A stretch of DNA of 64,000 nt, from NCBI GenBank assembly GCA_017475035.1, contig JAFVGK010000088.1:1-64000 (forward strand), in the 5' to 3' direction. The translations under genes and the position numbers were made by a program. This document shows positions 1 to 64,000 of this stretch, piece after piece. The stretch's first letter is position 1. Every line of letters begins with the position of its first letter. The DNA comes from Blautia sp. GTDB lineage: Bacteria; Bacillota; Clostridia; Lachnospirales; Lachnospiraceae. The notes beneath the pieces were generated by a model. That model was not told where the DNA came from. It ran no database searches and saw only the letters and a list, made by a program, of their open reading frames with translations.

Positions 1-162
1 CGATCCTACAGCCACTCGGAATCCGCTCATTTTGCACAGAAAGTTTTGCAAAGTCAAGTATAAATAGTGCAAAATGGCTGCTTCCTCGTGTCTGTGGGCG
101 ACCCAATCTCATGCAAAAATGAGCGAGCTCATTTTTGCATGACCTTTTGTCGCCTGAATCAT
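1..162 (-). repeat. Family R repeat, copy R1, cut by the window edge
   Basis: Read on the minus strand this matches 10981-11145 almost base for base, including the near-perfect palindrome at 111-140 (14-nt arms, atgcaaaaatgagc, around 2 nt) and the end motif TGATTCAGGCGACAAAAGG at about 144-162. The other end lies beyond base 1. It is in the opposite orientation to R3. It contains a spurious ATG frame beginning Met-Ile-Gln-Ala. Confidence 0.85.
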
Positions 163-296
163 GATTATAACACAAATTATGCACATAAACAATTCCTTAT
201 CTGTTTTTCCTTTGTCTGATTTTGCCAATTGTTCTTGCAATTTCGCCGTTGTCCTCTTCAGGTTAATCCCCCGCGGTTCCCGCGGCTGACAAAAAC

Positions 297-377
297 CTGA
301 GGCGTTGCTTTTTGACACGCCTTAGCTTTGTATTCCATCAAGTTTGCCTTGCTTCCTATTCTGCCATCGTTTATAAT
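297..377 (+). promoter_or_regulatory. Hairpin and candidate promoter upstream of yitT
   Basis: The gap 163-485 holds no convincing gene. A hairpin occupies 297-325 (ctgaggcgt pairing with acgccttag, one G-U). A sigma-A-like promoter follows: -35 TTGCTT at 349-354, 17-nt spacer, -10 TATAAT at 372-377. This would give a leader of about 100 nt before the start codon at 486. The -10 box is consensus; the -35 box is weak. Confidence 0.5.
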
Positions 378-485
378 GGTTTTGAATTCGGACAGGTTGG
401 GAACAAATGAGTCCGGGAACATGCCTCAAAAATCAATTACATAGCCCGCTATGCTCCTGATTTATAAATAAGAGGAGGATTTCAT

Positions 486-1346
486 ATGACTTTTGATTTT
501 AAAAAGGATGCAAAACGTCTTGTTGTCATCTGTATTGCCTCAGTTCTGTATGCTCTGAACATTAAAATATTCGTACGCACAGGAGGGCTTTTTCCGGGAG
601 GGGCAACAGGCCTTACCATTCTCATCCAGCGCTCTTTATTGAAATTTTTCGGTCTTTCGGTACCATACTCGCCGATCAATCTTTTGTTAAATGCTTTTCC
701 TATCTACATTGGTTTTCGTTACATCGGAAAAAAGTTTACGCTCTATTCCTGCCTGATGATCGTGCTGAGCAGTACGCTTGTCGACATGATACCAGGCGCC
801 ATCATAACAGATGATATTCTGCTGATCACAATCTTCGGCGGTATCATAAACGGTTTTGTCACGAGCATCTGTCTGTTGTCAGACGCGACTACGGGGGGCA
901 CCGATTTTATCGGCATCTATCTGTCGCAGAAAAAAGGAGTGGATTCCTTTAATCTGATCCTTGGCTTTAATGCGGTAATTCTCTCCGTCTCCGGCTTGCT
1001 TTTCGGCTGGGAAAAAGCCTTGTATTCTATTATCTATCAATATGTCACGACAGAAATCCTGCATCTTCTTTATCGCAGATATCAGCAGGGGACATTATTT
1101 ATCGTCACGCGCTATCCCCAGGAGGTCTGTGACGCGATCTATGCAGCGAGCCACCATGGCGCGACCATGCTGGAGGGGGAAGGCTCCCACGACCATGATG
1201 AGCGAAAAGTGATCTATTCCGTCGTCTCCTCTTCACAGACCCGTCAGGTTATCCATGCGGTGAAAGAGGTGGACGGGCAGGCTTTCATTAATCTGATCCG
1301 CACGCAGGAGCTGGCCGGCCGCTTTTACCAGCCGCCCAAGGATTGA
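486..1346 (+). CDS. YitT family membrane protein (DUF161 plus DUF2179)
   Basis: A 286-residue integral membrane protein with about five hydrophobic segments between residues 12 and 175 and a soluble C-terminal DUF2179-type domain at roughly 218-275. The order matches Bacillus YitT/YpjC/YqfU-type proteins, whose transport function is still unsettled. The start is fixed by AGAGGAGGA at 471-479, six nucleotides before the ATG. The His/Asp-rich stretch near residue 235 (GSHDHDE) lies in the soluble domain and could be a ligand site, but that is a guess. The gene stands alone with repeat R1 upstream and R2 just downstream. Family assignment is firm; function is open. Confidence 0.85.
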   Translation: MTFDFKKDAKRLVVICIASVLYALNIKIFVRTGGLFPGGATGLTILIQRSLLKFFGLSVPYSPINLLLNAFPIYIGFRYIGKKFTLYSCLMIVLSSTLVDMIPGAIITDDILLITIFGGIINGFVTSICLLSDATTGGTDFIGIYLSQKKGVDSFNLILGFNAVILSVSGLLFGWEKALYSIIYQYVTTEILHLLYRRYQQGTLFIVTRYPQEVCDAIYAASHHGATMLEGEGSHDHDERKVIYSVVSSSQTRQVIHAVKEVDGQAFINLIRTQELAGRFYQPPKD

Positions 1347-1383
1347 TCTGCCTTGGGCAGAATACGTCCTTTGTAGAGGTATG

Positions 1384-1465
1384 ATGATTCAGGCGGCAAA
1401 AGCCATGCAAAAAGGTACTCCGCTGCGAAGTGATCCGGAGAATCAGGCTTTTGTCGATGCAATCG
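1384..1465 (+). repeat. Family R repeat, copy R2, internally deleted (82 nt)
   Basis: The left end ATGATTCAGGCGGCAAAAG at 1384-1402 matches the left end of R3. The right part (about 1422-1463, ending gcttttgtcgatgcaatc) matches the right 40 nt of R3 with few changes. The roughly 190 nt between them in R3 are missing. The element fills the gap between yitT and the radical SAM gene. Confidence 0.8.
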
Positions 1466-1495
1466 TATGATTAAAGGTGAAAAAGAGAAAAACCC

Positions 1496-2386
1496 GTGCA
1501 TAAATACATTTCTTTTTCTGATGAATGTAAGGCTATGTTTGGCCATAAAGTATATAAGCTGTCCCTTTCTTCCGGGTGTACCTGTCCAAATCGGGATGGA
1601 ACCCTGGGATGGGGCGGCTGTACATTCTGTTCGGAGGGAGGTTCCGGAGAATTTGCTTCCGCCTTCCTTCCTATCGAGGAGCAGCTTGCTGCTGCCAGAC
1701 AGCGCATTTCTCAGAAATTCCCCGTCAAGGATGGTGAAGAAAATCAATATATCGCTTATTTTCAGGCCTTTACCAACACTTATGGAGACATCCATCGGTT
1801 AAGGGAGCTCTATCAGAAGACAATCTCCTTCCCGGATATCGCGGGACTCTCCGTCGGTACAAGGCCTGATTGTCTGAAGCCGGAAACAGTGTCCATGCTC
1901 CGGAATCTGAATACCCAAAAACCCGTCTGGATCGAGCTTGGGCTCCAGACAATTCATGAAGAAACCGCCAGACGGATCCACAGAGGCTATCCTCTGATTA
2001 CCTTTTCCGATGCATATCAAAGACTGAAGCAGGCCGGAATCAGGGTTGTCGTCCATGTGATCCTGGGGCTGCCCGGAGAATCGAGGGAGGATATGCTTCA
2101 GACGGTCCGTTATCTGTCAGAGTTAAATCCGACTTTAGACGGAATCAAGCTTCAGCTGCTACACATTCTGAAAGGAACCGCTATGGCAGAAGAATACCTG
2201 TCGGACCCTTTTCCGTTATTGACCATGGAAGAATACATAGCGCTGATTAAAGAATGTCTTGCTCTCCTCCCTGAAAAAACAGTCATACACAGACTGACCG
2301 GAGACGGGCCGAAGAAGCTTCTGATCGCCCCTTTATGGAGCGCGGATAAAAAACGGGTCCTGAATGCCTTATTAAAAGAAATATAA
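1496..2386 (+). CDS. TIGR01212 family radical SAM protein (YhcC-like)
   Basis: A 296-residue radical SAM enzyme of the YhcC/TIGR01212 family. The cluster-binding cysteines are in the variant arrangement of this family, C30-x11-C42-x2-C45, within the signature TCPNRDG...GGCTFC near the N terminus. The substrate of the family is not established. The start is a GTG at 1496; the purine-rich AAAGGTGA at 1473-1480 is rather distant, but the N terminus aligns with the family's usual beginning, so no other start is plausible. The length is normal. The gene lies between repeat R2 and an AT-rich hairpin at 2461. Family call is firm. Confidence 0.88.
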   Translation: MHKYISFSDECKAMFGHKVYKLSLSSGCTCPNRDGTLGWGGCTFCSEGGSGEFASAFLPIEEQLAAARQRISQKFPVKDGEENQYIAYFQAFTNTYGDIHRLRELYQKTISFPDIAGLSVGTRPDCLKPETVSMLRNLNTQKPVWIELGLQTIHEETARRIHRGYPLITFSDAYQRLKQAGIRVVVHVILGLPGESREDMLQTVRYLSELNPTLDGIKLQLLHILKGTAMAEEYLSDPFPLLTMEEYIALIKECLALLPEKTVIHRLTGDGPKKLLIAPLWSADKKRVLNALLKEI

Positions 2387-2430
2387 GGAAAGTGGACAAA
2401 AAAAGACTTTCTATTTTTCGTAAGATAGCG

Positions 2431-2484
2431 TACAATACCTTAGGCAAAAACAGAAAACGAACAAAACGCCTGTGTTTTGTTTTA
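2431..2484 (+). terminator. Weak hairpin and possible -10 box upstream of the Na/Pi transporter
   Basis: ACAAAAC at 2461-2467 pairs with GTTTTGT at 2474-2480 around gcctgt and is followed by ttta. It could end the radical SAM transcript, but the stem is AT-rich. A TACAAT box at 2431-2436 could be a -10 for the next gene; no good -35 is seen. Confidence 0.35.
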
Positions 2485-2573
2485 TTGCCTGCGCAGACAT
2501 TACACCGCAAAAGCAGCATCCTTTGTGTAAATTCGTGCGCATCTATAACAATCCTGAACAAGGAGTATTTTTT

Positions 2574-4376
2574 ATGGATATATTTGACATCTTATCATTG
2601 TTTGGCGGGCTCGCAATGTTTCTTTACGGTATGCGGCTCATGGGGGACGGACTGAAACAGGGCTCTTCGGGCACGCTGAAGAGAATTATGGAGAAGGTTA
2701 CGAATAATCCCGTTAAAGCCTTGCTGCTTGGCACCGGAGTAACCGCTCTGATCCAGTCCTCCACGGCCACCATTGTCATTACCTCCGGCCTTGTGGCTGC
2801 CGGTATTCTCACTCTGCATCAGTCTCTGGGCATCATCATCGGGGCAAACGTCGGCACGACCGTGACGGGACAGATTATCCGTCTATTGGATATCGATGCT
2901 TCCAAAGGCTCATTGCTGCAGCTATTAAAGCCCTCTACCCTCGCGCCGATCGCCCTTATCATCGGTATCATCCTGATCATGGGAAAAGACTTTAAGAATT
3001 CCAAAACCTTCGGAAATGTTGCCATCGGTTTCGGAATCCTTTTTTCCGGGCTGCTGAATATGACAGGCACCGTGGATAAACTGGCAGAATCCGGTATTTT
3101 TGAGACTTTGCTTGGCGGGCTCGGCAGTAATATTCTGATCGGTTACACGGTGGGTGCCGGAGTTGCCTTTGTACTTCAAAGCTCTTCCGCTGCCGTTGGT
3201 ATCCTTCAGGCGTTTTCCGCTTCCGGACTTCTGACCTTTCAGGCCGTTTATCCGGTTATCGTCGGCATATACCTGGGCGACTGTGTGACGACCGCAATCG
3301 TATGTTCCATCGGCGCCAAAACAGAAGCCCGGCGGGTCGGTATCGTCAATATCCTGTACAACTTAAGCAAAACCTTCCTTGTTCTGTCCGTAGTGGCAAT
3401 CCTGCATCAGCTGGGATTTCTGAATGGCTTATGGGAGAAGACCGTTACCTCCGGCATCATCGCAAACGCAAACTCTATTTTCAACATCACCTGTGCCATC
3501 GCGTTCTTTCCTGTTATTGGAATTTATGAAGCACTTTCCCGCAGGATCGTTCCGGATGAGAAGGTTCCGGAGAATCCTTATAAGGAAAAGCTGGATGCCC
3601 TGAACCCCGCCTTTTTCCGTACGCCTGCTCTTGCGCTGAACAGCTGCTATGACCTGCTTCTGGCTCAGCTCCGCGCATCCATAGCCAATATCCGGCTCGC
3701 CTTCTCCCTGCTCTCAGAATATGATGAGAAAAAGCGGAAGGATCTGGATGCAGAGGAAGATAATATCGATCTGCTCACCGACCAGGTCAGCAGATATATG
3801 GTAAACCTGCTGCCGTATCTTCATGAAAATTACCAGGTTTCCATCCTGGACCAATACTATAAGGTGGTCACAGAGTTTGAACGGCTTGGCGATCACGCAG
3901 TGAACATCGGAGATGGCGCAACGCATCTTGCCAGCGCAAATGTATCCTTCTCACCAAACGCCAGACAGGAAATCCGTGTCATGCAGGAGCTCCTGGAACA
4001 GATCCTGCAGCTCACCGAGCAGACCTTCCGGTACAGGGATACGGAAGCAGCTTACCGTATTGAAGCCCTGATGGAGGTTGCAGGCGAGATGGCCAGTACC
4101 ATGAAGGTAAACCATCTGAAACGAATGGTCGCCGGCACCTGCAATGTCTATGCAGATGTGATTTTTATGAACCTTTTGTCGGACTTCAGCCGGATCGCTG
4201 ATGTCTGCTCCAATGTCGCCGAAGCCACCCTGATCCGGGTAAATCCGCAGCTTGCCAGCAACGAGCACTCTTATTTTACAGCCCTACGTTCCGGCAAAAA
4301 TGAGCAGTTTAACAAAGAATATCAGGAGGCTTCCGCAAAATACAACAGTATGCTGACAACTGAATCCATCGAGTAG
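2574..4376 (+). CDS. Na/Pi cotransporter family protein with PhoU-like tail
   Basis: A 600-residue protein of the NptA/YjbB type. The N-terminal half carries two Na/Pi-cotransporter repeats with the diagnostic QSST and QSSS motifs (ALIQSSTAT near residue 60 and VLQSSSAAV near 200) in hydrophobic segments. The C-terminal part, about 370-590, is a helical PhoU-like domain. The expected role is sodium-coupled phosphate import or export at the membrane. An open frame runs upstream to 2472, but AAGGAGT at 2560-2566 places the start at the ATG at 2574, whose product begins MDIFDIL as relatives do. It is transcribed alone. Confidence 0.9.
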   Translation: MDIFDILSLFGGLAMFLYGMRLMGDGLKQGSSGTLKRIMEKVTNNPVKALLLGTGVTALIQSSTATIVITSGLVAAGILTLHQSLGIIIGANVGTTVTGQIIRLLDIDASKGSLLQLLKPSTLAPIALIIGIILIMGKDFKNSKTFGNVAIGFGILFSGLLNMTGTVDKLAESGIFETLLGGLGSNILIGYTVGAGVAFVLQSSSAAVGILQAFSASGLLTFQAVYPVIVGIYLGDCVTTAIVCSIGAKTEARRVGIVNILYNLSKTFLVLSVVAILHQLGFLNGLWEKTVTSGIIANANSIFNITCAIAFFPVIGIYEALSRRIVPDEKVPENPYKEKLDALNPAFFRTPALALNSCYDLLLAQLRASIANIRLAFSLLSEYDEKKRKDLDAEEDNIDLLTDQVSRYMVNLLPYLHENYQVSILDQYYKVVTEFERLGDHAVNIGDGATHLASANVSFSPNARQEIRVMQELLEQILQLTEQTFRYRDTEAAYRIEALMEVAGEMASTMKVNHLKRMVAGTCNVYADVIFMNLLSDFSRIADVCSNVAEATLIRVNPQLASNEHSYFTALRSGKNEQFNKEYQEASAKYNSMLTTESIE

Positions 4377-4517
4377 GGCAGAGAGAAACTGACGCCAAAA
4401 ACGGAACATCCTTTCAGACCGGCATTCAGATTCGTTTACTGTGCCGGATTTCCGCCGCTGCAAGCAGCATGTTTCCGCAGTAAATCCGTGCGCGTATTAT
4501 AAAAGAAAGGAACCACC

Positions 4518-5225
4518 ATGCCTGATCAATACGCAAAAATGAATAAGACTTTATTGAGCACCCGGATCGAAGATAAAATGCTGCATTATATTACCTGTGA
4601 ATGTAAGCCCGGGGATAAGCTCCCTAACGAATTCGATCTGGCCAGGCGTTTTGAAACGAGCCGTTCCACGATCAGGGAGGTCATGAAAGCCATCGCCGGT
4701 CTCGGCATGGTGGAAATCCGTCACGGGTCAGGCACATATGTGCTTGCCTCCAGGCCTGTGAAATCTGATCCCTTACATCTGGCCGGAAGAAAAGATACTT
4801 ATCGTCTTGCGCTGGAGCTTTTTGATGTCCGGCTTATGCTGGAGCCGGAAATTGCCGCAAAAGCAGCGGAATTGAGGACGCAGGATCAGGCAGAGGAAGT
4901 TGTCCGGTATTGTGATGAGGTCGAACGGCTGTACCGTTCCGGTGCAGATCATACCGACATGGATATTGAATTTCACAGCTATATAGCCAAATGCTCCGGC
5001 AACATGGTGGTGCAGACTCTGATCCCCATTATCCAGTCTGCCATTTCCACCTTCTGCAATGTGACGGAGCGAAAGCTGATGCACGAAACCATTGTCACCC
5101 ATCGTTCGATCGCAAATTCTATTTTTTATAAAGATCCGGTGGGTGCCCGATGCGCCATGACTTCCCATCTCGCCGTAAACAGAGATATGATTCTTGAGAA
5201 CCTTCGCAGGAAGAAGGATGTCTGA
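4518..5225 (+). CDS. GntR family regulator, FadR/FCD subfamily
   Basis: A 235-residue repressor-type protein. Residues about 12-80 form the winged helix of the GntR family (PGDKLPNEFDLA, then TSRSTIREVMKAI). The rest is an FCD effector domain with candidate metal-ligand histidines in DIEFHSY, THRSI and TSHLA. FadR-subfamily proteins commonly sense carboxylic or sugar acids. Here the next genes are a GntP permease and a sugar-acid-type dehydratase, so it most likely controls them. The ribosome site AAAGGA at 4505-4510 supports the start. A strong terminator at 5351 separates it from the permease, so the two are not simply cotranscribed. Confidence 0.88.
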   Translation: MPDQYAKMNKTLLSTRIEDKMLHYITCECKPGDKLPNEFDLARRFETSRSTIREVMKAIAGLGMVEIRHGSGTYVLASRPVKSDPLHLAGRKDTYRLALELFDVRLMLEPEIAAKAAELRTQDQAEEVVRYCDEVERLYRSGADHTDMDIEFHSYIAKCSGNMVVQTLIPIIQSAISTFCNVTERKLMHETIVTHRSIANSIFYKDPVGARCAMTSHLAVNRDMILENLRRKKDV

Positions 5226-5350
5226 TGACTTATCATTGTTCCGCATTCTTTTATCTATATTTACCAAACAGATGCCAGGCGCAGCTTTTTCCGGTTTTAT
5301 CATGGCAATCCATAAACCGGCTGCATTACGGCTTCCTGTTTTCTAAAGTC

Positions 5351-5397
5351 AATAACCGCGCTGTCACTGTAAGCGACAGCGCGGTTATTGCTTTTTT
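5351..5397 (+). terminator. Rho-independent terminator after the GntR gene
   Basis: A perfect 15-bp stem, AATAACCGCGCTGTC at 5351-5365 with GACAGCGCGGTTATT at 5375-5389, is followed by gctttttta. It is one of the strongest terminators in the window. Confidence 0.92.
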
Positions 5398-5435
5398 AGG
5401 CCTGCCGGGGATATCATATTTCAGAAGAAAAAGAT

Positions 5436-5513
5436 AAATGACTTCACTATTAATGTAGAAAAAGTCATTTCTATTTCAAACAACTTGTTCCCGGAACCAC
5501 CAGGTTTTATAGT
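5436..5513 (+). promoter_or_regulatory. Candidate promoter and operators for the gntP unit
   Basis: The gap 5226-5624 holds the terminator above and control sequence only. AAATGACTT (5436-5444) and AAGTCATTT (5462-5470) form a 9-nt inverted repeat. A candidate promoter has -35 TTGTTC at 5485-5490, a 17-nt spacer and -10 TATAGT at 5508-5513. The small palindrome GTTCCCGGAAC at 5487-5497 overlaps the -35, where a GntR repressor would be expected to bind. Which repeat is the operator is not decided by the sequence. Confidence 0.45.
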
Positions 5514-5624
5514 AGTATCAGCTGAAGAGGTCGGATATCTTCTGCTTCTTCTAAACGTCTTGTATCGATCGAATCACAGAACCGGTTACGATCGACAGAC
5601 AGCATCTTTATAGGAGGATACACT

Positions 5625-6974
5625 ATGGAAACCGTTGCACTCAATCCTACCAGACTGGCATTGGCGGCTATTATCGGCCTGATCATCCTGCTGGTCCTCA
5701 TCATCAAGTTCCATGTTCAGGCCATGATCTCTATTCTCGTCGGCGCGCTTGCCATAGGCTTGATCGCAGGCATGCCCTTCAGTGAGATCATCACCGCGGT
5801 GAATGATGGGATCGGAAACACCTTGAAGGGAATTGCGCTCCTCGTCGGACTTGGCTCCATGTTTGGCGCAATACTGGAATTATCCGGCGGCGCCCAGACA
5901 CTTGCGGTCACAATGGTCAACAGATTCGGTGACGAAAAGGCCGCATGGGCGCTGGGTCTTACCGGTCTTGTCATCTCGATCCCCGTATTCTTTGACGCCG
6001 GCCTGATCATCCTGATTCCCCTGGCTTTCTCACTTGCCAAAAGAACAAGCCGTTCCACACTTTTCTATGCCATTCCGCTTCTTGCAGGCCTTGCCGTCGG
6101 CCATGCCTTTATTCCTCCGACGCCCGGTCCTGTCCTTGTAGCAAATATGCTGGGTGTTGACCTTGGTTTTGTCATCCTTGTCGGTATTTTCTGCGGCTTC
6201 TTTGCCATGGTCGTAGCCGGTCCGATCTGGGGCAGAATCGTCGGAACAAAATATATGGTCGCTGTTCCGGAAACCTACAATCAGACAGATATAGCAGAAG
6301 ATAAGCTCCCGAAATTCAGCACGATCGTCTGCATCATCCTGATCCCGCTGGCACTGATTATCTTTAAATCTGTCGCAGGTGTCATTCCTGCTTTTTCCGG
6401 AATCATGCCGGTATTGAACTTCTTCGGCGAACCCTTTGTCGCTCTGTTGATTGCCACCATCGTTGCCATGTTCCTGCTTGGCACCAGGAATGGCTATACG
6501 ATGGAGGAACTGGAAAAGGTCATGACAAAGTCCTTAGAGCCTACAGGCCTGATCCTTCTGGTAACTGCCTGCGGCGGTGTCCTCCGTTACATGCTGCAGT
6601 ACTCCGGTATCGGTGACATCATCGGAAACGTCACCGGTTCCCTGCATCTTCCGATCGTTGTAGTTGCTTTCGTAATCGCTGCTCTGGTACGTATCTGCGT
6701 CGGTTCCGCTACCGTCGCAATGACAATGGCTGCCGGTATCGTTGCCGCCATGCCTGCAATCCAGGGTCTGTCACCTCTGTATCTTGCCTGTACCACAGCC
6801 GCAGTTGCCGGTGGCGCAACCGTATGCTCTCATTTCAATGATTCCGGTTTCTGGCTGGTCCGTTCCCTGGTAGGAATCGATGAAAAAACAACACTGAAAA
6901 CCTGGACCATCATGGAAACCCTGGTTGGCGGCGTTGGCTTCCTGGCCGCATTTATTATCTCTTTCTTTGCCTGA
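5625..6974 (+). CDS. GntP family permease (gluconate/sugar-acid transporter)
   Basis: A 449-residue polytopic membrane protein of the gluconate:H+ symporter family, the usual length. Family hallmarks include IPVFFDAGLIILIPL near residue 120, PTPGPVLVA near 165 and CSHFNDSGFWLV near 405. It should import gluconate or a related aldonate. The ribosome site TAGGAGGA at 5610-5617 supports the ATG. It follows a GntR regulator and precedes an IlvD/Edd-type dehydratase, the same trio as E. coli yjhI-yjhF-yjhG. The exact substrate cannot be read from sequence. Confidence 0.92.
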   Translation: METVALNPTRLALAAIIGLIILLVLIIKFHVQAMISILVGALAIGLIAGMPFSEIITAVNDGIGNTLKGIALLVGLGSMFGAILELSGGAQTLAVTMVNRFGDEKAAWALGLTGLVISIPVFFDAGLIILIPLAFSLAKRTSRSTLFYAIPLLAGLAVGHAFIPPTPGPVLVANMLGVDLGFVILVGIFCGFFAMVVAGPIWGRIVGTKYMVAVPETYNQTDIAEDKLPKFSTIVCIILIPLALIIFKSVAGVIPAFSGIMPVLNFFGEPFVALLIATIVAMFLLGTRNGYTMEELEKVMTKSLEPTGLILLVTACGGVLRYMLQYSGIGDIIGNVTGSLHLPIVVVAFVIAALVRICVGSATVAMTMAAGIVAAMPAIQGLSPLYLACTTAAVAGGATVCSHFNDSGFWLVRSLVGIDEKTTLKTWTIMETLVGGVGFLAAFIISFFA

Positions 6975-7044
6975 TAAACAGATTGCGCACGGCACAAAAC
7001 ATCATTATAATAAATGGTGATCCCTGCAAAGCTTAAGTTCAACA

Positions 7045-7133
7045 GGGCAGAGGGCGGCGAAGTCTTCTCTCTGCCCTCACTCAGGCCGCCGTCACCGGCA
7101 GGTGACAGCTTCCCTTTGGGCAGCTCTGTGATA
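7045..7133 (+). repeat. Family S hairpin repeat, copy S1
   Basis: It lies in the gap between the permease and the dehydratase. GGGCAGAG (7045-7052) pairs with CTCTGCCC (7069-7076), then GTCACC (7091-7096) pairs with GGTGAC (7101-7106), then the tail tccctttgggcagctctgtgat. The same arrangement with changed bases recurs at 13502-13590. An open frame through it is an artefact of the repeat. Confidence 0.75.
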
Positions 7134-7202
7134 ATACAAGCACAAGCATTTTGTTCGTTTAGAATACAACTTGGACATTCTCGTTCTCTCAGGAGGTTTA
7201 CT

Positions 7203-8954
7203 ATGGAACTGATCAGCCAAAAAATGAGGACATTGGCGCCGGAACTCGACCCGCTTCGTATCGGAACCGGCTGGAAGCCGGAGGATCTCTCAAAGCCTCA
7301 GGTATTTATCGAAAGCACCTTTGGCGACTCTCATCCGGGCAGCGGCCATCTGGACAGGCTCGTAGAAAAAGTCCGTGAAGGCGTCGCCTCTTCCGGCGGT
7401 TTCGGCGCGAGATATTTCGCGACGGATATGTGCGACGGTGAAAGCCAGGGAACCGATGGCATCAATTACTCACTGGCCAGCCGGGAAATGATCGCAAATA
7501 TGATCGAAATCCAGGCAAATGCGACTCCCTTTGACTCAGGCGTTTTCCTTGCCAGCTGTGACAAGGGCTGCCCCGGCAACCTCATGGGTATGCTCCGTGT
7601 AGATATTCCTTCCCTGTTTGTGTCCGGCGGTACCATGAATGCAGGGCCGGAAATGCTTACTTTAGAGCAGCTCGGCATGTACAGCGCAAAGTATGAGCGC
7701 AGGGAAATCACCGAAGAGAAGCTCCTCTGGGCAAAGCATAACGCATGTCCCTCCTGCGGTGCCTGCTCCTTCATCGGAACCGCTTCTACCATGCAGATTA
7801 TGGCAGAGGCTCTGGGACTCTCTCTTCCGGGAAGCGCTTTGATGCCGGCTACCAGCCCCGATCTTCTGGACTACGCGTACCGTTCCGGACAGAGGGCTGT
7901 TGCGATTGCAGGTGACGAAACCATGAAGCCTTCCGCCCTGCTTACTATGAAGAGCTTTGAAAATGCGATCATGGTGCATGCTGCCATCTCCGGCTCTACG
8001 AATACCTTGCTGCATCTTCCTGCCATCGCCCATGAGCTGGGCATTGAAATCACCGGCGATACCTTTGACCGTCTCCATCAGGGAGCCCATTATCTTCTCG
8101 ATGTGCGTCCCGCAGGCAGATGGCCGGCAGAGGTTTTCTATTATGCCGGCGGCGTGCCCGCAATCATGGAAGAAATCAAGTCCTCTCTTCATCTCGACGT
8201 AATGACCGTCACAGGAAAGACTCTTGGCGAAAACCTGGAAGAACTGAAGGCAAACGGTTTTTACGAAAAGTGTCAGAAGTGGCTGGAGGATTTCAACGCA
8301 AGATATGGAACCAGCGTTACAAAACAGGACATCATCCGCCCTTATGAGCATGCGATCGGAACTGACGGATCCATTGCCGTGCTGAAAGGAAATCTGGCTC
8401 CGGAAGGAGCTGTCATCAAGCATACAGCCTGCCCGAAGGAAATGTTCCGGGCAATTCTTCGCGCACGTCCCTTCGATTCTGAAGAGGACTGTCTCGATGC
8501 GGTCCTGCATCACAAGGTTGAGAAGGGAGATGCCGTTTTCATCCGCTATGAAGGTCCTAAGGGCAGCGGCATGCCGGAAATGTTCTACACCTCCGAAGCG
8601 ATCAGTTCAGATAAGGAGCTCGGAAAGTCCATTGCCCTGATCACCGACGGACGTTTCTCGGGTGCTTCCACAGGCCCGGTAATCGGACATTGTTCTCCGG
8701 AAGCTGCCAGCGGCGGCCCGATTGCCCTGGTGGAAGAGGGAGACCTGATTGAACTGGATGTTCTGGGAAGAAAGCTGAATATCGTAGGAATCGCGGGGGA
8801 AAGAAAAACTCCCGAAGAGATCGAAAAGGTACTGGAAGAGAGAAGAAAGGCCTGGAAGCCCAGAGCAAGAAAATATAAGAGAGGGACGCTCCGGCTCTTC
8901 TCCGACCACGCGGTAAGTCCTATGCGAGGCGCATGGCTGGATTATGAGGACTGA
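7203..8954 (+). CDS. IlvD/Edd family dehydratase, probable sugar-acid dehydratase
   Basis: A 583-residue iron-sulfur dehydratase. Cluster-ligand motifs are present: CDGESQ (C77), SCDKGCPG (C119) and CGACSFIGTAST (C188). The Ile-Val enzyme IlvD, Edd and the aldonate dehydratases share this fold. The neighbouring GntP permease and GntR regulator favour an aldonate substrate giving a 2-keto-3-deoxy acid, as for E. coli YjhG, rather than branched-chain amino-acid synthesis. The frame is open upstream to 7014 but crosses repeat S1; CAGGAGGT at 7190-7197 fixes the ATG at 7203. No aldolase or KDG kinase follows. Confidence 0.88.
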   Translation: MELISQKMRTLAPELDPLRIGTGWKPEDLSKPQVFIESTFGDSHPGSGHLDRLVEKVREGVASSGGFGARYFATDMCDGESQGTDGINYSLASREMIANMIEIQANATPFDSGVFLASCDKGCPGNLMGMLRVDIPSLFVSGGTMNAGPEMLTLEQLGMYSAKYERREITEEKLLWAKHNACPSCGACSFIGTASTMQIMAEALGLSLPGSALMPATSPDLLDYAYRSGQRAVAIAGDETMKPSALLTMKSFENAIMVHAAISGSTNTLLHLPAIAHELGIEITGDTFDRLHQGAHYLLDVRPAGRWPAEVFYYAGGVPAIMEEIKSSLHLDVMTVTGKTLGENLEELKANGFYEKCQKWLEDFNARYGTSVTKQDIIRPYEHAIGTDGSIAVLKGNLAPEGAVIKHTACPKEMFRAILRARPFDSEEDCLDAVLHHKVEKGDAVFIRYEGPKGSGMPEMFYTSEAISSDKELGKSIALITDGRFSGASTGPVIGHCSPEAASGGPIALVEEGDLIELDVLGRKLNIVGIAGERKTPEEIEKVLEERRKAWKPRARKYKRGTLRLFSDHAVSPMRGAWLDYED

Positions 8955-8986
8955 GACAATCCGGCAAAGACTCCGGTGAATAAAGC

Positions 8987-9037
8987 TGGCTCCGGCATAG
9001 CATGGATTGATCTATGTTATTCCGGAGCCATTTGTTT
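8987..9037. terminator. Bidirectional terminator between convergent genes
   Basis: TGGCTCCGG (8987-8995) pairs with CCGGAGCCA (9022-9030), the stem continuing inward through catag/ctatg. It is followed by tttgtttt on the plus strand, with A-rich sequence on the other side. Confidence 0.85.
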
Positions 9038-9052
9038 TATATTTATAAACAT

Positions 9053-10654
9053 TCATCTCCTGCAATTCTGAATACTGCAGGTATGTTTCTTTTTTATTAC
9101 ATCATAGTTCAGCCCTACCAATAAAATCTCCCCGTCGAACTGTTCTAAAACCTTGGGATAATTCTTCTCTTTTATCTGCTTTACCGCCCCTTCTGCGCTT
9201 TGATCCCATTTCAGTTCCACGATCATGGCCGGAAGCGTTGACCTTCTTTTCGGGACAAAAACCACATCCGCAATACCATGCCCTGTCGGCAGCTCTTCGA
9301 CCTTTCCGTATTGATCCACGCAGGAAATATAAGCCATTTTCACTACATAGCGAAGACTCTGCTCGTTGTTATAGTATGTCGGAGCGTATTCAGAATCGTG
9401 AACCTCCTGAACAGCCTTTGCTACTGCGTCACTGTTCCCGGAAATGGTATCCTGCAGAAGTCTGTCTGATCTTTTCACCAGCTCGATCAGACTTTTATGC
9501 TTTGCCTTACGCAGAATCGTTTCAAATTCAGATCTGACCTCTTCATTCGGGATTCGGACAAGCCCGGTCTGCTCCTCATCTTCCTCATTCCCATAGGAAT
9601 CCGAAACCTCTTCATAAGTCAGGTATCCCAGATGAATCAACAATGTCAGTACGTCATCCTTGCAGGAGAAGGTTTCCACGTCATTCTGGAAGGAATCTGT
9701 GTCCACAATAACGCTCTCACCCGCGACAAGCCTGGCAATTTCATCCTGCAGACCGTCCTGATCCATATCAATATAGGTCATCAGCGTTTCCGCTGCCGAA
9801 GTCCTTTTCCAGTATGACCTGTACTTCCCGCTGCCAAGCGCCTGCATGACAGAATACGGATTATAGATCGAGCGACACTCCCCCACAGTGTATCCGTCAT
9901 ACCATTTCTTCATGCTGTAAAAACTCTTTTTATATGAGTCACAGAGGCTTCGTACTTCATCCTCGGTAAAACCAAAATAACCTGCAAAGTTTAACGGTTC
10001 CAACATGGAATATTCCTGAAAATCCGAAATGGCAGACTGAGAACCATCCTTCTTAATCGGGAGAATGCCGGTCATATACGCGGCGGCAAATATCTTTGAA
10101 GTCGTTCCGCTGTTTTTGAACAACGAGCGCAAAAACTCCAGATAATCCTGCTGCGTGGAAGGGTTTTCCCGTATGGGAGCATCCCATTCGTCTATTAATA
10201 TGATAAATTTATTTCCGAGTTTCTCAGCTGTTTTCGAAAGTGTATCTGAAAGATCATCTGAAACAACGGCACCAGGGTACTGCTCCGTTAATTCTCCTGA
10301 TAATTTTTCTATAAGAAAAGGAACCAGTCTGTTATACTTTTCCGTGTACGGCTTTATCGCAGCCATATCCCAATAAATTACATCATATTTGCCAAGGTGA
10401 TCCTCATAACTTTTATCCCGTGATATTTCATAACCTGCGAACAGATCATGGGAATCACAAGTCTTGTCATAATATGCGCATAACATCTGTGCTGCATAGG
10501 ATTTCCCGAAACGGCGAGGTCTGCTGATGCAGGTCAGTTTCTTTTTAGTACCAATGGTGCTGTTAATCAGGGCGATCAGTCCTGTCTTATCGACATAATC
10601 CGATTCCAGTATCTCTGCGAAACCACTGTTTCCTGGATTTAAGTATGTCCCCAC
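9053..10654 (-). CDS. AAA-ATPase-like protein with intact PD-(D/E)XK nuclease domain
   Basis: A 533-residue member of the AAA-ATPase_like (PF09820-type) family with a C-terminal PDDEXK_9-type nuclease. The P-loop variant SRPRRFGKS is at 44-52 and Walker B LIDEWD at 153-158. The nuclease core is complete: D463 in GIADVVF, then E480 and K482 in VELKW. These proteins are abundant and multicopy in gut Clostridia and Bacteroidetes, and no function is established; defence or mobile-element roles are only suggested. The start is a GTG at 10654 preceded by GGGAGGGGGG on the minus strand. Upstream lie three repeats or structures (10677-11250). A second, degenerate member sits at 15223. Confidence 0.85.
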   Translation of the reverse strand: MGTYLNPGNSGFAEILESDYVDKTGLIALINSTIGTKKKLTCISRPRRFGKSYAAQMLCAYYDKTCDSHDLFAGYEISRDKSYEDHLGKYDVIYWDMAAIKPYTEKYNRLVPFLIEKLSGELTEQYPGAVVSDDLSDTLSKTAEKLGNKFIILIDEWDAPIRENPSTQQDYLEFLRSLFKNSGTTSKIFAAAYMTGILPIKKDGSQSAISDFQEYSMLEPLNFAGYFGFTEDEVRSLCDSYKKSFYSMKKWYDGYTVGECRSIYNPYSVMQALGSGKYRSYWKRTSAAETLMTYIDMDQDGLQDEIARLVAGESVIVDTDSFQNDVETFSCKDDVLTLLIHLGYLTYEEVSDSYGNEEDEEQTGLVRIPNEEVRSEFETILRKAKHKSLIELVKRSDRLLQDTISGNSDAVAKAVQEVHDSEYAPTYYNNEQSLRYVVKMAYISCVDQYGKVEELPTGHGIADVVFVPKRRSTLPAMIVELKWDQSAEGAVKQIKEKNYPKVLEQFDGEILLVGLNYDVIKKKHTCSIQNCRR

Positions 10655-10676
10655 AATCTACCCCCCTCCCAAAACA

Positions 10677-10722
10677 AAGTTTTGTCGGCAGCTGAATTGT
10701 CAAAGAAAAAAACAATCTGCCT
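10677..10722 (+). repeat. Family T repeat, diverged copy T3
   Basis: Residual match to T1 and T2: ttttg, then tcggcag, gaa, caaaga and caatc in the same order and similar spacing. It sits directly upstream of the AAA-ATPase gene start. Confidence 0.45.
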
Positions 10723-10789
10723 TGATAAGAAACTCCACTACAGGTATTTTAGCTGTTTCACTGATTCTATGCAACCGTTTATTTATACT

Positions 10790-10977
10790 CGGTAACGGAA
10801 ATGTTTACCGATATGCTCAACGTATAACGAGTGAACGCGCTTCCCTTCCAATCCTAAAACGGCAGTTAATGCGTTCACGGGTATATGATTCCCCGGAACC
10901 GTTGCTTATTGTCTGCTTTCTCAATGTTGAATCATAACGGTTCCTGTGCTATGCTGTCTTCATCCTAAAGACAGCAT
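10790..10977. other. Four successive inverted repeats of unknown role
   Basis: The gap 10655-10980 has no credible gene but is rich in structure: CGGTAA/TTACCG (10790-10810), GTGAACGC/GCGTTCAC (10831-10838 with 10871-10878), GGAACCGTT/AACGGTTCC (10895-10903 with 10936-10944) and ATGCTGTCTT/AAGACAGCAT (10951-10960 with 10968-10977). None has a following T-run, so these are not ordinary terminators. The last hairpin ends 3 nt before repeat R3. It may be a structured RNA or another repeat type. Confidence 0.5.
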
Positions 10978-10980
10978 AAT

Positions 10981-11250
10981 ATGATTCAGGCGACAAAAGG
11001 TCATGCAAAAATGAGCTCGCTCATTTTTGCATGAGATTGGGTCGCCCACAGACACGAGGAAGTAGCCATTTTGCACTATTTACACTTGATTTTGCAAATC
11101 TTTCTGTGCGAAATGAACGAATTCCGAGTGGCTGTAGGTTGCTGCATGCCAGTAGCATGCGTTTAGCAACGACCGAGCCGGGAGGCGAGACGCGTGAGCA
11201 GCTCCGCTGCGAAGCGATCCGTAGAATCAGGCTTTTGTCGATGCAATCAT
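10981..11250 (+). repeat. Family R repeat, apparently complete copy R3 (270 nt, MITE-like)
   Basis: The left end ATGATTCAGGCGACAAAAGG and the reverse complement of the right end, ATGATTGCATCGACAAAAGC, agree at 15 of 20 positions, giving imperfect terminal inverted repeats. Inside are a 14-nt-arm palindrome (11003-11032) and further stems near 11150. There is no coding capacity for a transposase. Possible 3-nt flanking duplication aat. The right end abuts TATAAT at 11253-11258, just before topB. Confidence 0.8.
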
Positions 11251-11281
11251 AATATAATAAAAAAGGGGATAGAATACCGAA

Positions 11282-13501
11282 ATGGCAAAAACAATCGTGA
11301 TAGCTGAGAAACCATCCGTAGCCAGGGACATTGCCCGGGTCCTGCATTGTCAGAAAAAGGAAAAAGGTGCCTTAGAGGGTGATAAATATGTGGTCACCTG
11401 GGCTTTGGGACATCTGGTGACACTGGCAGATCCGGAGGCTTATGATAAAAAATATGAGAAATGGGCGATGGATACTCTTCCCATGATCCCGGAGCAGCAA
11501 AAGCTTGTAGTGATCCCCGAAACGCAAAAGCAGTACCAGGCAGTCAGAACACAGCTTTTCCGGAAGGACGTGGATGACGTCATCATCGCTACAGACGCCG
11601 GTCGGGAGGGGGAACTGGTAGCCAGGTGGATTCTGGAAAAGTCCGGCTGTAAAAAGCCGATCCGTCGGCTCTGGATTTCGTCCGTGACGGATAAAGCAAT
11701 TAAAGACGGGTTTGCCCATCTCAAAGACGGAAGGGATTATGATAATCTGTATCGGGCAGCGGCGGCACGGGCGGAAGCCGACTGGCTGGTGGGAATGAAC
11801 GGAACCAGGGCTCTGACCTGCAAGTACAACGCGCAGCTTTCCTGCGGCAGGGTACAGACGCCGACTCTTGCCATAATACGAAAAAGAGAAGAGGAAATCC
11901 GTCGGTTTACGCCGAAGGAATTCTATGGGATCAGCCTGGAAGCAGGCGGAATTTCCTTTACCTGGAAGGATCCCAGAACCGGAAGCGGCAGAATATCCGA
12001 AAAAGAGAAAGCCGATCAGATCCTGCAGGAAGTGAAAAACGGAGTTCTGGAAATTACCTCTGTCGTGAAAAAGAAAAAAACCGTACAGGCACCGGGACTT
12101 TACGACCTTACCACCCTTCAAAGAGAAGCCAGCCAGAGATTTGGCTTTTCTCCAAAGGAAACTCTGAACATCTGCCAGCGGTTATATGAAAATCATAAGG
12201 TTCTGACCTATCCGCGGACAGATTCCCGTTACCTCACCCAGGATGTGGTACCAACGATCCGGGAGAGGCTGCAGGCAGTGAATATCGGAATTTATAAGCC
12301 CTTCGTCGGCAGTATTCTGAAGCGTCCGATCCATACGGGCAAGAGCTTTGTCAATGACGCCAAAGTGACAGATCATCACGCCATCATTCCTACGGAGCAA
12401 TATGTTCAGATGGAACATATGACAAATGAAGAAAAAAAGATCTACGATATGGTCGTGCGCCGTTTTCTCGCCGTGCTTTGTCCTCCGGCGGAATACGAAG
12501 AAGCGGCGGTTGAAGGCAGGATCGGGAGAAACATTTTTACCGCAAAAGGCCAGATCATGATACAGCGCGGCTGGCGGGAAGTATATACGGAAGGCTTTAC
12601 GGAGGAGGATGAGGATCCGGATGAAGATGAATGGCAGGATCGAGGTAAAAAAACCTCTTCCGCAGAATTACCTTCCATCCGGCAGGGAGACCGGCTAAAG
12701 GTCAGCGGCGCAGCCCTGCGCACAGGTAAGACCCGCCCGCCGAAGCGTTTTACCGAAGCCACGCTCCTGGCTGCGATGGAAAATCCTGTCGGCTTTATGG
12801 AATCAAAAGACAGGCTGTCAGCCAAAACCCTGAGCGAAACCGGTGGGCTCGGTACCGTAGCTACCCGGGCGGATATCATAGAAAAACTCTTTTCCGGTTT
12901 TATGATGGAAAAGCGGGGAAATGAGATTTACCTGACCTCCAAGGCGAAACAGCTGCTGGAACTGGTACCGGAGGATCTGAGAAAACCGGAGCTGACAGCG
13001 TACTGGGAAATGAAGCTCTCTGACATCTCTCAGGGCAGACTGAAGCAGCAGGCATTCCTGACGGATATTCGAAAATATACTTCGCAGATCGTAGACGAAA
13101 TCCGCAAAGGGCAGGGTACCTACCGCCATGACAATCTCACCAACAAGCCTTGTCCCCGATGCGGAAAAAAGATGCTCGCCGTCAACGGAAAAAACAGCCG
13201 CATGCTGGTCTGCCAGGACCGGGAATGCGGCTACAGGGAAACGATTGCCCGTTCCACAAATGCCCACTGCCCGAAATGCCATAAAAAGATGGAGCTTCTG
13301 GTAAAAGGCAGTGAGGAAACCTTTGTATGTGTCTGTGGATACAAAGAGCGGATGTCCGCTTTTCAGGCAAGACGCGAAAAAGAAGGAGGCGGAGTAAAGA
13401 AAGCGGATGTTCAAAAATACATGAAGGAACAGAAAAAAGAAGCGAATCAGCCCCTGAATAATGCTTTCGCGGAAGCTTTGGCAGGATTAAAGCTAGAATA
13501 A
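11282..13501 (+). CDS. topB: DNA topoisomerase III (type IA)
   Basis: A 739-residue type IA topoisomerase that relaxes and decatenates DNA by single-strand passage. The Toprim domain begins with IAEKPSVA (E9) and carries TDAGREGE (D105, E109/E111). The catalytic tyrosine is Y310 in LTYPRTDSRYL. The C terminus has two zinc-ribbon-like segments (CPRCGKK...C..C and CPKCHKK...C.C, about 620-690), beyond the minimal TopB core. Firmicutes often carry several TopB copies, some on mobile elements; with repeat R3 directly upstream and serpin downstream this could be an accessory copy. The ribosome site is weak (GGGGAT). Confidence 0.9.
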   Translation: MAKTIVIAEKPSVARDIARVLHCQKKEKGALEGDKYVVTWALGHLVTLADPEAYDKKYEKWAMDTLPMIPEQQKLVVIPETQKQYQAVRTQLFRKDVDDVIIATDAGREGELVARWILEKSGCKKPIRRLWISSVTDKAIKDGFAHLKDGRDYDNLYRAAAARAEADWLVGMNGTRALTCKYNAQLSCGRVQTPTLAIIRKREEEIRRFTPKEFYGISLEAGGISFTWKDPRTGSGRISEKEKADQILQEVKNGVLEITSVVKKKKTVQAPGLYDLTTLQREASQRFGFSPKETLNICQRLYENHKVLTYPRTDSRYLTQDVVPTIRERLQAVNIGIYKPFVGSILKRPIHTGKSFVNDAKVTDHHAIIPTEQYVQMEHMTNEEKKIYDMVVRRFLAVLCPPAEYEEAAVEGRIGRNIFTAKGQIMIQRGWREVYTEGFTEEDEDPDEDEWQDRGKKTSSAELPSIRQGDRLKVSGAALRTGKTRPPKRFTEATLLAAMENPVGFMESKDRLSAKTLSETGGLGTVATRADIIEKLFSGFMMEKRGNEIYLTSKAKQLLELVPEDLRKPELTAYWEMKLSDISQGRLKQQAFLTDIRKYTSQIVDEIRKGQGTYRHDNLTNKPCPRCGKKMLAVNGKNSRMLVCQDRECGYRETIARSTNAHCPKCHKKMELLVKGSEETFVCVCGYKERMSAFQARREKEGGGVKKADVQKYMKEQKKEANQPLNNAFAEALAGLKLE

Positions 13502-13590
13502 GGCAGAGAGAGGTGAAGCCTTCACTCTGCCCCACCCCGAACCGCCCGTCACCGAAAGACGGCATTCTCCTTTGGGCGGCTTGTGGATAG
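13502..13590 (+). repeat. Family S hairpin repeat, copy S2
   Basis: GGCAGAG (13502-13508) pairs with CTCTGCC, followed by CCGCCCGTC...GACGG...GGGCGG. Compared with S1 the second stem changes bases but keeps pairing. The tail ctcctttgggcggcttgtggata matches S1. It begins right after the topB stop codon. Confidence 0.72.
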
Positions 13591-13597
13591 AAAAAAA

Positions 13598-13627
13598 AGA
13601 GGCAGCTAAACCATGCTGCCTCTTTTT
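13598..13627. terminator. Bidirectional terminator between topB and serpin
   Basis: AGAGGCAG (13598-13605) pairs with CTGCCTCT (13616-13623), with an A-tract before and a T-tract after, so it can serve both convergent genes. Confidence 0.88.
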
Positions 13628-13660
13628 CCTTTATTTTGAAAGCGCCCGCTGCGATAGCAG

Positions 13661-13696
13661 CGTGGCATAGTGGGATGAACGTGGCAAAGTGGGATG
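13661..13696 (+). repeat. Two-copy 19-nt tandem repeat
   Basis: cgtggcatagtgggatg (13661-13677) and cgtggcaaagtgggatg (13680-13696) differ at one base. No function is suggested. Confidence 0.6.
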
Positions 13697-13777
13697 CACC
13701 CATGCCCTCATTTTCATTCATGGTGATGCCAAATTCGAAAGGCATGGGGGGTACTTCGGGCTGTAAAGTTTTTGGCC

Positions 13778-14992
13778 TCAGATTTTGTTAACGACTCCCA
13801 AAAACAGCGGTACACCTGTTTTCACATCGACGATCGCATAGACAAACGGTCTGTTCAGGTATACCTTTTTCACAATCTCCTGTCCCGGCATAGCTGAGTT
13901 TGCCCGAACTACGACAGCTGTCACTGCTGCCGCTTCGGTTCCCCATTTATTCAGGTCAATGTGTGTCTTGTGAATCACATCATCGATATGCATCGCACGT
14001 TTGGACATCTTTGAGAAATCGGATGTAATTGAGGAAAACGCATTCCTGATGCCCATCCTCTGCAGGGCAGATTTCAAAGAAATATCATAATCATAGGAAA
14101 ACTCCGGCATCTGCGTATAAACAGCGTAATCCTTCGCGTTGCGGTTCTTAAACCCTTTAATCAGATCCTGACCCGTAAGCTTCTTTAAGTAATTCTTTAC
14201 GGAAGTGCCCTTTGGAGGAAGCAGAGCCATAAAAGCAGTATCTCCGCCCACATAATTCTTTACAAAGCCCTTGGCTCCGCAAATCTCGACATAGGATTTT
14301 TCCTTGCCGATAAGTGTATCTACCTTTTGAACCTTCCCGCTCTCAGATGTAAATTTCTTCGTCACAGTGTTATCATATTGCTCTGCCCATTTTCCTTTAA
14401 AATATACGGCATTGATCAGCAATACCATATCCTGTGCGTCCAGGCGGTCGATGATCGATGGAATCTTTCCTTTCGTAGACTTTTTTACCCAGGAATTGAT
14501 TTTCCTGACCGTTGTGGCATCAAAGGGTTCGCCATACAATCCAGCCTGAAAATACTGCGTCATTTTATCCAGGTAGGCTTTTTTCAAAGTGACCTCATTT
14601 TTGCGATACCAGATCGAATTAGCCGGGCTGTATGTGATCTTCTTCGAAGCAGCCAGACGTTTATGCAGATTCATCAAAAAATCTCCATACTGTCCGACAG
14701 ATACTCCCCCGAAAGCCGCTACCATCTCTGCGAGAGTCTGTCCTGCGGCACCGTACTCCGCCATCACCATCGCGGTAAGAATCGAATCAGGGGAAATCAA
14801 TACATTCTGATCCGTCTTCGCGCTGCGCACAGCCTCCCGCAGAAGCTTCACCGATGTATCAGCAGCCGCCGCAGCCGTACGGCCGGAGGCGAAAGCAGGT
14901 ACCTGCAGGATCATGGACAGCATGATGACACTGATCAGATAACAGCAGATTCTCTTAGGCAAGCGATTCTTCCTGTTCCTCATTTTTTCCAA
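13778..14992 (-). CDS. Secreted serpin (serine protease inhibitor family)
   Basis: A 404-residue serpin with an N-terminal signal sequence (basic start, hydrophobic core about 14-34, Ala-rich cleavage zone). The serpin fold runs to the C terminus, with the hinge GTEAAAVTAVVV at 351-362, the small-residue pattern of inhibitory serpins, then a reactive loop and the conserved LNRPFVYAI strand. The scissile bond cannot be fixed by eye; candidates lie in R-A-N-S-A-M. Such proteins in gut bacteria are thought to block host or microbial serine proteases outside the cell. The ribosome site GAAAGGAG supports the start. It has its own consensus promoter at 15060-15088. Confidence 0.9.
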   Translation of the reverse strand: MEKMRNRKNRLPKRICCYLISVIMLSMILQVPAFASGRTAAAAADTSVKLLREAVRSAKTDQNVLISPDSILTAMVMAEYGAAGQTLAEMVAAFGGVSVGQYGDFLMNLHKRLAASKKITYSPANSIWYRKNEVTLKKAYLDKMTQYFQAGLYGEPFDATTVRKINSWVKKSTKGKIPSIIDRLDAQDMVLLINAVYFKGKWAEQYDNTVTKKFTSESGKVQKVDTLIGKEKSYVEICGAKGFVKNYVGGDTAFMALLPPKGTSVKNYLKKLTGQDLIKGFKNRNAKDYAVYTQMPEFSYDYDISLKSALQRMGIRNAFSSITSDFSKMSKRAMHIDDVIHKTHIDLNKWGTEAAAVTAVVVRANSAMPGQEIVKKVYLNRPFVYAIVDVKTGVPLFLGVVNKI

Positions 14993-15059
14993 CTCCTTTC
15001 AATACTACGATTGCATCATTGTATATTTTATTTCTTCGGAATTTCAAATTCTTCTGTTT

Positions 15060-15088
15060 ATTATACTGCATTATGCTGGTATTGTCAA
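15060..15088 (-). promoter_or_regulatory. Full-consensus sigma-A promoter for the serpin gene
   Basis: On the minus strand TTGACA (15083-15088), exactly 17 nt, then TATAAT (15060-15065). Both hexamers are perfect, the best match noted in the window. The start codon is about 60 nt downstream. Confidence 0.85.
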
Positions 15089-15140
15089 ATTTTGAATCCT
15101 GCGCTGTTTAACAGGCATAATCACCCTGTAATCTCCCTGA

Positions 15141-15169
15141 TTGAAAAACCCTTATCTTTATGTTAGGAT
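15141..15169 (+). promoter_or_regulatory. Candidate promoter for the second AAA-ATPase gene
   Basis: TTGAAA (15141-15146), 17-nt spacer, TAGGAT (15164-15169), about 50 nt before the start codon at 15223. Confidence 0.55.
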
Positions 15170-15222
15170 AAGTAAGATATCAGCAAATCATGAAATCAAG
15201 AATACAAAGGGGAGTATATCGC

Positions 15223-16905
15223 ATGATTTCTATCAATGAATCCTTTGACCAGTTCCGTGAGCTGCGTGAAAGCGGAGTCTATTATGCGGATAAAACGGAA
15301 CTGCTTTATGAATACCTTGAAAAGTCGTTTAAAAAAGCGATCCTTTTCACGCGGCCGAAACGTTTCGGCAAAACACTGACCATGACAATGTTCCGGGATT
15401 TTCTTGATATCACACAGGATAACAGGAAAATATTTGAAGGCCTGGCCGTCATGAACCACACGAAGCTGATCGATGATTTTATGAATCAGTACCCTGTCGT
15501 TTTTCTTTCCTTAAAGGATGTATATGGTGACACCTTTGAGAGCGCCTTCGAGATGCTGCGGGTCGAGATTTCACGGCTCTGTGAGGCGAACCGTTTTCTT
15601 CTGAACAGCATCAAGGTGAGCGATGCCAGCAAGCTTTTTTTTGAACGGCTCCAGTACCGGGAGGGAAACGTCGCGGACACCATCCAGGCGTTGGATCTGC
15701 TGGCGCAGATGATGCACAGCCATTTTGGTTATCCTGCTTTCATCCTCATCGATGAGTATGACACACCTATGACAAAAACTGCCGGTTACCGCTGCCATGC
15801 CAAGGTACAGGATATGATTGAAAAGATGCTCAGCCTCGTCTGCAAAACTAATTATCATGTAAAAGGCGTGCTTCTCTCCGGCGTCTTTCATACCGTAAAA
15901 AACAGCTCCTATGAAAGTGTAAATAATATCATAACATGTTCGGTGCTTTCTCCCGAATATGACAGTATGATCGGTTTTACCGAAGAGGATGTGAAAAAGC
16001 TCCTGACAGACGCAGGACTGGAAGGTACCTTTCCTGTGATCCGGGATTGGTATGACGGATATATTTTCGGGAACCGTCACATGTATTGCCCCTGGGACGT
16101 GCTGCGGCATGTATCCTCCATCTTATGCGGTGCATTCCTGCCGCTGGGAGAACCAATGGGATACTGGTCTGACAACGCTCTGAATTCCTGTCCCTTTATA
16201 AAAACCATTTTAAGCCGCGGACAGGATTCTATCGAAAATCTGGAACAATTGATTGCCGGAAAAACCATAGAGAAATATATCGATGACAGCCTTCCCAATC
16301 GACGTGACATCGCTTCTGAGGAAAGTCTCTGGGGACTTCTTTTAGAATCCGGTTATCTCACAAAATCAGATAAAGAAGTGTATGAGCTGCTGGAAATGCG
16401 GATCCCGAACCGACGGATTCAATATGTCTTTCAGCGTGAAGTCTGGGCTTTCCTCAAAAACAGGATCCCGCATTCTCACGTAAACAGGATGATCGGCAGT
16501 CTCTGGGCAGGAGATAAAAACGCGCAAGGCGAGCTTTCCCTTGTCCTGGCAGAATCCCTCGGCTGTTTCCAGACCGTTCATGAATATACCAGCCATATGA
16601 TATTATGCTCCATCTTTACAGGCTTGCGTTATCAGGTCCGCTCGGAACAGGCGCTCGGATACGGCCGCTCCAACCTCGTCGTGCTGGATCCCGCCAAAAA
16701 GCGCGGGCTGATCCTGATGCTCAAGCATCCGGAAAAGCAGGCGGATCATGGAAGCCTGTTTTCGGAGTCACTTATTCCGGCTGCCGTGAAGGAAATTGCT
16801 GCCGCTTTGCGCAAGGAAGGATATCAGATGATCCGTTGTTACAGCATCACCTGCTATCAGGAGAAAAAAGAGGCGGAAGACATTATTAAAGAAAATACAC
16901 AGTGA
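15223..16905 (+). CDS. AAA-ATPase-like protein with degenerate PD-(D/E)XK domain
   Basis: A 560-residue relative of the protein at 9053-10654. The ATPase part looks intact: TRPKRFGKT at 43-51 and LIDEYD at 175-180. In the C-terminal nuclease the expected Asp of the GRxDL motif is Asn (N484 in GRSNLVV), and the ExK motif reads LMLKH with Met at 499 in place of Glu; only K501 remains. The nuclease is therefore predicted inactive. The start is placed at the ATG at 15223 after AAGGGGAG; an upstream ATG at 15190 has no ribosome site. Function of the family is unknown. Confidence 0.84.
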   Translation: MISINESFDQFRELRESGVYYADKTELLYEYLEKSFKKAILFTRPKRFGKTLTMTMFRDFLDITQDNRKIFEGLAVMNHTKLIDDFMNQYPVVFLSLKDVYGDTFESAFEMLRVEISRLCEANRFLLNSIKVSDASKLFFERLQYREGNVADTIQALDLLAQMMHSHFGYPAFILIDEYDTPMTKTAGYRCHAKVQDMIEKMLSLVCKTNYHVKGVLLSGVFHTVKNSSYESVNNIITCSVLSPEYDSMIGFTEEDVKKLLTDAGLEGTFPVIRDWYDGYIFGNRHMYCPWDVLRHVSSILCGAFLPLGEPMGYWSDNALNSCPFIKTILSRGQDSIENLEQLIAGKTIEKYIDDSLPNRRDIASEESLWGLLLESGYLTKSDKEVYELLEMRIPNRRIQYVFQREVWAFLKNRIPHSHVNRMIGSLWAGDKNAQGELSLVLAESLGCFQTVHEYTSHMILCSIFTGLRYQVRSEQALGYGRSNLVVLDPAKKRGLILMLKHPEKQADHGSLFSESLIPAAVKEIAAALRKEGYQMIRCYSITCYQEKKEAEDIIKENTQ

Positions 16906-16940
16906 AGTATCCTGATCAGCTCCAGTAACAAATTTCTGAT

Positions 16941-17003
16941 CGGCGCTTCAGCCTTCTTTGAGCCACCCGTCACTGACAGGTAACATCTTCCTTCTGACGG
17001 CCC
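16941..17003 (+). repeat. Family S repeat, diverged copy S3
   Basis: Matches S1/S2 in order: a pyrimidine-rich arm, cccgtcactgacaggtaac, then cttcctt and gacggc. The first stem is eroded. It sits after the AAA-ATPase stop codon, before a terminator. Confidence 0.45.
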
Positions 17004-17016
17004 GGAAATAAATACG

Positions 17017-17094
17017 AAAAGGCGGCTTCCATACCGGAAGCCGCCTTTTTGGGCTTAATCCTTATCGTCCCGGCAGCGTCTGAACACTGCCGGG
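17017..17094. terminator. Terminator and second hairpin between convergent genes
   Basis: AAAAGGCGGCTTCC (17017-17030) pairs with GGAAGCCGCCTTTTT (17036-17050), a bidirectional terminator. A second hairpin CCCGGCAG/CTGCCGGG occupies 17069-17094 near the 3' end of the GH3 gene but has no T-run. Confidence 0.85.
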
Positions 17095-17119
17095 CTTATT
17101 TCAATTCCTATACCTTATC

Positions 17120-19918
17120 TCATGAATTCGCTTCTGCATACGCAGCATAGTCATAATTCTCAACCTTGGTAAGAGGCTCTGCGCCATATGGGTTCTCCAG
17201 AGCGCCTGCCCAGTTCATGCCAAAGCCGAAGTCATATGCATTGCCTGCAGCATCAACATAGCACTCAAGGTCGCGCGGAACGTCCTCAAGCTGTGCCTCT
17301 ACAGCTTCCATGCTGACCGGCTGCTGGAATACCAGATGTCCGTCCGGCTCAGTCTGGCCAAGGATCATCTCGGCGACAACATCTGTCTTCTGGTTGTTAT
17401 AGCTGACGAAGATCACATCGGCAAGAGGCTCAACCTCTGTCCAGACCATCGGGCGCTCCATCTTCATGGACACGATGACCGGAATATCACCTGCCGCGGA
17501 AGCTGCGTACTCGAGAGCCTCGAGATGTCCATAGTTCGCGTCCGCAGGAGCGGTGTTGCCCTTGAAGGAGCGGTTCTCTTTGGAACCATCTTCCAGTGTC
17601 AGGCCGGAAATGGAGGGATCTCTCGCGGTGTCAGCGGTATATTCCGCATACTGCAGAGAGTATGGATACCAGACTTCTTCCACATCCTCGATCTCACCGG
17701 CAGCAACCTGATCTTCATAATTGACCCAGACAGTGGTCGCATGGGAATCATAGGACAGGCTGTACGGAGCAGTCATGCCGACAAGAATATAATCACAGCC
17801 GGCAATCTCTTCCTCGGAGGCTCTTTCAATGCCGTCCTCGGTCGGGGTATCCGTTACGATGTTGAAGTACTTGGACAGGATATCGAGATCCATGCCCGGC
17901 GTCCAGCTTGGCGTACCCGGATTGATGCCCTGCATCCAGCTCACGGAGAAGCCCGTGCTGAAGACATACGGTACATAAACGGTAGGCATCTCTACAGCTT
18001 CGCCGGTAAGAACGCCATCGTTTTTGATCATAGCGACAGACTGTCTCTGGGTCTCAAGACCATAAGCCTCAGCAGACTCGGAGAAGACGATCTCATCCGC
18101 ATATGCGCTGTCACAGTACGGCTGCTCAAACATGTTCAGGTTCAGCATCACAACAAAGAAACGATACGCAGCAGCTCCTAAAAGCTCTTTCGCGCCGTCT
18201 TCGCCAAGCTCATCCGCCAGGAGGCCATAAGCTTCGGCGATCGCGTCAAAGTTGCCGTTGCCGCCAAGGAGGTTAGCACCTCTCTTCCACTGAAGAGCCA
18301 TGCGCTCACCTACTGTCATGCCTTCGCTGCCCCAGGTACCGGTAGCATCGCCCGCGCCAAAGTCGCCCTGGGTACCCCAGTCGGTAATGATCAGGTTGTC
18401 ATAACCGAATTCGTTCAGCATGTCATACTGATATGCACTGTAGGCACCGGCCCATTCTTCGCCGCCGTAGGCCTTGCCTTCGCCGTCCACGTTCACAGCG
18501 TACTCGGTCATGATACCGGAGGACTTGGTCTCTCCCGGAAGATTGAACACGCCGTCAAAGTAAGTAATCAGATGAGCTTCAAAGTTATCGCCGGGGAATA
18601 CCGCATAACGGCCGCCCTTGCTGTGGTCATCACGTCCGCCCTCAGTGGAGCCGGCGCCTGCAAAATGCTTGGTGAAGCAGAATACAGACTCATCACCCCA
18701 GCCGAGGTCATTGCCGTCTGCGTCATAGGTGGACTGCATCGCGTTGACATACGCGGTAGCGATATCCAGTGTAAGCTTCGGATCCTCGCCATAGGTGCCG
18801 CCCGCACGGTTCATAACCGGAGAAGCGATATCGACCTGCGGTCCAAGAAGAGCGGTAACGCCCGCCGCACGATACTGTTTTGCAGTCTCATTGCCGATCT
18901 CGGCGGCCAGCTCCGGATCCATCGTGGAAGCCAGAGACAGGGTTTCGATCAGGCCGGAAATGTTCGCCGGGTCGATGGAGATCATAGCCGGAATACCGTA
19001 GAAGCAGCCTTCTGCCGCTGCCTGGATCGCGTTTGCCCATTTTGCGTGAGCACCGCCGCCCTGACGGATCTGACGGGTAACGCCGCCGCGTCCGCCGTTC
19101 TGCAGGAAGGTCAGGGAACCGTCGCCCTCAGCCAGAGGCTCGGTCGTAAAATCGCCCCAGCCGCCATGGCTGAGCACTGCTGCCAGCTCTGCGCCGCTCA
19201 TCTGAGCAACCAGGTCAGCCGCACGCTCTTCGGTTGACAGTCTCCAGTCTTCATATGCGTCGAGCTCGCCGTTTCCGTTGAGATCCTTGAATGCATAGCC
19301 ATCCGCTTCAACAATCTTCACACCGGAATAGGTGGAAAGACCAAGGGTCGCGCCGTCTTCGTTGACAATCTTAACCCAGCCGTCTGCGGTAACTTCGACG
19401 GTGTATTTCTCACCGGCTTCAGGAATATAGTCCTCTGCCGCTGCAGCTTCACCTTCAACAGCTGCGGCATCCTCAGCGTTCGGATCCGCGTATGGATTCG
19501 CATAAGGATTGTCTCCGCCTTCTTCGCCGCCTTCAGCAGGCGCGGCGTACGGATTTGCATAAGGATTGTCTCCGCCTTCTTCGCCGCCTTCAGCAGGGGC
19601 AGCGTACGGATTCGCATAGGGGTTGTCTGAATCCCCGCCCTCCGCGGGAGCGGCATACGGATTCGCATAGGGATTATCTGAATCCGCTCCATCCGCGGGA
19701 GCGGCATACGGATTTGCATAGGGGTTGTCTGAATCTGCGCTGTCCGCCGGGGCTGCGTACGGATTTGCATAGGGGTTATCCGCATCCGCGCTGTCCTCTG
19801 CAGGTGCTTCATAAGGGTTCGCATAGGGGTTGTCTTCCGCGAATGCGCTTACGCTTCCGATTGCCGTAATCGCCATCGCCATACTGACTGCGATCGCGCA
19901 CATCTTACGCATCTTCAT
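17120..19918 (-). CDS. Secreted glycoside hydrolase family 3 protein with Asn-Pro-Tyr tandem repeats
   Basis: A 932-residue exported GH3 enzyme. Residues 1-27 are a signal peptide. Residues 29-147 are seven tandem units of about 17-19 residues built on DNPYANPYAAPA, an acidic low-complexity linker. A calcium-loop-like segment DLNGNGELDAYED follows at 212-224. The GH3 barrel carries KH at 417-418 and the predicted nucleophile D513 in LIITDWG; the second GH3 domain completes the C terminus. Likely a beta-glycosidase acting outside the cell; the sugar is not predictable. No sortase signal or transmembrane anchor is seen. AAGGAG six nucleotides before the ATG fixes the start. It diverges from a second GH3 gene. 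Confidence 0.88.
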   Translation of the reverse strand: MKMRKMCAIAVSMAMAITAIGSVSAFAEDNPYANPYEAPAEDSADADNPYANPYAAPADSADSDNPYANPYAAPADGADSDNPYANPYAAPAEGGDSDNPYANPYAAPAEGGEEGGDNPYANPYAAPAEGGEEGGDNPYANPYADPNAEDAAAVEGEAAAAEDYIPEAGEKYTVEVTADGWVKIVNEDGATLGLSTYSGVKIVEADGYAFKDLNGNGELDAYEDWRLSTEERAADLVAQMSGAELAAVLSHGGWGDFTTEPLAEGDGSLTFLQNGGRGGVTRQIRQGGGAHAKWANAIQAAAEGCFYGIPAMISIDPANISGLIETLSLASTMDPELAAEIGNETAKQYRAAGVTALLGPQVDIASPVMNRAGGTYGEDPKLTLDIATAYVNAMQSTYDADGNDLGWGDESVFCFTKHFAGAGSTEGGRDDHSKGGRYAVFPGDNFEAHLITYFDGVFNLPGETKSSGIMTEYAVNVDGEGKAYGGEEWAGAYSAYQYDMLNEFGYDNLIITDWGTQGDFGAGDATGTWGSEGMTVGERMALQWKRGANLLGGNGNFDAIAEAYGLLADELGEDGAKELLGAAAYRFFVVMLNLNMFEQPYCDSAYADEIVFSESAEAYGLETQRQSVAMIKNDGVLTGEAVEMPTVYVPYVFSTGFSVSWMQGINPGTPSWTPGMDLDILSKYFNIVTDTPTEDGIERASEEEIAGCDYILVGMTAPYSLSYDSHATTVWVNYEDQVAAGEIEDVEEVWYPYSLQYAEYTADTARDPSISGLTLEDGSKENRSFKGNTAPADANYGHLEALEYAASAAGDIPVIVSMKMERPMVWTEVEPLADVIFVSYNNQKTDVVAEMILGQTEPDGHLVFQQPVSMEAVEAQLEDVPRDLECYVDAAGNAYDFGFGMNWAGALENPYGAEPLTKVENYDYAAYAEANS
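19478..19834 (-). repeat. Seven-unit coding tandem repeat (NPYANPY units)
   Basis: In-frame units of 51-57 nt begin at residues 30, 48, 65, 82, 99, 118 and 137 of the secreted GH3 protein. Units are close in DNA sequence, so copy number could vary by slippage or recombination without breaking the frame. Confidence 0.85.
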
Positions 19919-19971
19919 ATTGAGCTCCTTTCCTTCGTGAATCTTATGAATCTTGTTTCAATTGAAAAACA

Positions 19972-20008
19972 GTTCTGAGACGTGTGATAGGTTCCGAGAC
20001 GTTTATAG
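19972..20008 (-). promoter_or_regulatory. Tandem direct repeat in the leader of the secreted GH3 gene
   Basis: gttctgagacgtgtgatag (19972-19990) is followed at once by gttccgagacgtttatag (19991-20008). It lies just downstream of the predicted transcription start for the minus gene and is a candidate regulator site. Confidence 0.4.
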
Positions 20009-20029
20009 AATTAAGCCCATCGTGTTTTT

Positions 20030-20058
20030 ATCATAACTTACAATCTCTGCTCTGTCAA
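20030..20058 (-). promoter_or_regulatory. Promoter for the secreted GH3 gene
   Basis: Minus strand TTGACA (20053-20058), 17 nt, TATGAT (20030-20035), about 110 nt before the start codon. The divergent gap 19919-20286 holds this promoter, the direct repeat and the plus-strand promoter, and no gene. Confidence 0.75.
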
Positions 20059-20146
20059 CTTATTTTTTTACAGCGAAATAGCTAATTCAAATCCCACCGC
20101 ATTAAAAGAAATATTATAATATTCCTAATTGCGTATGGTTTTTTCG

Positions 20147-20176
20147 TTGACAATCAACCCTATATACAGGTATAAT
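20147..20176 (+). promoter_or_regulatory. Promoter for the membrane-anchored GH3 gene
   Basis: TTGACA (20147-20152), 18-nt spacer, TATAAT (20171-20176); both boxes are consensus. It leaves a leader of about 100 nt. Confidence 0.82.
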
Positions 20177-20286
20177 GTTTTATCATGTTCTTCATCTCCT
20201 GTACTGCTTTAGCCCGGCAGCGTTTTTTCCGAAGAACATCTCCGTAACTATCCACTCTTATTTTTAAAGAAAGCAGAGGAACAAAC

Positions 20287-23200
20287 ATGTTAGGACTGAT
20301 TCAAAAACTCATCGGACCTGTCCTCTATGGCATGGGTGTCAGCGAGGCCGACCTGACCTCCTACCTCACGATGCTCTCCAAGTACATCTATGTACTTCTG
20401 GCTGCATTGGCGATCCTCATCCTTGTCATGATTTTCGGCGGACTGGCAAAAAAAGGCAGCCGTGCCTTCCTCCGCCTGCAGACATTGATCGCGTTTATTG
20501 CCTGCGTCGCAATCGTCGCGAATCTCATCTGCTGGGGACCGATGAAAACAAACGTAGCAAACTTCTTAAACGGATCCAGCATTGAGCTCACGGAAGAGAC
20601 CGTTGCCAAGAGCAAAGAGGTCATCCAGAAGGTCGGTGAAGAAGGCATCGTCCTTCTTAAAAATGATGGCCTGCTTCCCCTTTCCGGTGATGTGAAGAAC
20701 CTCAATGTCTTTGGCTGGGCTTCCACAAACCCGATCTTCGGCGGTACCGGTTCCGGTTCCTCCGACGCTTCTACGGCAGTCGGTATTCTTGGTTCCCTGA
20801 CAGACGCGGGCTACTCTGTCAACGAGGATCTCTCCAAAATCTATACCGATTATCGGACCGAACGCCCCACGATCAGTATGAATGCACAGGACTGGACGCT
20901 TCCGGAGCCTACCGTGGATGCTTACACAGATGATGTAATGTCCGCGGCTAAAGATTTTTCCGACACGGCAGTCATCGTGATCTCCCGCTCCGGCGGTGAA
21001 AATGCCGACCTTCCGACAGACATGGGCGCCGTCATCGCGGGAACCTATAACCAGGCTTCTCTCGCTGCCGCTCCCGCAAACTTCACCTACATGCTTTCCA
21101 GCTACACCAACAACGGCAGCTATGATGATTTCGAGGCAGGAGAGTCCTATCTGGAGCTTTCCGTCACCGAAGAGCAGATGGTCGAAAAGGTCTGCACAGA
21201 GTTTGACAATGTCGTTGTCGTCATCAACGCCAACAACCCGATGGAACTGAACTGGGTAGAAGAATACCCGGCTATCAAGTCGGTTCTTCTTGCCCCCGGC
21301 GCCGGCAACACCGGATTTGCCGCTCTCGGCAAGATTCTGAACGGTTCCGTGAACCCAAGCGGTCGCACGGCTGATACCTTTGTGCGCAGCCTCGCTGATA
21401 CCCCGTATTTCAACAATATCGGCAACAACCGCTACAACAACGTAGACGACCTGAACCACCTTCTTGTCCAGTATGACCAGGCTGCGATCGGAAACATTTC
21501 CTTTGCGCAGTATGTGGAAGGCATCTATGTCGGCTACAAGTTCTATGAAACGGCCTTTGATGAAGGTCTCATCAAAGAATATTATGATGTTGTACAGTAT
21601 CCGTTCGGCTATGGCCTCAGCTACACCAGCTTCGAGCAGGCGATCGAAAACTTCTCCGCCGACGGAGACAACGTTGAGTTTGACGTCACGGTAACCAATA
21701 CAGGCGATGTTGCCGGCAAGGATGTCGTGGAAGTCTACTTTACTCCGCCATATGAGAACGGCGGCATCGAAAAAGCTTCCGTGAATCTTGCTGACTTTGG
21801 AAAGACCGCTCTCCTTGATGCCGGCGCATCCGAGACCATTCACTTCTCGATCCCGAAGGATGAGCTTGCTTCCTATGATTCCAACGGAATCAAGATCGCA
21901 GGCGGCGGTTATATCCTCGAAGCAGGTGAATACACGATCTCTGTAAGATCTGATTCCCATAACGTGCTTGCGTCTGAAAGCTTTACCGTTGACGCTGATA
22001 TTGATTACTCTTCCGGCAGACCGTCTGACCTGACTCCTGCGACAAATCAGTTCCAGGATTACTCCAGAGGCCAGTTCGTACAGCTTTCCAGAGCAGACAG
22101 CTTTGCCAACTATGATGAAGCCTGCGGACCTCTCGCAGACAGCGCTTATGTCCTTGCGGATGAGCTGAAGCAGGTTCTCGCCAACAATTCTGTCGTCGCT
22201 TTCCGTCCGTCCAATGACGGTGATGAGATGCCGACCCAGGGCTCCGGCGGCACGATGAAGCTTGCCGAGCTGCGCGGTGCGGCTTATGACGATGAGAGAT
22301 GGGAGACCCTCATTGACCAGATGACGACTATCGAGCTGGTGAATGTCGTCAACCTCGGCGGATGGCAGACTGCCGCGGCTGAGAGCGTCGGCAAGAAAGC
22401 CACCTCTGACTGCGACGGACCTGCAGGACTTTCCAACTTCATCACAGGCGTTTACGGCACCGCTTATCCTGCTGAGCTTTTGATGGCACAGACCTGGAAT
22501 AAAGCTCTTCTCGAAGAGATGGGCGAGGCTATGTCCAAAGAATATCAGGAAGCGAACAACTACGGCTGGTATGGTCCGGCTATGAACACACATCGTTCTG
22601 CATTTGCAGGCCGTAACTTCGAGTACTTCTCCGAAGACGGCGTACTGGCCGGCATGCTTGCAGCAGCCGAAATCAACGGAGCTGCAAAGAACGGCGTTTA
22701 TCCGTATATCAAGCACTTTGCCCTGAACGATCAGGAAATCAACCGTCTGTCTGTCCTCATGACCTGGGCTGATGAACAGGCGATCCGTGAGATCTACCTC
22801 AAGCCGTTCGAAATCGCTGTCAAGAAGTTCGAAGGAACCAGCATTGCCGTCATGAGCTCCTTCAACTGGATCGGGCCTATCCCGAGCTGCGCAAACAACT
22901 TCCTGCTTAACAATGTCCTCCGTGATGAGTGGGGCTTCGTCGGCTTTGTTGAGACCGATTATGACGGTTCTTATGGTTATATGATCACGGATTCCGTCAT
23001 CCGCAACGGCGGCGACCTGATGCTGGGCTTTGGTATGGCCGGAACCAATCAGGTAGACACCTCTAATGCGACGACAGTCAAGGCTCTTCGCCGCGCAGTG
23101 AAGAACATCATGTACACCCAGGTCAATTCCGGTGTTTACGCATCTGAAGACGCCAAGGGAGGCATGGACAACTTCACCAAGACCTTCCTGATCGCGGATG

Positions 23201-23289
23201 TCGCCATCGGCGCCTGCCTGCTGCTTCTCGAGATCCTGCTTCTCGCTATTCATGGGAAGAACAAGAAAAAGAGAGCTGCTAAAGAGTAA
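20287..23289 (+). CDS. Membrane-anchored GH3 beta-glycosidase with reversed domain order
   Basis: A 1000-residue protein. Two hydrophobic segments (about 33-51 and 66-84) open it and one (about 968-988) closes it before a lysine-rich tail. The GH3 C-terminal domain and a fibronectin-III-like domain come first; the TIM-barrel domain follows with KHFALNDQE and predicted nucleophile D891 in VETDYDG. This swapped order is known from ruminal GH3 enzymes of Ruminococcus albus and Butyrivibrio. It should cleave beta-linked glycosides at the cell surface. AGAGGA precedes the ATG. A long open frame on the opposite strand (20566-23343) is a codon-bias shadow. Confidence 0.88.
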   Translation: MLGLIQKLIGPVLYGMGVSEADLTSYLTMLSKYIYVLLAALAILILVMIFGGLAKKGSRAFLRLQTLIAFIACVAIVANLICWGPMKTNVANFLNGSSIELTEETVAKSKEVIQKVGEEGIVLLKNDGLLPLSGDVKNLNVFGWASTNPIFGGTGSGSSDASTAVGILGSLTDAGYSVNEDLSKIYTDYRTERPTISMNAQDWTLPEPTVDAYTDDVMSAAKDFSDTAVIVISRSGGENADLPTDMGAVIAGTYNQASLAAAPANFTYMLSSYTNNGSYDDFEAGESYLELSVTEEQMVEKVCTEFDNVVVVINANNPMELNWVEEYPAIKSVLLAPGAGNTGFAALGKILNGSVNPSGRTADTFVRSLADTPYFNNIGNNRYNNVDDLNHLLVQYDQAAIGNISFAQYVEGIYVGYKFYETAFDEGLIKEYYDVVQYPFGYGLSYTSFEQAIENFSADGDNVEFDVTVTNTGDVAGKDVVEVYFTPPYENGGIEKASVNLADFGKTALLDAGASETIHFSIPKDELASYDSNGIKIAGGGYILEAGEYTISVRSDSHNVLASESFTVDADIDYSSGRPSDLTPATNQFQDYSRGQFVQLSRADSFANYDEACGPLADSAYVLADELKQVLANNSVVAFRPSNDGDEMPTQGSGGTMKLAELRGAAYDDERWETLIDQMTTIELVNVVNLGGWQTAAAESVGKKATSDCDGPAGLSNFITGVYGTAYPAELLMAQTWNKALLEEMGEAMSKEYQEANNYGWYGPAMNTHRSAFAGRNFEYFSEDGVLAGMLAAAEINGAAKNGVYPYIKHFALNDQEINRLSVLMTWADEQAIREIYLKPFEIAVKKFEGTSIAVMSSFNWIGPIPSCANNFLLNNVLRDEWGFVGFVETDYDGSYGYMITDSVIRNGGDLMLGFGMAGTNQVDTSNATTVKALRRAVKNIMYTQVNSGVYASEDAKGGMDNFTKTFLIADVAIGACLLLLEILLLAIHGKNKKKRAAKE

Positions 23290-23296
23290 AGAAAAA

Positions 23297-23443
23297 CTCA
23301 GGAGCTGAGCAAAAATAGCCCATACGGATGGCACAGGATACATTCCGTCCAGACAAGGCAGCGGAAGGAGCCGCAGCGGCCTGCTGCGACTGGCAGCAAC
23401 GCAGCCTTGGCGGATTCATACGCGCCGGATGTAATGGCTATTT
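23297..23443. other. Multi-stem intergenic structure, possible RNA or repeat
   Basis: After a small CTCAG/CTGAG hairpin (23297-23309), AAATAGCC (23313-23320) pairs with GGCTATTT (23436-23443), enclosing ACGGATG with CATTCCGT (23324-23330, 23341-23348), CAAGGC with GCCTTG (23354-23359, 23404-23409), and TGCTGC with GCAGCA (23382-23387, 23393-23398). It is GC-rich unlike its flanks and has no gene. It lies between the GH3 gene and a terminator. Confidence 0.5.
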
Positions 23444-23459
23444 ATGCACCCTTATTAAA

Positions 23460-23505
23460 AAAGCAGCTCGTGCACAGATCTGATTTGTGCATGGGCTGCT
23501 TTTCT
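23460..23505 (+). terminator. Terminator before the cyclophilin gene
   Basis: AAAGCAGC (23460-23467) and an inner TGCACA pair with TTGTGCA and GCTGCTTT (to 23502), followed by t-rich sequence. Confidence 0.85.
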
Positions 23506-23551
23506 CTGAATTCTTTTGATTCCTTTCAGGTTAAAATGGAGGTAAATTCTT

Positions 23552-24070
23552 ATGTCAAATCCGGTTGTAACCATCACGATGGAAAACGGCGATGTCATGA
23601 AGGCAGAGCTTTATCCCGAAATCGCGCCTAACACCGTGAACAACTTTATCAGTCTGATAAAAAAAGGGTTTTATAATGGCCTTATCTTTCATCGTGTCAT
23701 CAACGGTTTTATGATCCAGGGCGGCTGTCCGGATGGCACCGGTATGGGCGGACCAGGCTACAGTATCAAGGGTGAGTTTTCAAAAAACCGGTTCCCGAAT
23801 GATCTGAAGCATACGGAAGGCGTACTCTCTATGGCCAGAGCCATGAATCCTGATTCCGCGGGAAGCCAGTTCTTCATCATGCATAAAACATCTCCGCACC
23901 TTGACGGCCAGTATGCAGCTTTTGGCAAGATCACTGAGGGTATGGATGTCGTCAACCGCATTGCGGATGTCGACACGGACTATCGTGACCGGCCTCTTGA
24001 CGATCAGGTAATCAAAACCATGACAGTCGATACCTTCGGCGTCGATTATCCGGAACCGGAAAAATGTTAA
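23552..24070 (+). CDS. Cyclophilin-type peptidyl-prolyl cis-trans isomerase
   Basis: A 172-residue single-domain cyclophilin without a signal peptide, so cytoplasmic. It catalyses cis-trans isomerisation of Xaa-Pro bonds. Family motifs are FHRVINGFMIQGG, GTGMGGPGY and SAGSQFFIMH near residue 110. The ribosome site TGGAGGT precedes the ATG. Clear terminators at both ends make it monocistronic. Short single-domain cyclophilins of this kind are usual in Lachnospiraceae. Confidence 0.93.
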   Translation: MSNPVVTITMENGDVMKAELYPEIAPNTVNNFISLIKKGFYNGLIFHRVINGFMIQGGCPDGTGMGGPGYSIKGEFSKNRFPNDLKHTEGVLSMARAMNPDSAGSQFFIMHKTSPHLDGQYAAFGKITEGMDVVNRIADVDTDYRDRPLDDQVIKTMTVDTFGVDYPEPEKC

Positions 24071-24099
24071 AAGAGCTTTTTTGTTGACACATACATTCA

Positions 24100-24157
24100 G
24101 AAAAGACGGCATGGGAACAATAAAATCCTCATACCGCCTTTTCTGCTTTTTTTCACT
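24100..24157. terminator. Bidirectional terminator between ppi and yigZ
   Basis: AGAAAAG-CGG-ATG (from 24100) pairs with CAT-CCG-CTTTTCT (to 24144), followed by gctttttttc. Confidence 0.8.
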
Positions 24158-24168
24158 TAAGAGACGCT

Positions 24169-24825
24169 TTATCTGTCAAATACCAGAATCTCTCCCCCGC
24201 TTTTGGCAAAATAACATTCTCCGGCTTTTGAAATCTGCGCCCGCCCGTTCGAAGCCTCGACAATCTCCTCGCGGGCTCTTTTTTCTTCTTCTGAGGGAAT
24301 GAGCAGAAGCATCGTCACCGCGTCTGTAAACGTGGTATCGCTGACGGCATAATTTTTCTGTGCCGCCAGGTACTGTAGTTTTCCATATCCCGTATAGTCA
24401 GTGACAACCTCAAGCTTTACCGCGCGGACCTTCTCGATCATCCGGCTGGCCGCAAGTCCGGCCCGGACTGCTCCCTGATAGGCGCGCACAAGCCCTCCGG
24501 TTCCCAGGAGGATGCCTCCGAAATACCGCGTCACAACGACTGCGGTATCATAAAGCCCTTCTCCCAATAAGACATCCAGCATCGGCCTGCCCGCTGTCTG
24601 GGAAGGCTCCCCGTCATCACTGCATCTCGTACTTTCCCTGTTAGCCCCGACCGTATACGCATAACAATTGTGTCTGGCATCCCAGTATTTCTTTTTCATC
24701 TCCTCGATGAAAGCCAGTGCTTCTTCTTCCTCTTTCACAGGACGTACCGTTGCGATAAAGCGTGACTTTTTTTCTGTCAGTTCTCCCTCACCGCCTTCAT
24801 ATACTGTGCGATACCTATCCGCCAC
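24169..24825 (-). CDS. YigZ/IMPACT family protein
   Basis: A 218-residue protein with an N-terminal UPF0029/IMPACT domain (about 1-125: KKSRFIA, ARHNCYAY, DDGEPSQTAGRPML, VVTRYFGGILLGTGGL) and a C-terminal DUF1949 ferredoxin-like domain. Relatives are linked to translation quality control or stress, but the bacterial role is not settled. The frame is open further upstream inside the neighbour, but a GTG at 24825 preceded by CAGGAGGC is the clear start. It follows the response regulator by 31 nt and is probably cotranscribed with it. Confidence 0.88.
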   Translation of the reverse strand: MADRYRTVYEGGEGELTEKKSRFIATVRPVKEEEEALAFIEEMKKKYWDARHNCYAYTVGANRESTRCSDDGEPSQTAGRPMLDVLLGEGLYDTAVVVTRYFGGILLGTGGLVRAYQGAVRAGLAASRMIEKVRAVKLEVVTDYTGYGKLQYLAAQKNYAVSDTTFTDAVTMLLLIPSEEEKRAREEIVEASNGRAQISKAGECYFAKSGGEILVFDR

Positions 24826-24856
24826 AAAAAGCCTCCTGTTCTTTTTATCTGCGTGA

Positions 24857-26362
24857 TCATGACTGCCTCCGGCAGTCTTCGATCGTATAGCCATAATACT
24901 CATGGAAGCTGCGCTGAAAATAGGCAAAGTTTATAAAACCAACCTCGGCGCAGATCTTAAACGTCCTGCTGTTTGGCATCATCAGCAGTTCCTTTGCCCG
25001 TTTCATCCGAACGTCATGAACGTAGCGGTTCATATTTCTTCCTACCTCTTTCCTGAACAGAAGATTCAGGTAAGCAGGCGTTACATGAACCTTTTCCGCC
25101 ATCGACTCTAAGCTGATATCCTCTCCGAAATGTTCCTGGATATATTTCTTCACCACTTCCACTTTATTTCTGGAAGCTTTCATCATCCGTTCCAGAAAGA
25201 TCTCGTATTCTGTTATGCACTGGCGGGTTATTTCCAGAATGGAGCCAATATCGCTGCATGCATACAGCTTATCGATCTCGAGATCAAGGCGGCGATCCCG
25301 TACAAAACTCTCTTCCTGGAAAAGCTCCTGGATCACGTTTGAGAAAACGAACTTCACATACATTGCGGAAAACTGTGTCTGCTTCTGGTACTTGTCAACC
25401 AGAAATCCAAAATGCTGTTTCAGCATCTGCACATCTTTACGGCTGATATCCTCAGATATCAGCTGCATCATCTGTGAATCCTGCGTTTCCTCCGTAACCC
25501 ATTTTTCTTTGTCTTCCTCACTGGTAAAAACATGGGTATCCGGATGGTAGAACTTTTCTTCCATTTCCCGTTCCAGCTGGGTAAAAATCTGTATCAGAGT
25601 ACGACCCGCTTTGAAAGAGCCGCTCACGGAAAGATAAAAGCGTGCGGTATATTTTTGCTTTAAATACACATAAAGACGTTTTGCAATCAATACATAATCC
25701 ACATACGTCTCATCAAAAAAAAGAATCGACTGACGTGTATTCAGGTTCAGATAGAAAAAAGAACGGTGCAGTTCTTCCTCAACTTCTTCCCAGAGTGACT
25801 CTCTTGCCGTATCAAAGAAGGGCTGGGCCGATTCGATCATGACAGCGCGATGCCATGCATTCCATCGAGCAAGGTCCAGCTCTTTTGCAGCCTTCTGCAG
25901 CACCTCTGTCTGACCGGAGTAAAGATAACTCTGGAGATAATGTCTGTGCATCACCAGCTCTACGCTCTCTCTTTCCGCCTCTTTTTCCTGACGTGCAGCC
26001 AATTCAGAACGTACTTTATTCAGAGCCGTAACAAAGTCATCTGCGTCAATCGGCTTTAAGACACAATCTGTAACCTGATATCGATTAGCCTCCTGAGCGA
26101 AAGCAAAATCACTGTACCCGCTTAATATAACAACCAGAAGATCCGGATAAAGCTCCCGTACCCGCCTTATCAGCTCCAATCCGTCAACTTTGGGCATCGA
26201 CATATCCGTCATCATGACATCCACATGATTTTCCTTCAAAAATTCCAAAGCCTCACTGCCATCCGAAGCCTCAAACATCTCAAAGTCCTCCTGCTGTTCC
26301 ATGATCAGCCGGACTCCTTCTCTCTCAATTTTTTCATCGTCCACGATCAACGCGCGGTACAT
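24857..26362 (-). CDS. YesN-type response regulator with AraC DNA-binding domain
   Basis: A 501-residue two-component regulator. The receiver domain (1-120) has D8/D9, the phosphoacceptor D53 in MMTDMSMP, S81 and K103 in LKPI. A variable middle of about 270 residues follows, and residues about 400-500 hold two AraC helix-turn-helix motifs. Such regulators usually pair with a YesM-type histidine kinase and control sugar uptake or polysaccharide use; no kinase is adjacent here. The ribosome site AAGGATG is modest. The GH13 gene lies directly upstream, separated by a terminator and a promoter, and is a plausible target. Confidence 0.9.
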   Translation of the reverse strand: MYRALIVDDEKIEREGVRLIMEQQEDFEMFEASDGSEALEFLKENHVDVMMTDMSMPKVDGLELIRRVRELYPDLLVVILSGYSDFAFAQEANRYQVTDCVLKPIDADDFVTALNKVRSELAARQEKEAERESVELVMHRHYLQSYLYSGQTEVLQKAAKELDLARWNAWHRAVMIESAQPFFDTARESLWEEVEEELHRSFFYLNLNTRQSILFFDETYVDYVLIAKRLYVYLKQKYTARFYLSVSGSFKAGRTLIQIFTQLEREMEEKFYHPDTHVFTSEEDKEKWVTEETQDSQMMQLISEDISRKDVQMLKQHFGFLVDKYQKQTQFSAMYVKFVFSNVIQELFQEESFVRDRRLDLEIDKLYACSDIGSILEITRQCITEYEIFLERMMKASRNKVEVVKKYIQEHFGEDISLESMAEKVHVTPAYLNLLFRKEVGRNMNRYVHDVRMKRAKELLMMPNSRTFKICAEVGFINFAYFQRSFHEYYGYTIEDCRRQS

Positions 26363-26433
26363 TTGGCATCATCCTTTTTGTTTATTCTTATTCCCATCTT
26401 GAAATGTACAAGGTTCTTTATTCTCAAGGCGAT

Positions 26434-26462
26434 ATTATATCATAGATTCTTTTGTAAAGAAT
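26434..26462 (-). promoter_or_regulatory. Candidate promoter and palindrome for the response regulator
   Basis: Minus-strand TATAAT at 26434-26439; the -35 region is covered by the palindrome ATTCTTT-tgt-AAAGAAT (26446-26462). The gap 26363-26663 contains this and the terminator of the GH13 gene, nothing else recognised. Confidence 0.45.
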
Positions 26463-26565
26463 AGGTTATATCAATCAAAAAAAGCGCTCTTTCTTCGGCA
26501 CAATGCCTATTAATTGATCCGGGCTGAAATATCCTTTTCGCGGCTCCGTGAGAAATAAGAAGCTC

Positions 26566-26606
26566 TAAAAAAGGCTGAAACAAGATTCCACGTCCTGTAA
26601 CAGCCT
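26566..26606 (-). terminator. Terminator of the GH13 gene
   Basis: On the minus strand AGGCTG (26601-26606) pairs with CAGCCT (26572-26577), partly extended inward, followed by TTTTTT. Confidence 0.7.
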
Positions 26607-26663
26607 AATGGTAAATTAATCCAGAGCATTGTCTCTCGAAAACAGCAGAGCAGACTGCTTTTC

Positions 26664-28799
26664 TCATTCCTTAAAGATCGTCGGATGGGCGCATTTATGA
26701 TACAAAGCCATCGCCCCGTATCCCGGAACATTCAGCCGCAAAATACCTCCCTGCGCTTCATATTCTTCTGTCTGTGTCGTATAACCTCCATACCAGGAAA
26801 GCATGACCCTGGTCAGAGTAGAAGGAGCCAGCCTGCTGATCCCTGTTTTCCATGCTTCGATCTCCACCTCGCGCTCCATCTGCTGATTATTGATAATCAC
26901 AATCATGCGTTCCCAGTGAGAAAAGCGTCCAAAACACAAACCCTGATAATCATTCCAGAGAATTTTCAGTGAACCGGTCCGTAAAAAGTCATATCGATTA
27001 TGAATCGCAATCATATCCCTGTGAAACGCCAGCATCCTTTGATCCTCATGCCCCCAGGGATAGGTCCGGCGGTTATCCGGATCCGTAAAACCGCAGACAC
27101 CGGCTTCATCGCCATAATACAACGTAGGACTGCCCGGCCAGGTCATCTGGATCATGACGGCTTCCCGCATGACAGCCGGATTGACGTTATCGGAAGCTGC
27201 CTCGGCGCCGGCATAGGAAATCCTTCCCACATAATGGTTTGTCCTTGTCAGGAACCGGGAATGGTCATGATTGGAAAGTTCATTCATCGCCAGGTACAAA
27301 GAAGACATGTGTAAGGAGCGCATATGTGTACGCATCGCATCTACAAAAGCTCCGCTGTTTCCATACATATCCTCCCTGTATTCATCGCTGTGCTTCTCCA
27401 TACCCGTCAGAAACCAGGTAACCGGCTCCATAAAGGCATCGTAGTTCATGACGGTATCCCACTCGTCTCCTGATAGCCAGCCCTCCGGATTCCCGTAATG
27501 TTCCGCAAGGATTACCGCATTCGGATTTGCGGTTTTTACAGCCTGGCGGAACCGTTTCCAGAACTGATGGTTGAATTCATTGCTGTGACCCAGATCCGCC
27601 GCCACATCCAGTCTCCATCCGTCAATACAGAAAGGCGGGCTGACCCATTTTTTTCCGATCTGAAGGATCTCTTCACACAGGCTTTCCGATTCTTCATAAT
27701 TCAGCTTTGGCAAAGTGTCATGAGCCCACCATCCGTCATAGGAGGCATTATATGGCCACGCATTCGGGTTGCTGAACTGGAAATACCGCGTATAAGGACT
27801 GTCTGCGCTGATATAGGCTCCTTTGGGATAGCCCTCTTCGTTTTCATAAATCCTTTCTCGATCCATCCATTTATTAAAAGAACCACAATGATTGAATACG
27901 CCGTCCAGGATAATATACATGCCTCGTTTATGAACTTCCTCGACCAGATGGATCATCAATTCATTGCTCGCTTCCAGATTTCTTTTATCTGTAACGCGTC
28001 GAATGAAGCAGGAAGCATGGGCATTATCATGATCTCCTTCCGCAAGGAGGCCTTCCCCTTCCGGTGTATCATAGGCAATTCTTCCGTAATGAGGATCAAC
28101 GTAATCATAGTCCTGAATATCATATTTATGATTGCTGGGCGATACAAAAATAGGATTCAGATAAATCACCTCTACGCCCAGATCCTTTAAATAGTCCAGT
28201 TTATCCAGAACCCCCTGCAGATCTCCGCCATAAAACTCACGTACTCCCATCACGGCAGGAATCTTCGCCCAGTCTTCTACTTTCGTGGTATAATCACCGA
28301 TATAAAAGTATTCATTATTCCGGACATCATTAGAGGGATCCCCGTTGTAGAAGCGATCGACAAAAATCTGATACATGACCGCACCCTTCGCCCAGGAAGG
28401 AGTGTCAAAGCCCGGGTAGATCTCAAAATCACGGCAATGTTCCAGGGAGGTACAAGGACCGTCATAGGTATAGTAACAGACAATCCAGCCATACGCGATC
28501 TCAAAGTGATAGGAAAATACCCTGTCTGTTATCCTGACCTGCGTTTCATAATAGTCGAAACCATTCCCGGTAGCAGCAATCTTCATTTCCTGCCTTGTCT
28601 CGCCATAAACGAGAAAGACATTGTCGACATTGTTTTTTTGCGTGCGAAAACGAATCGTCACCACATCGAAGGGCTTAGGCTCCGACGGAAGGCGGTAATA
28701 CTCCGAACCGTCACTAAAGAGGGCCTCCATATTCAGCACCGGCCTCATATTCATGACATATCGCATTTTTCTCATCGTCTGAGCGGAATCTATTTTCAT
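26664..28799 (-). CDS. Intracellular GH13 alpha-glucosidase/neopullulanase-type enzyme
   Basis: A 711-residue alpha-amylase-superfamily protein without signal peptide. Residues about 20-130 form a CBM34/N-terminal beta domain as in neopullulanase and cyclomaltodextrinase. The barrel has all four conserved regions: DGVFNH (299-304), GWRLDVAAD with nucleophile D398, acid/base E433 in LAEHYG, and NHD with D512. It should split alpha-1,4 (and possibly alpha-1,6) links in imported maltodextrins. The frame is open 14 codons further up, but GAGGAAA sits before the ATG at 28799. It is flanked by a YesN-type regulator. Confidence 0.9.
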   Translation of the reverse strand: MKIDSAQTMRKMRYVMNMRPVLNMEALFSDGSEYYRLPSEPKPFDVVTIRFRTQKNNVDNVFLVYGETRQEMKIAATGNGFDYYETQVRITDRVFSYHFEIAYGWIVCYYTYDGPCTSLEHCRDFEIYPGFDTPSWAKGAVMYQIFVDRFYNGDPSNDVRNNEYFYIGDYTTKVEDWAKIPAVMGVREFYGGDLQGVLDKLDYLKDLGVEVIYLNPIFVSPSNHKYDIQDYDYVDPHYGRIAYDTPEGEGLLAEGDHDNAHASCFIRRVTDKRNLEASNELMIHLVEEVHKRGMYIILDGVFNHCGSFNKWMDRERIYENEEGYPKGAYISADSPYTRYFQFSNPNAWPYNASYDGWWAHDTLPKLNYEESESLCEEILQIGKKWVSPPFCIDGWRLDVAADLGHSNEFNHQFWKRFRQAVKTANPNAVILAEHYGNPEGWLSGDEWDTVMNYDAFMEPVTWFLTGMEKHSDEYREDMYGNSGAFVDAMRTHMRSLHMSSLYLAMNELSNHDHSRFLTRTNHYVGRISYAGAEAASDNVNPAVMREAVMIQMTWPGSPTLYYGDEAGVCGFTDPDNRRTYPWGHEDQRMLAFHRDMIAIHNRYDFLRTGSLKILWNDYQGLCFGRFSHWERMIVIINNQQMEREVEIEAWKTGISRLAPSTLTRVMLSWYGGYTTQTEEYEAQGGILRLNVPGYGAMALYHKCAHPTIFKE

Positions 28800-28873
28800 G
28801 GTTTCCTCTTTTCTAACACGCACATGAGCGTTTTCTCTCACAGTTTCCCAAGGATGTGTTCAAAAGGGCAGAC

Positions 28874-30691
28874 TTAAACCTCAACCTCAAAGAGTGCTTC
28901 AAACTCGCTGCGGTGTACCTTTTCTTTTTCAAGCAGCAAAGCAGCGCATGCATGCAGTACGCCGATATGGGCTGTAATAATCTCTTTCGCCTTGTCATGG
29001 CATTCTCCGATAATCCTCCGGATTTCTTCGTCAATCAGCCTTGCAACTTCCTCTGAATAGCCCCTGGTATGTGCCAGGTCCCTGCCGATGAACACCGTGT
29101 CATCTTCATTCTGGTATGCGATGGTGCCTACCTTTTCCGACATCCCGTAGCGCATGACCATCGCCCTGGCTGCATCCGTTGCCCGCTTGATATCATTGGA
29201 GGCTCCCGTCGTAATATCTCCGAAGATAATCTCTTCCGCAACACGGCCTCCCAAAAGCGTGGTAATCGACTGAAGCATCTTCCCTCTGGTATTGAATATC
29301 TCGTCATTTTCCGGCAAAGGCATGGTATATCCCGCCGCTCCTATCCCTGTAGGAATAATCGAGATCGTATATACCGCTTCCATATCAGGCAGCACGTGGA
29401 AAAGAATAGCGTGTCCTGCCTCATGATACGCAGTGATTTTCTTTTCTTTGTCTGAAATAATTTTGCTCCGTTTCTCCTGCCCGATACCCACTTTTATAAA
29501 TGCCGCTTTAATATCCTGCTGTGTCAGGTACTTCCTGTCATTTTTTGCGGCAAGAATCGCTGCCTCATTGAGGAGGTTTTCCAGGTCTGCCCCTGTAAAA
29601 CCGGCCGTTGTCTGGGCAATCTGACGCAAATCCACATCCTCACCCAATGGCTTGTCAGCGGCATGAACCTTCAGGATCTCTTCTCTTCCCTTGATATCCG
29701 GTCTGCCTACGGCAACCTTCCTGTCAAAACGCCCCGGTCTGAGGATCGCAGGATCCAGGATATCCGCCCTGTTCGTCGCCGCCATTACAATGATGCCTTC
29801 ATTTACGCCAAATCCATCCATCTCGACGAGAAGCTGGTTAAGGGTCTGCTCTCTCTCGTCATGACCGCCGCCTAATCCAGTACCTCTCTGACGTGCCACC
29901 GCGTCAATCTCGTCTATAAAGATAATACATGGCGCATGGGCTTTTCCTTCTTCAAATAAATCTCTTACCCGGGAAGCCCCTACGCCTACAAACATCTCCA
30001 CAAAATCCGAACCGGAGATTGAAAAAAACGGAACGCCGGCTTCTCCCGCTACGGCTTTTGCCAATAAGGTTTTCCCTGTACCGGGAGGTCCTACCAAGAG
30101 TACGCCTTTGGGGATCCTGGCACCGACGCTGGTATACTTTCCGGGCATTTTCAGGAAATCAACTACTTCAACCAGATCTTCTTTTTCTTCCTCGAGTCCG
30201 GCTACATCCGCAAACGTAACCTTACGCTCCTCAGGATTTGAGATCCGGGCATTGCTTTTCCCGAAATTCATCATCCGAAGATTCATCCCTCCGCCGCCCA
30301 TCTGCCGGTTCATCATCGTCATCAGGAAAATCAGAAGGGCCCCCATCACACCGATCGGGATGATCGTCGAGATCACGATATTTTCCCTGGAAACATTTTC
30401 CATATAGGGATCCAGTCCATAAGAACGCAGGAGCGTCTCTGCTTCTTTTACGTCGCTGACGTAGATCCTTCTGTAATCGTCACCGATCTCAGCCTCTATG
30501 GAGCCTGTAGGGACCTCACTGTTCTGGTGAATCCGTACGTTTCCTACATTTCCCTCTTCCAGTGACTGGATCAGCTCTCCCATGGTAAAATCATTTTGAG
30601 AGGAGACGGAATTATTCAGATACAGGTAACCGGCTATCAAAGCTATCACCAGCATAAGATACAAGCCGACCCTCGATGACTCACTGCTCAA
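28874..30691 (-). CDS. ftsH: ATP-dependent zinc metalloprotease FtsH
   Basis: A 605-residue membrane AAA protease that degrades membrane and regulatory proteins. Two transmembrane segments (about 10-27 and 108-127) flank an extracytoplasmic domain. Walker A GPPGTGKT is at 201-208, Walker B IIFIDEID ends at 262, and the zinc site HEAGH is at 423-427. The start is a TTG at 30691 overlapping the hpt stop codon (TTGA), with GAGAGGAGG inside hpt as ribosome site, so the pair is translationally coupled. The hpt-ftsH order is conserved in Firmicutes. Confidence 0.96.
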
Positions 30692-31236
30692 GCGTCTGCC
30701 TCCTCTCCATACAGCCGCACAACTCCGATATATGACAAGTTGCGGTATTTCTGTGCGTAATCCAGGCCATATCCCACAACAAACTCATCCGGTATCTCAA
30801 AACAGCAATAGTCTACGCTGACATTTTCAACTACCCGGCGGTCCGGCTTATCCAAAAGTGTGCACAGATGAATGCTGGCCGGATTTCTTCCCTTGAGCAC
30901 TTCCAGCAGATAGCTCAATGTTCTGCCGGAATCAATAATGTCTTCGACTACCAGTACTTCCTTGCCCTCCAGAGGCTCATCCAGATCCTTGATAATACGG
31001 ACGACGCCGCTGGACTTTGTATCGTCTCCATAGCTGGACACGGACATAAAATCCATGGTGACCTGCATGTCCAGATGCTTTGCAAGTTCACACATAAAAA
31101 ACACGCCGCCTTTCAGGACGCAGACAAGGTGAAGCTGAGCATCCGGACCGAAGTCCTTATTAATCTGCCGGGCTACCTCACATATTCTTTTCTCCACATC
31201 CTCTTTGGAAATAAGAACCTCAACTTTTTCGCCCAT
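30688..31236 (-). CDS. hpt: Hypoxanthine phosphoribosyltransferase
   Basis: A 182-residue purine-salvage enzyme converting hypoxanthine or guanine plus PRPP to IMP or GMP. The PRPP-binding motif VLVVEDIIDSGRTL lies near residue 100. The start follows AAGGAGGT. It is coupled to ftsH by a 4-nt overlap and follows tilS by about 120 nt; the tilS-hpt-ftsH order is a Firmicutes hallmark. In Bacillus, HprT and TilS also bind the ftsH promoter region, so coregulation here is plausible but not visible in sequence. Confidence 0.95.
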   Translation of the reverse strand: MGEKVEVLISKEDVEKRICEVARQINKDFGPDAQLHLVCVLKGGVFFMCELAKHLDMQVTMDFMSVSSYGDDTKSSGVVRIIKDLDEPLEGKEVLVVEDIIDSGRTLSYLLEVLKGRNPASIHLCTLLDKPDRRVVENVSVDYCCFEIPDEFVVGYGLDYAQKYRNLSYIGVVRLYGEEADA

Positions 31237-31344
31237 AATATAACCTCCTTATCTTTTTGTCCGGTTCCACCAGGCAAAAAATGTTCTCATATCTCGTCTG
31301 TTACATATATTTTTCGCAAACGATCAGACACCTGCGTCTTGATA

Positions 31345-31363
31345 CATTTGCCGCCTGAATCAT
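31345..31363 (-). repeat. Family R end fragment R4, overlapping the tilS stop codon
   Basis: On the minus strand the sequence is ATGATTCAGGCGGCAAATG; the TGA at its start is the stop codon of tilS. Only about 19 nt of the R left end remain. Confidence 0.55.
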
Positions 31364-32802
31364 TTTTTATCCTCAAATATAATCATCACTCCGGTGCCCG
31401 TCCGGCTGTCAATCGCAGCCCCCGCGCTTTTCCCCTCACCGATCACCCATAACACATGATGATCCTCTGCAAGCAGCGGAAGGCTGTCCCTTTTCTGCAG
31501 CGGAATTTTACGGTCAATCAGATATCGGGATAAAGATTTATGGCCTCCTCCTTTACCCAGTATCAGATAATCTCCCTCCTGACGGGTTCTCACACAAAGC
31601 TTGCCTTTTATTTTATCATAATCAAAGCATTTCGTATACCTTTTTTCCTCGTACTTTTGTCCAAAATAGTCAAAAAAACTTGTTCTGATTGTGCCGAAGG
31701 AAGTGTCTGTCTCACCCGGTATCACCACTTGTTCTGTTATCTTTTCCGGCTTATTGCGTTTGTCCGGATTTTCCTTTTTTCTTACAGACAGCAGCACTCC
31801 CTCATAGGTACGTAACGCCTCTGAATGACATGGCAGTACGAGTTTCCTTCCTGCCTGGTTCTCCAGCAAAGCAAGGATATCCTTTATATGCTGAAGCTTT
31901 AGATCGTCAGATTGCCCCGCAAGTTTTTCCAGTGCCAGACGTACGATATACTTTTGAAGGATAGGTTCCTCCTTCAAAAGGCTCCGTCTGAGCATGATGC
32001 CTTGGTCTGCAGCTTCTACGTTCTCATCCATATCCACCGCCGAACAGTGATTCGGAAGCAATTTCTCAGCCAGGCCGGAAAAATAATCCTCCGCTTCGGA
32101 AAACCATTCTGAGGCTGCGGCTATATGTGCCGATGTGCCGGTATGTACCTCTGTTTCCAGCAGTGGAAGAATGTCATGGCGGATCCGGTTTCTGGTATAT
32201 GTATTCTCAAGATTCGTTTCGTCTGTACAATAACGGCAGCCCAGCTCCCTGGCATAAGTTTCTATTTCTGCCCTTGACAGGCACAGAAGAGGCCGGATAT
32301 AGCTTTCCCGAACGGGTCTGATTCCGCTCATACCACGAAGGGAGCTGCCGCGGCAAAGCCGGAATAACACGGTTTCCGCCAGATCATCCCGGTGATGTGC
32401 CAAAGCGATGCGGACCCTTTCTGCGCCGTAAAGAAGCTGCGCAGACCTCTCCTTTTCAAGCGCTCCCAGCCTCGCCTCTCTGGCAGCCTCCTCCACACCG
32501 ATTCCCTTCTCCTTTGCGAGTGCCGGAACATCGACAGCGGCTGCTTTAAAAGGTACGGCCAGCTCCTCACACAGTCCTCTTACAAAGGCTTCATCGGCAT
32601 CAGCCGCAGCTCCCCGGATACAATGATTGACATGAAAAACAAGTATCGAATAGCCCAGCAGCGGCTGTAATTTCAGTAAAACCCTCAACATCACAACAGA
32701 ATCACAGCCTCCCGACACTCCTGCGATCACCATATCCCCGGCAGTAAGCATCTCTTTTTCCCGCATAAACCGTAAAACCCGCTGTTCCGTCTCTTTTCTC
32801 AT
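31360..32802 (-). CDS. tilS: tRNA(Ile)-lysidine synthase
   Basis: A 480-residue enzyme that attaches lysine to C34 of tRNA-Ile(CAU), essential for AUA decoding. The PP-loop SGGCDS is at 30-35. The N-terminal ATPase domain, a linker and a TilS C-terminal domain (about 380-470) give normal length. The ribosome site AAAGGGTGG precedes the ATG. The last codons read GAT AAA AAA TGA, the TGA coming from an R repeat end. The spoIIE gene that sits near tilS in spore formers is absent. Confidence 0.94.
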   Translation of the reverse strand: MRKETEQRVLRFMREKEMLTAGDMVIAGVSGGCDSVVMLRVLLKLQPLLGYSILVFHVNHCIRGAAADADEAFVRGLCEELAVPFKAAAVDVPALAKEKGIGVEEAAREARLGALEKERSAQLLYGAERVRIALAHHRDDLAETVLFRLCRGSSLRGMSGIRPVRESYIRPLLCLSRAEIETYARELGCRYCTDETNLENTYTRNRIRHDILPLLETEVHTGTSAHIAAASEWFSEAEDYFSGLAEKLLPNHCSAVDMDENVEAADQGIMLRRSLLKEEPILQKYIVRLALEKLAGQSDDLKLQHIKDILALLENQAGRKLVLPCHSEALRTYEGVLLSVRKKENPDKRNKPEKITEQVVIPGETDTSFGTIRTSFFDYFGQKYEEKRYTKCFDYDKIKGKLCVRTRQEGDYLILGKGGGHKSLSRYLIDRKIPLQKRDSLPLLAEDHHVLWVIGEGKSAGAAIDSRTGTGVMIIFEDKK

Positions 32803-32839
32803 ATCGAACCACCCTTTTTGAGTTTCCTAATAAAATACA

Positions 32840-32881
32840 GCCATGCTTCAAAGAAGAGTTTTCCCTTCCTTCAAGCATGGC
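32840..32881 (-). terminator. Hairpin between divIC and tilS
   Basis: GCCATGCTT (32840-32848 region) pairs with AAGCATGGC (32873-32881), partly extended inward; on the minus strand it is followed by gtattttatt. The loop is long, so termination may be partial. Confidence 0.5.
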
Positions 32882-32885
32882 CGCA

Positions 32886-33200
32886 TCAATCCGTTTCTTC
32901 AAATACGATCTCGTCATCCTTCACAAGGCCCAGACGTTCTCTCGCCGTCTGCTGAATGAATTCATCCGTCTGCATATACGTCTCCAGATTTGCGATTTCC
33001 TCTGTGCGGTTTTTCTCCTGCTCAATCTGCTCATTTAAAAGTACCGCTCTTTCGCGAACCAAGGCAATCGCTGCAGCCTTATCATGACTTTGCTTCATCA
33101 TGATGACCAAAAGCATAAGTGAAATAATCAGCATGGTCAACACACCCATGCGGACATTTCCTGACAGTTCCTTTGCCGTTTTCTTATCCTTTACAGTCAT
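32886..33200 (-). CDS. divIC: Septum formation initiator, DivIC/FtsB family
   Basis: A 104-residue bitopic protein: short basic N terminus, one transmembrane segment (about 19-36), then a coiled coil (about 40-75) and the conserved tail with TARERLGLVKDDEIVF. It joins FtsL and DivIB in the division complex. AAGGAGGT fixes the start. It follows rqcP by 14 nt. In Bacillus and spore-forming Clostridia yabP and yabQ lie between these two genes; here they are missing. Confidence 0.9.
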   Translation of the reverse strand: MTVKDKKTAKELSGNVRMGVLTMLIISLMLLVIMMKQSHDKAAAIALVRERAVLLNEQIEQEKNRTEEIANLETYMQTDEFIQQTARERLGLVKDDEIVFEETD

Positions 33201-33214
33201 TGCCAGACCTCCTT

Positions 33215-33454
33215 TTACAGATATCGATACAACTCCTGCGCCTCTTCCTTGCGTACCGTATCCTTCACCTGGAGTACCTCCACACGGACCGTTTTCTGCC
33301 CGAACTGGATTTCGATGGTATCTCCCGGCTTCACCTCTGCACTGGCTCTCGCCACCTTATCATTTAACATCACCCGTCCGGCATCACAGGCTTCATTTGC
33401 CACAGTACGCCTCACGATCAGTCTGGAAACTTTTAAATACTTATCCAGTCTCAT
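33215..33454 (-). CDS. rqcP: S4-domain ribosome quality control factor RqcP (YabO)
   Basis: A 79-residue S4 RNA-binding protein starting MRLDKYLKVSRLI, matching Bacillus YabO/RqcP closely, with AEVKPGD and RFGQK-type motifs in the same places. RqcP stabilises the peptidyl-tRNA on stalled 50S subunits so that RqcH can add alanine tails. The start follows AAAGGAAAAC. It lies between hup (behind a terminator) and divIC, the usual context. Confidence 0.9.
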   Translation of the reverse strand: MRLDKYLKVSRLIVRRTVANEACDAGRVMLNDKVARASAEVKPGDTIEIQFGQKTVRVEVLQVKDTVRKEEAQELYRYL

Positions 33455-33499
33455 GTTTTCCTTTCTTCCTTTGCGCGGCTCTTCATGGTCTGCGAAAAG

Positions 33500-33533
33500 A
33501 AAAAGGAGGGATAAAAGCCCTCCCTCCTTTTTA
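33500..33533 (-). terminator. Terminator of hup
   Basis: AAAAAGGAGGG and CCTCCTTTTT pair around the loop; T-rich on the minus strand after the stem. It separates hup from rqcP. Confidence 0.82.
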
Positions 33534-33547
33534 GCCTTTTGCGCTTT

Positions 33548-33823
33548 TTATTCGTTTACGGCATCCTTTAAAGCCTTGCCCGGCTTAAAGCGAGGAGCTT
33601 TGGACGCAGGAATCTCGATCGGCTCCTTTGTCTGCGGATTCATACCTGTACGGGCAGCTCTCTCGGTTACCTCAAAAGTACCAAATCCGATCAGCTGAAT
33701 CTTCTCGCCGCTTTTTAACTCTCTGGTCACAACATCGATAAAGGAATTCAGAACCTTTTCGACATCTTTCTTAGCAAGATTTGTATCTTCTACAAGCGCT
33801 GAAACCAATTCTGTTTTATTCAT
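33548..33823 (-). CDS. hup: HU family DNA-binding protein
   Basis: A 91-residue histone-like protein beginning MNKTELVSALVE, with the GFGTFEV core and the arm tip TGMNPQTKEP that intercalates in DNA. It compacts and bends DNA. The ribosome site AAGGAGG and a good promoter (33870-33898) sit upstream, and a terminator follows, so it is a single-gene, probably highly expressed unit. Confidence 0.96.
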   Translation of the reverse strand: MNKTELVSALVEDTNLAKKDVEKVLNSFIDVVTRELKSGEKIQLIGFGTFEVTERAARTGMNPQTKEPIEIPASKAPRFKPGKALKDAVNE

Positions 33824-33869
33824 ACTGACTCATGTCCTCCTTAAAAGTGAATGTGTGTTTTCTGTTACT

Positions 33870-33898
33870 GTTATACCTTATTTACTACCCTCTGTCAA
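33870..33898 (-). promoter_or_regulatory. Promoter of hup
   Basis: Minus strand TTGACA (33893-33898), 17 nt, TATAAC (33870-33875). Confidence 0.78.
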
Positions 33899-34009
33899 GT
33901 CGAGATTATGGCAGAAATCCGGTTTTTTTGCAGTTCAGCCTGTAATGTACCGTTTCTCTTTCACGGCGGGGAAAATAATACCCCGTACTGTTCCGATTTC
34001 CCCCGCCGC

Positions 34010-34038
34010 TGATTCAGACGACAGAAGGTCATGCCATG
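34010..34038 (+). repeat. Family R end fragment R5
   Basis: tgattcagacgacagaaggtcatgc matches the R left end with three changes. It lies 4 nt after the proS stop codon, between proS and hup. Confidence 0.55.
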
Positions 34039-34042
34039 TTCA

Positions 34043-35482
34043 TTAATATGCCCGGCCCCAATAGACCATCTTCTTTGCCGGTCTGCCGCAGCATACGCAG
34101 GTTTCCGCAAGGTTCTCCTGGGCAAACGGCATACACCTTGAGGTAGCCTGCACATCCTCTTTAATCTTATCCTCGCAGGCCTGGTCGCCGCACCACATTG
34201 CCTTAACAAAGCCCGGCTTGTTCACAATCGTATCCTTAAAGGTTTCATAATCCACGGCGGTATAGGTGTGAGCATCCCTGTGTGCCCTGGCGCGGGCAAG
34301 CATATCCGACTGCATCGTCCCAAGAATCTGCACTGCCTTTGCCGCAAGCTCATCAAAAGATGCCGTGATCTTTTCTCTTGTGTCACGACGGCAGATTACC
34401 GCCTGGCCTGCCTCAATGTCCTTCGGTCCGCATTCAATACGAATCGGGATGCCGCGCATTTCCTGCTCGGCAAATTTAAATCCGGGACTCTTATCAGTGT
34501 CATCCAGCTTTGCCCGGATCCCCGCTGCCTTCAATGCGCTTAAAAGCTCCTGCGCTTTCTCCAGAACCCCTTCTTTTCTCTGCTGAATCGGGATCACGAC
34601 AGCCTGCACCGGAGCGACTAACGGAGGCAGCACCAGCCCGGAATTATCTCCGTGAACCATAATCAAAGCGCCGATCATACGTGTCGTCATACCCCAGGAG
34701 GTCTGGTGCACATACTGCAGCGTATTATCCTTATCCGCATACTGAATTCCGAACGCCCTGGCAAAACCGTCTCCGAAATTATGGCTGGTTCCGGACTGCA
34801 GAGCTTTTCCGTCATGCATCAACGCTTCAATCGTATACGTTGCTTCCGCGCCGGCGAATTTCTCTTTATCTGTCTTTTGCCCCCGGATAACAGGAATCGC
34901 AAGAAACTCCTCCGCAAAGTCAGCATAGACATTCAGCATCTGAATCGTTCTTTCCTGCGCTTCCTCGGCAGTAGCATGAGCTGTGTGGCCTTCCTGCCAT
35001 AAAAACTCACGGGAGCGAAGGAAGGGGCGGGTGGTCTTTTCCCAACGCACAACCGAGCACCATTGGTTATAGACCTTGGGCAGGTCACGGTGAGAATGAA
35101 TCTCCCTCTGGTAAAAATCGCAAAAAAGAGTTTCTGACGTGGGACGGACACACATACGCTCCTGTAAAGGCTCCAGTCCGCCGTGGGTAACCCAGGCAAC
35201 CTCCGGAGCGAACCCTTCTACATGGTCCTTTTCTCTCTGCAGGAGAGACTCCGGAATAAACATCGGGAGATACACGTTCTCAACGCCTGTCTCCTTGAAG
35301 CGCCGGTCAAGCTCTGCCTGTATGTTCTCCCAGATAGCATAACCTGCGGGTTTGATCACCATGCAGCCCTTTACGCTGGTGTAATCGCAAAGCTCGGCTT
35401 TCTTTACCACATCCGTATACCACTGGGCAAAATCCTCCTCCATGGAGGTAATCGCTTCCACCAGTTTTTTCTCTTTTGCCAT
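34043..35482 (-). CDS. proS: Prolyl-tRNA synthetase, archaeal/eukaryotic-like short type
   Basis: A 479-residue class II synthetase charging tRNA-Pro. Motif 2 ([21 protein letters not shown]) and motif 3 lie in the catalytic half; there is no INS editing domain between motifs 2 and 3, unlike the long bacterial form. The C terminus carries a zinc-binding-like domain with Cys in MWCGDQAC and CVCCG and ends in WGRAY, typical of this class. GAGGT precedes the ATG. No T-box leader is seen in the 106-nt gap upstream, which holds an R fragment instead. Confidence 0.95.
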
Positions 35483-35533
35483 TTTTACCTCTTTCCTGAC
35501 GCATAGAACGCATCATATGTTATTTTCTGATAT

Positions 35534-35580
35534 ATGCGCATGCCATCGGCATGCAGCAGCCTGCTGCCACCCGGAATCCG
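35534..35580 (-). repeat. Family R internal fragment R6
   Basis: gcatgccatcggcatgcagcagcc...gccacccggaatccg parallels the reverse complement of 11133-11175 in R3 (gcatgct..ggcatgcagcaacc...gccactcggaattcg). Two small hairpins are kept. It lies between dCMP deaminase and proS. Confidence 0.55.
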
Positions 35581-35588
35581 CTGTCGTA

Positions 35589-36086
35589 TCAGAGATCCAG
35601 CGTAACTTTTCTCCCGGATCTCCGATACGGATAATAGTCTACCCCCGCAGCGTCAAACATCCTTTTTGAAGCCCGCGTCATAGGTTCCTCCGCGTATTTG
35701 TCACTGTCATAGATCACCGTCCGGATCCCTGCCTGGATAATCGCTTTTGCGCACTCGTTACAGGGAAAAAGAGAAACATAGAGCTTTGCTCCCTCCAGAC
35801 TTCCTCCTCTGTAATTCAAAATAGCGTTTAATTCACTGTGCGTAACGTAATAATACTTTGTCTCCATGGGAGCCCCTTCTCTTTCCCAGGGGAATTCGTC
35901 ATCGGAGCATCCCGTGGGGAATCCGTTGTACCCCATGGACAGAATCTTGTTATCCTGGCTGACAATACAGCATCCGACCTGGGAATTCGGATCCTTGGAG
36001 CGCATCCCTGACAACAGGGCAACCCCCATAAAATATTCATCCCAGGAAAGATAATCCACACGTTTTGCGCTCACCATTTTCTTCAT
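35589..36086 (-). CDS. dCMP deaminase family protein
   Basis: A zinc deaminase of about 165 residues converting dCMP to dUMP for thymidylate synthesis (ComEB-like). The zinc and catalytic motifs are HSELNAI and PCNECAK. I place the start at the ATG at 36086, whose product begins MKKMVSAKRVDYLSWDEYFM as relatives do and which has GGAGG eight nucleotides upstream. The same frame begins 15 codons earlier at 36131, where AAAAAGG just before the ATG belongs to repeat remnant R7; a product starting there cannot be excluded. Confidence 0.9.
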   Translation of the reverse strand: MKKMVSAKRVDYLSWDEYFMGVALLSGMRSKDPNSQVGCCIVSQDNKILSMGYNGFPTGCSDDEFPWEREGAPMETKYYYVTHSELNAILNYRGGSLEGAKLYVSLFPCNECAKAIIQAGIRTVIYDSDKYAEEPMTRASKRMFDAAGVDYYPYRRSGRKVTLDL

Positions 36087-36131
36087 TCCGGACGCCTCCA
36101 TTTCCTGATCCCTTACTGTCAGAGTTTCCAT

Positions 36132-36196
36132 CCTTTTTGCAGGATCTTTTGCCGCCTGAATTGTTTTATGATAACACAGTTGCCTGTCCGGCGCAA
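36132..36196 (-). promoter_or_regulatory. R fragment R7 and candidate promoter upstream of dCMP deaminase
   Basis: The minus-strand sequence at 36132-36163 (attcaggcggcaaaag..c.tgcaaaaagg) matches the left end of repeat R2. Just upstream a candidate promoter has TTGCGC (36191-36196), 17 nt, TATCAT (36168-36173). Transcription from it would run through the repeat remnant. Confidence 0.5.
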
Positions 36197-36213
36197 GATC
36201 CTGTATTATACTC

Positions 36214-37263
36214 TCATACCCGAATACAGTGGTGTCCTGCCGCTTTCAACAGCCGATTCATAATTGCCGTCCCCATCCTCGGGGTATCAAAGGCTTCGGA
36301 ATAAATCAGATCCACCCCCAGGGAATCAAACCGGCGCAGCGCGTCATACAGATGCCTGGCGATCTCTTCTTCTTCCGAACGGCTGCCGACGCAGATCACC
36401 TCTCCGAAATCATAAGCATCCGCACTCTCACTGGCTGCAAGAATCCCGACCTTTTTTCCTTCTGCGCCTGCCTGCTCTGCCTGTTCGTTAATCCAGCGCA
36501 CGACATCCGTTTCCCTGCCTTCCACAATCTTCAGTGAAGCTTTGGGAGCATAATGGCGATATTTCATACCGGGCGCCTTCGGACGCACATCCGGGTCATC
36601 CTTCAGCAGTCCGGGATCCATTTTCACCTCGCCCAGAATCTGTGTGAGCATCTCAAGAGAAATAAATCCCGGCCGCAGAACAGCGGGAATCTCCTGCGTG
36701 AAGTCAACAATCGTGGACTCCAGCCCGATCCCCACAGGACCGGAATCCAGAATAAGATCAATTCTCTCTCCCAGGTCCTCCATGACGTGCTGCGCGGTCG
36801 TGGGGCTGGGTCTCCCCGATGTATTTGCGCTTGGCGCGGCTACATACCCTCCGGCCGCGATAATCAGTGCCTGCGCGACCGGATCAGACGGAAAACGCAC
36901 GGCAACGCTTTCCAATCCCCCTGTAGTCTGCAGCGGGACAAGATCTGTTTTCGGAAAAATCATAGTCAGGGGCCCGGGCCAATATGACTTTGCCAATACC
37001 AGCGCATTTTCAGGTATTTCAGCGGCAATCGGGTACAGATCCTCCATCCGTGCGATATGTACAATCAACGGATTATCCGAAGGCCTTCCTTTTGCGGCGT
37101 ATATTTTTTCCGATGCGCCTGCATCCAGTGCGTTTCCCCCCAGACCATATACCGTTTCGGTTGGAAATGCCACCAGGCGCCCTTCTCTGAGAAGCTTTCC
37201 CCCCAAAGCAATCGCATCCTGATCCGGACACTTTGCGTCAACCTTCATGTATTTGGCTCTCAT
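36214..37263 (-). CDS. L-threonylcarbamoyladenylate synthase (Sua5 type)
   Basis: A 349-residue two-domain enzyme making threonylcarbamoyl-AMP for t6A37 of ANN-decoding tRNAs. The YrdC domain (about 1-210) has KxR-type sites, FPTETVYGLG, KGRPSDNPLI and SANTSGRPSPT. A Sua5 C-terminal domain (about 245-345) follows a linker with APGMKYRHYAP, so this is the long Sua5/YwlC form. The start follows GGGGAGAG. The gene lies 40 nt after the polytopic protein upstream. Confidence 0.93.
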   Translation of the reverse strand: MRAKYMKVDAKCPDQDAIALGGKLLREGRLVAFPTETVYGLGGNALDAGASEKIYAAKGRPSDNPLIVHIARMEDLYPIAAEIPENALVLAKSYWPGPLTMIFPKTDLVPLQTTGGLESVAVRFPSDPVAQALIIAAGGYVAAPSANTSGRPSPTTAQHVMEDLGERIDLILDSGPVGIGLESTIVDFTQEIPAVLRPGFISLEMLTQILGEVKMDPGLLKDDPDVRPKAPGMKYRHYAPKASLKIVEGRETDVVRWINEQAEQAGAEGKKVGILAASESADAYDFGEVICVGSRSEEEEIARHLYDALRRFDSLGVDLIYSEAFDTPRMGTAIMNRLLKAAGHHCIRV

Positions 37264-37302
37264 CTTACTCTCCCCGAATTTCTCAGGTCCTCCGGTTCAA
37301 AA

Positions 37303-39594
37303 TCAAACAATCATTTTCAGAATATAAGTTCCCGAAACAGGGTCGGAAAAAACAACCTCCCCCATAGATCCAAGCAGTTCCTCATTCAGACGGTCTTCCC
37401 CATATTTTTCCTTTTCCCTGGAGCCTATCACGATATACTCTACCTGATACTCTTTCAGAAGATGCGTCACCATTTCCCGATTCCAGGATGTATAAATGGT
37501 CTCAACATCCTGACTCTTTCCGTTCAGGTCCTCCGGATCACTGCGCCAGAGCCATTCATGAACATACCAGCCTAAAACGGTCGGAAGGCCGGTCATGGCA
37601 GAAACCCTCTCATATCCGGTATAGCTGTCCCCGTTCGCCTCCAGTACCACAGGAGAGCCGCTGATATTCGTCTTCAGCCAGCGGATCGCTGCCGCATCCT
37701 CCGGAAAATCATTTTCAAGAAAAGCAACAGCGTCCAGGCCCTGACGGAGGGAAGGATCTTTCCATCCGCCGGACCAGGCCTGGGTACAATTGCCGAAATA
37801 TCCAAGTGTAAGACAAAAGCACAGCAATCCGACGATACTGATTACTTTTACCAGAACCTCCCGGGTCAGGCAGAGCAGCCGCCAGATCGCGTACCCCATC
37901 ACCATCCCGAACAGTATGTATGCCTGATAGGTCAGTTTGAACATGGTATTTGCGCGGGCATTGCCTGCCTCATAGATATCTCTCACGTAAACCAGCTCCG
38001 GGATCAGGACCAGGCCGGCGGCGCAGCAAAACATCAGGACTGCAAAGAGATCCGCATCCTTCATCGCATTCATCCATTTTGCGAGGGTAGGATGCTCCAT
38101 GCCTTTTAAATACTTCCGGGCAAGATATGCGGTCAACGTAATCCCCAGTATGCAGGGAAGTCCCCAGAGAATCAAAAGCTGGTAAAACAGGGAATGATAT
38201 CTGCACAGCGCCACCCCGTCAACCATAACGTGGAACTGAATCGTAAACGGAACGATCACAAGCTTTGGCAGAACGAAAAGCCAGATGCCTTGTACCGCGG
38301 TAACTCCGATCATCCGCGGCACATTTCCCCGGTATTCGATAATATTGATGAACAGCGCCGTTCCCAGAACAACCACATAATAGATCACGAAGTCCCAGAA
38401 ATTATTCATCTGGAAAATGCCAAGCAAAAGGGCGGCGATGAGCAGATATGGCTGAAGCAGCCGCTTTTTCCAGCAGACAGGCTTCGTCCGGTCTCCTTCT
38501 GCCGCCGGGCTTTCCGGGTCAGAATGCTCTACACCCGTAAACCATGCATACAACAGCCCCGCCATCAACAGGACAAATATAATGTTCACGACATGTGCAT
38601 GAAGGTCTCCCAGAACAAAGGAATAGCACGGGAACTCATGGATGGTCTTATCCGGTACATCCGGATTATATCCGATATACCGGGTAGCATCCGGAAACCA
38701 GTACCCGGCAGGCTCTTCCCCTCTGAAGCGCTGCAGCGCGGGCAGAATCAGGCGATAGACGACATAATGCATATTTCCCGCAATACTGACTGCCAGGCCT
38801 CCCGTAATCCCCCCTAACACCGGAACTGTCCCGGAAGCAGCGGACTCGCTTTGGGTCATCCGGTCAGACAGCATCTGCCGCACAAGAGAAAACGGAAGCG
38901 CAAAAGCAAGGCCGGCAATAAAAGTGCGCATCAGATTATAGGTGATCTCCACCTTACAGGAAGAGAGCTTGGAAAGAAAAACAGCAAAATATTGTCCGCC
39001 ATAGTAATAATTGATAACGCCCTGGCTGTACCACGGATCTTTTGCGGGAAGCGTAGTGGAACGCATCATCGCTTCCATAAATCCGTAATCCATAAATTTC
39101 TCTGTTCCATATGCTGCCGGATGATAGCCTGCCAGATAGGTCCAGACAAGAAAAGCAATTAAAAAGAGAAGCTCTTCCCAGGCGACCAGCTGCATATGCC
39201 TGACAGGGAAACACTCCTGATGCCGGGCTGTCTGCAGGAAAAGAAGCCTTACGGAAGCCGCCGCGCATACAAGCACCACCCCGATGCAGCTCACGGTTGT
39301 AAAAGGCACTGCTTTCACGCTGACCAGGAACCATTCCAGATAACCTGTCACCGCGATGGCAAACACCTTTGAAAACATCCATCCCCTGTCATCGAAACGG
39401 GAAAATAAAATCCCGACAACGGGCATGGCTGCCAGCCCCATTACTCCGGCCAAAAGCCACCAGGTCCAGAAGGCCCAGGCGTCAGAGCCCAATAACGGCA
39501 GACTGACAAACAGCACCCCCACAAAAACAACAGCAATGACAATCCATTGCAAAACCGAACCGTCCTGGTGATTCGTGCGAGATGTCATATCCAT
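37303..39594 (-). CDS. DUF2298-type polytopic membrane protein (GT-C-like)
   Basis: About 763 residues with more than ten hydrophobic segments and a soluble C-terminal domain (about 640-763). A Tyr-rich motif VINYYYGGQYF follows DYGFMEAMMR and is the signature of the YYY/DUF2298 family, which resembles GT-C mannosyltransferases; activity is not shown. Upstream codons back to 39711 are open but are the translation of repeat T1; GGGGAGGAGG before the ATG at 39594 sets the start. It is paralogous to the next gene. Confidence 0.8.
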   Translation of the reverse strand: MDMTSRTNHQDGSVLQWIVIAVVFVGVLFVSLPLLGSDAWAFWTWWLLAGVMGLAAMPVVGILFSRFDDRGWMFSKVFAIAVTGYLEWFLVSVKAVPFTTVSCIGVVLVCAAASVRLLFLQTARHQECFPVRHMQLVAWEELLFLIAFLVWTYLAGYHPAAYGTEKFMDYGFMEAMMRSTTLPAKDPWYSQGVINYYYGGQYFAVFLSKLSSCKVEITYNLMRTFIAGLAFALPFSLVRQMLSDRMTQSESAASGTVPVLGGITGGLAVSIAGNMHYVVYRLILPALQRFRGEEPAGYWFPDATRYIGYNPDVPDKTIHEFPCYSFVLGDLHAHVVNIIFVLLMAGLLYAWFTGVEHSDPESPAAEGDRTKPVCWKKRLLQPYLLIAALLLGIFQMNNFWDFVIYYVVVLGTALFINIIEYRGNVPRMIGVTAVQGIWLFVLPKLVIVPFTIQFHVMVDGVALCRYHSLFYQLLILWGLPCILGITLTAYLARKYLKGMEHPTLAKWMNAMKDADLFAVLMFCCAAGLVLIPELVYVRDIYEAGNARANTMFKLTYQAYILFGMVMGYAIWRLLCLTREVLVKVISIVGLLCFCLTLGYFGNCTQAWSGGWKDPSLRQGLDAVAFLENDFPEDAAAIRWLKTNISGSPVVLEANGDSYTGYERVSAMTGLPTVLGWYVHEWLWRSDPEDLNGKSQDVETIYTSWNREMVTHLLKEYQVEYIVIGSREKEKYGEDRLNEELLGSMGEVVFSDPVSGTYILKMIV

Positions 39595-39631
39595 TTTATT
39601 CTGTTCCTCCTCCCCAAAAGCAGTTTTGCAG

Positions 39632-39702
39632 GTTGACTCAATGTTACCGAATGACGATTTTGCTGCTTCGGCAGTCGAACTGCCAAAGACAGAATCAGTC
39701 TC
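39632..39702 (-). repeat. Family T hairpin repeat, copy T1
   Basis: Shares with T2 the string gttgactcaa, cgaatgacgattttgctgc, ttcggcag and gacagaatc..gtctc. Stems: outer GATTTTG with CAGAATC (one G-U), inner GGCAG with CTGCC. It separates the two polytopic genes. Confidence 0.72.
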
Positions 39703-39707
39703 CATAT

Positions 39708-41684
39708 TCAACCCTCAACCCTGTAAATACGGAAGTATCCATTTTCATCCTCATATACAAGAGGAAAAGCCTCACGGATGGTCTCTTCCCTGCAGGGGAC
39801 TCCGTCGAGCGTCATTCCCTCCTCATAGATAATATAAGTGATCCCTTCCTCCCGGCAGAGAGAACGAAGCAGCTCAGGCTGATCTGTCGTATACATGATG
39901 TTCTGCTTTTCTCCGCGGCTGTTTGTATCATAGCCTGCGCTCCAAGCATAATAAGGCCAGCCGCAATACAGCATTTCCCCGGAAAGCGTCACCTCATTCA
40001 TGCTGTACATCGGCGTAAGCACCAGATCCTCATGATCCAGGTTTTCATTCAGCCATCGCGTTACGGAGCTGTTAAGAGGTACAGACATGCGATGTCCGCT
40101 GTCATTGTCCCGGATAATCACGACATAATCATAAATCCCGGTAGCAGTCAGGCAGATCACCAGCGGAATCATAACAAGGATTCCCTTCCAGCGAAAACGC
40201 GTCAGCTGATCCATGGCCCAGCCCCAGTATACAGCCGTAAAAGCATAGGCTATCATAATATACTTCTGGTTAACTGTAATATCCGGAGTAAGGGAAGCGC
40301 AGAAGGCAAAAACAACAGGGAGCAAAAAAGCCCCAAGGCAGACACTTTGCCAGCGGGAAAGCAGCGGCAGCATGACAATCGCCCCCAGAAAGAAAAAGCC
40401 TGTGATGCAGACGAGATAAATCAGTATGCCTAAAATGCTTTTGTCATTTGCGATAAACCCAAAATATAAGGACGGAGAAACTGCCTCTCCACGAATAAAA
40501 ACAGATGTCTGACAAATTGAAAGAAGGATCGTCGTGACAGCAGTAATCAGGTAATCTGTTTTCCCGGCTGAAAAAACCGCAAAGCCGAACAATATCAGTA
40601 AAGCCGCAATGACACAGGCGCCATTCCAGAAGGAAAGCAAACCCAGCATCATGCCAAGTATCAAAGCCTTCTCAGGAAAAATACATTTCCAGGACGATGG
40701 GGCAAACAAACATTTTACAATCGTGCCCCTTCCACGGATTTCATCGATTTTCATCAGTGAATCCAGATACATCCAGATCACAAATGCCGTGATAAGTAAA
40801 CCAAAGGCAAGGTGTCTTTGGTTTAAGTATACATTAAAGTTCCACAGGCCCCAGTTTTCATTCTGCGTATATCCCAGAAAGACCGTATTCTCCCGAAGTG
40901 TCTCCCACAGATCCCCCGCGCGCAGATGTTCCGCCGCGAACCGGAAAAAAGTGGTTCCGCTGCGAAACAGGAAAAAAATCACCGTCCACAATCTTGCCCA
41001 AAAGCCTGAGCCCAATTTTGCCCCTATTTCGCCCAAAACAACCCAAAAACCTGCCAGAGATAATATACTGGGCAGATTATATGCCCAGTCTATAGGCAGT
41101 CCCAGATGTTCCAGATTACCTGCCAGAAACTGAAACATAAAATGATACCGGACATCCTCACCGCCAAAATGGGGATACTGTGTCGGATAGTTGTTTTCAT
41201 GGGAAAATGACCGGATCATCGCCGTATGAGGCGCGTAATCTGAGAACACCGTATATCCCGAATACAGACGATGGTCTTTCCCAATATGGAAGACATAGAA
41301 AAAGCAAAACGCCGCGAACCCTGCAAGGAGAAGCACAAGGATTCCCTCTTTGACGGAAGGCTTCCGGATCCCTGTGAAGTCCAGAACAGGTTTTTTCTGA
41401 ACCAGCCGTACGGCCACAGCGGTTCCCGCCACAATCAGGCTGATCGAAAGCACAAGAAAATCCGCCGCGGAAAGAGGATCCGAAATCTTCGTATGCGTGG
41501 CAAAAAACCATGCAAACAGATAAACAGCCCATGTCAGAAGCAGGATCCCCGTTCCGAAACCGGCGCTGGTCAAGAGAAGGAGGGGCTGCTTCTTCCCCTC
41601 CTCCTTACTCTGACCGCAAACCAGCAAATAAACCAGCCATGTCCCGACAAGGGTCGCCACGGCCAGATAAATCACTCCCCACAT
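39708..41684 (-). CDS. Polytopic membrane protein, paralogue of the DUF2298 protein
   Basis: About 658 residues, more than a dozen hydrophobic segments and a soluble tail. FSDYAPHTAMIRSF and YHFMFQFLAG align in position with the DYGFMEAMMR...YYYGGQYF segment of the neighbour, so the two are distant paralogues and may form a pair. A role in transferring sugars from lipid carriers is inferred from the GT-C-like build only. GGAGGTG six nucleotides before the ATG at 41684 sets the start; frames beginning at 41777 read through repeat T2. Confidence 0.75.
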   Translation of the reverse strand: MWGVIYLAVATLVGTWLVYLLVCGQSKEEGKKQPLLLLTSAGFGTGILLLTWAVYLFAWFFATHTKISDPLSAADFLVLSISLIVAGTAVAVRLVQKKPVLDFTGIRKPSVKEGILVLLLAGFAAFCFFYVFHIGKDHRLYSGYTVFSDYAPHTAMIRSFSHENNYPTQYPHFGGEDVRYHFMFQFLAGNLEHLGLPIDWAYNLPSILSLAGFWVVLGEIGAKLGSGFWARLWTVIFFLFRSGTTFFRFAAEHLRAGDLWETLRENTVFLGYTQNENWGLWNFNVYLNQRHLAFGLLITAFVIWMYLDSLMKIDEIRGRGTIVKCLFAPSSWKCIFPEKALILGMMLGLLSFWNGACVIAALLILFGFAVFSAGKTDYLITAVTTILLSICQTSVFIRGEAVSPSLYFGFIANDKSILGILIYLVCITGFFFLGAIVMLPLLSRWQSVCLGAFLLPVVFAFCASLTPDITVNQKYIMIAYAFTAVYWGWAMDQLTRFRWKGILVMIPLVICLTATGIYDYVVIIRDNDSGHRMSVPLNSSVTRWLNENLDHEDLVLTPMYSMNEVTLSGEMLYCGWPYYAWSAGYDTNSRGEKQNIMYTTDQPELLRSLCREEGITYIIYEEGMTLDGVPCREETIREAFPLVYEDENGYFRIYRVEG

Positions 41685-41716
41685 CTTTGTCACCTCCGCA
41701 TACCGAAGCTCTGTGC

Positions 41717-41788
41717 GTTGACTCAAAGTCTTCGGATGACGATTTTGCTGCTTCGGCAGCTTTGGCGCCGAAGACAAAATCTGTCTCT
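41717..41788 (-). repeat. Family T hairpin repeat, copy T2
   Basis: Aligned to T1 over about 72 nt. Stems: outer GATTTTG with CAAAATC, inner CTTCGGC with GCCGAAG. Paired positions differ from T1 yet remain paired. Confidence 0.72.
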
Positions 41789-41790
41789 TA

Positions 41791-41814
41791 GCATGACCTT
41801 TCGTCCTCTGAATC
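41791..41814 (-). repeat. Family R end fragment R8
   Basis: Minus-strand gattcagaggacgaaaggtcatgc, the R left end with a few changes, lies 4 nt after the stop codon of the GH18 gene and next to T2. Confidence 0.55.
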
Positions 41815-41817
41815 CTG

Positions 41818-43464
41818 TCATTGCAGTCCCTGCCGGATTACCTCCCAGATTCCGTCTGATTCCAGTCCCAGTCTCCAGGCAGCAATTCCCGCAAGATTAT
41901 ATTTCTTTACCAGAGCAGTCTTTGCGGCGATCGAATCAGCATCTTCGACCCAGACCTCATACTTGCTGCCTTCATTCTGCCAGGAAGCATAGACCTGACT
42001 GACATCATTATTCCAATAAGACTGCGCGTCATTGGCAAGCACTGCCTGAATCGCTTCATCCATGCTCAGGACTTCACTGTATAAAGCTCCGTTTTGTGTA
42101 CGCCAGATTCTGGTATAAAACGGTACTGCGTTGATCACTCTCGAAGCGGGCACCTCCGCAACCGTATCAATGATGCCCTGTTCCACCCACGGGAGGGAAG
42201 CAACACTTCCGGCTTCAACATCCCCGTCATAGTGTTCATCATATCCCATGATAATCAGATAATCTACTGCTCTTCCCTGCTCATCACGCCTGTAATATGC
42301 AGAATAAGATTCCGGCACCGGATCGTCTACGCTTAAGATAATGCCTGCCCGATGGGTTTCGATCGAAAGTTCACGAAGAAACTCCAGAAAATGCGGAATC
42401 GTCTCCGGTTCCATAACCTCAAAGTCGATATTGATGCCGTCAAGACCCAATCGATTCGCGGCAGAAAGCAGTCCCTGAATCAAAGCCTGACGTGAGCTCA
42501 TCCTGGACAAGGTCTGATGCAGGTCATTTTCGGCGGAAATATTCTCTAAAAGTCCCCACACAGAAAGCCCCGCAGCATGCGCTTCCGCCACATAGTCCTC
42601 TGATGAAAGGTCCTCAAAATCACCCTGCTGCCCGCTTAAATAAAACCATGTCGGACAGATTACATTCATCCCATCCGTATTGGAAAGCAAATCCGCAAGA
42701 TAAGCGTTTGCTTCATAAAAAGCAATATTATGCCACGCAAGAGCAACCGGTTCTGCTGCTTTTAAATAAGAACAGGCCTCTTCCTCAAAAGTCCGGTCCA
42801 TCCCAACCTTTGTCGGCAGCGTCACCTTATTCGCTTCAATATATCCGATATATCCATCCCAGGTCGCGACCTTCACCCAATCGCCCCAGTCCTCCAGATA
42901 CAAAAGCGTCTGTCCCTGCGTTACCTCCGTCAGCACCTCGGATTTGATCCCTCCAAGATAACGCACACAGCCTTTTCGCCTTGCCGTTGTGACTGTAATA
43001 TCTTCAAACTTGTTTTGTATGGCTACCCGGTAGGGGTTCATATAGATAATGCTGTCCAGGTCTGTGAAGCGTTTGATATAGTCCAGCCTGAGATAGATTT
43101 CCTCTCCCGTATCCCAGGCATCCTGCCCCGGAGCATTGTCTATCGCCGACCGGTTTATGGCTGACGGCGTTGTATAGAGGATCTGCCCGTTTTCTTCATC
43201 ATAATAAAATCTGGGGTTCAGCCGTTCCTGAACAAGCGGCAGCGGCAGATAAGCCTGTCCTTCATATATCCTGCCTTTCTCCTCGAGAATCTCCGAGCCG
43301 ATAATCAGCACTGCTTCATCCCCCTGTGCAGCACCGTAATACTCTGTCAGATCCATCCGTCTGCTGGTCGGCATATACCGAAGGATCAAAAAACCCGCTG
43401 CAACAAGGATAACCAAAGCCAAAGCAATGAGTACATACATTAAGGCCGGCTTTTTTCTATTCAT
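41818..43464 (-). CDS. Membrane-anchored GH18 family protein with SH3 domain
   Basis: A 548-residue protein with an N-terminal transmembrane anchor (about 8-29), a region resembling a copper-amine-oxidase-N/stalk domain (about 45-155), a bacterial SH3 domain (about 165-215) and a GH18 barrel (about 235-548). The catalytic motif is intact: D342-G-I-N-I-D347-F-E349. Relatives include YaaH/SleL-type N-acetylglucosaminidases that trim peptidoglycan. Here it is likely an envelope hydrolase facing outward. The ribosome site is AAAGGAT. A competing-hairpin leader lies upstream (43597-43674). Confidence 0.88.
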   Translation of the reverse strand: MNRKKPALMYVLIALALVILVAAGFLILRYMPTSRRMDLTEYYGAAQGDEAVLIIGSEILEEKGRIYEGQAYLPLPLVQERLNPRFYYDEENGQILYTTPSAINRSAIDNAPGQDAWDTGEEIYLRLDYIKRFTDLDSIIYMNPYRVAIQNKFEDITVTTARRKGCVRYLGGIKSEVLTEVTQGQTLLYLEDWGDWVKVATWDGYIGYIEANKVTLPTKVGMDRTFEEEACSYLKAAEPVALAWHNIAFYEANAYLADLLSNTDGMNVICPTWFYLSGQQGDFEDLSSEDYVAEAHAAGLSVWGLLENISAENDLHQTLSRMSSRQALIQGLLSAANRLGLDGINIDFEVMEPETIPHFLEFLRELSIETHRAGIILSVDDPVPESYSAYYRRDEQGRAVDYLIIMGYDEHYDGDVEAGSVASLPWVEQGIIDTVAEVPASRVINAVPFYTRIWRTQNGALYSEVLSMDEAIQAVLANDAQSYWNNDVSQVYASWQNEGSKYEVWVEDADSIAAKTALVKKYNLAGIAAWRLGLESDGIWEVIRQGLQ

Positions 43465-43596
43465 ACTATAAAATCCTTTCCGCTGTTTTCCGCATTAAAT
43501 TTACTAATTACATCGGCAAAAGCCTGATTCATCAAATATCCGTAACAGAATAAACCATGCGCATTATAGCACATCTCATCAAAAGAAGTAAAGGCA

Positions 43597-43674
43597 AATA
43601 AAGAAGGCTTCCCGCTTTGTCTGTATGACGGGAAGCCCTTTTGCTCTTTATTCCGGCGGGAAGCCTTCTTTATT
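43597..43674 (-). promoter_or_regulatory. Three-arm competing hairpin in the leader of the GH18 gene
   Basis: AATAAAGAAGGCTTCCCGC (43597-43615) is perfectly complementary to GCGGGAAGCCTTCTTTATT (43656-43674), and its core also pairs with CGGGAAGCC at 43629-43637. On the minus strand the last arm plus following T-rich sequence resembles a terminator, so the two pairings are alternatives. It may be an attenuator or a duplicated terminator. Confidence 0.5.
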
Positions 43675-44000
43675 ATTTGTGCCGTTATGAATCCTGCATA
43701 AATACCCGTTCCATCCGGAGCAGATTTTTTACAACCTTCTCCATTCAAAAAAACATTCATACATGATTCAGTCCCTGAAACCTGACAGGTGAAAACGTCC
43801 GTATCCCTACAGACATTTTCGGTCTCTTCGGCGATCAGAACATTTCTCTTTTCTTACAAATCCTCCTTCTTAAACCATATTAACTGCGCTGTTTTACCGC
43901 ATTGCCCAAACTATTGTCAAAACACCTCCTGCTGTCATTTCCGGCCGTGAAGACAGCAAAAACGAAAACAATTCTTTCGGCTGAAGCCATGGCTTGAATC

Positions 44001-44119
44001 CCATCGAAGTAATTTCCAAAGTATCCTGTGGAAAGATGTTTCCTTCGATGGTGGTAGTATAATCTGTGTTTTTTATTATTTCAATACAATCGACAATTAT
44101 TTAAGAATAATTATTTTTT
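44001..44119. other. Nested hairpin and AT hairpin in a gene-free gap
   Basis: The gap 43465-44191 has no supported gene. CCATCGAAG (44001-44009) pairs with CTTCGATGG (44043-44051), with an inner TTTCCA/TGGAAA (44013-44018, 44029-44034), and a perfect palindrome aagccatggctt sits just before (43984-43995). TATAAT at 44058-44063 follows. AATTATT-taag-AATAATT with a T-run ends at about 44119, then a 10-nt direct duplication gtcagttttt (44121-44140). Confidence 0.45.
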
Positions 44120-44191
44120 TGTCAGTTTTTGTCAGTTTTTCATTATGAAGTTCAGGATTTCTTTTTTTTTGGGACGGCTCCGGGATAATAA

Positions 44192-44227
44192 AAGGAGCCG
44201 GAAAGCAAAAACACTTTCCGGCTCCTT
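44192..44227 (-). terminator. Terminator of the ferredoxin gene
   Basis: AAGGAGCCGGAAAG (44192-44205) pairs perfectly with CTTTCCGGCTCCTT (44214-44227), and on the minus strand is followed by ttattatcc. A further CGGCTCC at 44175-44181 can compete for the GGAGCCG arm. Confidence 0.88.
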
Positions 44228-44263
44228 ACCTGAACCAAATAAAAATCTATCCGCAAGTGCAGA

Positions 44264-44437
44264 TTATTCCGCCGGGCTGATGGCGCCTGTCGGACATGCC
44301 TCTGCGCAGGTACCGCAGTCTACGCAAACGGCTGCGTCGATTACATAATGATCGTCGCCCTGAGAAATAGCTCCGCTCGGGCATTCAGCCTCGCAGGTGC
44401 CGCAGCTTACGCATTCATCACTGATAACATATGCCAT
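44264..44437 (-). CDS. 2[4Fe-4S] ferredoxin
   Basis: A 57-residue clostridial ferredoxin with two C-x2-C-x2-C-x3-C-P motifs (C9, C12, C15, C19 and C38, C41, C44, C48), each holding one [4Fe-4S] cluster. It carries electrons in low-potential fermentation reactions. AAGGAGG eight nucleotides before the ATG at 44437 sets the start, although the frame is open further. It is a single gene with its own promoter and strong terminator, as expected for an abundant small protein. Confidence 0.95.
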   Translation of the reverse strand: MAYVISDECVSCGTCEAECPSGAISQGDDHYVIDAAVCVDCGTCAEACPTGAISPAE

Positions 44438-44575
44438 AATCTTGTCCTCCTTAAAATGATAAGATGATAACATCATCGCTCCTCTGTATCGATCTTCCTG
44501 CATGCCGTCGATCTCTTCAGGTTTTATGAAAAACGGTCTCTGCAAAGAATACTGATTCAGATGAGCAGACTTCAT

Positions 44576-44604
44576 GTTATAAAGTGTACTACAGTCTTAT
44601 CCAA
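44576..44604 (-). promoter_or_regulatory. Candidate promoter of the ferredoxin gene
   Basis: Minus strand TTGGAT (44599-44604), 17 nt, TATAAC (44576-44581), leaving a leader of about 130 nt. Confidence 0.5.
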
Positions 44605-44652
44605 AAATCAAGCTTTTTTCAGTGAATCCCACAAATATAAAACAAATGTAAG

Positions 44653-44670
44653 TTAGTTATTTCTAACTAA
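44653..44670. promoter_or_regulatory. Palindromic operator candidate
   Basis: TTAGTTA-tttc-TAACTAA, a perfect 7-nt inverted repeat about 50 nt upstream of the ferredoxin -35 box. Half sites resemble those of DtxR-type metal regulators (TTAGGTTAG-like), but this is only a resemblance. The gap 44438-44749 holds nothing else recognised. Confidence 0.4.
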
Positions 44671-44749
44671 TGTTAAATTCATAAAATTCTCCTGCATCGT
44701 TTTCCGGACTTTTTCCGAATCAATCCTAACCACCAGTCGAACGGCTCCT

Positions 44750-46534
44750 TCACTGCTGTTCATCCAATACTACGGAAAACGCCTCTCCCTCAGTCAGGAT
44801 CCCGTGATAAATCGCATACTCTTCCCCTCTGCGCTGATCCTTATACACAAAGCCTGCTGTCCCGCGTACTTCTCTTCCTTCATATTTCTCCGCAATGGCT
44901 TTGCTGTCATACAATACCGTAAACAAAGACGGATCATATCCCGGCTCATCATCCTGATCCGCATAGATAACCCGGGCATTCGGATAAAAATATCCCGTAT
45001 AGTCATACAGATTGCTTACCAGGTCATCCGACAGCAGGATAATTTCAAAGGCATCTTCGTCTGTCAGGCCTTCCTCCTCCAGAACCGCCTCAATATCCTG
45101 TATCAGAAAAGAACTCCGGGGCTGAACCACAGGATTAACCTTTCCCGCGGTACTGAAATTGATCCAGATGAAAAAACCGCAGGCCAGACAGAAGGAAATC
45201 ACTGTCCGGATCCTTAACCTTTTTTCTGTTTCCGAAAGACCTTTGACTACATGCAGCGAAACTGCTGTAAGCAGGAAGGGAATCACCAGAATAAAACGGC
45301 TCTTCAGTGTTTCAGGAGAAGCATTTGCATATCCGAGAATCAGCTGTCCGGATATGAAGACGCCAAGCATCCATAAAACAAGAACAAGATCTCTGCAGGT
45401 AAAGCAGCCCGTCATGCACCAGATGATCCAGAAAACCACGAAAAGAGCCGTTCCTCCCCAGAAAACCCCATGTATATCCGAAAAGCTTTCCCTCAGGACT
45501 CCAAAAACCACCTCAGGAAAGGAACCTCTTACTGCCATCAGACTCTGCGTTGCCGGTGTCGTCTGATACGAGATCACCAGATATCCTATTACATCCACCA
45601 GGATCAAAACAAAAAGCTCTGACAATGCAAGCGGGTTCTCCACGGGAAAAGCCACCGCCCGATTTTTCACTCCCTGACGAAGCCCCATCAATAAATAGAT
45701 AAACACAAAAGCCGCAGCGATGACAGTAAGGGACAGTGCCTGCGGATAGACAAAGCTGCTCATGCATCCCAGCCACAGAAAACCAAGGGCATCAGGAAAA
45801 CACGGTTTTGTATCTGTAAGAAGCAAAAACAGTCCGATCAGGCACATTCCGTAAGCCGCCGGATTCAGCACCTGATCAAAGGAAAGGTAATATTCTGTCA
45901 CATACGGGAAGACAAAAAGGACATAAAGCGGCAGAACCGCTGCCACGGTATTTACCCCGGCGCTTACGCAGCGCTGCCTCAGTCCTGTATAAAGGCAGCA
46001 GATTCCCAGGATAAAATAAAGGCCAAAGCCCAGCTGAAGCGCAAACAGACTCCTCCCCAGCAGAAGAGTAGGAAGCGCGTTGAAGATATATTGCCTGGCC
46101 GGGTAGCCCCAAAAACCGGCTCCCGTATAGTTTCCATCCGCCAGAATGAGACCCTGTAAAGCATCGCGTACTTCCAATGCCGCTTCATAGCTTAAATCGT
46201 ACAGCTTTACATTACCCAACACACGACAGAAAGCAAAAAACAATATGACCAGGAGCAGCAGATCCAGCCACTTCCCTTCCCTCAGGTTTCTCCATAACGC
46301 GGCATGCACAAAGCGTACCGCGATATATAAAAAAGTCAATACTCCCATAAAAAACCAGATTCTTGAAGCGGCAAGAGAAAATGGTCCTTTAAAGTGAAAT
46401 GCGGCATATTCCAGCAGCAAGGAACTGATACTGAACAAACCGAACAAAATCACCAGAAAACTGTCTGTTTTCTCATTTGCTCCAATCCGCAAAAAACCAC
46501 CGCGTTCCCTTTTTCCTCTTTTCTTCTCTTTCAT
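44750..46534 (-). CDS. Polytopic membrane protein, putative GT-C-type glycosyltransferase
   Basis: A 594-residue protein with a basic N terminus, about eleven hydrophobic segments (residues ~25-450) and a soluble C-terminal domain (~480-594) with no known motif. The general build (acidic loop after the first pair of helices, DLSYEAALEVRDALQG, GYPARQYIFNALPTLLLG) resembles dolichyl-phosphate-mannose-type transferases of family GT39/PMT_2, but this is a low-similarity inference. GGGGAG before the ATG at 46534 sets the start. It belongs to the envelope block with the GH18 and DUF2298 genes. Confidence 0.65.
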   Translation of the reverse strand: MKEKKRGKRERGGFLRIGANEKTDSFLVILFGLFSISSLLLEYAAFHFKGPFSLAASRIWFFMGVLTFLYIAVRFVHAALWRNLREGKWLDLLLLVILFFAFCRVLGNVKLYDLSYEAALEVRDALQGLILADGNYTGAGFWGYPARQYIFNALPTLLLGRSLFALQLGFGLYFILGICCLYTGLRQRCVSAGVNTVAAVLPLYVLFVFPYVTEYYLSFDQVLNPAAYGMCLIGLFLLLTDTKPCFPDALGFLWLGCMSSFVYPQALSLTVIAAAFVFIYLLMGLRQGVKNRAVAFPVENPLALSELFVLILVDVIGYLVISYQTTPATQSLMAVRGSFPEVVFGVLRESFSDIHGVFWGGTALFVVFWIIWCMTGCFTCRDLVLVLWMLGVFISGQLILGYANASPETLKSRFILVIPFLLTAVSLHVVKGLSETEKRLRIRTVISFCLACGFFIWINFSTAGKVNPVVQPRSSFLIQDIEAVLEEEGLTDEDAFEIILLSDDLVSNLYDYTGYFYPNARVIYADQDDEPGYDPSLFTVLYDSKAIAEKYEGREVRGTAGFVYKDQRRGEEYAIYHGILTEGEAFSVVLDEQQ

Positions 46535-46571
46535 TTTTCTCCCCCTTCGTGACTGTTTTACATCTTTTCTC

Positions 46572-46606
46572 TTGCGCCTCTGACAAATTCGTACTATAAT
46601 AGTACG
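46572..46606 (+). promoter_or_regulatory. Promoter with palindromic -10 region for the DUF1858 gene
   Basis: TTGCGC (46572-46577), 17 nt, TATAAT (46595-46600). The -10 lies inside the palindrome CGTACTA-taa-TAGTACG (46590-46606), an arrangement suited to a repressor site. Confidence 0.55.
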
Positions 46607-46724
46607 GAATTGCATAACGATGGCTGCTGCCACTGGTTATGCCGCGATACCTTTCAGGGTATTGACTTACCGTTTTTACTTTTTGCGGGCTTTGTTCCCG
46701 CGTTTCTCAAGGAGGTAATTTTTT

Positions 46725-46931
46725 ATGCCGCAAACCGTAGATAAAAGTATGCTGATCGGACAGCTCCTTGCCCTCGACCCGAACCTTGCCGTGATCCTGA
46801 TGCGCGCAGGTATGCATTGCATCGGCTGCCCATCTTCACAGGCTGAGTCTCTGGAAGAGGCCGCCATGGTGCACGGGCTGGATGCAGATATGCTCGTACA
46901 GCAGATCAACGATTTTCTTGCTCAGAATTAA
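46725..46931 (+). CDS. DUF1858 domain-containing protein
   Basis: A 68-residue cytoplasmic protein made of one DUF1858 domain ([16 protein letters not shown]...[10 protein letters not shown]). Cys32 and Cys35 form the family's CxxC. The domain also occurs at the N terminus of hybrid-cluster and iron-sulfur repair-type proteins (ScdA/RIC-like), suggesting a link to metal or redox handling, but function is unknown. CAAGGAGG supports the start. Monocistronic, with a palindromic promoter and strong terminator. Confidence 0.88.
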
Positions 46932-46967
46932 TCAGGCAGCGGAAGCTCCCATCGGCGCTCCTTTCAT

Positions 46968-47012
46968 AAAAAAACCGGCAGATACGGTGAACCATGTATC
47001 TGCCGGTTTTTT
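46968..47012. terminator. Bidirectional terminator between DUF1858 gene and mecA
   Basis: AAAAAACCGGCAGATAC pairs with GTATCTGCCGGTTTTTT (46996-47012), with A- and T-tracts on the two sides. Confidence 0.92.
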
Positions 47013-47082
47013 CATTCTATCCGGAGCAAATACTCCAAATGAATTTCTCAGGGCACAGCCTTGCAGCCGTGCATTCCCTGCC

Positions 47083-47811
47083 TCAGACGGGAAGGGAAGA
47101 CAGCGTCCCGACGGCATCCGTCATCACCACATCTCCCTGTTCGGTGAGATATGCCATTGCCGCCTGTGTCGTCTTTCGGCCTGTACCATATTCCGAAAGA
47201 ATGTTACAGATCTTGTTGAATTCCTCAGGAGTAGAAGAGCTCTGCTGTACATACAGAAGATAACCGTCCTCCCGGTCTTTATACAGCACGCTGTCGCCTA
47301 CGTGCAGCCCCTTCAGGCTATGCGCCGCCTCAATGGCATGATCCAGCGTACTGAAATGAAACTCCCGTACGAGGTTGGGCTCCTTAGCCTCCTCAGCCGG
47401 CTGCGCGGTCGTCTTTCTCTGTACCTGTCCGGTCTTTTTCGTGACATCAGCAAGTTTACGGAAAAAATCCAGAATATCATCCGCACCGTCCAGTTCCAAT
47501 GTAGGAGTATTGTTTCCTCTCTTGAAAGGCGCAAACTTTGAAAATCTGGTGTCCAGCTCCTCCGGATCCTCTACCTTCGTGATTACCAGGATAATGCTTT
47601 CCATATTCAGCGGAATCGCTTCAATCATCAACGGTGTATTATCCACCTCAAAGCCGCACTGCAGCTGTGCCTGCTCCATCATCTCCTGAAAAAGGTTGCG
47701 TGCCTTTTCCGTCCCATAAGCCAGCTCAGAGAGCTTGATCTCATAATTGTCCAGGTCTGTCTTCGTCAGGGTACATCTGATTTGATTTTCGTTAATTTTC
47801 TCTATTTTCAA
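47083..47811 (-). CDS. mecA: Adaptor protein MecA
   Basis: A 242-residue ClpC adaptor. The N-terminal substrate-binding domain begins MKIEKINENQIRCTLTKTDL; a Lys/Ala-rich linker (~120-145) leads to the C-terminal ClpC-binding domain with EFHFSTLDHAI. It targets proteins to ClpCP. The start is a TTG (47809-47811) after GAGGGTG. The promoter at 47880-47908 makes it a single-gene unit. Confidence 0.92.
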   Translation of the reverse strand: MKIEKINENQIRCTLTKTDLDNYEIKLSELAYGTEKARNLFQEMMEQAQLQCGFEVDNTPLMIEAIPLNMESIILVITKVEDPEELDTRFSKFAPFKRGNNTPTLELDGADDILDFFRKLADVTKKTGQVQRKTTAQPAEEAKEPNLVREFHFSTLDHAIEAAHSLKGLHVGDSVLYKDREDGYLLYVQQSSSTPEEFNKICNILSEYGTGRKTTQAAMAYLTEQGDVVMTDAVGTLSSLPV

Positions 47812-47879
47812 CTTATCACACCCTCATCGTCGAACACTTTTCGCAACAATTTTTCAATACAAATGTCTATTACTTCTTT

Positions 47880-47908
47880 ATCATAGCGAATGAATGGGGA
47901 GATTGCAA
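47880..47908 (-). promoter_or_regulatory. Promoter of mecA
   Basis: Minus strand TTGCAA (47903-47908), 17 nt, TATGAT (47880-47885). Confidence 0.65.
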
Positions 47909-47943
47909 GCATTTCTTTAAGATTCACCAGGTAGTTTTTCTCT

Positions 47944-49479
47944 TCATTTTTCCATACTGACCAGGACTCCATCATCGCCATAGGTATATCTGATGCCCGC
48001 TCTGGTCACCGTCGCATTCCTGGCCATGATTCCCAGTCTGGAAGCTGATCTGTAAAAAAAGTATTTCTTTCCGTTAATTCTGCGGAATCCCAGAACCGCC
48101 GATCCATCCGCACTAAGATAATAGGTATTTTTTTTCTTGTTCTCTTTGACCGTCAGAAATCTTGATGCCAGCAGCACGCCTTTCGCATTCGCAAAATATA
48201 TTTTCTTTTCACGGATAATTTTCTGGCTCTTCAATAATGAATGAGAGTTTTCGTCAAAGAAATAATATTTAGTTCCGATTTTCGTCAACCCGGCTGCAAG
48301 ACAATAGTCCGACTGACAATAGTAGGTATTTCCATTCAGCTCAACGAACTGGTTCTTCACGCGAAGCCCGTTTTCATCCAGATAAAAAACTTTTCCCGAA
48401 ACCTTCAGCAGCTGGTTCCTGCGAAGCACGCCTTTTTTGGTGAAGTAATACCAGATCCCGTTAATTTTATATCTGCCCGTAACTTTACTGCCATTTACAT
48501 AATAATAGGTATTCCCTCCGGAAGTATCCCAGCCGTCTTCCATATAAGGCGGATCTGCGGATGGCCGGTAAGCAGAGACAACACCGGTACGGGGTTTTAC
48601 CGATTTCGTATAGTCATAAAAACCAAAATCAATATCAGCGTTTACACTCACAGGGATCCCCGGGATCAGCCCTCTTGTGGTAACATAATCCTCCGAAATC
48701 GAATCCCCGGCTGTCGCCTGCCAGATCGTATATTTATAAAGGCTGTTATCCGGATGATTAAATCTGTCAGAATAACTCGCAAGCCACACATCCACGCCCT
48801 GGATAATATTAAAATCAAGATGATTGTTATACCAGTTCTGATTACAATAAATGATCGGGGTATAACCGGCTTTCTTAATCTCCGTACAGAATGTCATGGC
48901 AATACGGGATATCTTTTCTCTTGGCAAAGAAGCAATAGAAGAATCCTCCAGATCAAACGCGACAGGATAGGAAACCTTATACCCGTTCATTTTGCGAATC
49001 GCAAGCTGCGCTTCCTCCAGGGCTTCCCTGAAGGTTGTGGCCGCGCTGTATATATAGGTTCCCACCGGAATACCGGCTGCATTTGCGTTTCGCATATTAT
49101 AATCGTAATATTGATCCATATAATAGGTGCCATGGCTGATCCGGATAAAGGCGAAGTCAACATTTGCGCCTGCCACCTGCTGCCAGTCAATCAGATAATC
49201 CCATTCTGAGACATCGATTCCTCTGGTGATCGCGCCTTCAATCACTTTACCCTGGGCATTGTAACATCTGTTCCCGATTTTCTGCCACGATCTTCTCAGC
49301 GCAGGAATCTTACTCACAATATCATTATAAGAAGGCAGACCCTTTGCTGACGGCGGCAGCGGCGGGGCCTGTCCGGCCCTCCCGGCCCATACAATGGCAG
49401 CAGGATCTGCAGCAATACAGATAAAAACAGTAATGATCGCCAGGAAGATCCATTTCCTTATACATACATGTGTCTTCAT
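47944..49479 (-). CDS. Secreted GH25 muramidase with cell-wall-binding repeats
   Basis: A 511-residue exported lysozyme-type enzyme. Residues 1-32 are a signal sequence. The GH25 barrel (~85-290) has D89 in RGIDVSEWD, D176 and E178 in VAFDLED, and ADIDFGFYD. From about 315 to the end run choline-binding-like repeats rich in Tyr and Gly (YYYVNGSKV, WYYFTKKG, KVFYLDENG and so on). It should cleave muramyl links in peptidoglycan while docked on the wall. It follows dnaB by about 60 nt without a clear promoter, so cotranscription is likely. Confidence 0.92.
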   Translation of the reverse strand: MKTHVCIRKWIFLAIITVFICIAADPAAIVWAGRAGQAPPLPPSAKGLPSYNDIVSKIPALRRSWQKIGNRCYNAQGKVIEGAITRGIDVSEWDYLIDWQQVAGANVDFAFIRISHGTYYMDQYYDYNMRNANAAGIPVGTYIYSAATTFREALEEAQLAIRKMNGYKVSYPVAFDLEDSSIASLPREKISRIAMTFCTEIKKAGYTPIIYCNQNWYNNHLDFNIIQGVDVWLASYSDRFNHPDNSLYKYTIWQATAGDSISEDYVTTRGLIPGIPVSVNADIDFGFYDYTKSVKPRTGVVSAYRPSADPPYMEDGWDTSGGNTYYYVNGSKVTGRYKINGIWYYFTKKGVLRRNQLLKVSGKVFYLDENGLRVKNQFVELNGNTYYCQSDYCLAAGLTKIGTKYYFFDENSHSLLKSQKIIREKKIYFANAKGVLLASRFLTVKENKKKNTYYLSADGSAVLGFRRINGKKYFFYRSASRLGIMARNATVTRAGIRYTYGDDGVLVSMEK

Positions 49480-49539
49480 TTTTTATCTCCCTTGTGATGA
49501 TCCGTTCGGTTTACGAGTCCGGGCAAAGGGTGCCAGGCA

Positions 49540-50868
49540 TCAGGTTTTCAGATTCGCGAATTGTGTATACTTTGGAAGCCATACCAATTCCACCGTGCCG
49601 ATCGGGCCGTTTCTCTGTTTTGCAATAATAATCTCGGCAATATCCTTTTTTTCAGTATCCTTGTGATAATAATCATCGCGATAAATAAACATCACAACAT
49701 CGGCATCCTGTTCGATCGCTCCGGATTCTCTCAGGTCAGAAAGCATCGGCCGGTGATCAGGCCGCTGCTCAACCGCTCTGTTTAACTGTGACAATACGAT
49801 CACCGGAACATCAAGCTCCCTGGCCAGGGCTTTCAGAGATCTGGAAATATCTGATATTTCCTGCTGCCTGGAATCTGATCTTCCACTGCCGCTCATCAGC
49901 TGCATATAGTCAATCATGATAGCTGAAAGCCCATGCTCCAGTTTATATTTCCGGCACTTCGATCGGAGCTGCTGTATGCCGATACCCGGAGTATCATCGA
50001 TGATAAGTTTTGAAGCCCCGATGATATCCGCACCTTCCACCAGTTTTGTCCAGTCATCGTCCTTCAGATTTCCCGTCCGAAGGTTCTGGGAATCAACATG
50101 CGCTTCCATCGCGATCAGACGATGAACCAGCTGTTCCTTTGACATTTCCAGGCTGAAGATCGCCACCGGTATATCCTTACGAAAGGCCATGTACTGCGCA
50201 ATATTTAAAACAAACGCCGTCTTACCCATAGAGGGTCTGGCAGCTACAAGAATCAGATCTGAATTATGCAGGCCTGCCGTTTTATAATCCAGGTCAATGA
50301 ACCCTGTGGGAAGCCCTGTCACGGTTCCCTTCTGACGGGAAGCTTTTTCTATGTTTGATACTGTGTTGAGTACAATCTGACGGATCGGAACGAAATCATC
50401 TCCTCCTCGTCCCTGTAAAACCTGAAACAGTTTTTTTTCCGCATCCTCCAGAATGGCATCCGTACTGTCTTTATCCAGATAGCATGCATTTGACACTTCC
50501 TCATTTGCGCGAATCAGGCGGCGCAAAATCGCTTTGTCGCTTACGATTTTCGCATAATGCCCGACATTAGCCGAGGTCGGAACCGAGCTTAACAGTTCGC
50601 TGATATACTCCATATTGGAAACATCAGGCGGGAGCTCCTTTTCCCTGAGCCGGTCCTGCAGTGTGATCAGGTCTACCGGACGGCCTTCATTGCAAAGCTC
50701 CACCATTGTATCAAAAATCACCCCATACTGCTTTTGATAGAAATCCTCTCCTCTGAGCAGCCCGGAAGCCGTAATAATGGCGTCCCGTTCCATAAGCATT
50801 GAGCCAAGAACAGCCTGTTCCGCTTTTACGCTGTTTGGCATGATTTTACGTATCAAAGCTTCTTCCAT
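49540..50868 (-). CDS. dnaB: Replicative DNA helicase DnaB
   Basis: A 442-residue hexameric helicase (Bacillus DnaC type) opening DNA at the fork. The N-terminal domain interacts with primase. The RecA-like domain has Walker A ARPSMGKT, Walker B MIDYMQLM and the DLRESGAIEQDADVV motif. The ATG at 50868 with GAGGA upstream is preferred to the in-frame TTG at 50880 that abuts the rplI stop. The gdpP-rplI-dnaB order is a conserved Firmicutes operon. Confidence 0.96.
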   Translation of the reverse strand: MEEALIRKIMPNSVKAEQAVLGSMLMERDAIITASGLLRGEDFYQKQYGVIFDTMVELCNEGRPVDLITLQDRLREKELPPDVSNMEYISELLSSVPTSANVGHYAKIVSDKAILRRLIRANEEVSNACYLDKDSTDAILEDAEKKLFQVLQGRGGDDFVPIRQIVLNTVSNIEKASRQKGTVTGLPTGFIDLDYKTAGLHNSDLILVAARPSMGKTAFVLNIAQYMAFRKDIPVAIFSLEMSKEQLVHRLIAMEAHVDSQNLRTGNLKDDDWTKLVEGADIIGASKLIIDDTPGIGIQQLRSKCRKYKLEHGLSAIMIDYMQLMSGSGRSDSRQQEISDISRSLKALARELDVPVIVLSQLNRAVEQRPDHRPMLSDLRESGAIEQDADVVMFIYRDDYYHKDTEKKDIAEIIIAKQRNGPIGTVELVWLPKYTQFANLKT

Positions 50869-50880
50869 CTGTATCCTCAA

Positions 50881-51327
50881 TTACAGGCCTTCGACCTTGA
50901 CCTTAATATTTCCTGTCACCTTTGGATGAAGTTTTACAGCTACCGTCGTTTCGCCGACTTCCTTCAGCGGATTCGGCAGAACAATCTTCTTTTTATCCAC
51001 CTCAATTCCCATCTGGTCTTTGATTGCCTCGGAAATCTCCTTGGAAGAAACGCTGCCAAAGGTTTTTCCGCCTTCACCGACTCGAAGTCGAATGACGACC
51101 TGCTTTCCATCCAGGGAAGAAGCAAGTGCGCGGGCAGCCTCCAGATTTTCTTTAGCAACCTTCTCATCGTTTGCCTTCTGCAGTTTCAGGTCGTTGAGAT
51201 TTTTCGGTGTCGCTTCCACTCCCTTTTTCTGCGGCAGCAGCAGATTTCTTGCATATCCGTCGCTCACATTGACGATTTCGCCCTTTTTCCCCAAAGACCT
51301 GACGTCTTCCAGCAAAATGACTTTCAT
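50881..51327 (-). CDS. rplI: 50S ribosomal protein L9
   Basis: A 148-residue primary 23S rRNA-binding protein with the N-terminal signature [19 protein letters not shown] and [10 protein letters not shown]. It overlaps the gdpP stop by ATGA and has GGAGGG as ribosome site, so the two are translationally coupled. Full length. Confidence 0.97.
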
Positions 51328-53375
51328 GGCTTTAACCCTCCTTCTTCCAAAAATTGATCTATGATCCGGCGAAGCATCTGCTTTGTCTCCTCAGCAGACG
51401 TCTTCACCTGTGCCCCGGCAATATTCAGGTGGCCTCCGCCTCCCAGCTGCTCCATCATCACCTGTACGTTTACTTCATCGATCGCTCTGGCACTGACATA
51501 GATCTCATCTTTGAACTGTGTCAGCACAAAAGAAGCCTTTACGCCGGCAATATTCAACAGTTCGTTCGCAGCCTGCGCTCCCACTACCGTAGGACTTTCC
51601 AGTCCGTCGCTGGGGCACTGGCCGATGGCAAAAAACTCCCTGTAAATCTCAGCCGTGCGAACCGCCTCCGCTTTCGCCCTGTAAGAATCGATATTATCAC
51701 GGAGAAGCTTTCTTACTCTCGTGGTATCCGCTCCGTTGCGCCTCAGATATGCAGCGGCTTCAAACGTGCGTACGCCTGCTCTGGTCACAAAGTTATTGGT
51801 GTCAACAACGATGCCTGCATAAAGGCAGTCCGCTTCCAGATTGCGGAGCTTTAAGTCCTCCGAAAAATACTGCAGGATCTCTGCCACCATCTCACAGGCA
51901 GAAGAAGCAAAAGGCTCCACATAGGAAAGGATCGCGTTTTCGATCACTTCATTTCCCCGGCGATGGTGATCCAGCACAATTACGGTTTTCGTCCTGTGAA
52001 GCAGCTGCGGGCACTCTGTATAACTGGGTTTATTGGTGTCCACTACAACTACGGCAGTATCTTCATCAACCAATTCTATTGCTCTCGTACTGTCAATGAA
52101 TATTTCCTTCTGGTACTCAGAGTTTTCCAAAAAACCGTCAATCAATGGGCGGATGGAAGTTGTAGGATCATTTACCACAATATAAACCGGTTTTCCTATC
52201 GTCTGTCCCGCGCGATAGATTCCGATCGCAGCGCCCAGAGCGTCCACATCGGTAATCTTATGCCCCATGCAGACCACTTTATCCTTCGAAGACATATATT
52301 CCTTCAAAGCCTGAGCTTTGACCCGGGCTTTGACTCTGGTACTCTTTTCAATCTGGAGAGACTTTCCCCCATAATAAGATATCGTGTCTCCGTCTTTAAT
52401 AACAGCCTGATCGCCGCCGCGTCCCAAAGCCATCTCCATGGCTATACGCGCGTAATCTCCATCCTGACGGAAAGACCTCGTTCCGAGCCCAAGTCCGATA
52501 CTTATGGTCACCGGCATTTTATTACCGATGCTTACGCCTTTGATTCCATCCAGGATCGGGAAACGCTCTTCCTTCATTTTCACAAGAGTGCTGTTTTTCA
52601 GCACAACAAAATACTTGTCTTTCTCCGTCTTGCGGACAACAGCGTCATAATCCGTAAAATATTTTGTAATCTGGCGGTCAACCAGAGCCATGAGAAGAGC
52701 TCTCCGCACTTCTTCCACACTCTCTGACGCCTCTTCATAGTTATCTACGTAAACCAGTCCGACAACCGGTTTGTCTTCCTCTTTTTCCTGCTTCAGCGTA
52801 ATATTCTCTGTTTCATCATAAAGATAAAGAGAGATCAGCATATCACTGGAAGAGAAATTCTCCATATAAGACGGGACATTTTCGAGATTCTGAATAGAAA
52901 TCGGTTCCATCTGAACACGCAGTATCCGCCCCCCGTAGGGAATTGTTTTCAGACAGTCTTCGGTATGATGAATCAGCTTCTCCAATGCCGGCTGATCCAG
53001 CTCCGGAAACAGGCTGTCAATCCTCAGCGCCTTTCTTCCCCTGCATTCTGTCAGAGAAGCAAAAGCGTCATTGACGGTAATCAGATAACCATACGTGTCC
53101 AGCACTGCATAAGGGATGGTCATCTGGCTGATCATCCTGTTCTGGATGGTGTCATACTGTTCTGCGTATAAAGTAAAGTCCTGCAGTATCTGCGGATACA
53201 TTCGGAAATACAAAACCAGTGCCGCTGTCAAATACACTGCGATCCCGATCACGCCGATGATACCGGCTGTCGACCCGCATACACGCCACATAAGAATATC
53301 CACCAAAACCAGCCAAATGGCAAGGAAACAGGGAAGGATAAGGTAACGAATCACCGCGCCTTTTCTTTTCTTCAT
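51324..53375 (-). CDS. gdpP: Cyclic-di-AMP phosphodiesterase GdpP (DHH family)
   Basis: About 683 residues. Two transmembrane segments (within residues ~10-60), a PAS domain (~75-160), a degenerate GGDEF domain (~195-320) and a DHH/DHHA1 phosphodiesterase (~340-680) with [24 protein letters not shown] and [11 protein letters not shown]. It hydrolyses c-di-AMP and so governs wall and osmotic balance. The ATG at 53375 is my choice; a TTG at 53381 and an ATG at 53411 are alternatives, the last lying in repeat S4. Confidence 0.93.
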
Positions 53376-53400
53376 CTTCAATGAATACCTTTCTCTTTTG

Positions 53401-53451
53401 CCCGACCGCATTTGGAAAAACCGAGCTTCCTCTGGGCGGCTCTGCGATAAA
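53401..53451 (+). repeat. Family S repeat, partial copy S4
   Basis: gagcttcctctgggcggctctgcgataa matches the S1 tail cagcttccctttgggcagctctgtgataa. Only the right part is kept; it runs into the 5' end of the gdpP frame. Confidence 0.5.
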
Positions 53452-53459
53452 AGACAAAC

Positions 53460-53488
53460 GCCGCCGCCTTGGCAGGCAAGGCAGCGGC
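53460..53488 (-). terminator. Terminator after rpsR
   Basis: GCCGC-cg-CCTTG (53460-53471) pairs with CAAGG-ca-GCGGC (53477-53488); the minus strand continues gtttgtctttt. Confidence 0.7.
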
Positions 53489-53588
53489 GAATACATTTCC
53501 ATCCAAGCGGATTTTTCTCTTATACTCACGAGCATAATACGACGGGTTAAACTTCACTTCTGCTGAATGAGAAGGATTTGTTTAACTG

Positions 53589-53676
53589 CATATACCGCGA
53601 TACAAATTGCTCACCTGGCAAACGATTCGTTCGCGCATATAAATGGAAATATGATGCTATTTTGCCGCGGTATATG
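53589..53676. other. 88-nt stem-enclosed structure between rpsR and gdpP
   Basis: CATATACCGCG (53589-53599) pairs perfectly with CGCGGTATATG (53666-53676). Inside are TTGC/GCAA around 53607-53620 and CATAT/ATATG around 53635-53653. The gap 53376-53803 holds this, the terminator and S4 and no gene. On the minus strand it would be in the gdpP leader or the rpsR 3' region. Confidence 0.45.
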
Positions 53677-53803
53677 TGAAAGTACATGAAATTCCTGTTT
53701 TCAGTACTTCCGGTCGATGTATATGCAGAAACCATCTCTGAATAAACGGAAAACCCTGTCTGTCTTTCCCGGCGGGCTGTTCCATTTATTTATGTGGCAA
53801 TCC

Positions 53804-54070
53804 TTAATCCTGAATATAAGGCATAATAGCCATATGACGGGCTCTCTTGACCGCCAATGTCAAAGCACGCTGATGCTTTGCGCAGTTTCCGGTGATACGG
53901 CGGGGAAGGATCTTTCCTCTTTCGGACACATACTTGCGAAGCTTTGCTGCATCCTTGTAATCAATCTCATTGTTCTCCTTGCCGCAGAACACACAAACCT
54001 TTTTTCTTCTGCGTCCGCCTCTCCTCTTCATAGGAGACTCCGGTCTCTCGCCTCTATTTGTAAATGCCAT
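53804..54070 (-). CDS. rpsR: 30S ribosomal protein S18
   Basis: An 88-residue small-subunit protein with the core [25 protein letters not shown]. It carries C26 and C29 (CVFCGKEN) plus a later Cys-x-x-His, the zinc-binding form. It is last in the rpsF-ssb-rpsR operon, 18 nt after ssb. Confidence 0.97.
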
Positions 54071-54088
54071 GATAGTTATCCTCCTTTA

Positions 54089-54544
54089 TTAATTGAACGG
54101 AAGCTCTTCCTCGATTCCATCCGGAATATTCATAAAACCATCGAGGGAATCTGCGCCTGCTCCTGCTGACTGCGATGAAGGCGCGGAATTTCTCGGCGCG
54201 GAAGACTGATAGCCGTCACTGGCTGCCTTGCTCTCCGCAAACTCCTGATCCTCGACAATAACGTCTGTCGTATAAACCTTGACACCGTCCCGGTTCGTAT
54301 AGCTCCCGGTCTGAATTCTTCCGGTTACAAGAATCTTTATCCCTTTATGGAAATACTTCTCTGCAAACTCGGCAGCGCGTCCGAAGCATACGCAGCGGAT
54401 AAAGTCTGCCTCTGCATCCTGATCTCTGCGAAATCTGCGGTCAACGGCCAATGTATAACTGGCCATGGCCTGCGCGTTTTCGCCAGCAGTGTAACGAACC
54501 TCCGGATCTCTTGTCAAGCGTCCCATTAATATCACTTTGTTCAT
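54089..54544 (-). CDS. ssb: Single-stranded DNA-binding protein
   Basis: A 151-residue OB-fold protein beginning MNKVILMGRLTRDPEVRY, with a flexible Ser/Ala-rich linker and the acidic tip EEELPFN that recruits repair and replication partners. AGAGGGA precedes the ATG at 54544; codons further upstream are not used. It lies between rpsF and rpsR as in most Firmicutes. Confidence 0.96.
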   Translation of the reverse strand: MNKVILMGRLTRDPEVRYTAGENAQAMASYTLAVDRRFRRDQDAEADFIRCVCFGRAAEFAEKYFHKGIKILVTGRIQTGSYTNRDGVKVYTTDVIVEDQEFAESKAASDGYQSSAPRNSAPSSQSAGAGADSLDGFMNIPDGIEEELPFN

Positions 54545-54614
54545 TTTAGTCCCTCTCTGATTTCTTTGAAACGATCTGTCTGAACGGCTTCTTAATGGTG
54601 CTTTGCACAATAGC

Positions 54615-54902
54615 TTAAGCGTCCTTGCGGACGATCAGATACCTGAGGACGTTGTCCATGATGCGCATCTCGCTCTCAAGGTGACCCGGAGCGGACGGAT
54701 CTGCTTCAAACTGAATGAAGTAGAAATAACCTTCATGCATCTTCTGAATCTCGTAAGCAAGGCGTTTCCTGCCCCACTCCTCAACTTCCGTGATCGTACC
54801 GTTATAGCGGGTGACATAACCCTTTGCCTTCTCAACGACTGCGGCACGCGCTTCGTCTTCCAGCTTGGCATTAACTACCAGTGCCAATTCATACCTATTC
54901 AT
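54615..54902 (-). CDS. rpsF: 30S ribosomal protein S6
   Basis: A 95-residue protein beginning MNRYELALVV with EEWGRKRLAYEIQK in the middle. It pairs with S18 in the 30S platform. AAGGAGGAAG places the start at 54902, not at the longer frame ending at 54986. It is first gene of the rpsF-ssb-rpsR operon. Confidence 0.97.
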   Translation of the reverse strand: MNRYELALVVNAKLEDEARAAVVEKAKGYVTRYNGTITEVEEWGRKRLAYEIQKMHEGYFYFIQFEADPSAPGHLESEMRIMDNVLRYLIVRKDA

Positions 54903-54933
54903 GGTTTTTGCTTCCTCCTTATGGTCTTTTGGC

Positions 54934-55024
54934 TCCCTGCCTGTCAAACAGGGAACAAGGACTTGATAATTAAGATAAATGTTCAACAGTTTTCAATCTT
55001 AGCACATTTTTCGGGGGTTGTAAA
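54934..55024 (-). promoter_or_regulatory. Promoter and leader hairpin of the rpsF operon
   Basis: Minus strand TTTACA (55019-55024), 17 nt, TAAGAT (54996-55001) with an extended TGC before it. In the leader TCCCTG/CAGGGA (54934-54954) forms a hairpin with a 9-nt loop. Bacterial rpsF leaders often hold an S6:S18-binding RNA; the hairpin fits by position, but I do not see the diagnostic CCG bulge with certainty. Confidence 0.6.
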
Positions 55025-55078
55025 GTATTATTTTTTTGAGCCGGTCTGTAAAGTGAAAACTGAGATATGGAAAAAACA

Positions 55079-56308
55079 TCAGATTCTTCCGTATATCTCT
55101 CTTGGCACCAGCGCTTTCATCCGGATTCCTTCAGGGGTGTATTCTTCCTGCAGAAGTTTTCCCGTATCCCTTGCAAGCGCGAGTTTTTGTCCGTCCGTGT
55201 AGGGGATCAGGCGTTCTATCAGGATCATTCCGTCATTCACAAGGTCCATGAGAGTCTTCTCCAGCTGTTCTGTTCCCAGTCCGGTTTTCACGCTGAATTT
55301 TATGACATGGTCTGCCATCGGGTCATGCAGGGATAAGCCTCCAAGATCCTGTTTGTTCAGAAGGGTGATGACCGGTTTGCCCAGAGCCTTGAGCTCTCTG
55401 AGGGTATCATAGACAACCTGCATCTGAAGCTGGGCCTGTGGATTGGAAGCGTCTACGACATGGATCAGGTAATCTGCGAAAACCGCTTCTTCCAGGGTAC
55501 TTTTAAATGCTTCCACAAGATGATGAGGAAGCTTCCGGATGAATCCCACCGTATCTGTCAGCAGAATGCTCTGTCCGTCCGGGAGGTTCATCACCCTTGT
55601 TGTGGGATCCAGCGTGGCAAACAGCTTATCCTCCGCGAGGATCCCGGCATCGGTCAGCCGGTTCAAAAGCGAAGACTTTCCCGCGTTGGTGTAGCCTACG
55701 ATCGCCGCTGTCTTTTGCGTCCCGCTTTTCCGGTGCGTACGCAAAAGAGTACGATGCCGTTCGACGTTTTCCAGCTCTTCCTTCAGGGCTGAAATGCGGC
55801 TTCTTATCAGACGGCGGTCCATTTCCAGCTTTTTCTCGCCCGGTCCTCTGGTTCCGATTCCGCCTCCCAGACGGGACAGGGAAGCACGAAGCCCCACTAA
55901 GCGTGATGCACGATAACGCAGCTGTGCCAGTTCTACCTGAATCTTCCCTTCACTGGTCTGAGCTCTTTGTGCAAAAATATCCAGAATCAGGAGTGTCCTG
56001 TCCATGACTTTACAATCCAGTTCATGCTCCAGATTTCCCAGCTGTGCTGGGGAGAGTTCATCATCGCAGATAACTCCTGTCGCGTTGTACGCATAAAGGA
56101 GAGATCTGACTTCCTCTATTTTTCCAGTCCCGATATACGTGCCTGGATGAATGCGGTCCAGGTTCTGGATCACCCTTCCCACAGCAGCGGCTCCCGCGGT
56201 TGCCGCCAGCTCGGAAAGCTCATCCAGCGAATCCTCCGCGTCTTCGTAAGACCCGACAGCCGCGGCCACAAGAATAACCCGTTCCTGATCATGATCCGTA
56301 GATATCAT
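55079..56308 (-). CDS. hflX: GTPase HflX
   Basis: A 409-residue translational GTPase that splits stalled ribosomes under stress. The N-terminal HflX domain (~1-190, GTGKIEEV, LSPAQLGNLE, RTLLILDIFAQRA) precedes a glycine-rich helix and the G domain with G1 GYTNAGKSS, G3 DTVGF and G4 NKQD. A C-terminal domain closes it. The ribosome site is weak (GGGGGA, long spacing), suggesting modest translation or coupling to the TPR gene 22 nt upstream. Confidence 0.94.
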   Translation of the reverse strand: MISTDHDQERVILVAAAVGSYEDAEDSLDELSELAATAGAAAVGRVIQNLDRIHPGTYIGTGKIEEVRSLLYAYNATGVICDDELSPAQLGNLEHELDCKVMDRTLLILDIFAQRAQTSEGKIQVELAQLRYRASRLVGLRASLSRLGGGIGTRGPGEKKLEMDRRLIRSRISALKEELENVERHRTLLRTHRKSGTQKTAAIVGYTNAGKSSLLNRLTDAGILAEDKLFATLDPTTRVMNLPDGQSILLTDTVGFIRKLPHHLVEAFKSTLEEAVFADYLIHVVDASNPQAQLQMQVVYDTLRELKALGKPVITLLNKQDLGGLSLHDPMADHVIKFSVKTGLGTEQLEKTLMDLVNDGMILIERLIPYTDGQKLALARDTGKLLQEEYTPEGIRMKALVPREIYGRI

Positions 56309-56330
56309 ATGTTATTATAATCCCCCGCGA

Positions 56331-57395
56331 TCAATCCGTCGTCACACGTGATTTCAAAAAAACGTACTCCCTTTGCGCCTGTGTATCCTCCGGGAAAAGC
56401 TCAAGATATTCCCTTGCCTTCGAGTATGCTGTCTCAAAGTCCAGCTTACGCTCATAAACGACTATTTCATTGTATAACAGTCCGGACAACTCCGCCGTTG
56501 TGGCAAGAGGTATCCCGGCCTGAATTTTCTCCAGCGCCTCATCATAATGCTTCTGTCTCATATCACAGATCGCCAGCCCGTTATAACCGCTGGCAGGATT
56601 GTCTCCCAGCGTAATATACTGGGTATACATTGCCTTGGCGTTTGCCACATCATCCTTCGCCAGATAAGTCATCGCCAGCAGCAGTTCCGCTTCGACGCTT
56701 CCCATTTTCAGCGCCTCAATCAATTCGGATCTGGCGCTGTCATAATCCGCCATGTAGTAATATACTTTTCCGCGGCTGCAATAGTCCTTCGCAGTCTTTG
56801 CAGCTGAAAGAAGCGATAATTCAAGAAAATAGGTCCCGTCCGCTTCCATGTCATGCGCAAGGTAGGCTTCATAGATCTGAATGGCCCTTTCATAGGAAGA
56901 ATCCTTGCGATAAGACTGATCAAAGCTGGAAAAGGCATCCTGATACGCGTCCAGCGCCAGCGATGCTTTTCCCATGAGAAAATAACCGTCTGCATCAAGA
57001 CGTGACATTTCCTGCAGCGCGCGACAGTCATTCAACGCCTCTTCATATTTATTTAAAGCAAGAAACGCCGTGGCCCGATAGGATAAAACGTCTTTTTTCA
57101 GCTGACCGGACAGATTTTCCATTTTCAGGACCGCAGTAAAGTCCTTTACCGCTTTTGCGTATTTTCCCATTCGAAGACGGCAGATACCGGCGCCACGATA
57201 GGAAAGCGCAGGGCTCGTCTGTGTTTCAATACATTCCAGATAACCATCCAGCGCATAGGCGTAGCTGCCCTGTGCCAGATCTCTGCCGGCCTGGCTGAAG
57301 GTTTTTTGATTTTCGGTGACGGCACAGCCGCTTAAGACAAGGGCTGCCGTAAAAGCGGCTGCGCACAGAATCCATCGTTTTTTTTGTTTTTTCAC
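56331..57395 (-). CDS. TPR-repeat lipoprotein
   Basis: A 354-residue lipoprotein: basic start, hydrophobic core and lipobox LSGC with the lipidated Cys at residue 24. The rest is about eight tetratricopeptide repeats (helical pairs with Ala/Gly-Tyr pattern, for example KYAKAVKDFTAVLK, KYEEALNDCRAL). Such proteins hold envelope complexes together; the partner is unknown. The start is a GTG overlapping the glmM stop (GTGA), so it is coupled to glmM, pointing to wall-linked work. Confidence 0.85.
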   Translation of the reverse strand: MKKQKKRWILCAAAFTAALVLSGCAVTENQKTFSQAGRDLAQGSYAYALDGYLECIETQTSPALSYRGAGICRLRMGKYAKAVKDFTAVLKMENLSGQLKKDVLSYRATAFLALNKYEEALNDCRALQEMSRLDADGYFLMGKASLALDAYQDAFSSFDQSYRKDSSYERAIQIYEAYLAHDMEADGTYFLELSLLSAAKTAKDYCSRGKVYYYMADYDSARSELIEALKMGSVEAELLLAMTYLAKDDVANAKAMYTQYITLGDNPASGYNGLAICDMRQKHYDEALEKIQAGIPLATTAELSGLLYNEIVVYERKLDFETAYSKAREYLELFPEDTQAQREYVFLKSRVTTD

Positions 57396-58738
57396 TCCGC
57401 GATAATTCCTTCTTTCAGCATGGTGTCAACCACCCGCCCCACATACTCCTGGCAAAGGGCGTCGGTTTCCGCCTCCACCATTACCCGCACAAGCGGTTCC
57501 GTCCCACTGGGACGTACCAGAATCCTGCCGGCGTCGCCAAGATCCCGGCTTGCCGCTTCTACGGATGCAAGAACCGCCTCATTCTTCATTGCGGTTTCCT
57601 TGTCTGCCACACGCACGTTACGCAATAACTGCGGATATTCTCTCATTTCCTGTGCCAGATCAGCCAGCGTCGCTTTTTGCTCAACGACTGCTTCCGTCAG
57701 CAGAAGGGATGTCATGATTCCGTCTCCCGTTGCCGCGTAACGGCTGAAAATAATATGTCCGGATTGCTCCCCGCCCAGGCTGTAGTTGTTTTTCAGCATA
57801 TTCTCCGCAACATACTTATCACCGACGGCTGTCTGCTCATAGCGAAGGCCTTCCCGTTCGAGAGCTTTATAAAGACCGATATTTGACATCACGGTTGTGA
57901 CGACCGTGTCATTGTTCAGCCGGCCGTTATTATGCATGTATTTTCCGCAGATATACATAATGCGGTCCCCATTAACCACGTTTCCGCAATGATCCACCGC
58001 GATGCAGCGATCCGCATCCCCGTCGTAAGCAAAGCCCATATCCAGCCGGTTTTCTGTTACAAATTTCTGGAGCTCTTCAATGTGTGTAGATCCGCATCCC
58101 CGGTTGATATTGGTTCCATCCGGCTGATTGTGAATGACGAACGTTTTTGCCTGGAGAGCTTCAAAGACACTCTTCGCGATGGCGGAAGAGCTGCCGTTAG
58201 CACAGTCCAATCCGATTCGGAGTTTCTTAAAATCACGGCTCGGGATCGAAATCAGGTACCCGATATAGCGGTTTCTCCCGGAAGCAAAATCCACCGTCCG
58301 CCCGATATCTTCGCCGACTGCATGAGGCAGTTCCGCAATTTTCCCGTCAATGTAATCTTCGATTCTCTCTTCTACCTCAGCCTCAATCTTTTGTCCGTTT
58401 CCGTTCAGTATTTTGATTCCGTTGTCATAGAACGGATTATGGCTGGCGGAGATCATAATACCGCAGTCAAAATCTTCCGTCCTCACGGCATACGAAACGC
58501 TCGGGGTCGTCGTCACATGCAAAAGATAGGCATCCGCGCCGGAAGCTGTCAATCCGGCTGCCAGGGCATATTCAAACATATAGCTGCTGCGGCGGGTGTC
58601 TTTGCCGATGACGATCTTTGCCTTATGCTCCCTGCCATAATACCAGCCAAGATAACGTCCTACCTTAAATGCATGCTCTGCCGTAAGCTTTACATTTGCT
58701 TCCCCGCGAAATCCGTCTGTACCAAAATATTTTCCCAT
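57392..58738 (-). CDS. glmM: Phosphoglucosamine mutase
   Basis: A 448-residue enzyme converting glucosamine-6-phosphate to glucosamine-1-phosphate for UDP-GlcNAc and wall synthesis. The phosphoserine loop is MISASHNP (S99), the metal loop DGDADRC and the sugar-binding GGEQSGHI; the C-terminal phosphate site reads RPSGTEPLVRVM. CAGGAGGA precedes the ATG. It leads an apparent glmM-TPR lipoprotein-hflX unit. Confidence 0.96.
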   Translation of the reverse strand: MGKYFGTDGFRGEANVKLTAEHAFKVGRYLGWYYGREHKAKIVIGKDTRRSSYMFEYALAAGLTASGADAYLLHVTTTPSVSYAVRTEDFDCGIMISASHNPFYDNGIKILNGNGQKIEAEVEERIEDYIDGKIAELPHAVGEDIGRTVDFASGRNRYIGYLISIPSRDFKKLRIGLDCANGSSSAIAKSVFEALQAKTFVIHNQPDGTNINRGCGSTHIEELQKFVTENRLDMGFAYDGDADRCIAVDHCGNVVNGDRIMYICGKYMHNNGRLNNDTVVTTVMSNIGLYKALEREGLRYEQTAVGDKYVAENMLKNNYSLGGEQSGHIIFSRYAATGDGIMTSLLLTEAVVEQKATLADLAQEMREYPQLLRNVRVADKETAMKNEAVLASVEAASRDLGDAGRILVRPSGTEPLVRVMVEAETDALCQEYVGRVVDTMLKEGIIAE

Positions 58739-58773
58739 GACTGCTCCTCCTGAAAACTCTTTATTGAATTGAT

Positions 58774-58795
58774 GAAAACGAACGGCTTCGTTTTC
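58774..58795. other. Hairpin between glmM and the nucleotidyltransferase gene
   Basis: GAAAACGA (58774-58781) pairs with TCGTTTTC (58788-58795) around six nucleotides. No T-run follows, so its role is unclear; it is the only structure seen in this 189-nt gap. Confidence 0.4.
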
Positions 58796-58927
58796 ACGTA
58801 TTCTTTACATTGCCTGCCGTACGCTGTCCATACAGTCACTTGTTAAGGTGTTTCGGGTCTGTCGACTTTTCCCTTCTTCTCAGGCCGTGCCCATCCGGAA
58901 CACTTTTCATGCTTCGCTTCATTCAAA

Positions 58928-59851
58928 TCAAAGCGCCTGATACAGTCCGTCAGGATATTTGCCTTCCCGGGTCATCCGAAGAAAGGCCTGCGCAACAGCT
59001 TCTTTATCTTCCTGGTAGGTGACGCCGAACCATTGATCCGGCGAATGAAGAACCTTTACCTCGGCTTGTTTTTTCCTGATCAGCTCATCAATCATGATCG
59101 GCAGAAGATATTCCTTCTTTATGTCTCCTTCGGGTATTGATGAAAGGAAATCCTTAAATCCACTCTCCAGGGTATCCAAAAACGCAACAGGCAGCCCCCA
59201 CATATTCATGGAAACCAAGGCATCGGTGTCCACCGGCGTCACGGTCTGATCCTCTGCTCTGATTTCCGCTCCCGAGGCTGTTTTATATATATTTTTTGTC
59301 TCCTTCACTCCTGTAAGCTTTCCGTCTTCTACCTGGCAGATGCCCCTTGTCACGCCGCCGTTCTCGCTCAGCGTATTTCCCAGCCTGAATCCGGCCATGC
59401 ACAGCTTTAGAGGTGAGGAGGATTCCTCTGTCGTCACGAGAAAATCATGCACCTTGCGGTAAGCAGCTTTTCCGTAATAATCATCTGCGTTGATCACGGC
59501 AAAGGGCTCTTTAAGAACCTGTTTCGCGCACAGGATCGCATGTCCCGTCCCCCATGGCTTTGTCCGGTCAGCAGGCTTTTTAAAGCCCTGGGGAAGATCC
59601 TCCAGGGACTGAAATGCGTAATCCGTCTCCAAAATCGTGCCGATCCGCTTCCCTACCGTTGATCGGAATTCTTCTTCAAAATCCCTCCGGATAATAAATA
59701 CCACTTTGTCAAAACCTGCTTCTGCAGCATCCCTGGCAGAATAATCCATAATCACCTCACCGTGAGGTCCAACGGGGGCAAGCTGCTTGTTACCCTTTCC
59801 GAACCTGCTCCCGATACCTGCCGCCATAATCACAAGTGTTGTCTTTTTCAT
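58928..59851 (-). CDS. Nucleotidyltransferase family protein
   Basis: A 307-residue sugar-phosphate or phosphosugar nucleotidyltransferase-like protein. The N-terminal signature is IMAAGIGSRFGKGNKQL, followed by WGTGHAILCA and the metal-binding NADDYYG. It resembles GlmU/UTP-glucose-1-phosphate-type enzymes in the first domain but lacks a left-handed helix, so the substrate is not certain. AAGGA upstream supports the ATG at 59851 over a Met four codons earlier. It lies 32 nt after prfA and may share its operon. Confidence 0.8.
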   Translation of the reverse strand: MKKTTLVIMAAGIGSRFGKGNKQLAPVGPHGEVIMDYSARDAAEAGFDKVVFIIRRDFEEEFRSTVGKRIGTILETDYAFQSLEDLPQGFKKPADRTKPWGTGHAILCAKQVLKEPFAVINADDYYGKAAYRKVHDFLVTTEESSSPLKLCMAGFRLGNTLSENGGVTRGICQVEDGKLTGVKETKNIYKTASGAEIRAEDQTVTPVDTDALVSMNMWGLPVAFLDTLESGFKDFLSSIPEGDIKKEYLLPIMIDELIRKKQAEVKVLHSPDQWFGVTYQEDKEAVAQAFLRMTREGKYPDGLYQAL

Positions 59852-59883
59852 ACTATTTATCATTCCTTTATTTTATATGATTT

Positions 59884-60960
59884 TCATCCTGCTTCCGAAA
59901 GTCCTGCCAGGCGCGCCGCCTGGTCTGCCGCTGTCAGTGAATCGATGATTTCATCCAGGTCGCCGTCCAGAACGGCAAGAAGCTTATACAGAGTCAGATG
60001 GATGCGGTGATCCGTTACTCTCCCCTGTGGAAAATTATAAGTTCGGATTTTTTCGGATCTGTCTCCCGTACCGATCTGACTTCGCCTCTCCCTGGCCTCC
60101 TCCTCATGCCGTTTCGCCAGTTCCATCTCATAAAGTCTGGACCGGAGCACTTTCAGCGCCTTATCTTTGTTCTTCAGCTGAGATTTTTCGTCCTGACAGG
60201 AAATCACGATCCCGGTCGGGATATGGGTCAGACGTACAGCTGAATCCGTCGTATTTACGCACTGACCCCCGTTGCCTGATGCTCTGAAAACGTCAAACCG
60301 GCATTCATTCAGGTCAAGGTGAAAATCCACTTCTTCTGCCTCGGGCATAATAGCTACCGTACAGGTTGAAGTATGAATCCGCCCCACAGACTCCGTTTCC
60401 GGTACACGCTGTACCCTGTGAACACCGCTTTCATATTTCAGTCTGGAATAGGCTCCTGAACCGCTGATCAGGAAAGTGGCTTCTTTAAAACCCCCGATCC
60501 CGCTTTCATTAAGGCTCATCAGTTCCGTCCGCCACCGATTTCTTTCCGCGTATTTCGCATACATACGATAAATCTCAGAAGCAAACAAAGCAGCCTCATC
60601 ACCGCCTGCACCGGCGCGAATTTCCACAATCACATTTTTCTCATCATTCGGATCTTTGGGCAACAAAAGGATCTTAAGCCTTTGTTCCAGACCGTCAGCC
60701 TGTTCCCTGGCTTCAGACAGTTCCTCCTTCAGCATGGCCCGCATCTCTTCATCTCTTTCGTCTTCCAGCATGGAGACGCTGTCCTCAATGGTCTGCTGAT
60801 TTCGCCGGTAATCCTGGTATGCCTCCACCAACGGCAGCAAATCGCTTTGCTCTTTCATAAGCTTAGCAAACCGTGACGGATCCTGGGCAACACCCGGATC
60901 TCCAAGTTCTGCCATCACTTCCTCGTATCGGGCGAGTAAATCGTCCAAACGGTCAAACAT
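59884..60960 (-). CDS. prfA: Peptide chain release factor 1
   Basis: A 358-residue release factor reading UAA and UAG. The GGQ loop is in SGNGGQCVN; the codon-recognition tripeptide region reads [11 protein letters not shown], with Pro-Glu-Thr in place of the E. coli Pro-Ala-Thr. It overlaps the prmC stop by 8 nt. PrmC methylates the GGQ glutamine of this protein, so the pair is functionally linked. Confidence 0.97.
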
Positions 60961-61882
60961 TTCGTTCCTTCCTTCCTTTTACCACTCGATCCAGACCGCC
61001 ATAATCTTTCAGTATTTTCACATCGGCAAAACCTGCCTCAGAATAGATATCAGCCACAGCCTGTCCCTGATCAAAACCGATCTCACATAAAAGCCAGCCT
61101 CCGGGGATAAGGCAGTTCATCGCTCCGGGCACGATATGCCGGTAAAAATCGAGCCCGTCCGCTCCTCCGTCCAATGCTTCCCTGGGTTCATGCTCTCTTA
61201 CCTCCTCCATCAGGGATTTCAGGATTTCCGATGGAATATAGGGAGGATTTGATACAATCAGATCTGCTCCTCCCGGCATAAAGTCCCTGTAGTCCAAAGT
61301 CCGCAGAACGTCCCCCTGTATCAGTCTGACGTTTTCCACGCCAAGAAGGCCTTTATTTTCCTCCGCTGCAGAAAGCGCTTTTTTACTGAGCTCCACGCCA
61401 ACGCCTGCGGCATCTGTTCTTTCCTTGCATATGGAAAGCAGAATGCATCCCGAGCCTGTACATAAGTCGAGTATTTTCGGGAACGCGAACTCCTTCAGGC
61501 AAAGAAGGGCTTCCTCAGCCAGACGTTCTGTATCCTGTCTTGGAATCAGCACCCCGGGACGTACCACAAAACGGTCTCCCATAAAATAGGCTTCACCGGT
61601 AAGATATTGCAGCGGGATATGTGCCGCTCTTTGACTGATCAGCTTTTTATATTCATTTGCCTGATCCGGCTCCAGCTCCAGATCCGGGTGGGCGTATCCC
61701 CTTGAACGGCTGATTCCGCTTACGTGCTCCAGCAAAAGCCAGGCATCCTGTGACGCATCCGTGATGCCGTTCTTTTTCAGTGCGCCGCTGCCGCAGCGGA
61801 TAAGCTCCGATATCCGGCAGTTTTCTTTTCCGTGGTTTTCGGCTGAAACAGGCTTTTCCCCGTCTCTGTATCCGGTATTCAT
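60953..61882 (-). CDS. prmC: Release factor glutamine methyltransferase
   Basis: A 309-residue SAM-dependent enzyme methylating the GGQ glutamine of release factors. The SAM site [15 protein letters not shown] and the catalytic NPPY (IVSNPPYIP) are present. Start ATG overlaps the upstream DUF1385 stop (ATGA). The first ~30 residues are longer than in many relatives. Confidence 0.96.
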
Positions 61883-62904
61883 GCCTTGCCGGCTTCGATA
61901 TTTTCCGGGGGCTCACCGGACTTCTCCCTCGGAGGCAAATCGGCTTCATTCATGCCAAACTCTTCTGCCAGATACTTTCTCCAGTCAAACACTGCCTCTA
62001 CCGCGGCAATCGCCACTTCTGCCATATCCGGGTCAGGTTCTCTGGTCGTAAGCCTCTGTAATGCCAGACCCGGCGCGCTCATCATGCGGGCCAGAGCCGA
62101 ATCCGTCCTGCCGGCCCATTGTATGATCTCATAGGAGATCCCTGCTACGACAGGTACCATAAGAAGGCGGCCAAACAGCCTTACCCAATAGGAGGGAACA
62201 AGAACAAAAATAAAATGAAGAAAGATACTCACAAGCATGACCAGGAACAAAAAGCTTGTCCCGCAGCGGCGATGCTTTCTGGAGCTCTTCATTACGTTGT
62301 CCACGGTAAGCGGAAGCCCGCTTTCCACGCAATTAATGCATTTGTGCTCTGCTCCGTGATACATAAATGTCCTCTGGATATCCTTCATTCTTGAAATCAG
62401 GAACATATACCCGAGAAAAAGAGCCAGCTTCACAAAGGCTTCCGCAACCGTCACGAGAAATTCATTTGCCCCTATGCGGCGAAGCAGACTTGCAAGAGCA
62501 TACGGCAAAAACATAAACAAGGCGACGGACAGGACAACAGAAAATGCTACGGTAACATAAAGCATCAACGTAAAAGCCTTATCTTCCTTCTTTTTCTTCT
62601 TTTCCCGTTCTTCCTCGGAAAGCTGCTCTTCTTTTTTCTTTTCTTCCTCGTCTTCCTCATCTCCCGCAATTTCAGCGGAATACATAAGGCATTTCATTCC
62701 TACGACCAATGAGTCCACAAAGCTTACCACGCCGCGGATCAATGGTTTTCTTAAAATCGGGGAAGAGCCAAAAACACTTTTAAAGTCTTTTATATCCAGC
62801 TCAATCCCTCCATCCGGCCGTCGTACCCCAACAGAATATCTGTTTTCATGGCGCATCATAATGCCTTCCATGACAGCCTGGCCTCCGATTTTTGATGGTT
62901 TCAT
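61879..62904 (-). CDS. DUF1385 family membrane protein (YqhQ-like)
   Basis: A 341-residue protein with the family opening KIGGQAVMEGIMMR and the motif YHGAEHKCINCVESG in the middle (H, E, H and Cys residues that may bind metal). A charged Lys/Glu-rich stretch (~85-105) precedes the first of four or so transmembrane segments. The rpmE-yqhQ-prmC-prfA order is common in Firmicutes; the protein's function is unknown. The C terminus is a soluble acidic tail. Confidence 0.9.
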   Translation of the reverse strand: MKPSKIGGQAVMEGIMMRHENRYSVGVRRPDGGIELDIKDFKSVFGSSPILRKPLIRGVVSFVDSLVVGMKCLMYSAEIAGDEEDEEEKKKEEQLSEEEREKKKKKEDKAFTLMLYVTVAFSVVLSVALFMFLPYALASLLRRIGANEFLVTVAEAFVKLALFLGYMFLISRMKDIQRTFMYHGAEHKCINCVESGLPLTVDNVMKSSRKHRRCGTSFLFLVMLVSIFLHFIFVLVPSYWVRLFGRLLMVPVVAGISYEIIQWAGRTDSALARMMSAPGLALQRLTTREPDPDMAEVAIAAVEAVFDWRKYLAEEFGMNEADLPPREKSGEPPENIEAGKA

Positions 62905-62929
62905 CTAATGAAGCTTCCCCCCCTTCCAT

Positions 62930-62952
62930 GACGAAGTTCTGTCGTCGACTCA
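62930..62952 (+). repeat. Family T remnant T4
   Basis: gaagttctgtcgtcgactcaa resembles the sequence leading into T1 (cagttttgcaggttgactcaa). Only the left edge is kept. Confidence 0.3.
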
Positions 62953-62965
62953 ATTTCTTTAAAAA

Positions 62966-62998
62966 GCAAAAAGGCTGAGATTTTCCAACCCCAACCTT
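62966..62998 (-). terminator. Terminator of rpmE
   Basis: On the minus strand AAGGTTG (62992-62998) pairs with CAGCCTT (62971-62977), one G-U, followed by TTTTTGCTTTTT. Confidence 0.65.
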
Positions 62999-63073
62999 CT
63001 CACACGTCGCTTTTGATCTTTGCTTCGACTATTAAACGGCTTCAGCCAAGCGCCCGCCGTATGCGACAGCGGA

Positions 63074-63280
63074 TCAGTTGTTGGACAAGCCATACTTACG
63101 ATTGAATTTCTCAATCCGTCCACGGGCCTGTGTAGCCTTCTGCTGTCCGGTATAGAACGGATGGCATTTGGAGCAGATTTCCACATGGATATCCTGCTTC
63201 GTTGAACCTGTGACGAATGTATTGCCACAGTTGCAGGTCACATTTGCCTGATAGTAGGTCGGATGGATTCCTTCTTTCAT
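63074..63280 (-). CDS. rpmE: 50S ribosomal protein L31
   Basis: A 68-residue protein beginning [12 protein letters not shown] with the zinc-binding Cys set CNCG and CSKC, so the zinc-containing paralogue. GGGGTGA nine nucleotides before the ATG at 63280 sets the start. It has its own promoter between rho and this gene and a terminator before yqhQ. Confidence 0.96.
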
Positions 63281-63309
63281 CTTGATTTCACCCCTTTTTA
63301 TCATAAGTA

Positions 63310-63379
63310 GCGCAGGATCTGCGCCGAGATATCTTAAAAACAGCCATGTAAGTATAACACAAGGTTTTTTCCCATGCAA
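63310..63379 (-). promoter_or_regulatory. Promoter and leader hairpin of rpmE
   Basis: Minus strand TTGCAT (63374-63379), 17 nt, TATACT (63351-63356). In the short leader GCGCAG (63310-63315) pairs with CTGCGC (63319-63324) around 3 nt, a possible L31 autoregulatory hairpin by position only. Confidence 0.55.
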
Positions 63380-63396
63380 GTTTTTTTATCTTTTTT

Positions 63397-64000
63397 TTAT
63401 AAAACCTTCTGACGTTTGATCAGCTGTACGAATTCCGCATTGGATCTTGTCCGGGCAAACAAGTTCAGGATCTGTTCTACCGCGTCTTCTTTTTTCATCC
63501 CATTGAGTGCTCTGCGCATGATATCCACCGCTTCCAGTTCTTCTTTTCTAAGCAGCAGATCCTCTCTGCGGGTTGAGGATCTTTGGATGTCGATGGCCGG
63601 GAACACACGCTTTTCCTGCAGTTTTCTGTCCAGAACCAGCTCCATATTGCCGGTTCCCTTAAACTCCTCATATACCACATCGTCCATTTTGCTGCCGGTT
63701 TCTATCAGGGCTGTGGCAAGGATCGTCAGGCTTCCGCCTTCACGCATATTTCTGGCTGCTCCAAAAAAGCGTTTGGGCATATGCAGGGCAGCCGGGTCCA
63801 GACCGCCGGAAAGCGTCCTTCCGCTCGGCGGGACAACAAGGTTATATGCCCTTGCCAGTCTCGTGATGGAATCCAGGAGGATTGTCACGTCCTGTTTTAA
63901 TTCCACGAGTCTCTTTGCCCTTTCGATCACCATCTCTGATACTCTGCGATGATGCTCAGGCGTTTCGTCAAAGGTTGAATAGATCACTTCGACATTCGGG
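63397..64000 (-). CDS. rho: Transcription termination factor Rho, 3' part
   Basis: The last ~201 codons of rho; the 5' part lies beyond the window. Visible in the ATPase domain are Walker [17 protein letters not shown], the Q-loop segment SGGLDP, and the R-loop region [21 protein letters not shown]. The reading frame is open to the window edge ([12 protein letters not shown]), so the gene does not start at 63987. It sits upstream of rpmE, as in many Firmicutes. Confidence 0.95.

Follow-up and report, generated by a model that had tools for sequence, protein, structure and literature searches.

The window (the whole 64,000-nt stretch of Blautia DNA that was analysed) carries, between an AAA-ATPase_like gene on one side and a DNA topoisomerase gene on the other, a short element that we call R3, a member of the repeat family R. 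The initial annotation had placed a complete copy at 10981-11250; the copy is there, and its exact borders are 10983-11248 because the heptamer ATAATAT directly abuts both sides (Table 1). The element is 266 bp long, is without a transposase gene and has imperfect terminal inverted repeats of 17 bp. Recomputing the identity of its termini over the first 20 positions gave the same 15 of 20 as reported earlier, and the internal palindrome described there has arms of 28 nt that are 86% complementary. The claimed absence of coding capacity holds for anything gene-like; a mechanical 108-aa ORF, antisense at 11021-11347, overlaps the element. The nearest named records of the neighbouring topoisomerase protein are from Blautia, at no more than 73% identity in the best segment, a value to be read with the closest relatives possibly absent, and the host is accordingly described as Blautia-like. 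Our own model, R1, matches R3 over 10982-11229.

Table 1. Coordinates of R3, its parts and the related pieces in the window.
Feature	Position	Strand	Basis or remark
R3, whole element (270-nt class)	10983..11248	+	borders set by the duplication; RF01699, 51.2 bits; model R1
Left target duplication of R3, ATAATAT	10976..10982	unstranded	
Right target duplication of R3, ATAATAT	11249..11255	unstranded	
Left terminal repeat of R3, GATTCAGGCGACAAAAG	10983..10999	+	213 genome matches vs 4 reversed
Right terminal repeat of R3, read inward GATTGCATCGACAAAAG	11232..11248	-	155 genome matches vs 1 reversed
Inner module of R3, difference between the 270-nt and 220-nt classes	11139..11190	+	alignment of 17 whole copies
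Copy truncated at the contig start	1..162	-	96% identity over 5-162; RF01699, 60.5 bits over 1-161
Mini copy of 79 bp	1386..1464	+	duplication GTATGAT at 1379-1385 and 1465-1471
Solo left end	31345..31361	-	1 mismatch
Solo left end	34011..34027	+	2 mismatches
Solo left end	36146..36162	-	1 mismatch
Probable solo left end	41798..41814	-	3 mismatches; judged on the end only, close to chance
Remnant like the inner module of the 270-nt variant, no element end	35534..35580	-	

We found that R3 belongs to a catalogued family. It matches Rfam RF01699, the Clostridiales-1 RNA, over 10982-11168 of the plus strand and above the gathering cut-off of 48 bits, and the copy at the contig start gives the second match in the window. 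The initial annotation had not recognised R as a named family; it has a catalogue entry, though one for an sRNA, not for a transposable element. The R3 genome contains 37 matches to RF01699 at E ≤ 0.001, 28 of them above the cut-off. Across the genus, 49 of 64 genomes have a match at E ≤ 0.001 and 43 of 64 pass the cut-off, and none of the 14 control genomes has a match. A table of Weinberg et al. 2010 lists Clostridiales-1 as a probable RNA that is probably not cis-regulatory (PMC2864571). The published RNA and R3 are alike in fold and share Clostridiales gut hosts, whereas the part of that account drawn on here gives no ends, duplications, transposase or mobility. Literature searches by family, host and MITE topics returned, among the matches listed, no description of Clostridiales-1 as mobile.

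Searching the window with up to three mismatches gave nine left ends (0.80 expected) and five right ends (0.41 expected), and none of 100 shuffled sequences reached nine or five, respectively. Seven further pieces of R had been proposed in the initial annotation. Six of them stand, as two copies and four left-end pieces, and the piece at 35534-35580 is a different module. A single end at three mismatches is not clearly beyond chance; at 41798-41814 the match continues inwards as GGTCATGC. The proposed density was correct in that the family is very abundant and incorrect in that the density consists mostly of solo left ends, with few whole copies. The element is mostly intergenic; 7 of the 117 left ends considered below lie within called genes.

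At up to two mismatches, the 5.08-Mb genome holds 213 left ends and 155 right ends, compared to 4 and 1 matches for the reversed patterns, and left ends outnumber right ends. The anticipated further copies are accordingly many, and a DNA search with R3 gave at least 76 matched pieces when 40 of 356 first-look candidates were scored. Had the copies always shared their surroundings, they could have been duplicated regions; the flanks of the 17 aligned whole copies are unrelated. Whole copies fall mainly into 220-nt and 270-nt classes, some of them up to 21 nt longer, and shorter copies, such as the 79-bp one, also occur. The loci were sampled by place, covering about 0.52 Mb of the 5.08 Mb, with the choice of regions guided by 100 of the 213 left ends and 100 of the 155 right ends. 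Contigs of this genome (G000) often begin or end about 120-260 nt from an R-family end (C6, C74, C132, C143, C166 and C184); the assembly is interrupted by the element, so that whole copies are undercounted. Some short copies are palindromes bounded on either side by a left-type end, at L107 3829-3898 (about 70 nt) and at L092 around 4462-5700.

We paired inward-facing ends lying 40-330 bp apart in the sampled loci of this and other genus genomes and compared the bases that flank them. Exact direct duplications border 37 of the 59 paired copies (30 of 7 bp, 6 of 8 bp and 1 of 10 bp), compared to about 1.5 of 59 expected from exchanging right flanks at random between elements, and 22 of the 59 are without an exact duplication. 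The proportion is 18 of 29 in the R3 genome and 19 of 30 in other genomes. The symmetric consensus ATAWTAT describes the seven positions that precede 113 left ends (114 were found, and one with an N was dropped). In other species the end reads GATNNNNGGGTCAAAAG, which occurs in 34 of 64 genus genomes, while its reversed control gave a single hit overall. The shared pattern is GAT and four variable bases, followed in other species mostly by GGGTCAAAAG.

To search for empty sites, the joined flanks of 17 copies were compared with the sampled loci. Junction-spanning matches in the R3 genome were mostly self-matches or extended into further copies of the element. One copy, L022, has the element-free counterparts that the initial annotation had suggested looking for: with its flanks joined through one copy of the duplication, it aligns without gaps to two element-free places, at 49 of 56 and 47 of 55 positions, and to two weaker ones at 76% and 73%. 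These are empty sites of the paralogous kind, and not those of another strain, because they are copies of another repeat. The sampled loci of other species gave no junction-spanning match for the flanks of the 17 copies. Separately, a third repeat, TTTTTTATGGCAGG...CGCCTGTCGGCGAACGCCG, seen at L109 7593-7648, L094 720-774 and in the L022 flanks, contains the L022 insertion site. Together, the inverted ends, the target duplications, the empty site and the insertion sequences with related ends described below agree with the non-autonomous, MITE-like nature proposed at the outset, and from these sequence comparisons R is firmly assigned as a MITE-type transposon family with an RF01699 body and a 7-bp AT-rich target duplication.

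Candidate partners of R are insertion sequences of 1.8-1.9 kb that encode an IS1182-like transposase, have related ends and, in some cases, are flanked by 7-bp duplications. A DDE_Tnp_1 search of ten genomes gave matching ends at two of the 30 loci fetched. At one (L265), a 534-aa transposase lies between GATGTAGGTGTCAAAAG and GATGTGGGTGTCAAAAG, 1.85 kb apart, and the contig starts at the left end; at the other (L257/L241), the transposase is next to GATGTTGGGGTCAAAAG, which is exactly the right end that the same genome's small elements have, and the other side is cut by the contig. A protein search combined with a locus scan added further loci. L311 is 1855 bp long with both ends, an ORF at 2251-3855 on the minus strand and the exact duplication ATCTTAT on both sides; L277 has both ends, the left one at the contig start; and L288 has both ends in weaker form, with flanks alike at 6 of 7 positions. 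L279 and L291 are broken insertion sequences with exact duplications, ATTGAAT and ATAAAAT, respectively. The 7-bp duplication is absent from L280/L308 and from the G086 copy despite both ends, L285/L309 shows a single degenerate end, and L276/L312 holds a transposase without a recognisable end. Considering the seven near-full-length transposase genes together, four have both ends, two have one recognisable end and one has none.

Both of the two transposases that we scanned exceed the Pfam cut-offs for DUF772 and DDE_Tnp_1_6. Among NCBIfam models, that of the IS1182 transposase, NF033551, scores best, at 125.2 and 132.1 bits, which is below its cut-off of 270; we therefore use the label 'IS1182-like'. 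A profile made from six of these proteins found matches in 12 of 64 genus genomes, compared to 49 of 64 for RF01699, and none in many of the genomes that hold numerous copies, G035, G073 and G076 among them. The same profile detected no intact partner in the R3 genome, only two fragments. One, on C67, is the C-terminus of a transposase (E 2.2e-24), and about 200 bp beyond it lies GTTTTGTCGATGCAATC, identical to the right end of R3 at 20 of 21 positions; the contig is cut here, so that only the right end is seen. The other, on C191, lies within a deleted copy that, by eye, is flanked by AAGGTAT. The transposase gene with the same ends that had been proposed as a check is therefore present with both ends in other species and with the right end only on C67 of the R3 genome, which has no intact copy by this profile. 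The comparisons firmly support IS1182-like insertion sequences with ends related to those of R, and we infer that a transposase recognising such shared ends would move R in trans.

Other partners were considered for the R3 genome. It has no matches to IS256 (PF00872). Ends lying 0.5-2 kb apart were examined as possible autonomous copies, and translation of eight such intervals revealed, by eye, no transposase. None of the PF01609 loci fetched from this genome is framed by matching ends; those on C191 frame the separate deleted remnant, not the PF01609 locus.

Comparison with known systems places the partner in an IS1182-like group that duplicates 7 bp, as far as the portions of the sources cited here describe them. 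ISPse1, of the IS1182 family, is 1653 bp long and makes a 4-bp duplication (PMC3281130). It and its family have in common with the partner a DUF772 and DDE_Tnp_1_6 transposase, a single gene and inverted ends, but the partner is 1.8-1.9 kb long and duplicates 7 bp. IS1272 replaces stem-loops (PMC5678879), whereas the present group makes 7-bp duplications. MITEPye1 of Paracoccus yeei is a precedent, a MITE that its authors think IS1182-family transposases move (PMC11578231). Like R, MITEPye1 is an intergenic MITE that can fold into stem-loops; unlike R, it has 4-bp duplications and 1-3 copies per chromosome, compared to 7 bp and very many copies, and in the portion cited it has no conserved RNA family as its body (PMC11578231).

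The predicted fold of R is a four-way junction with strong covariation. Pair-preserving double substitutions occur at least once at 35 of 40 predicted pairs among 31 cores taken from 30 genomes, and at 38 of 40 pairs among 76 matches (73 distinct) aligned to the model. In this larger alignment, which was fitted to the structure and so favours its own scores, 95.5% of paired cells pair, compared to 74.6% when shuffled, and the covariation score is 0.462, compared to 0.156 when shuffled and at most 0.088 when slid. Over all helices, G-U pairs exceed A-C mismatches by 45 to 12 in alignment A3 and by 74 to 25 in alignment A5, the A5 count being made on the best 60 of 76 rows (57 distinct) with a P3 window that excludes the outer P3 pairs. 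In helix P4 of A5, the counts are 4 and 3 of 619 cells, and the FMN riboswitch control from the same genus gives 20 and 0. These counts lean, though not decisively, towards selection at the RNA level. Compared to shuffled sequence, either strand folds much better, and the terminal repeat forms part of the fold.

In two species (L144 and L145), a copy of R sits at the same site after a T-box leader, and the gene downstream, checked on L144, encodes an ABC-transporter substrate-binding protein. The two 168-nt cores differ only at positions 4 (T/C) and 165 (A/G), which pair together in the closing stem and constitute one compensatory change. Sequence identity is 90% over the 100 nt upstream and 36.5% over the 52 nt that follow downstream; the core is conserved as coding sequence is, and not more, because coding stretches further on are 96-99% identical. 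By eye, this fixed copy has neither the right-end hairpin nor a duplication. It suggests that the fold may be kept after movement stops, with one locus counting as one event.

We regard it as very probable that R3 is a MITE with a Clostridiales-1 RNA body, inserted by an IS1182-like transposase that recognises the shared ends. The transposase would recognise the ends common to the insertion sequence and R (GATTCAGGCGACAAAAG and GATTGCATCGACAAAAG in the R3 genome) and make a staggered cut in the AT-rich 7-bp target ATAWTAT, and insertion of R at the staggered cut would leave the 7-bp duplication. The sRNA type of the Rfam entry, the strongly covarying fold and the fixed core conserved in two species could instead reflect a family of non-coding RNA genes, spread by ordinary duplication or recombination, whose inverted ends are the closing stem of the RNA. 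Exact target duplications do not arise from plain duplication, however, and those at 37 of 59 copies strongly disfavour this account, as do the unrelated flanks of whole copies and the empty site; we judge it very improbable indeed. R might also be aimed at promoters or 5′ leaders, lying sense at the -10 position so that its left end joins the promoter, which would explain the solo left ends. Several of these in the window lie shortly upstream of genes on the same strand, and insertion after TAT creates TATGAT, which we take to be a -10-like hexamer. In the 117 left ends for which gene context was called by a home-made gene scorer, a sample that is non-random because listed ends guided the choice of regions, co-directional gaps contain 34 sense and 24 antisense ends, and the others are divergent (18), convergent (7), inside called genes (7) or missing a neighbour (27). 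Neither these orientation counts nor the region upstream of the left ends, which has no -35 signal, support such targeting, and we consider it very improbable.

Within the proposed MITE, the fold could serve transposition itself, as DNA hairpins or a cruciform used by the transposase or a host factor, with no function as RNA. The inclusion of the terminal repeat in the fold fits this possibility, as do the folding of each strand and helix P4, where G-U is no commoner than A-C, contrary to the FMN control. The excess of G-U over A-C across all helices argues the other way, together with insertion sequences that have the same ends without an evident core copy and the copy conserved at a fixed site without a right end; we hold a purely DNA-level role to be quite possible, if short of probable. 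More tentatively, and with some doubt, Clostridiales-1 may be a transposon-borne functional RNA, a selected four-way junction that an IS1182-like transposase has scattered through Blautia-like genomes and of which some copies, having lost one transposon end, were kept as parts of leaders; the fixed copy between the T-box leader and the ABC-transporter gene would be an example. To explain why the fold is retained, we lean towards a role of its own, whether at the RNA level or as a DNA hairpin.

The MITE reading gives Clostridiales-1 defined termini, a target site, a way of spreading and a putative transposase, none of which is in the part of the published account drawn on here. By this example, further multi-copy 'sRNA' families may prove to be the bodies of transposons, and R provides a testable case of a selected RNA or DNA fold on a mobile element of common gut bacteria.

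Two further repeats were observed beside R. The inner module TTGCTGCATGCC...GAGCCGGGAGGCGAGA, present in R3 and resembled by the remnant, has stand-alone relatives in other genus genomes (L120-L126), some of which, by eye, adjoin apparent tRNA genes or pieces of them, and it may constitute a small repeat in its own right. Another repeat, roughly 100 nt long, at about 4425-4500 of the window on the plus strand and at other loci of the same genome, ends in CGCAGTAAATTCGTGCGCATACTAT. Among the loci sampled it has 20 copies in this genome, and it may be an insertion hotspot because 8 of the 20 are followed within 5 nt by an R-family end.
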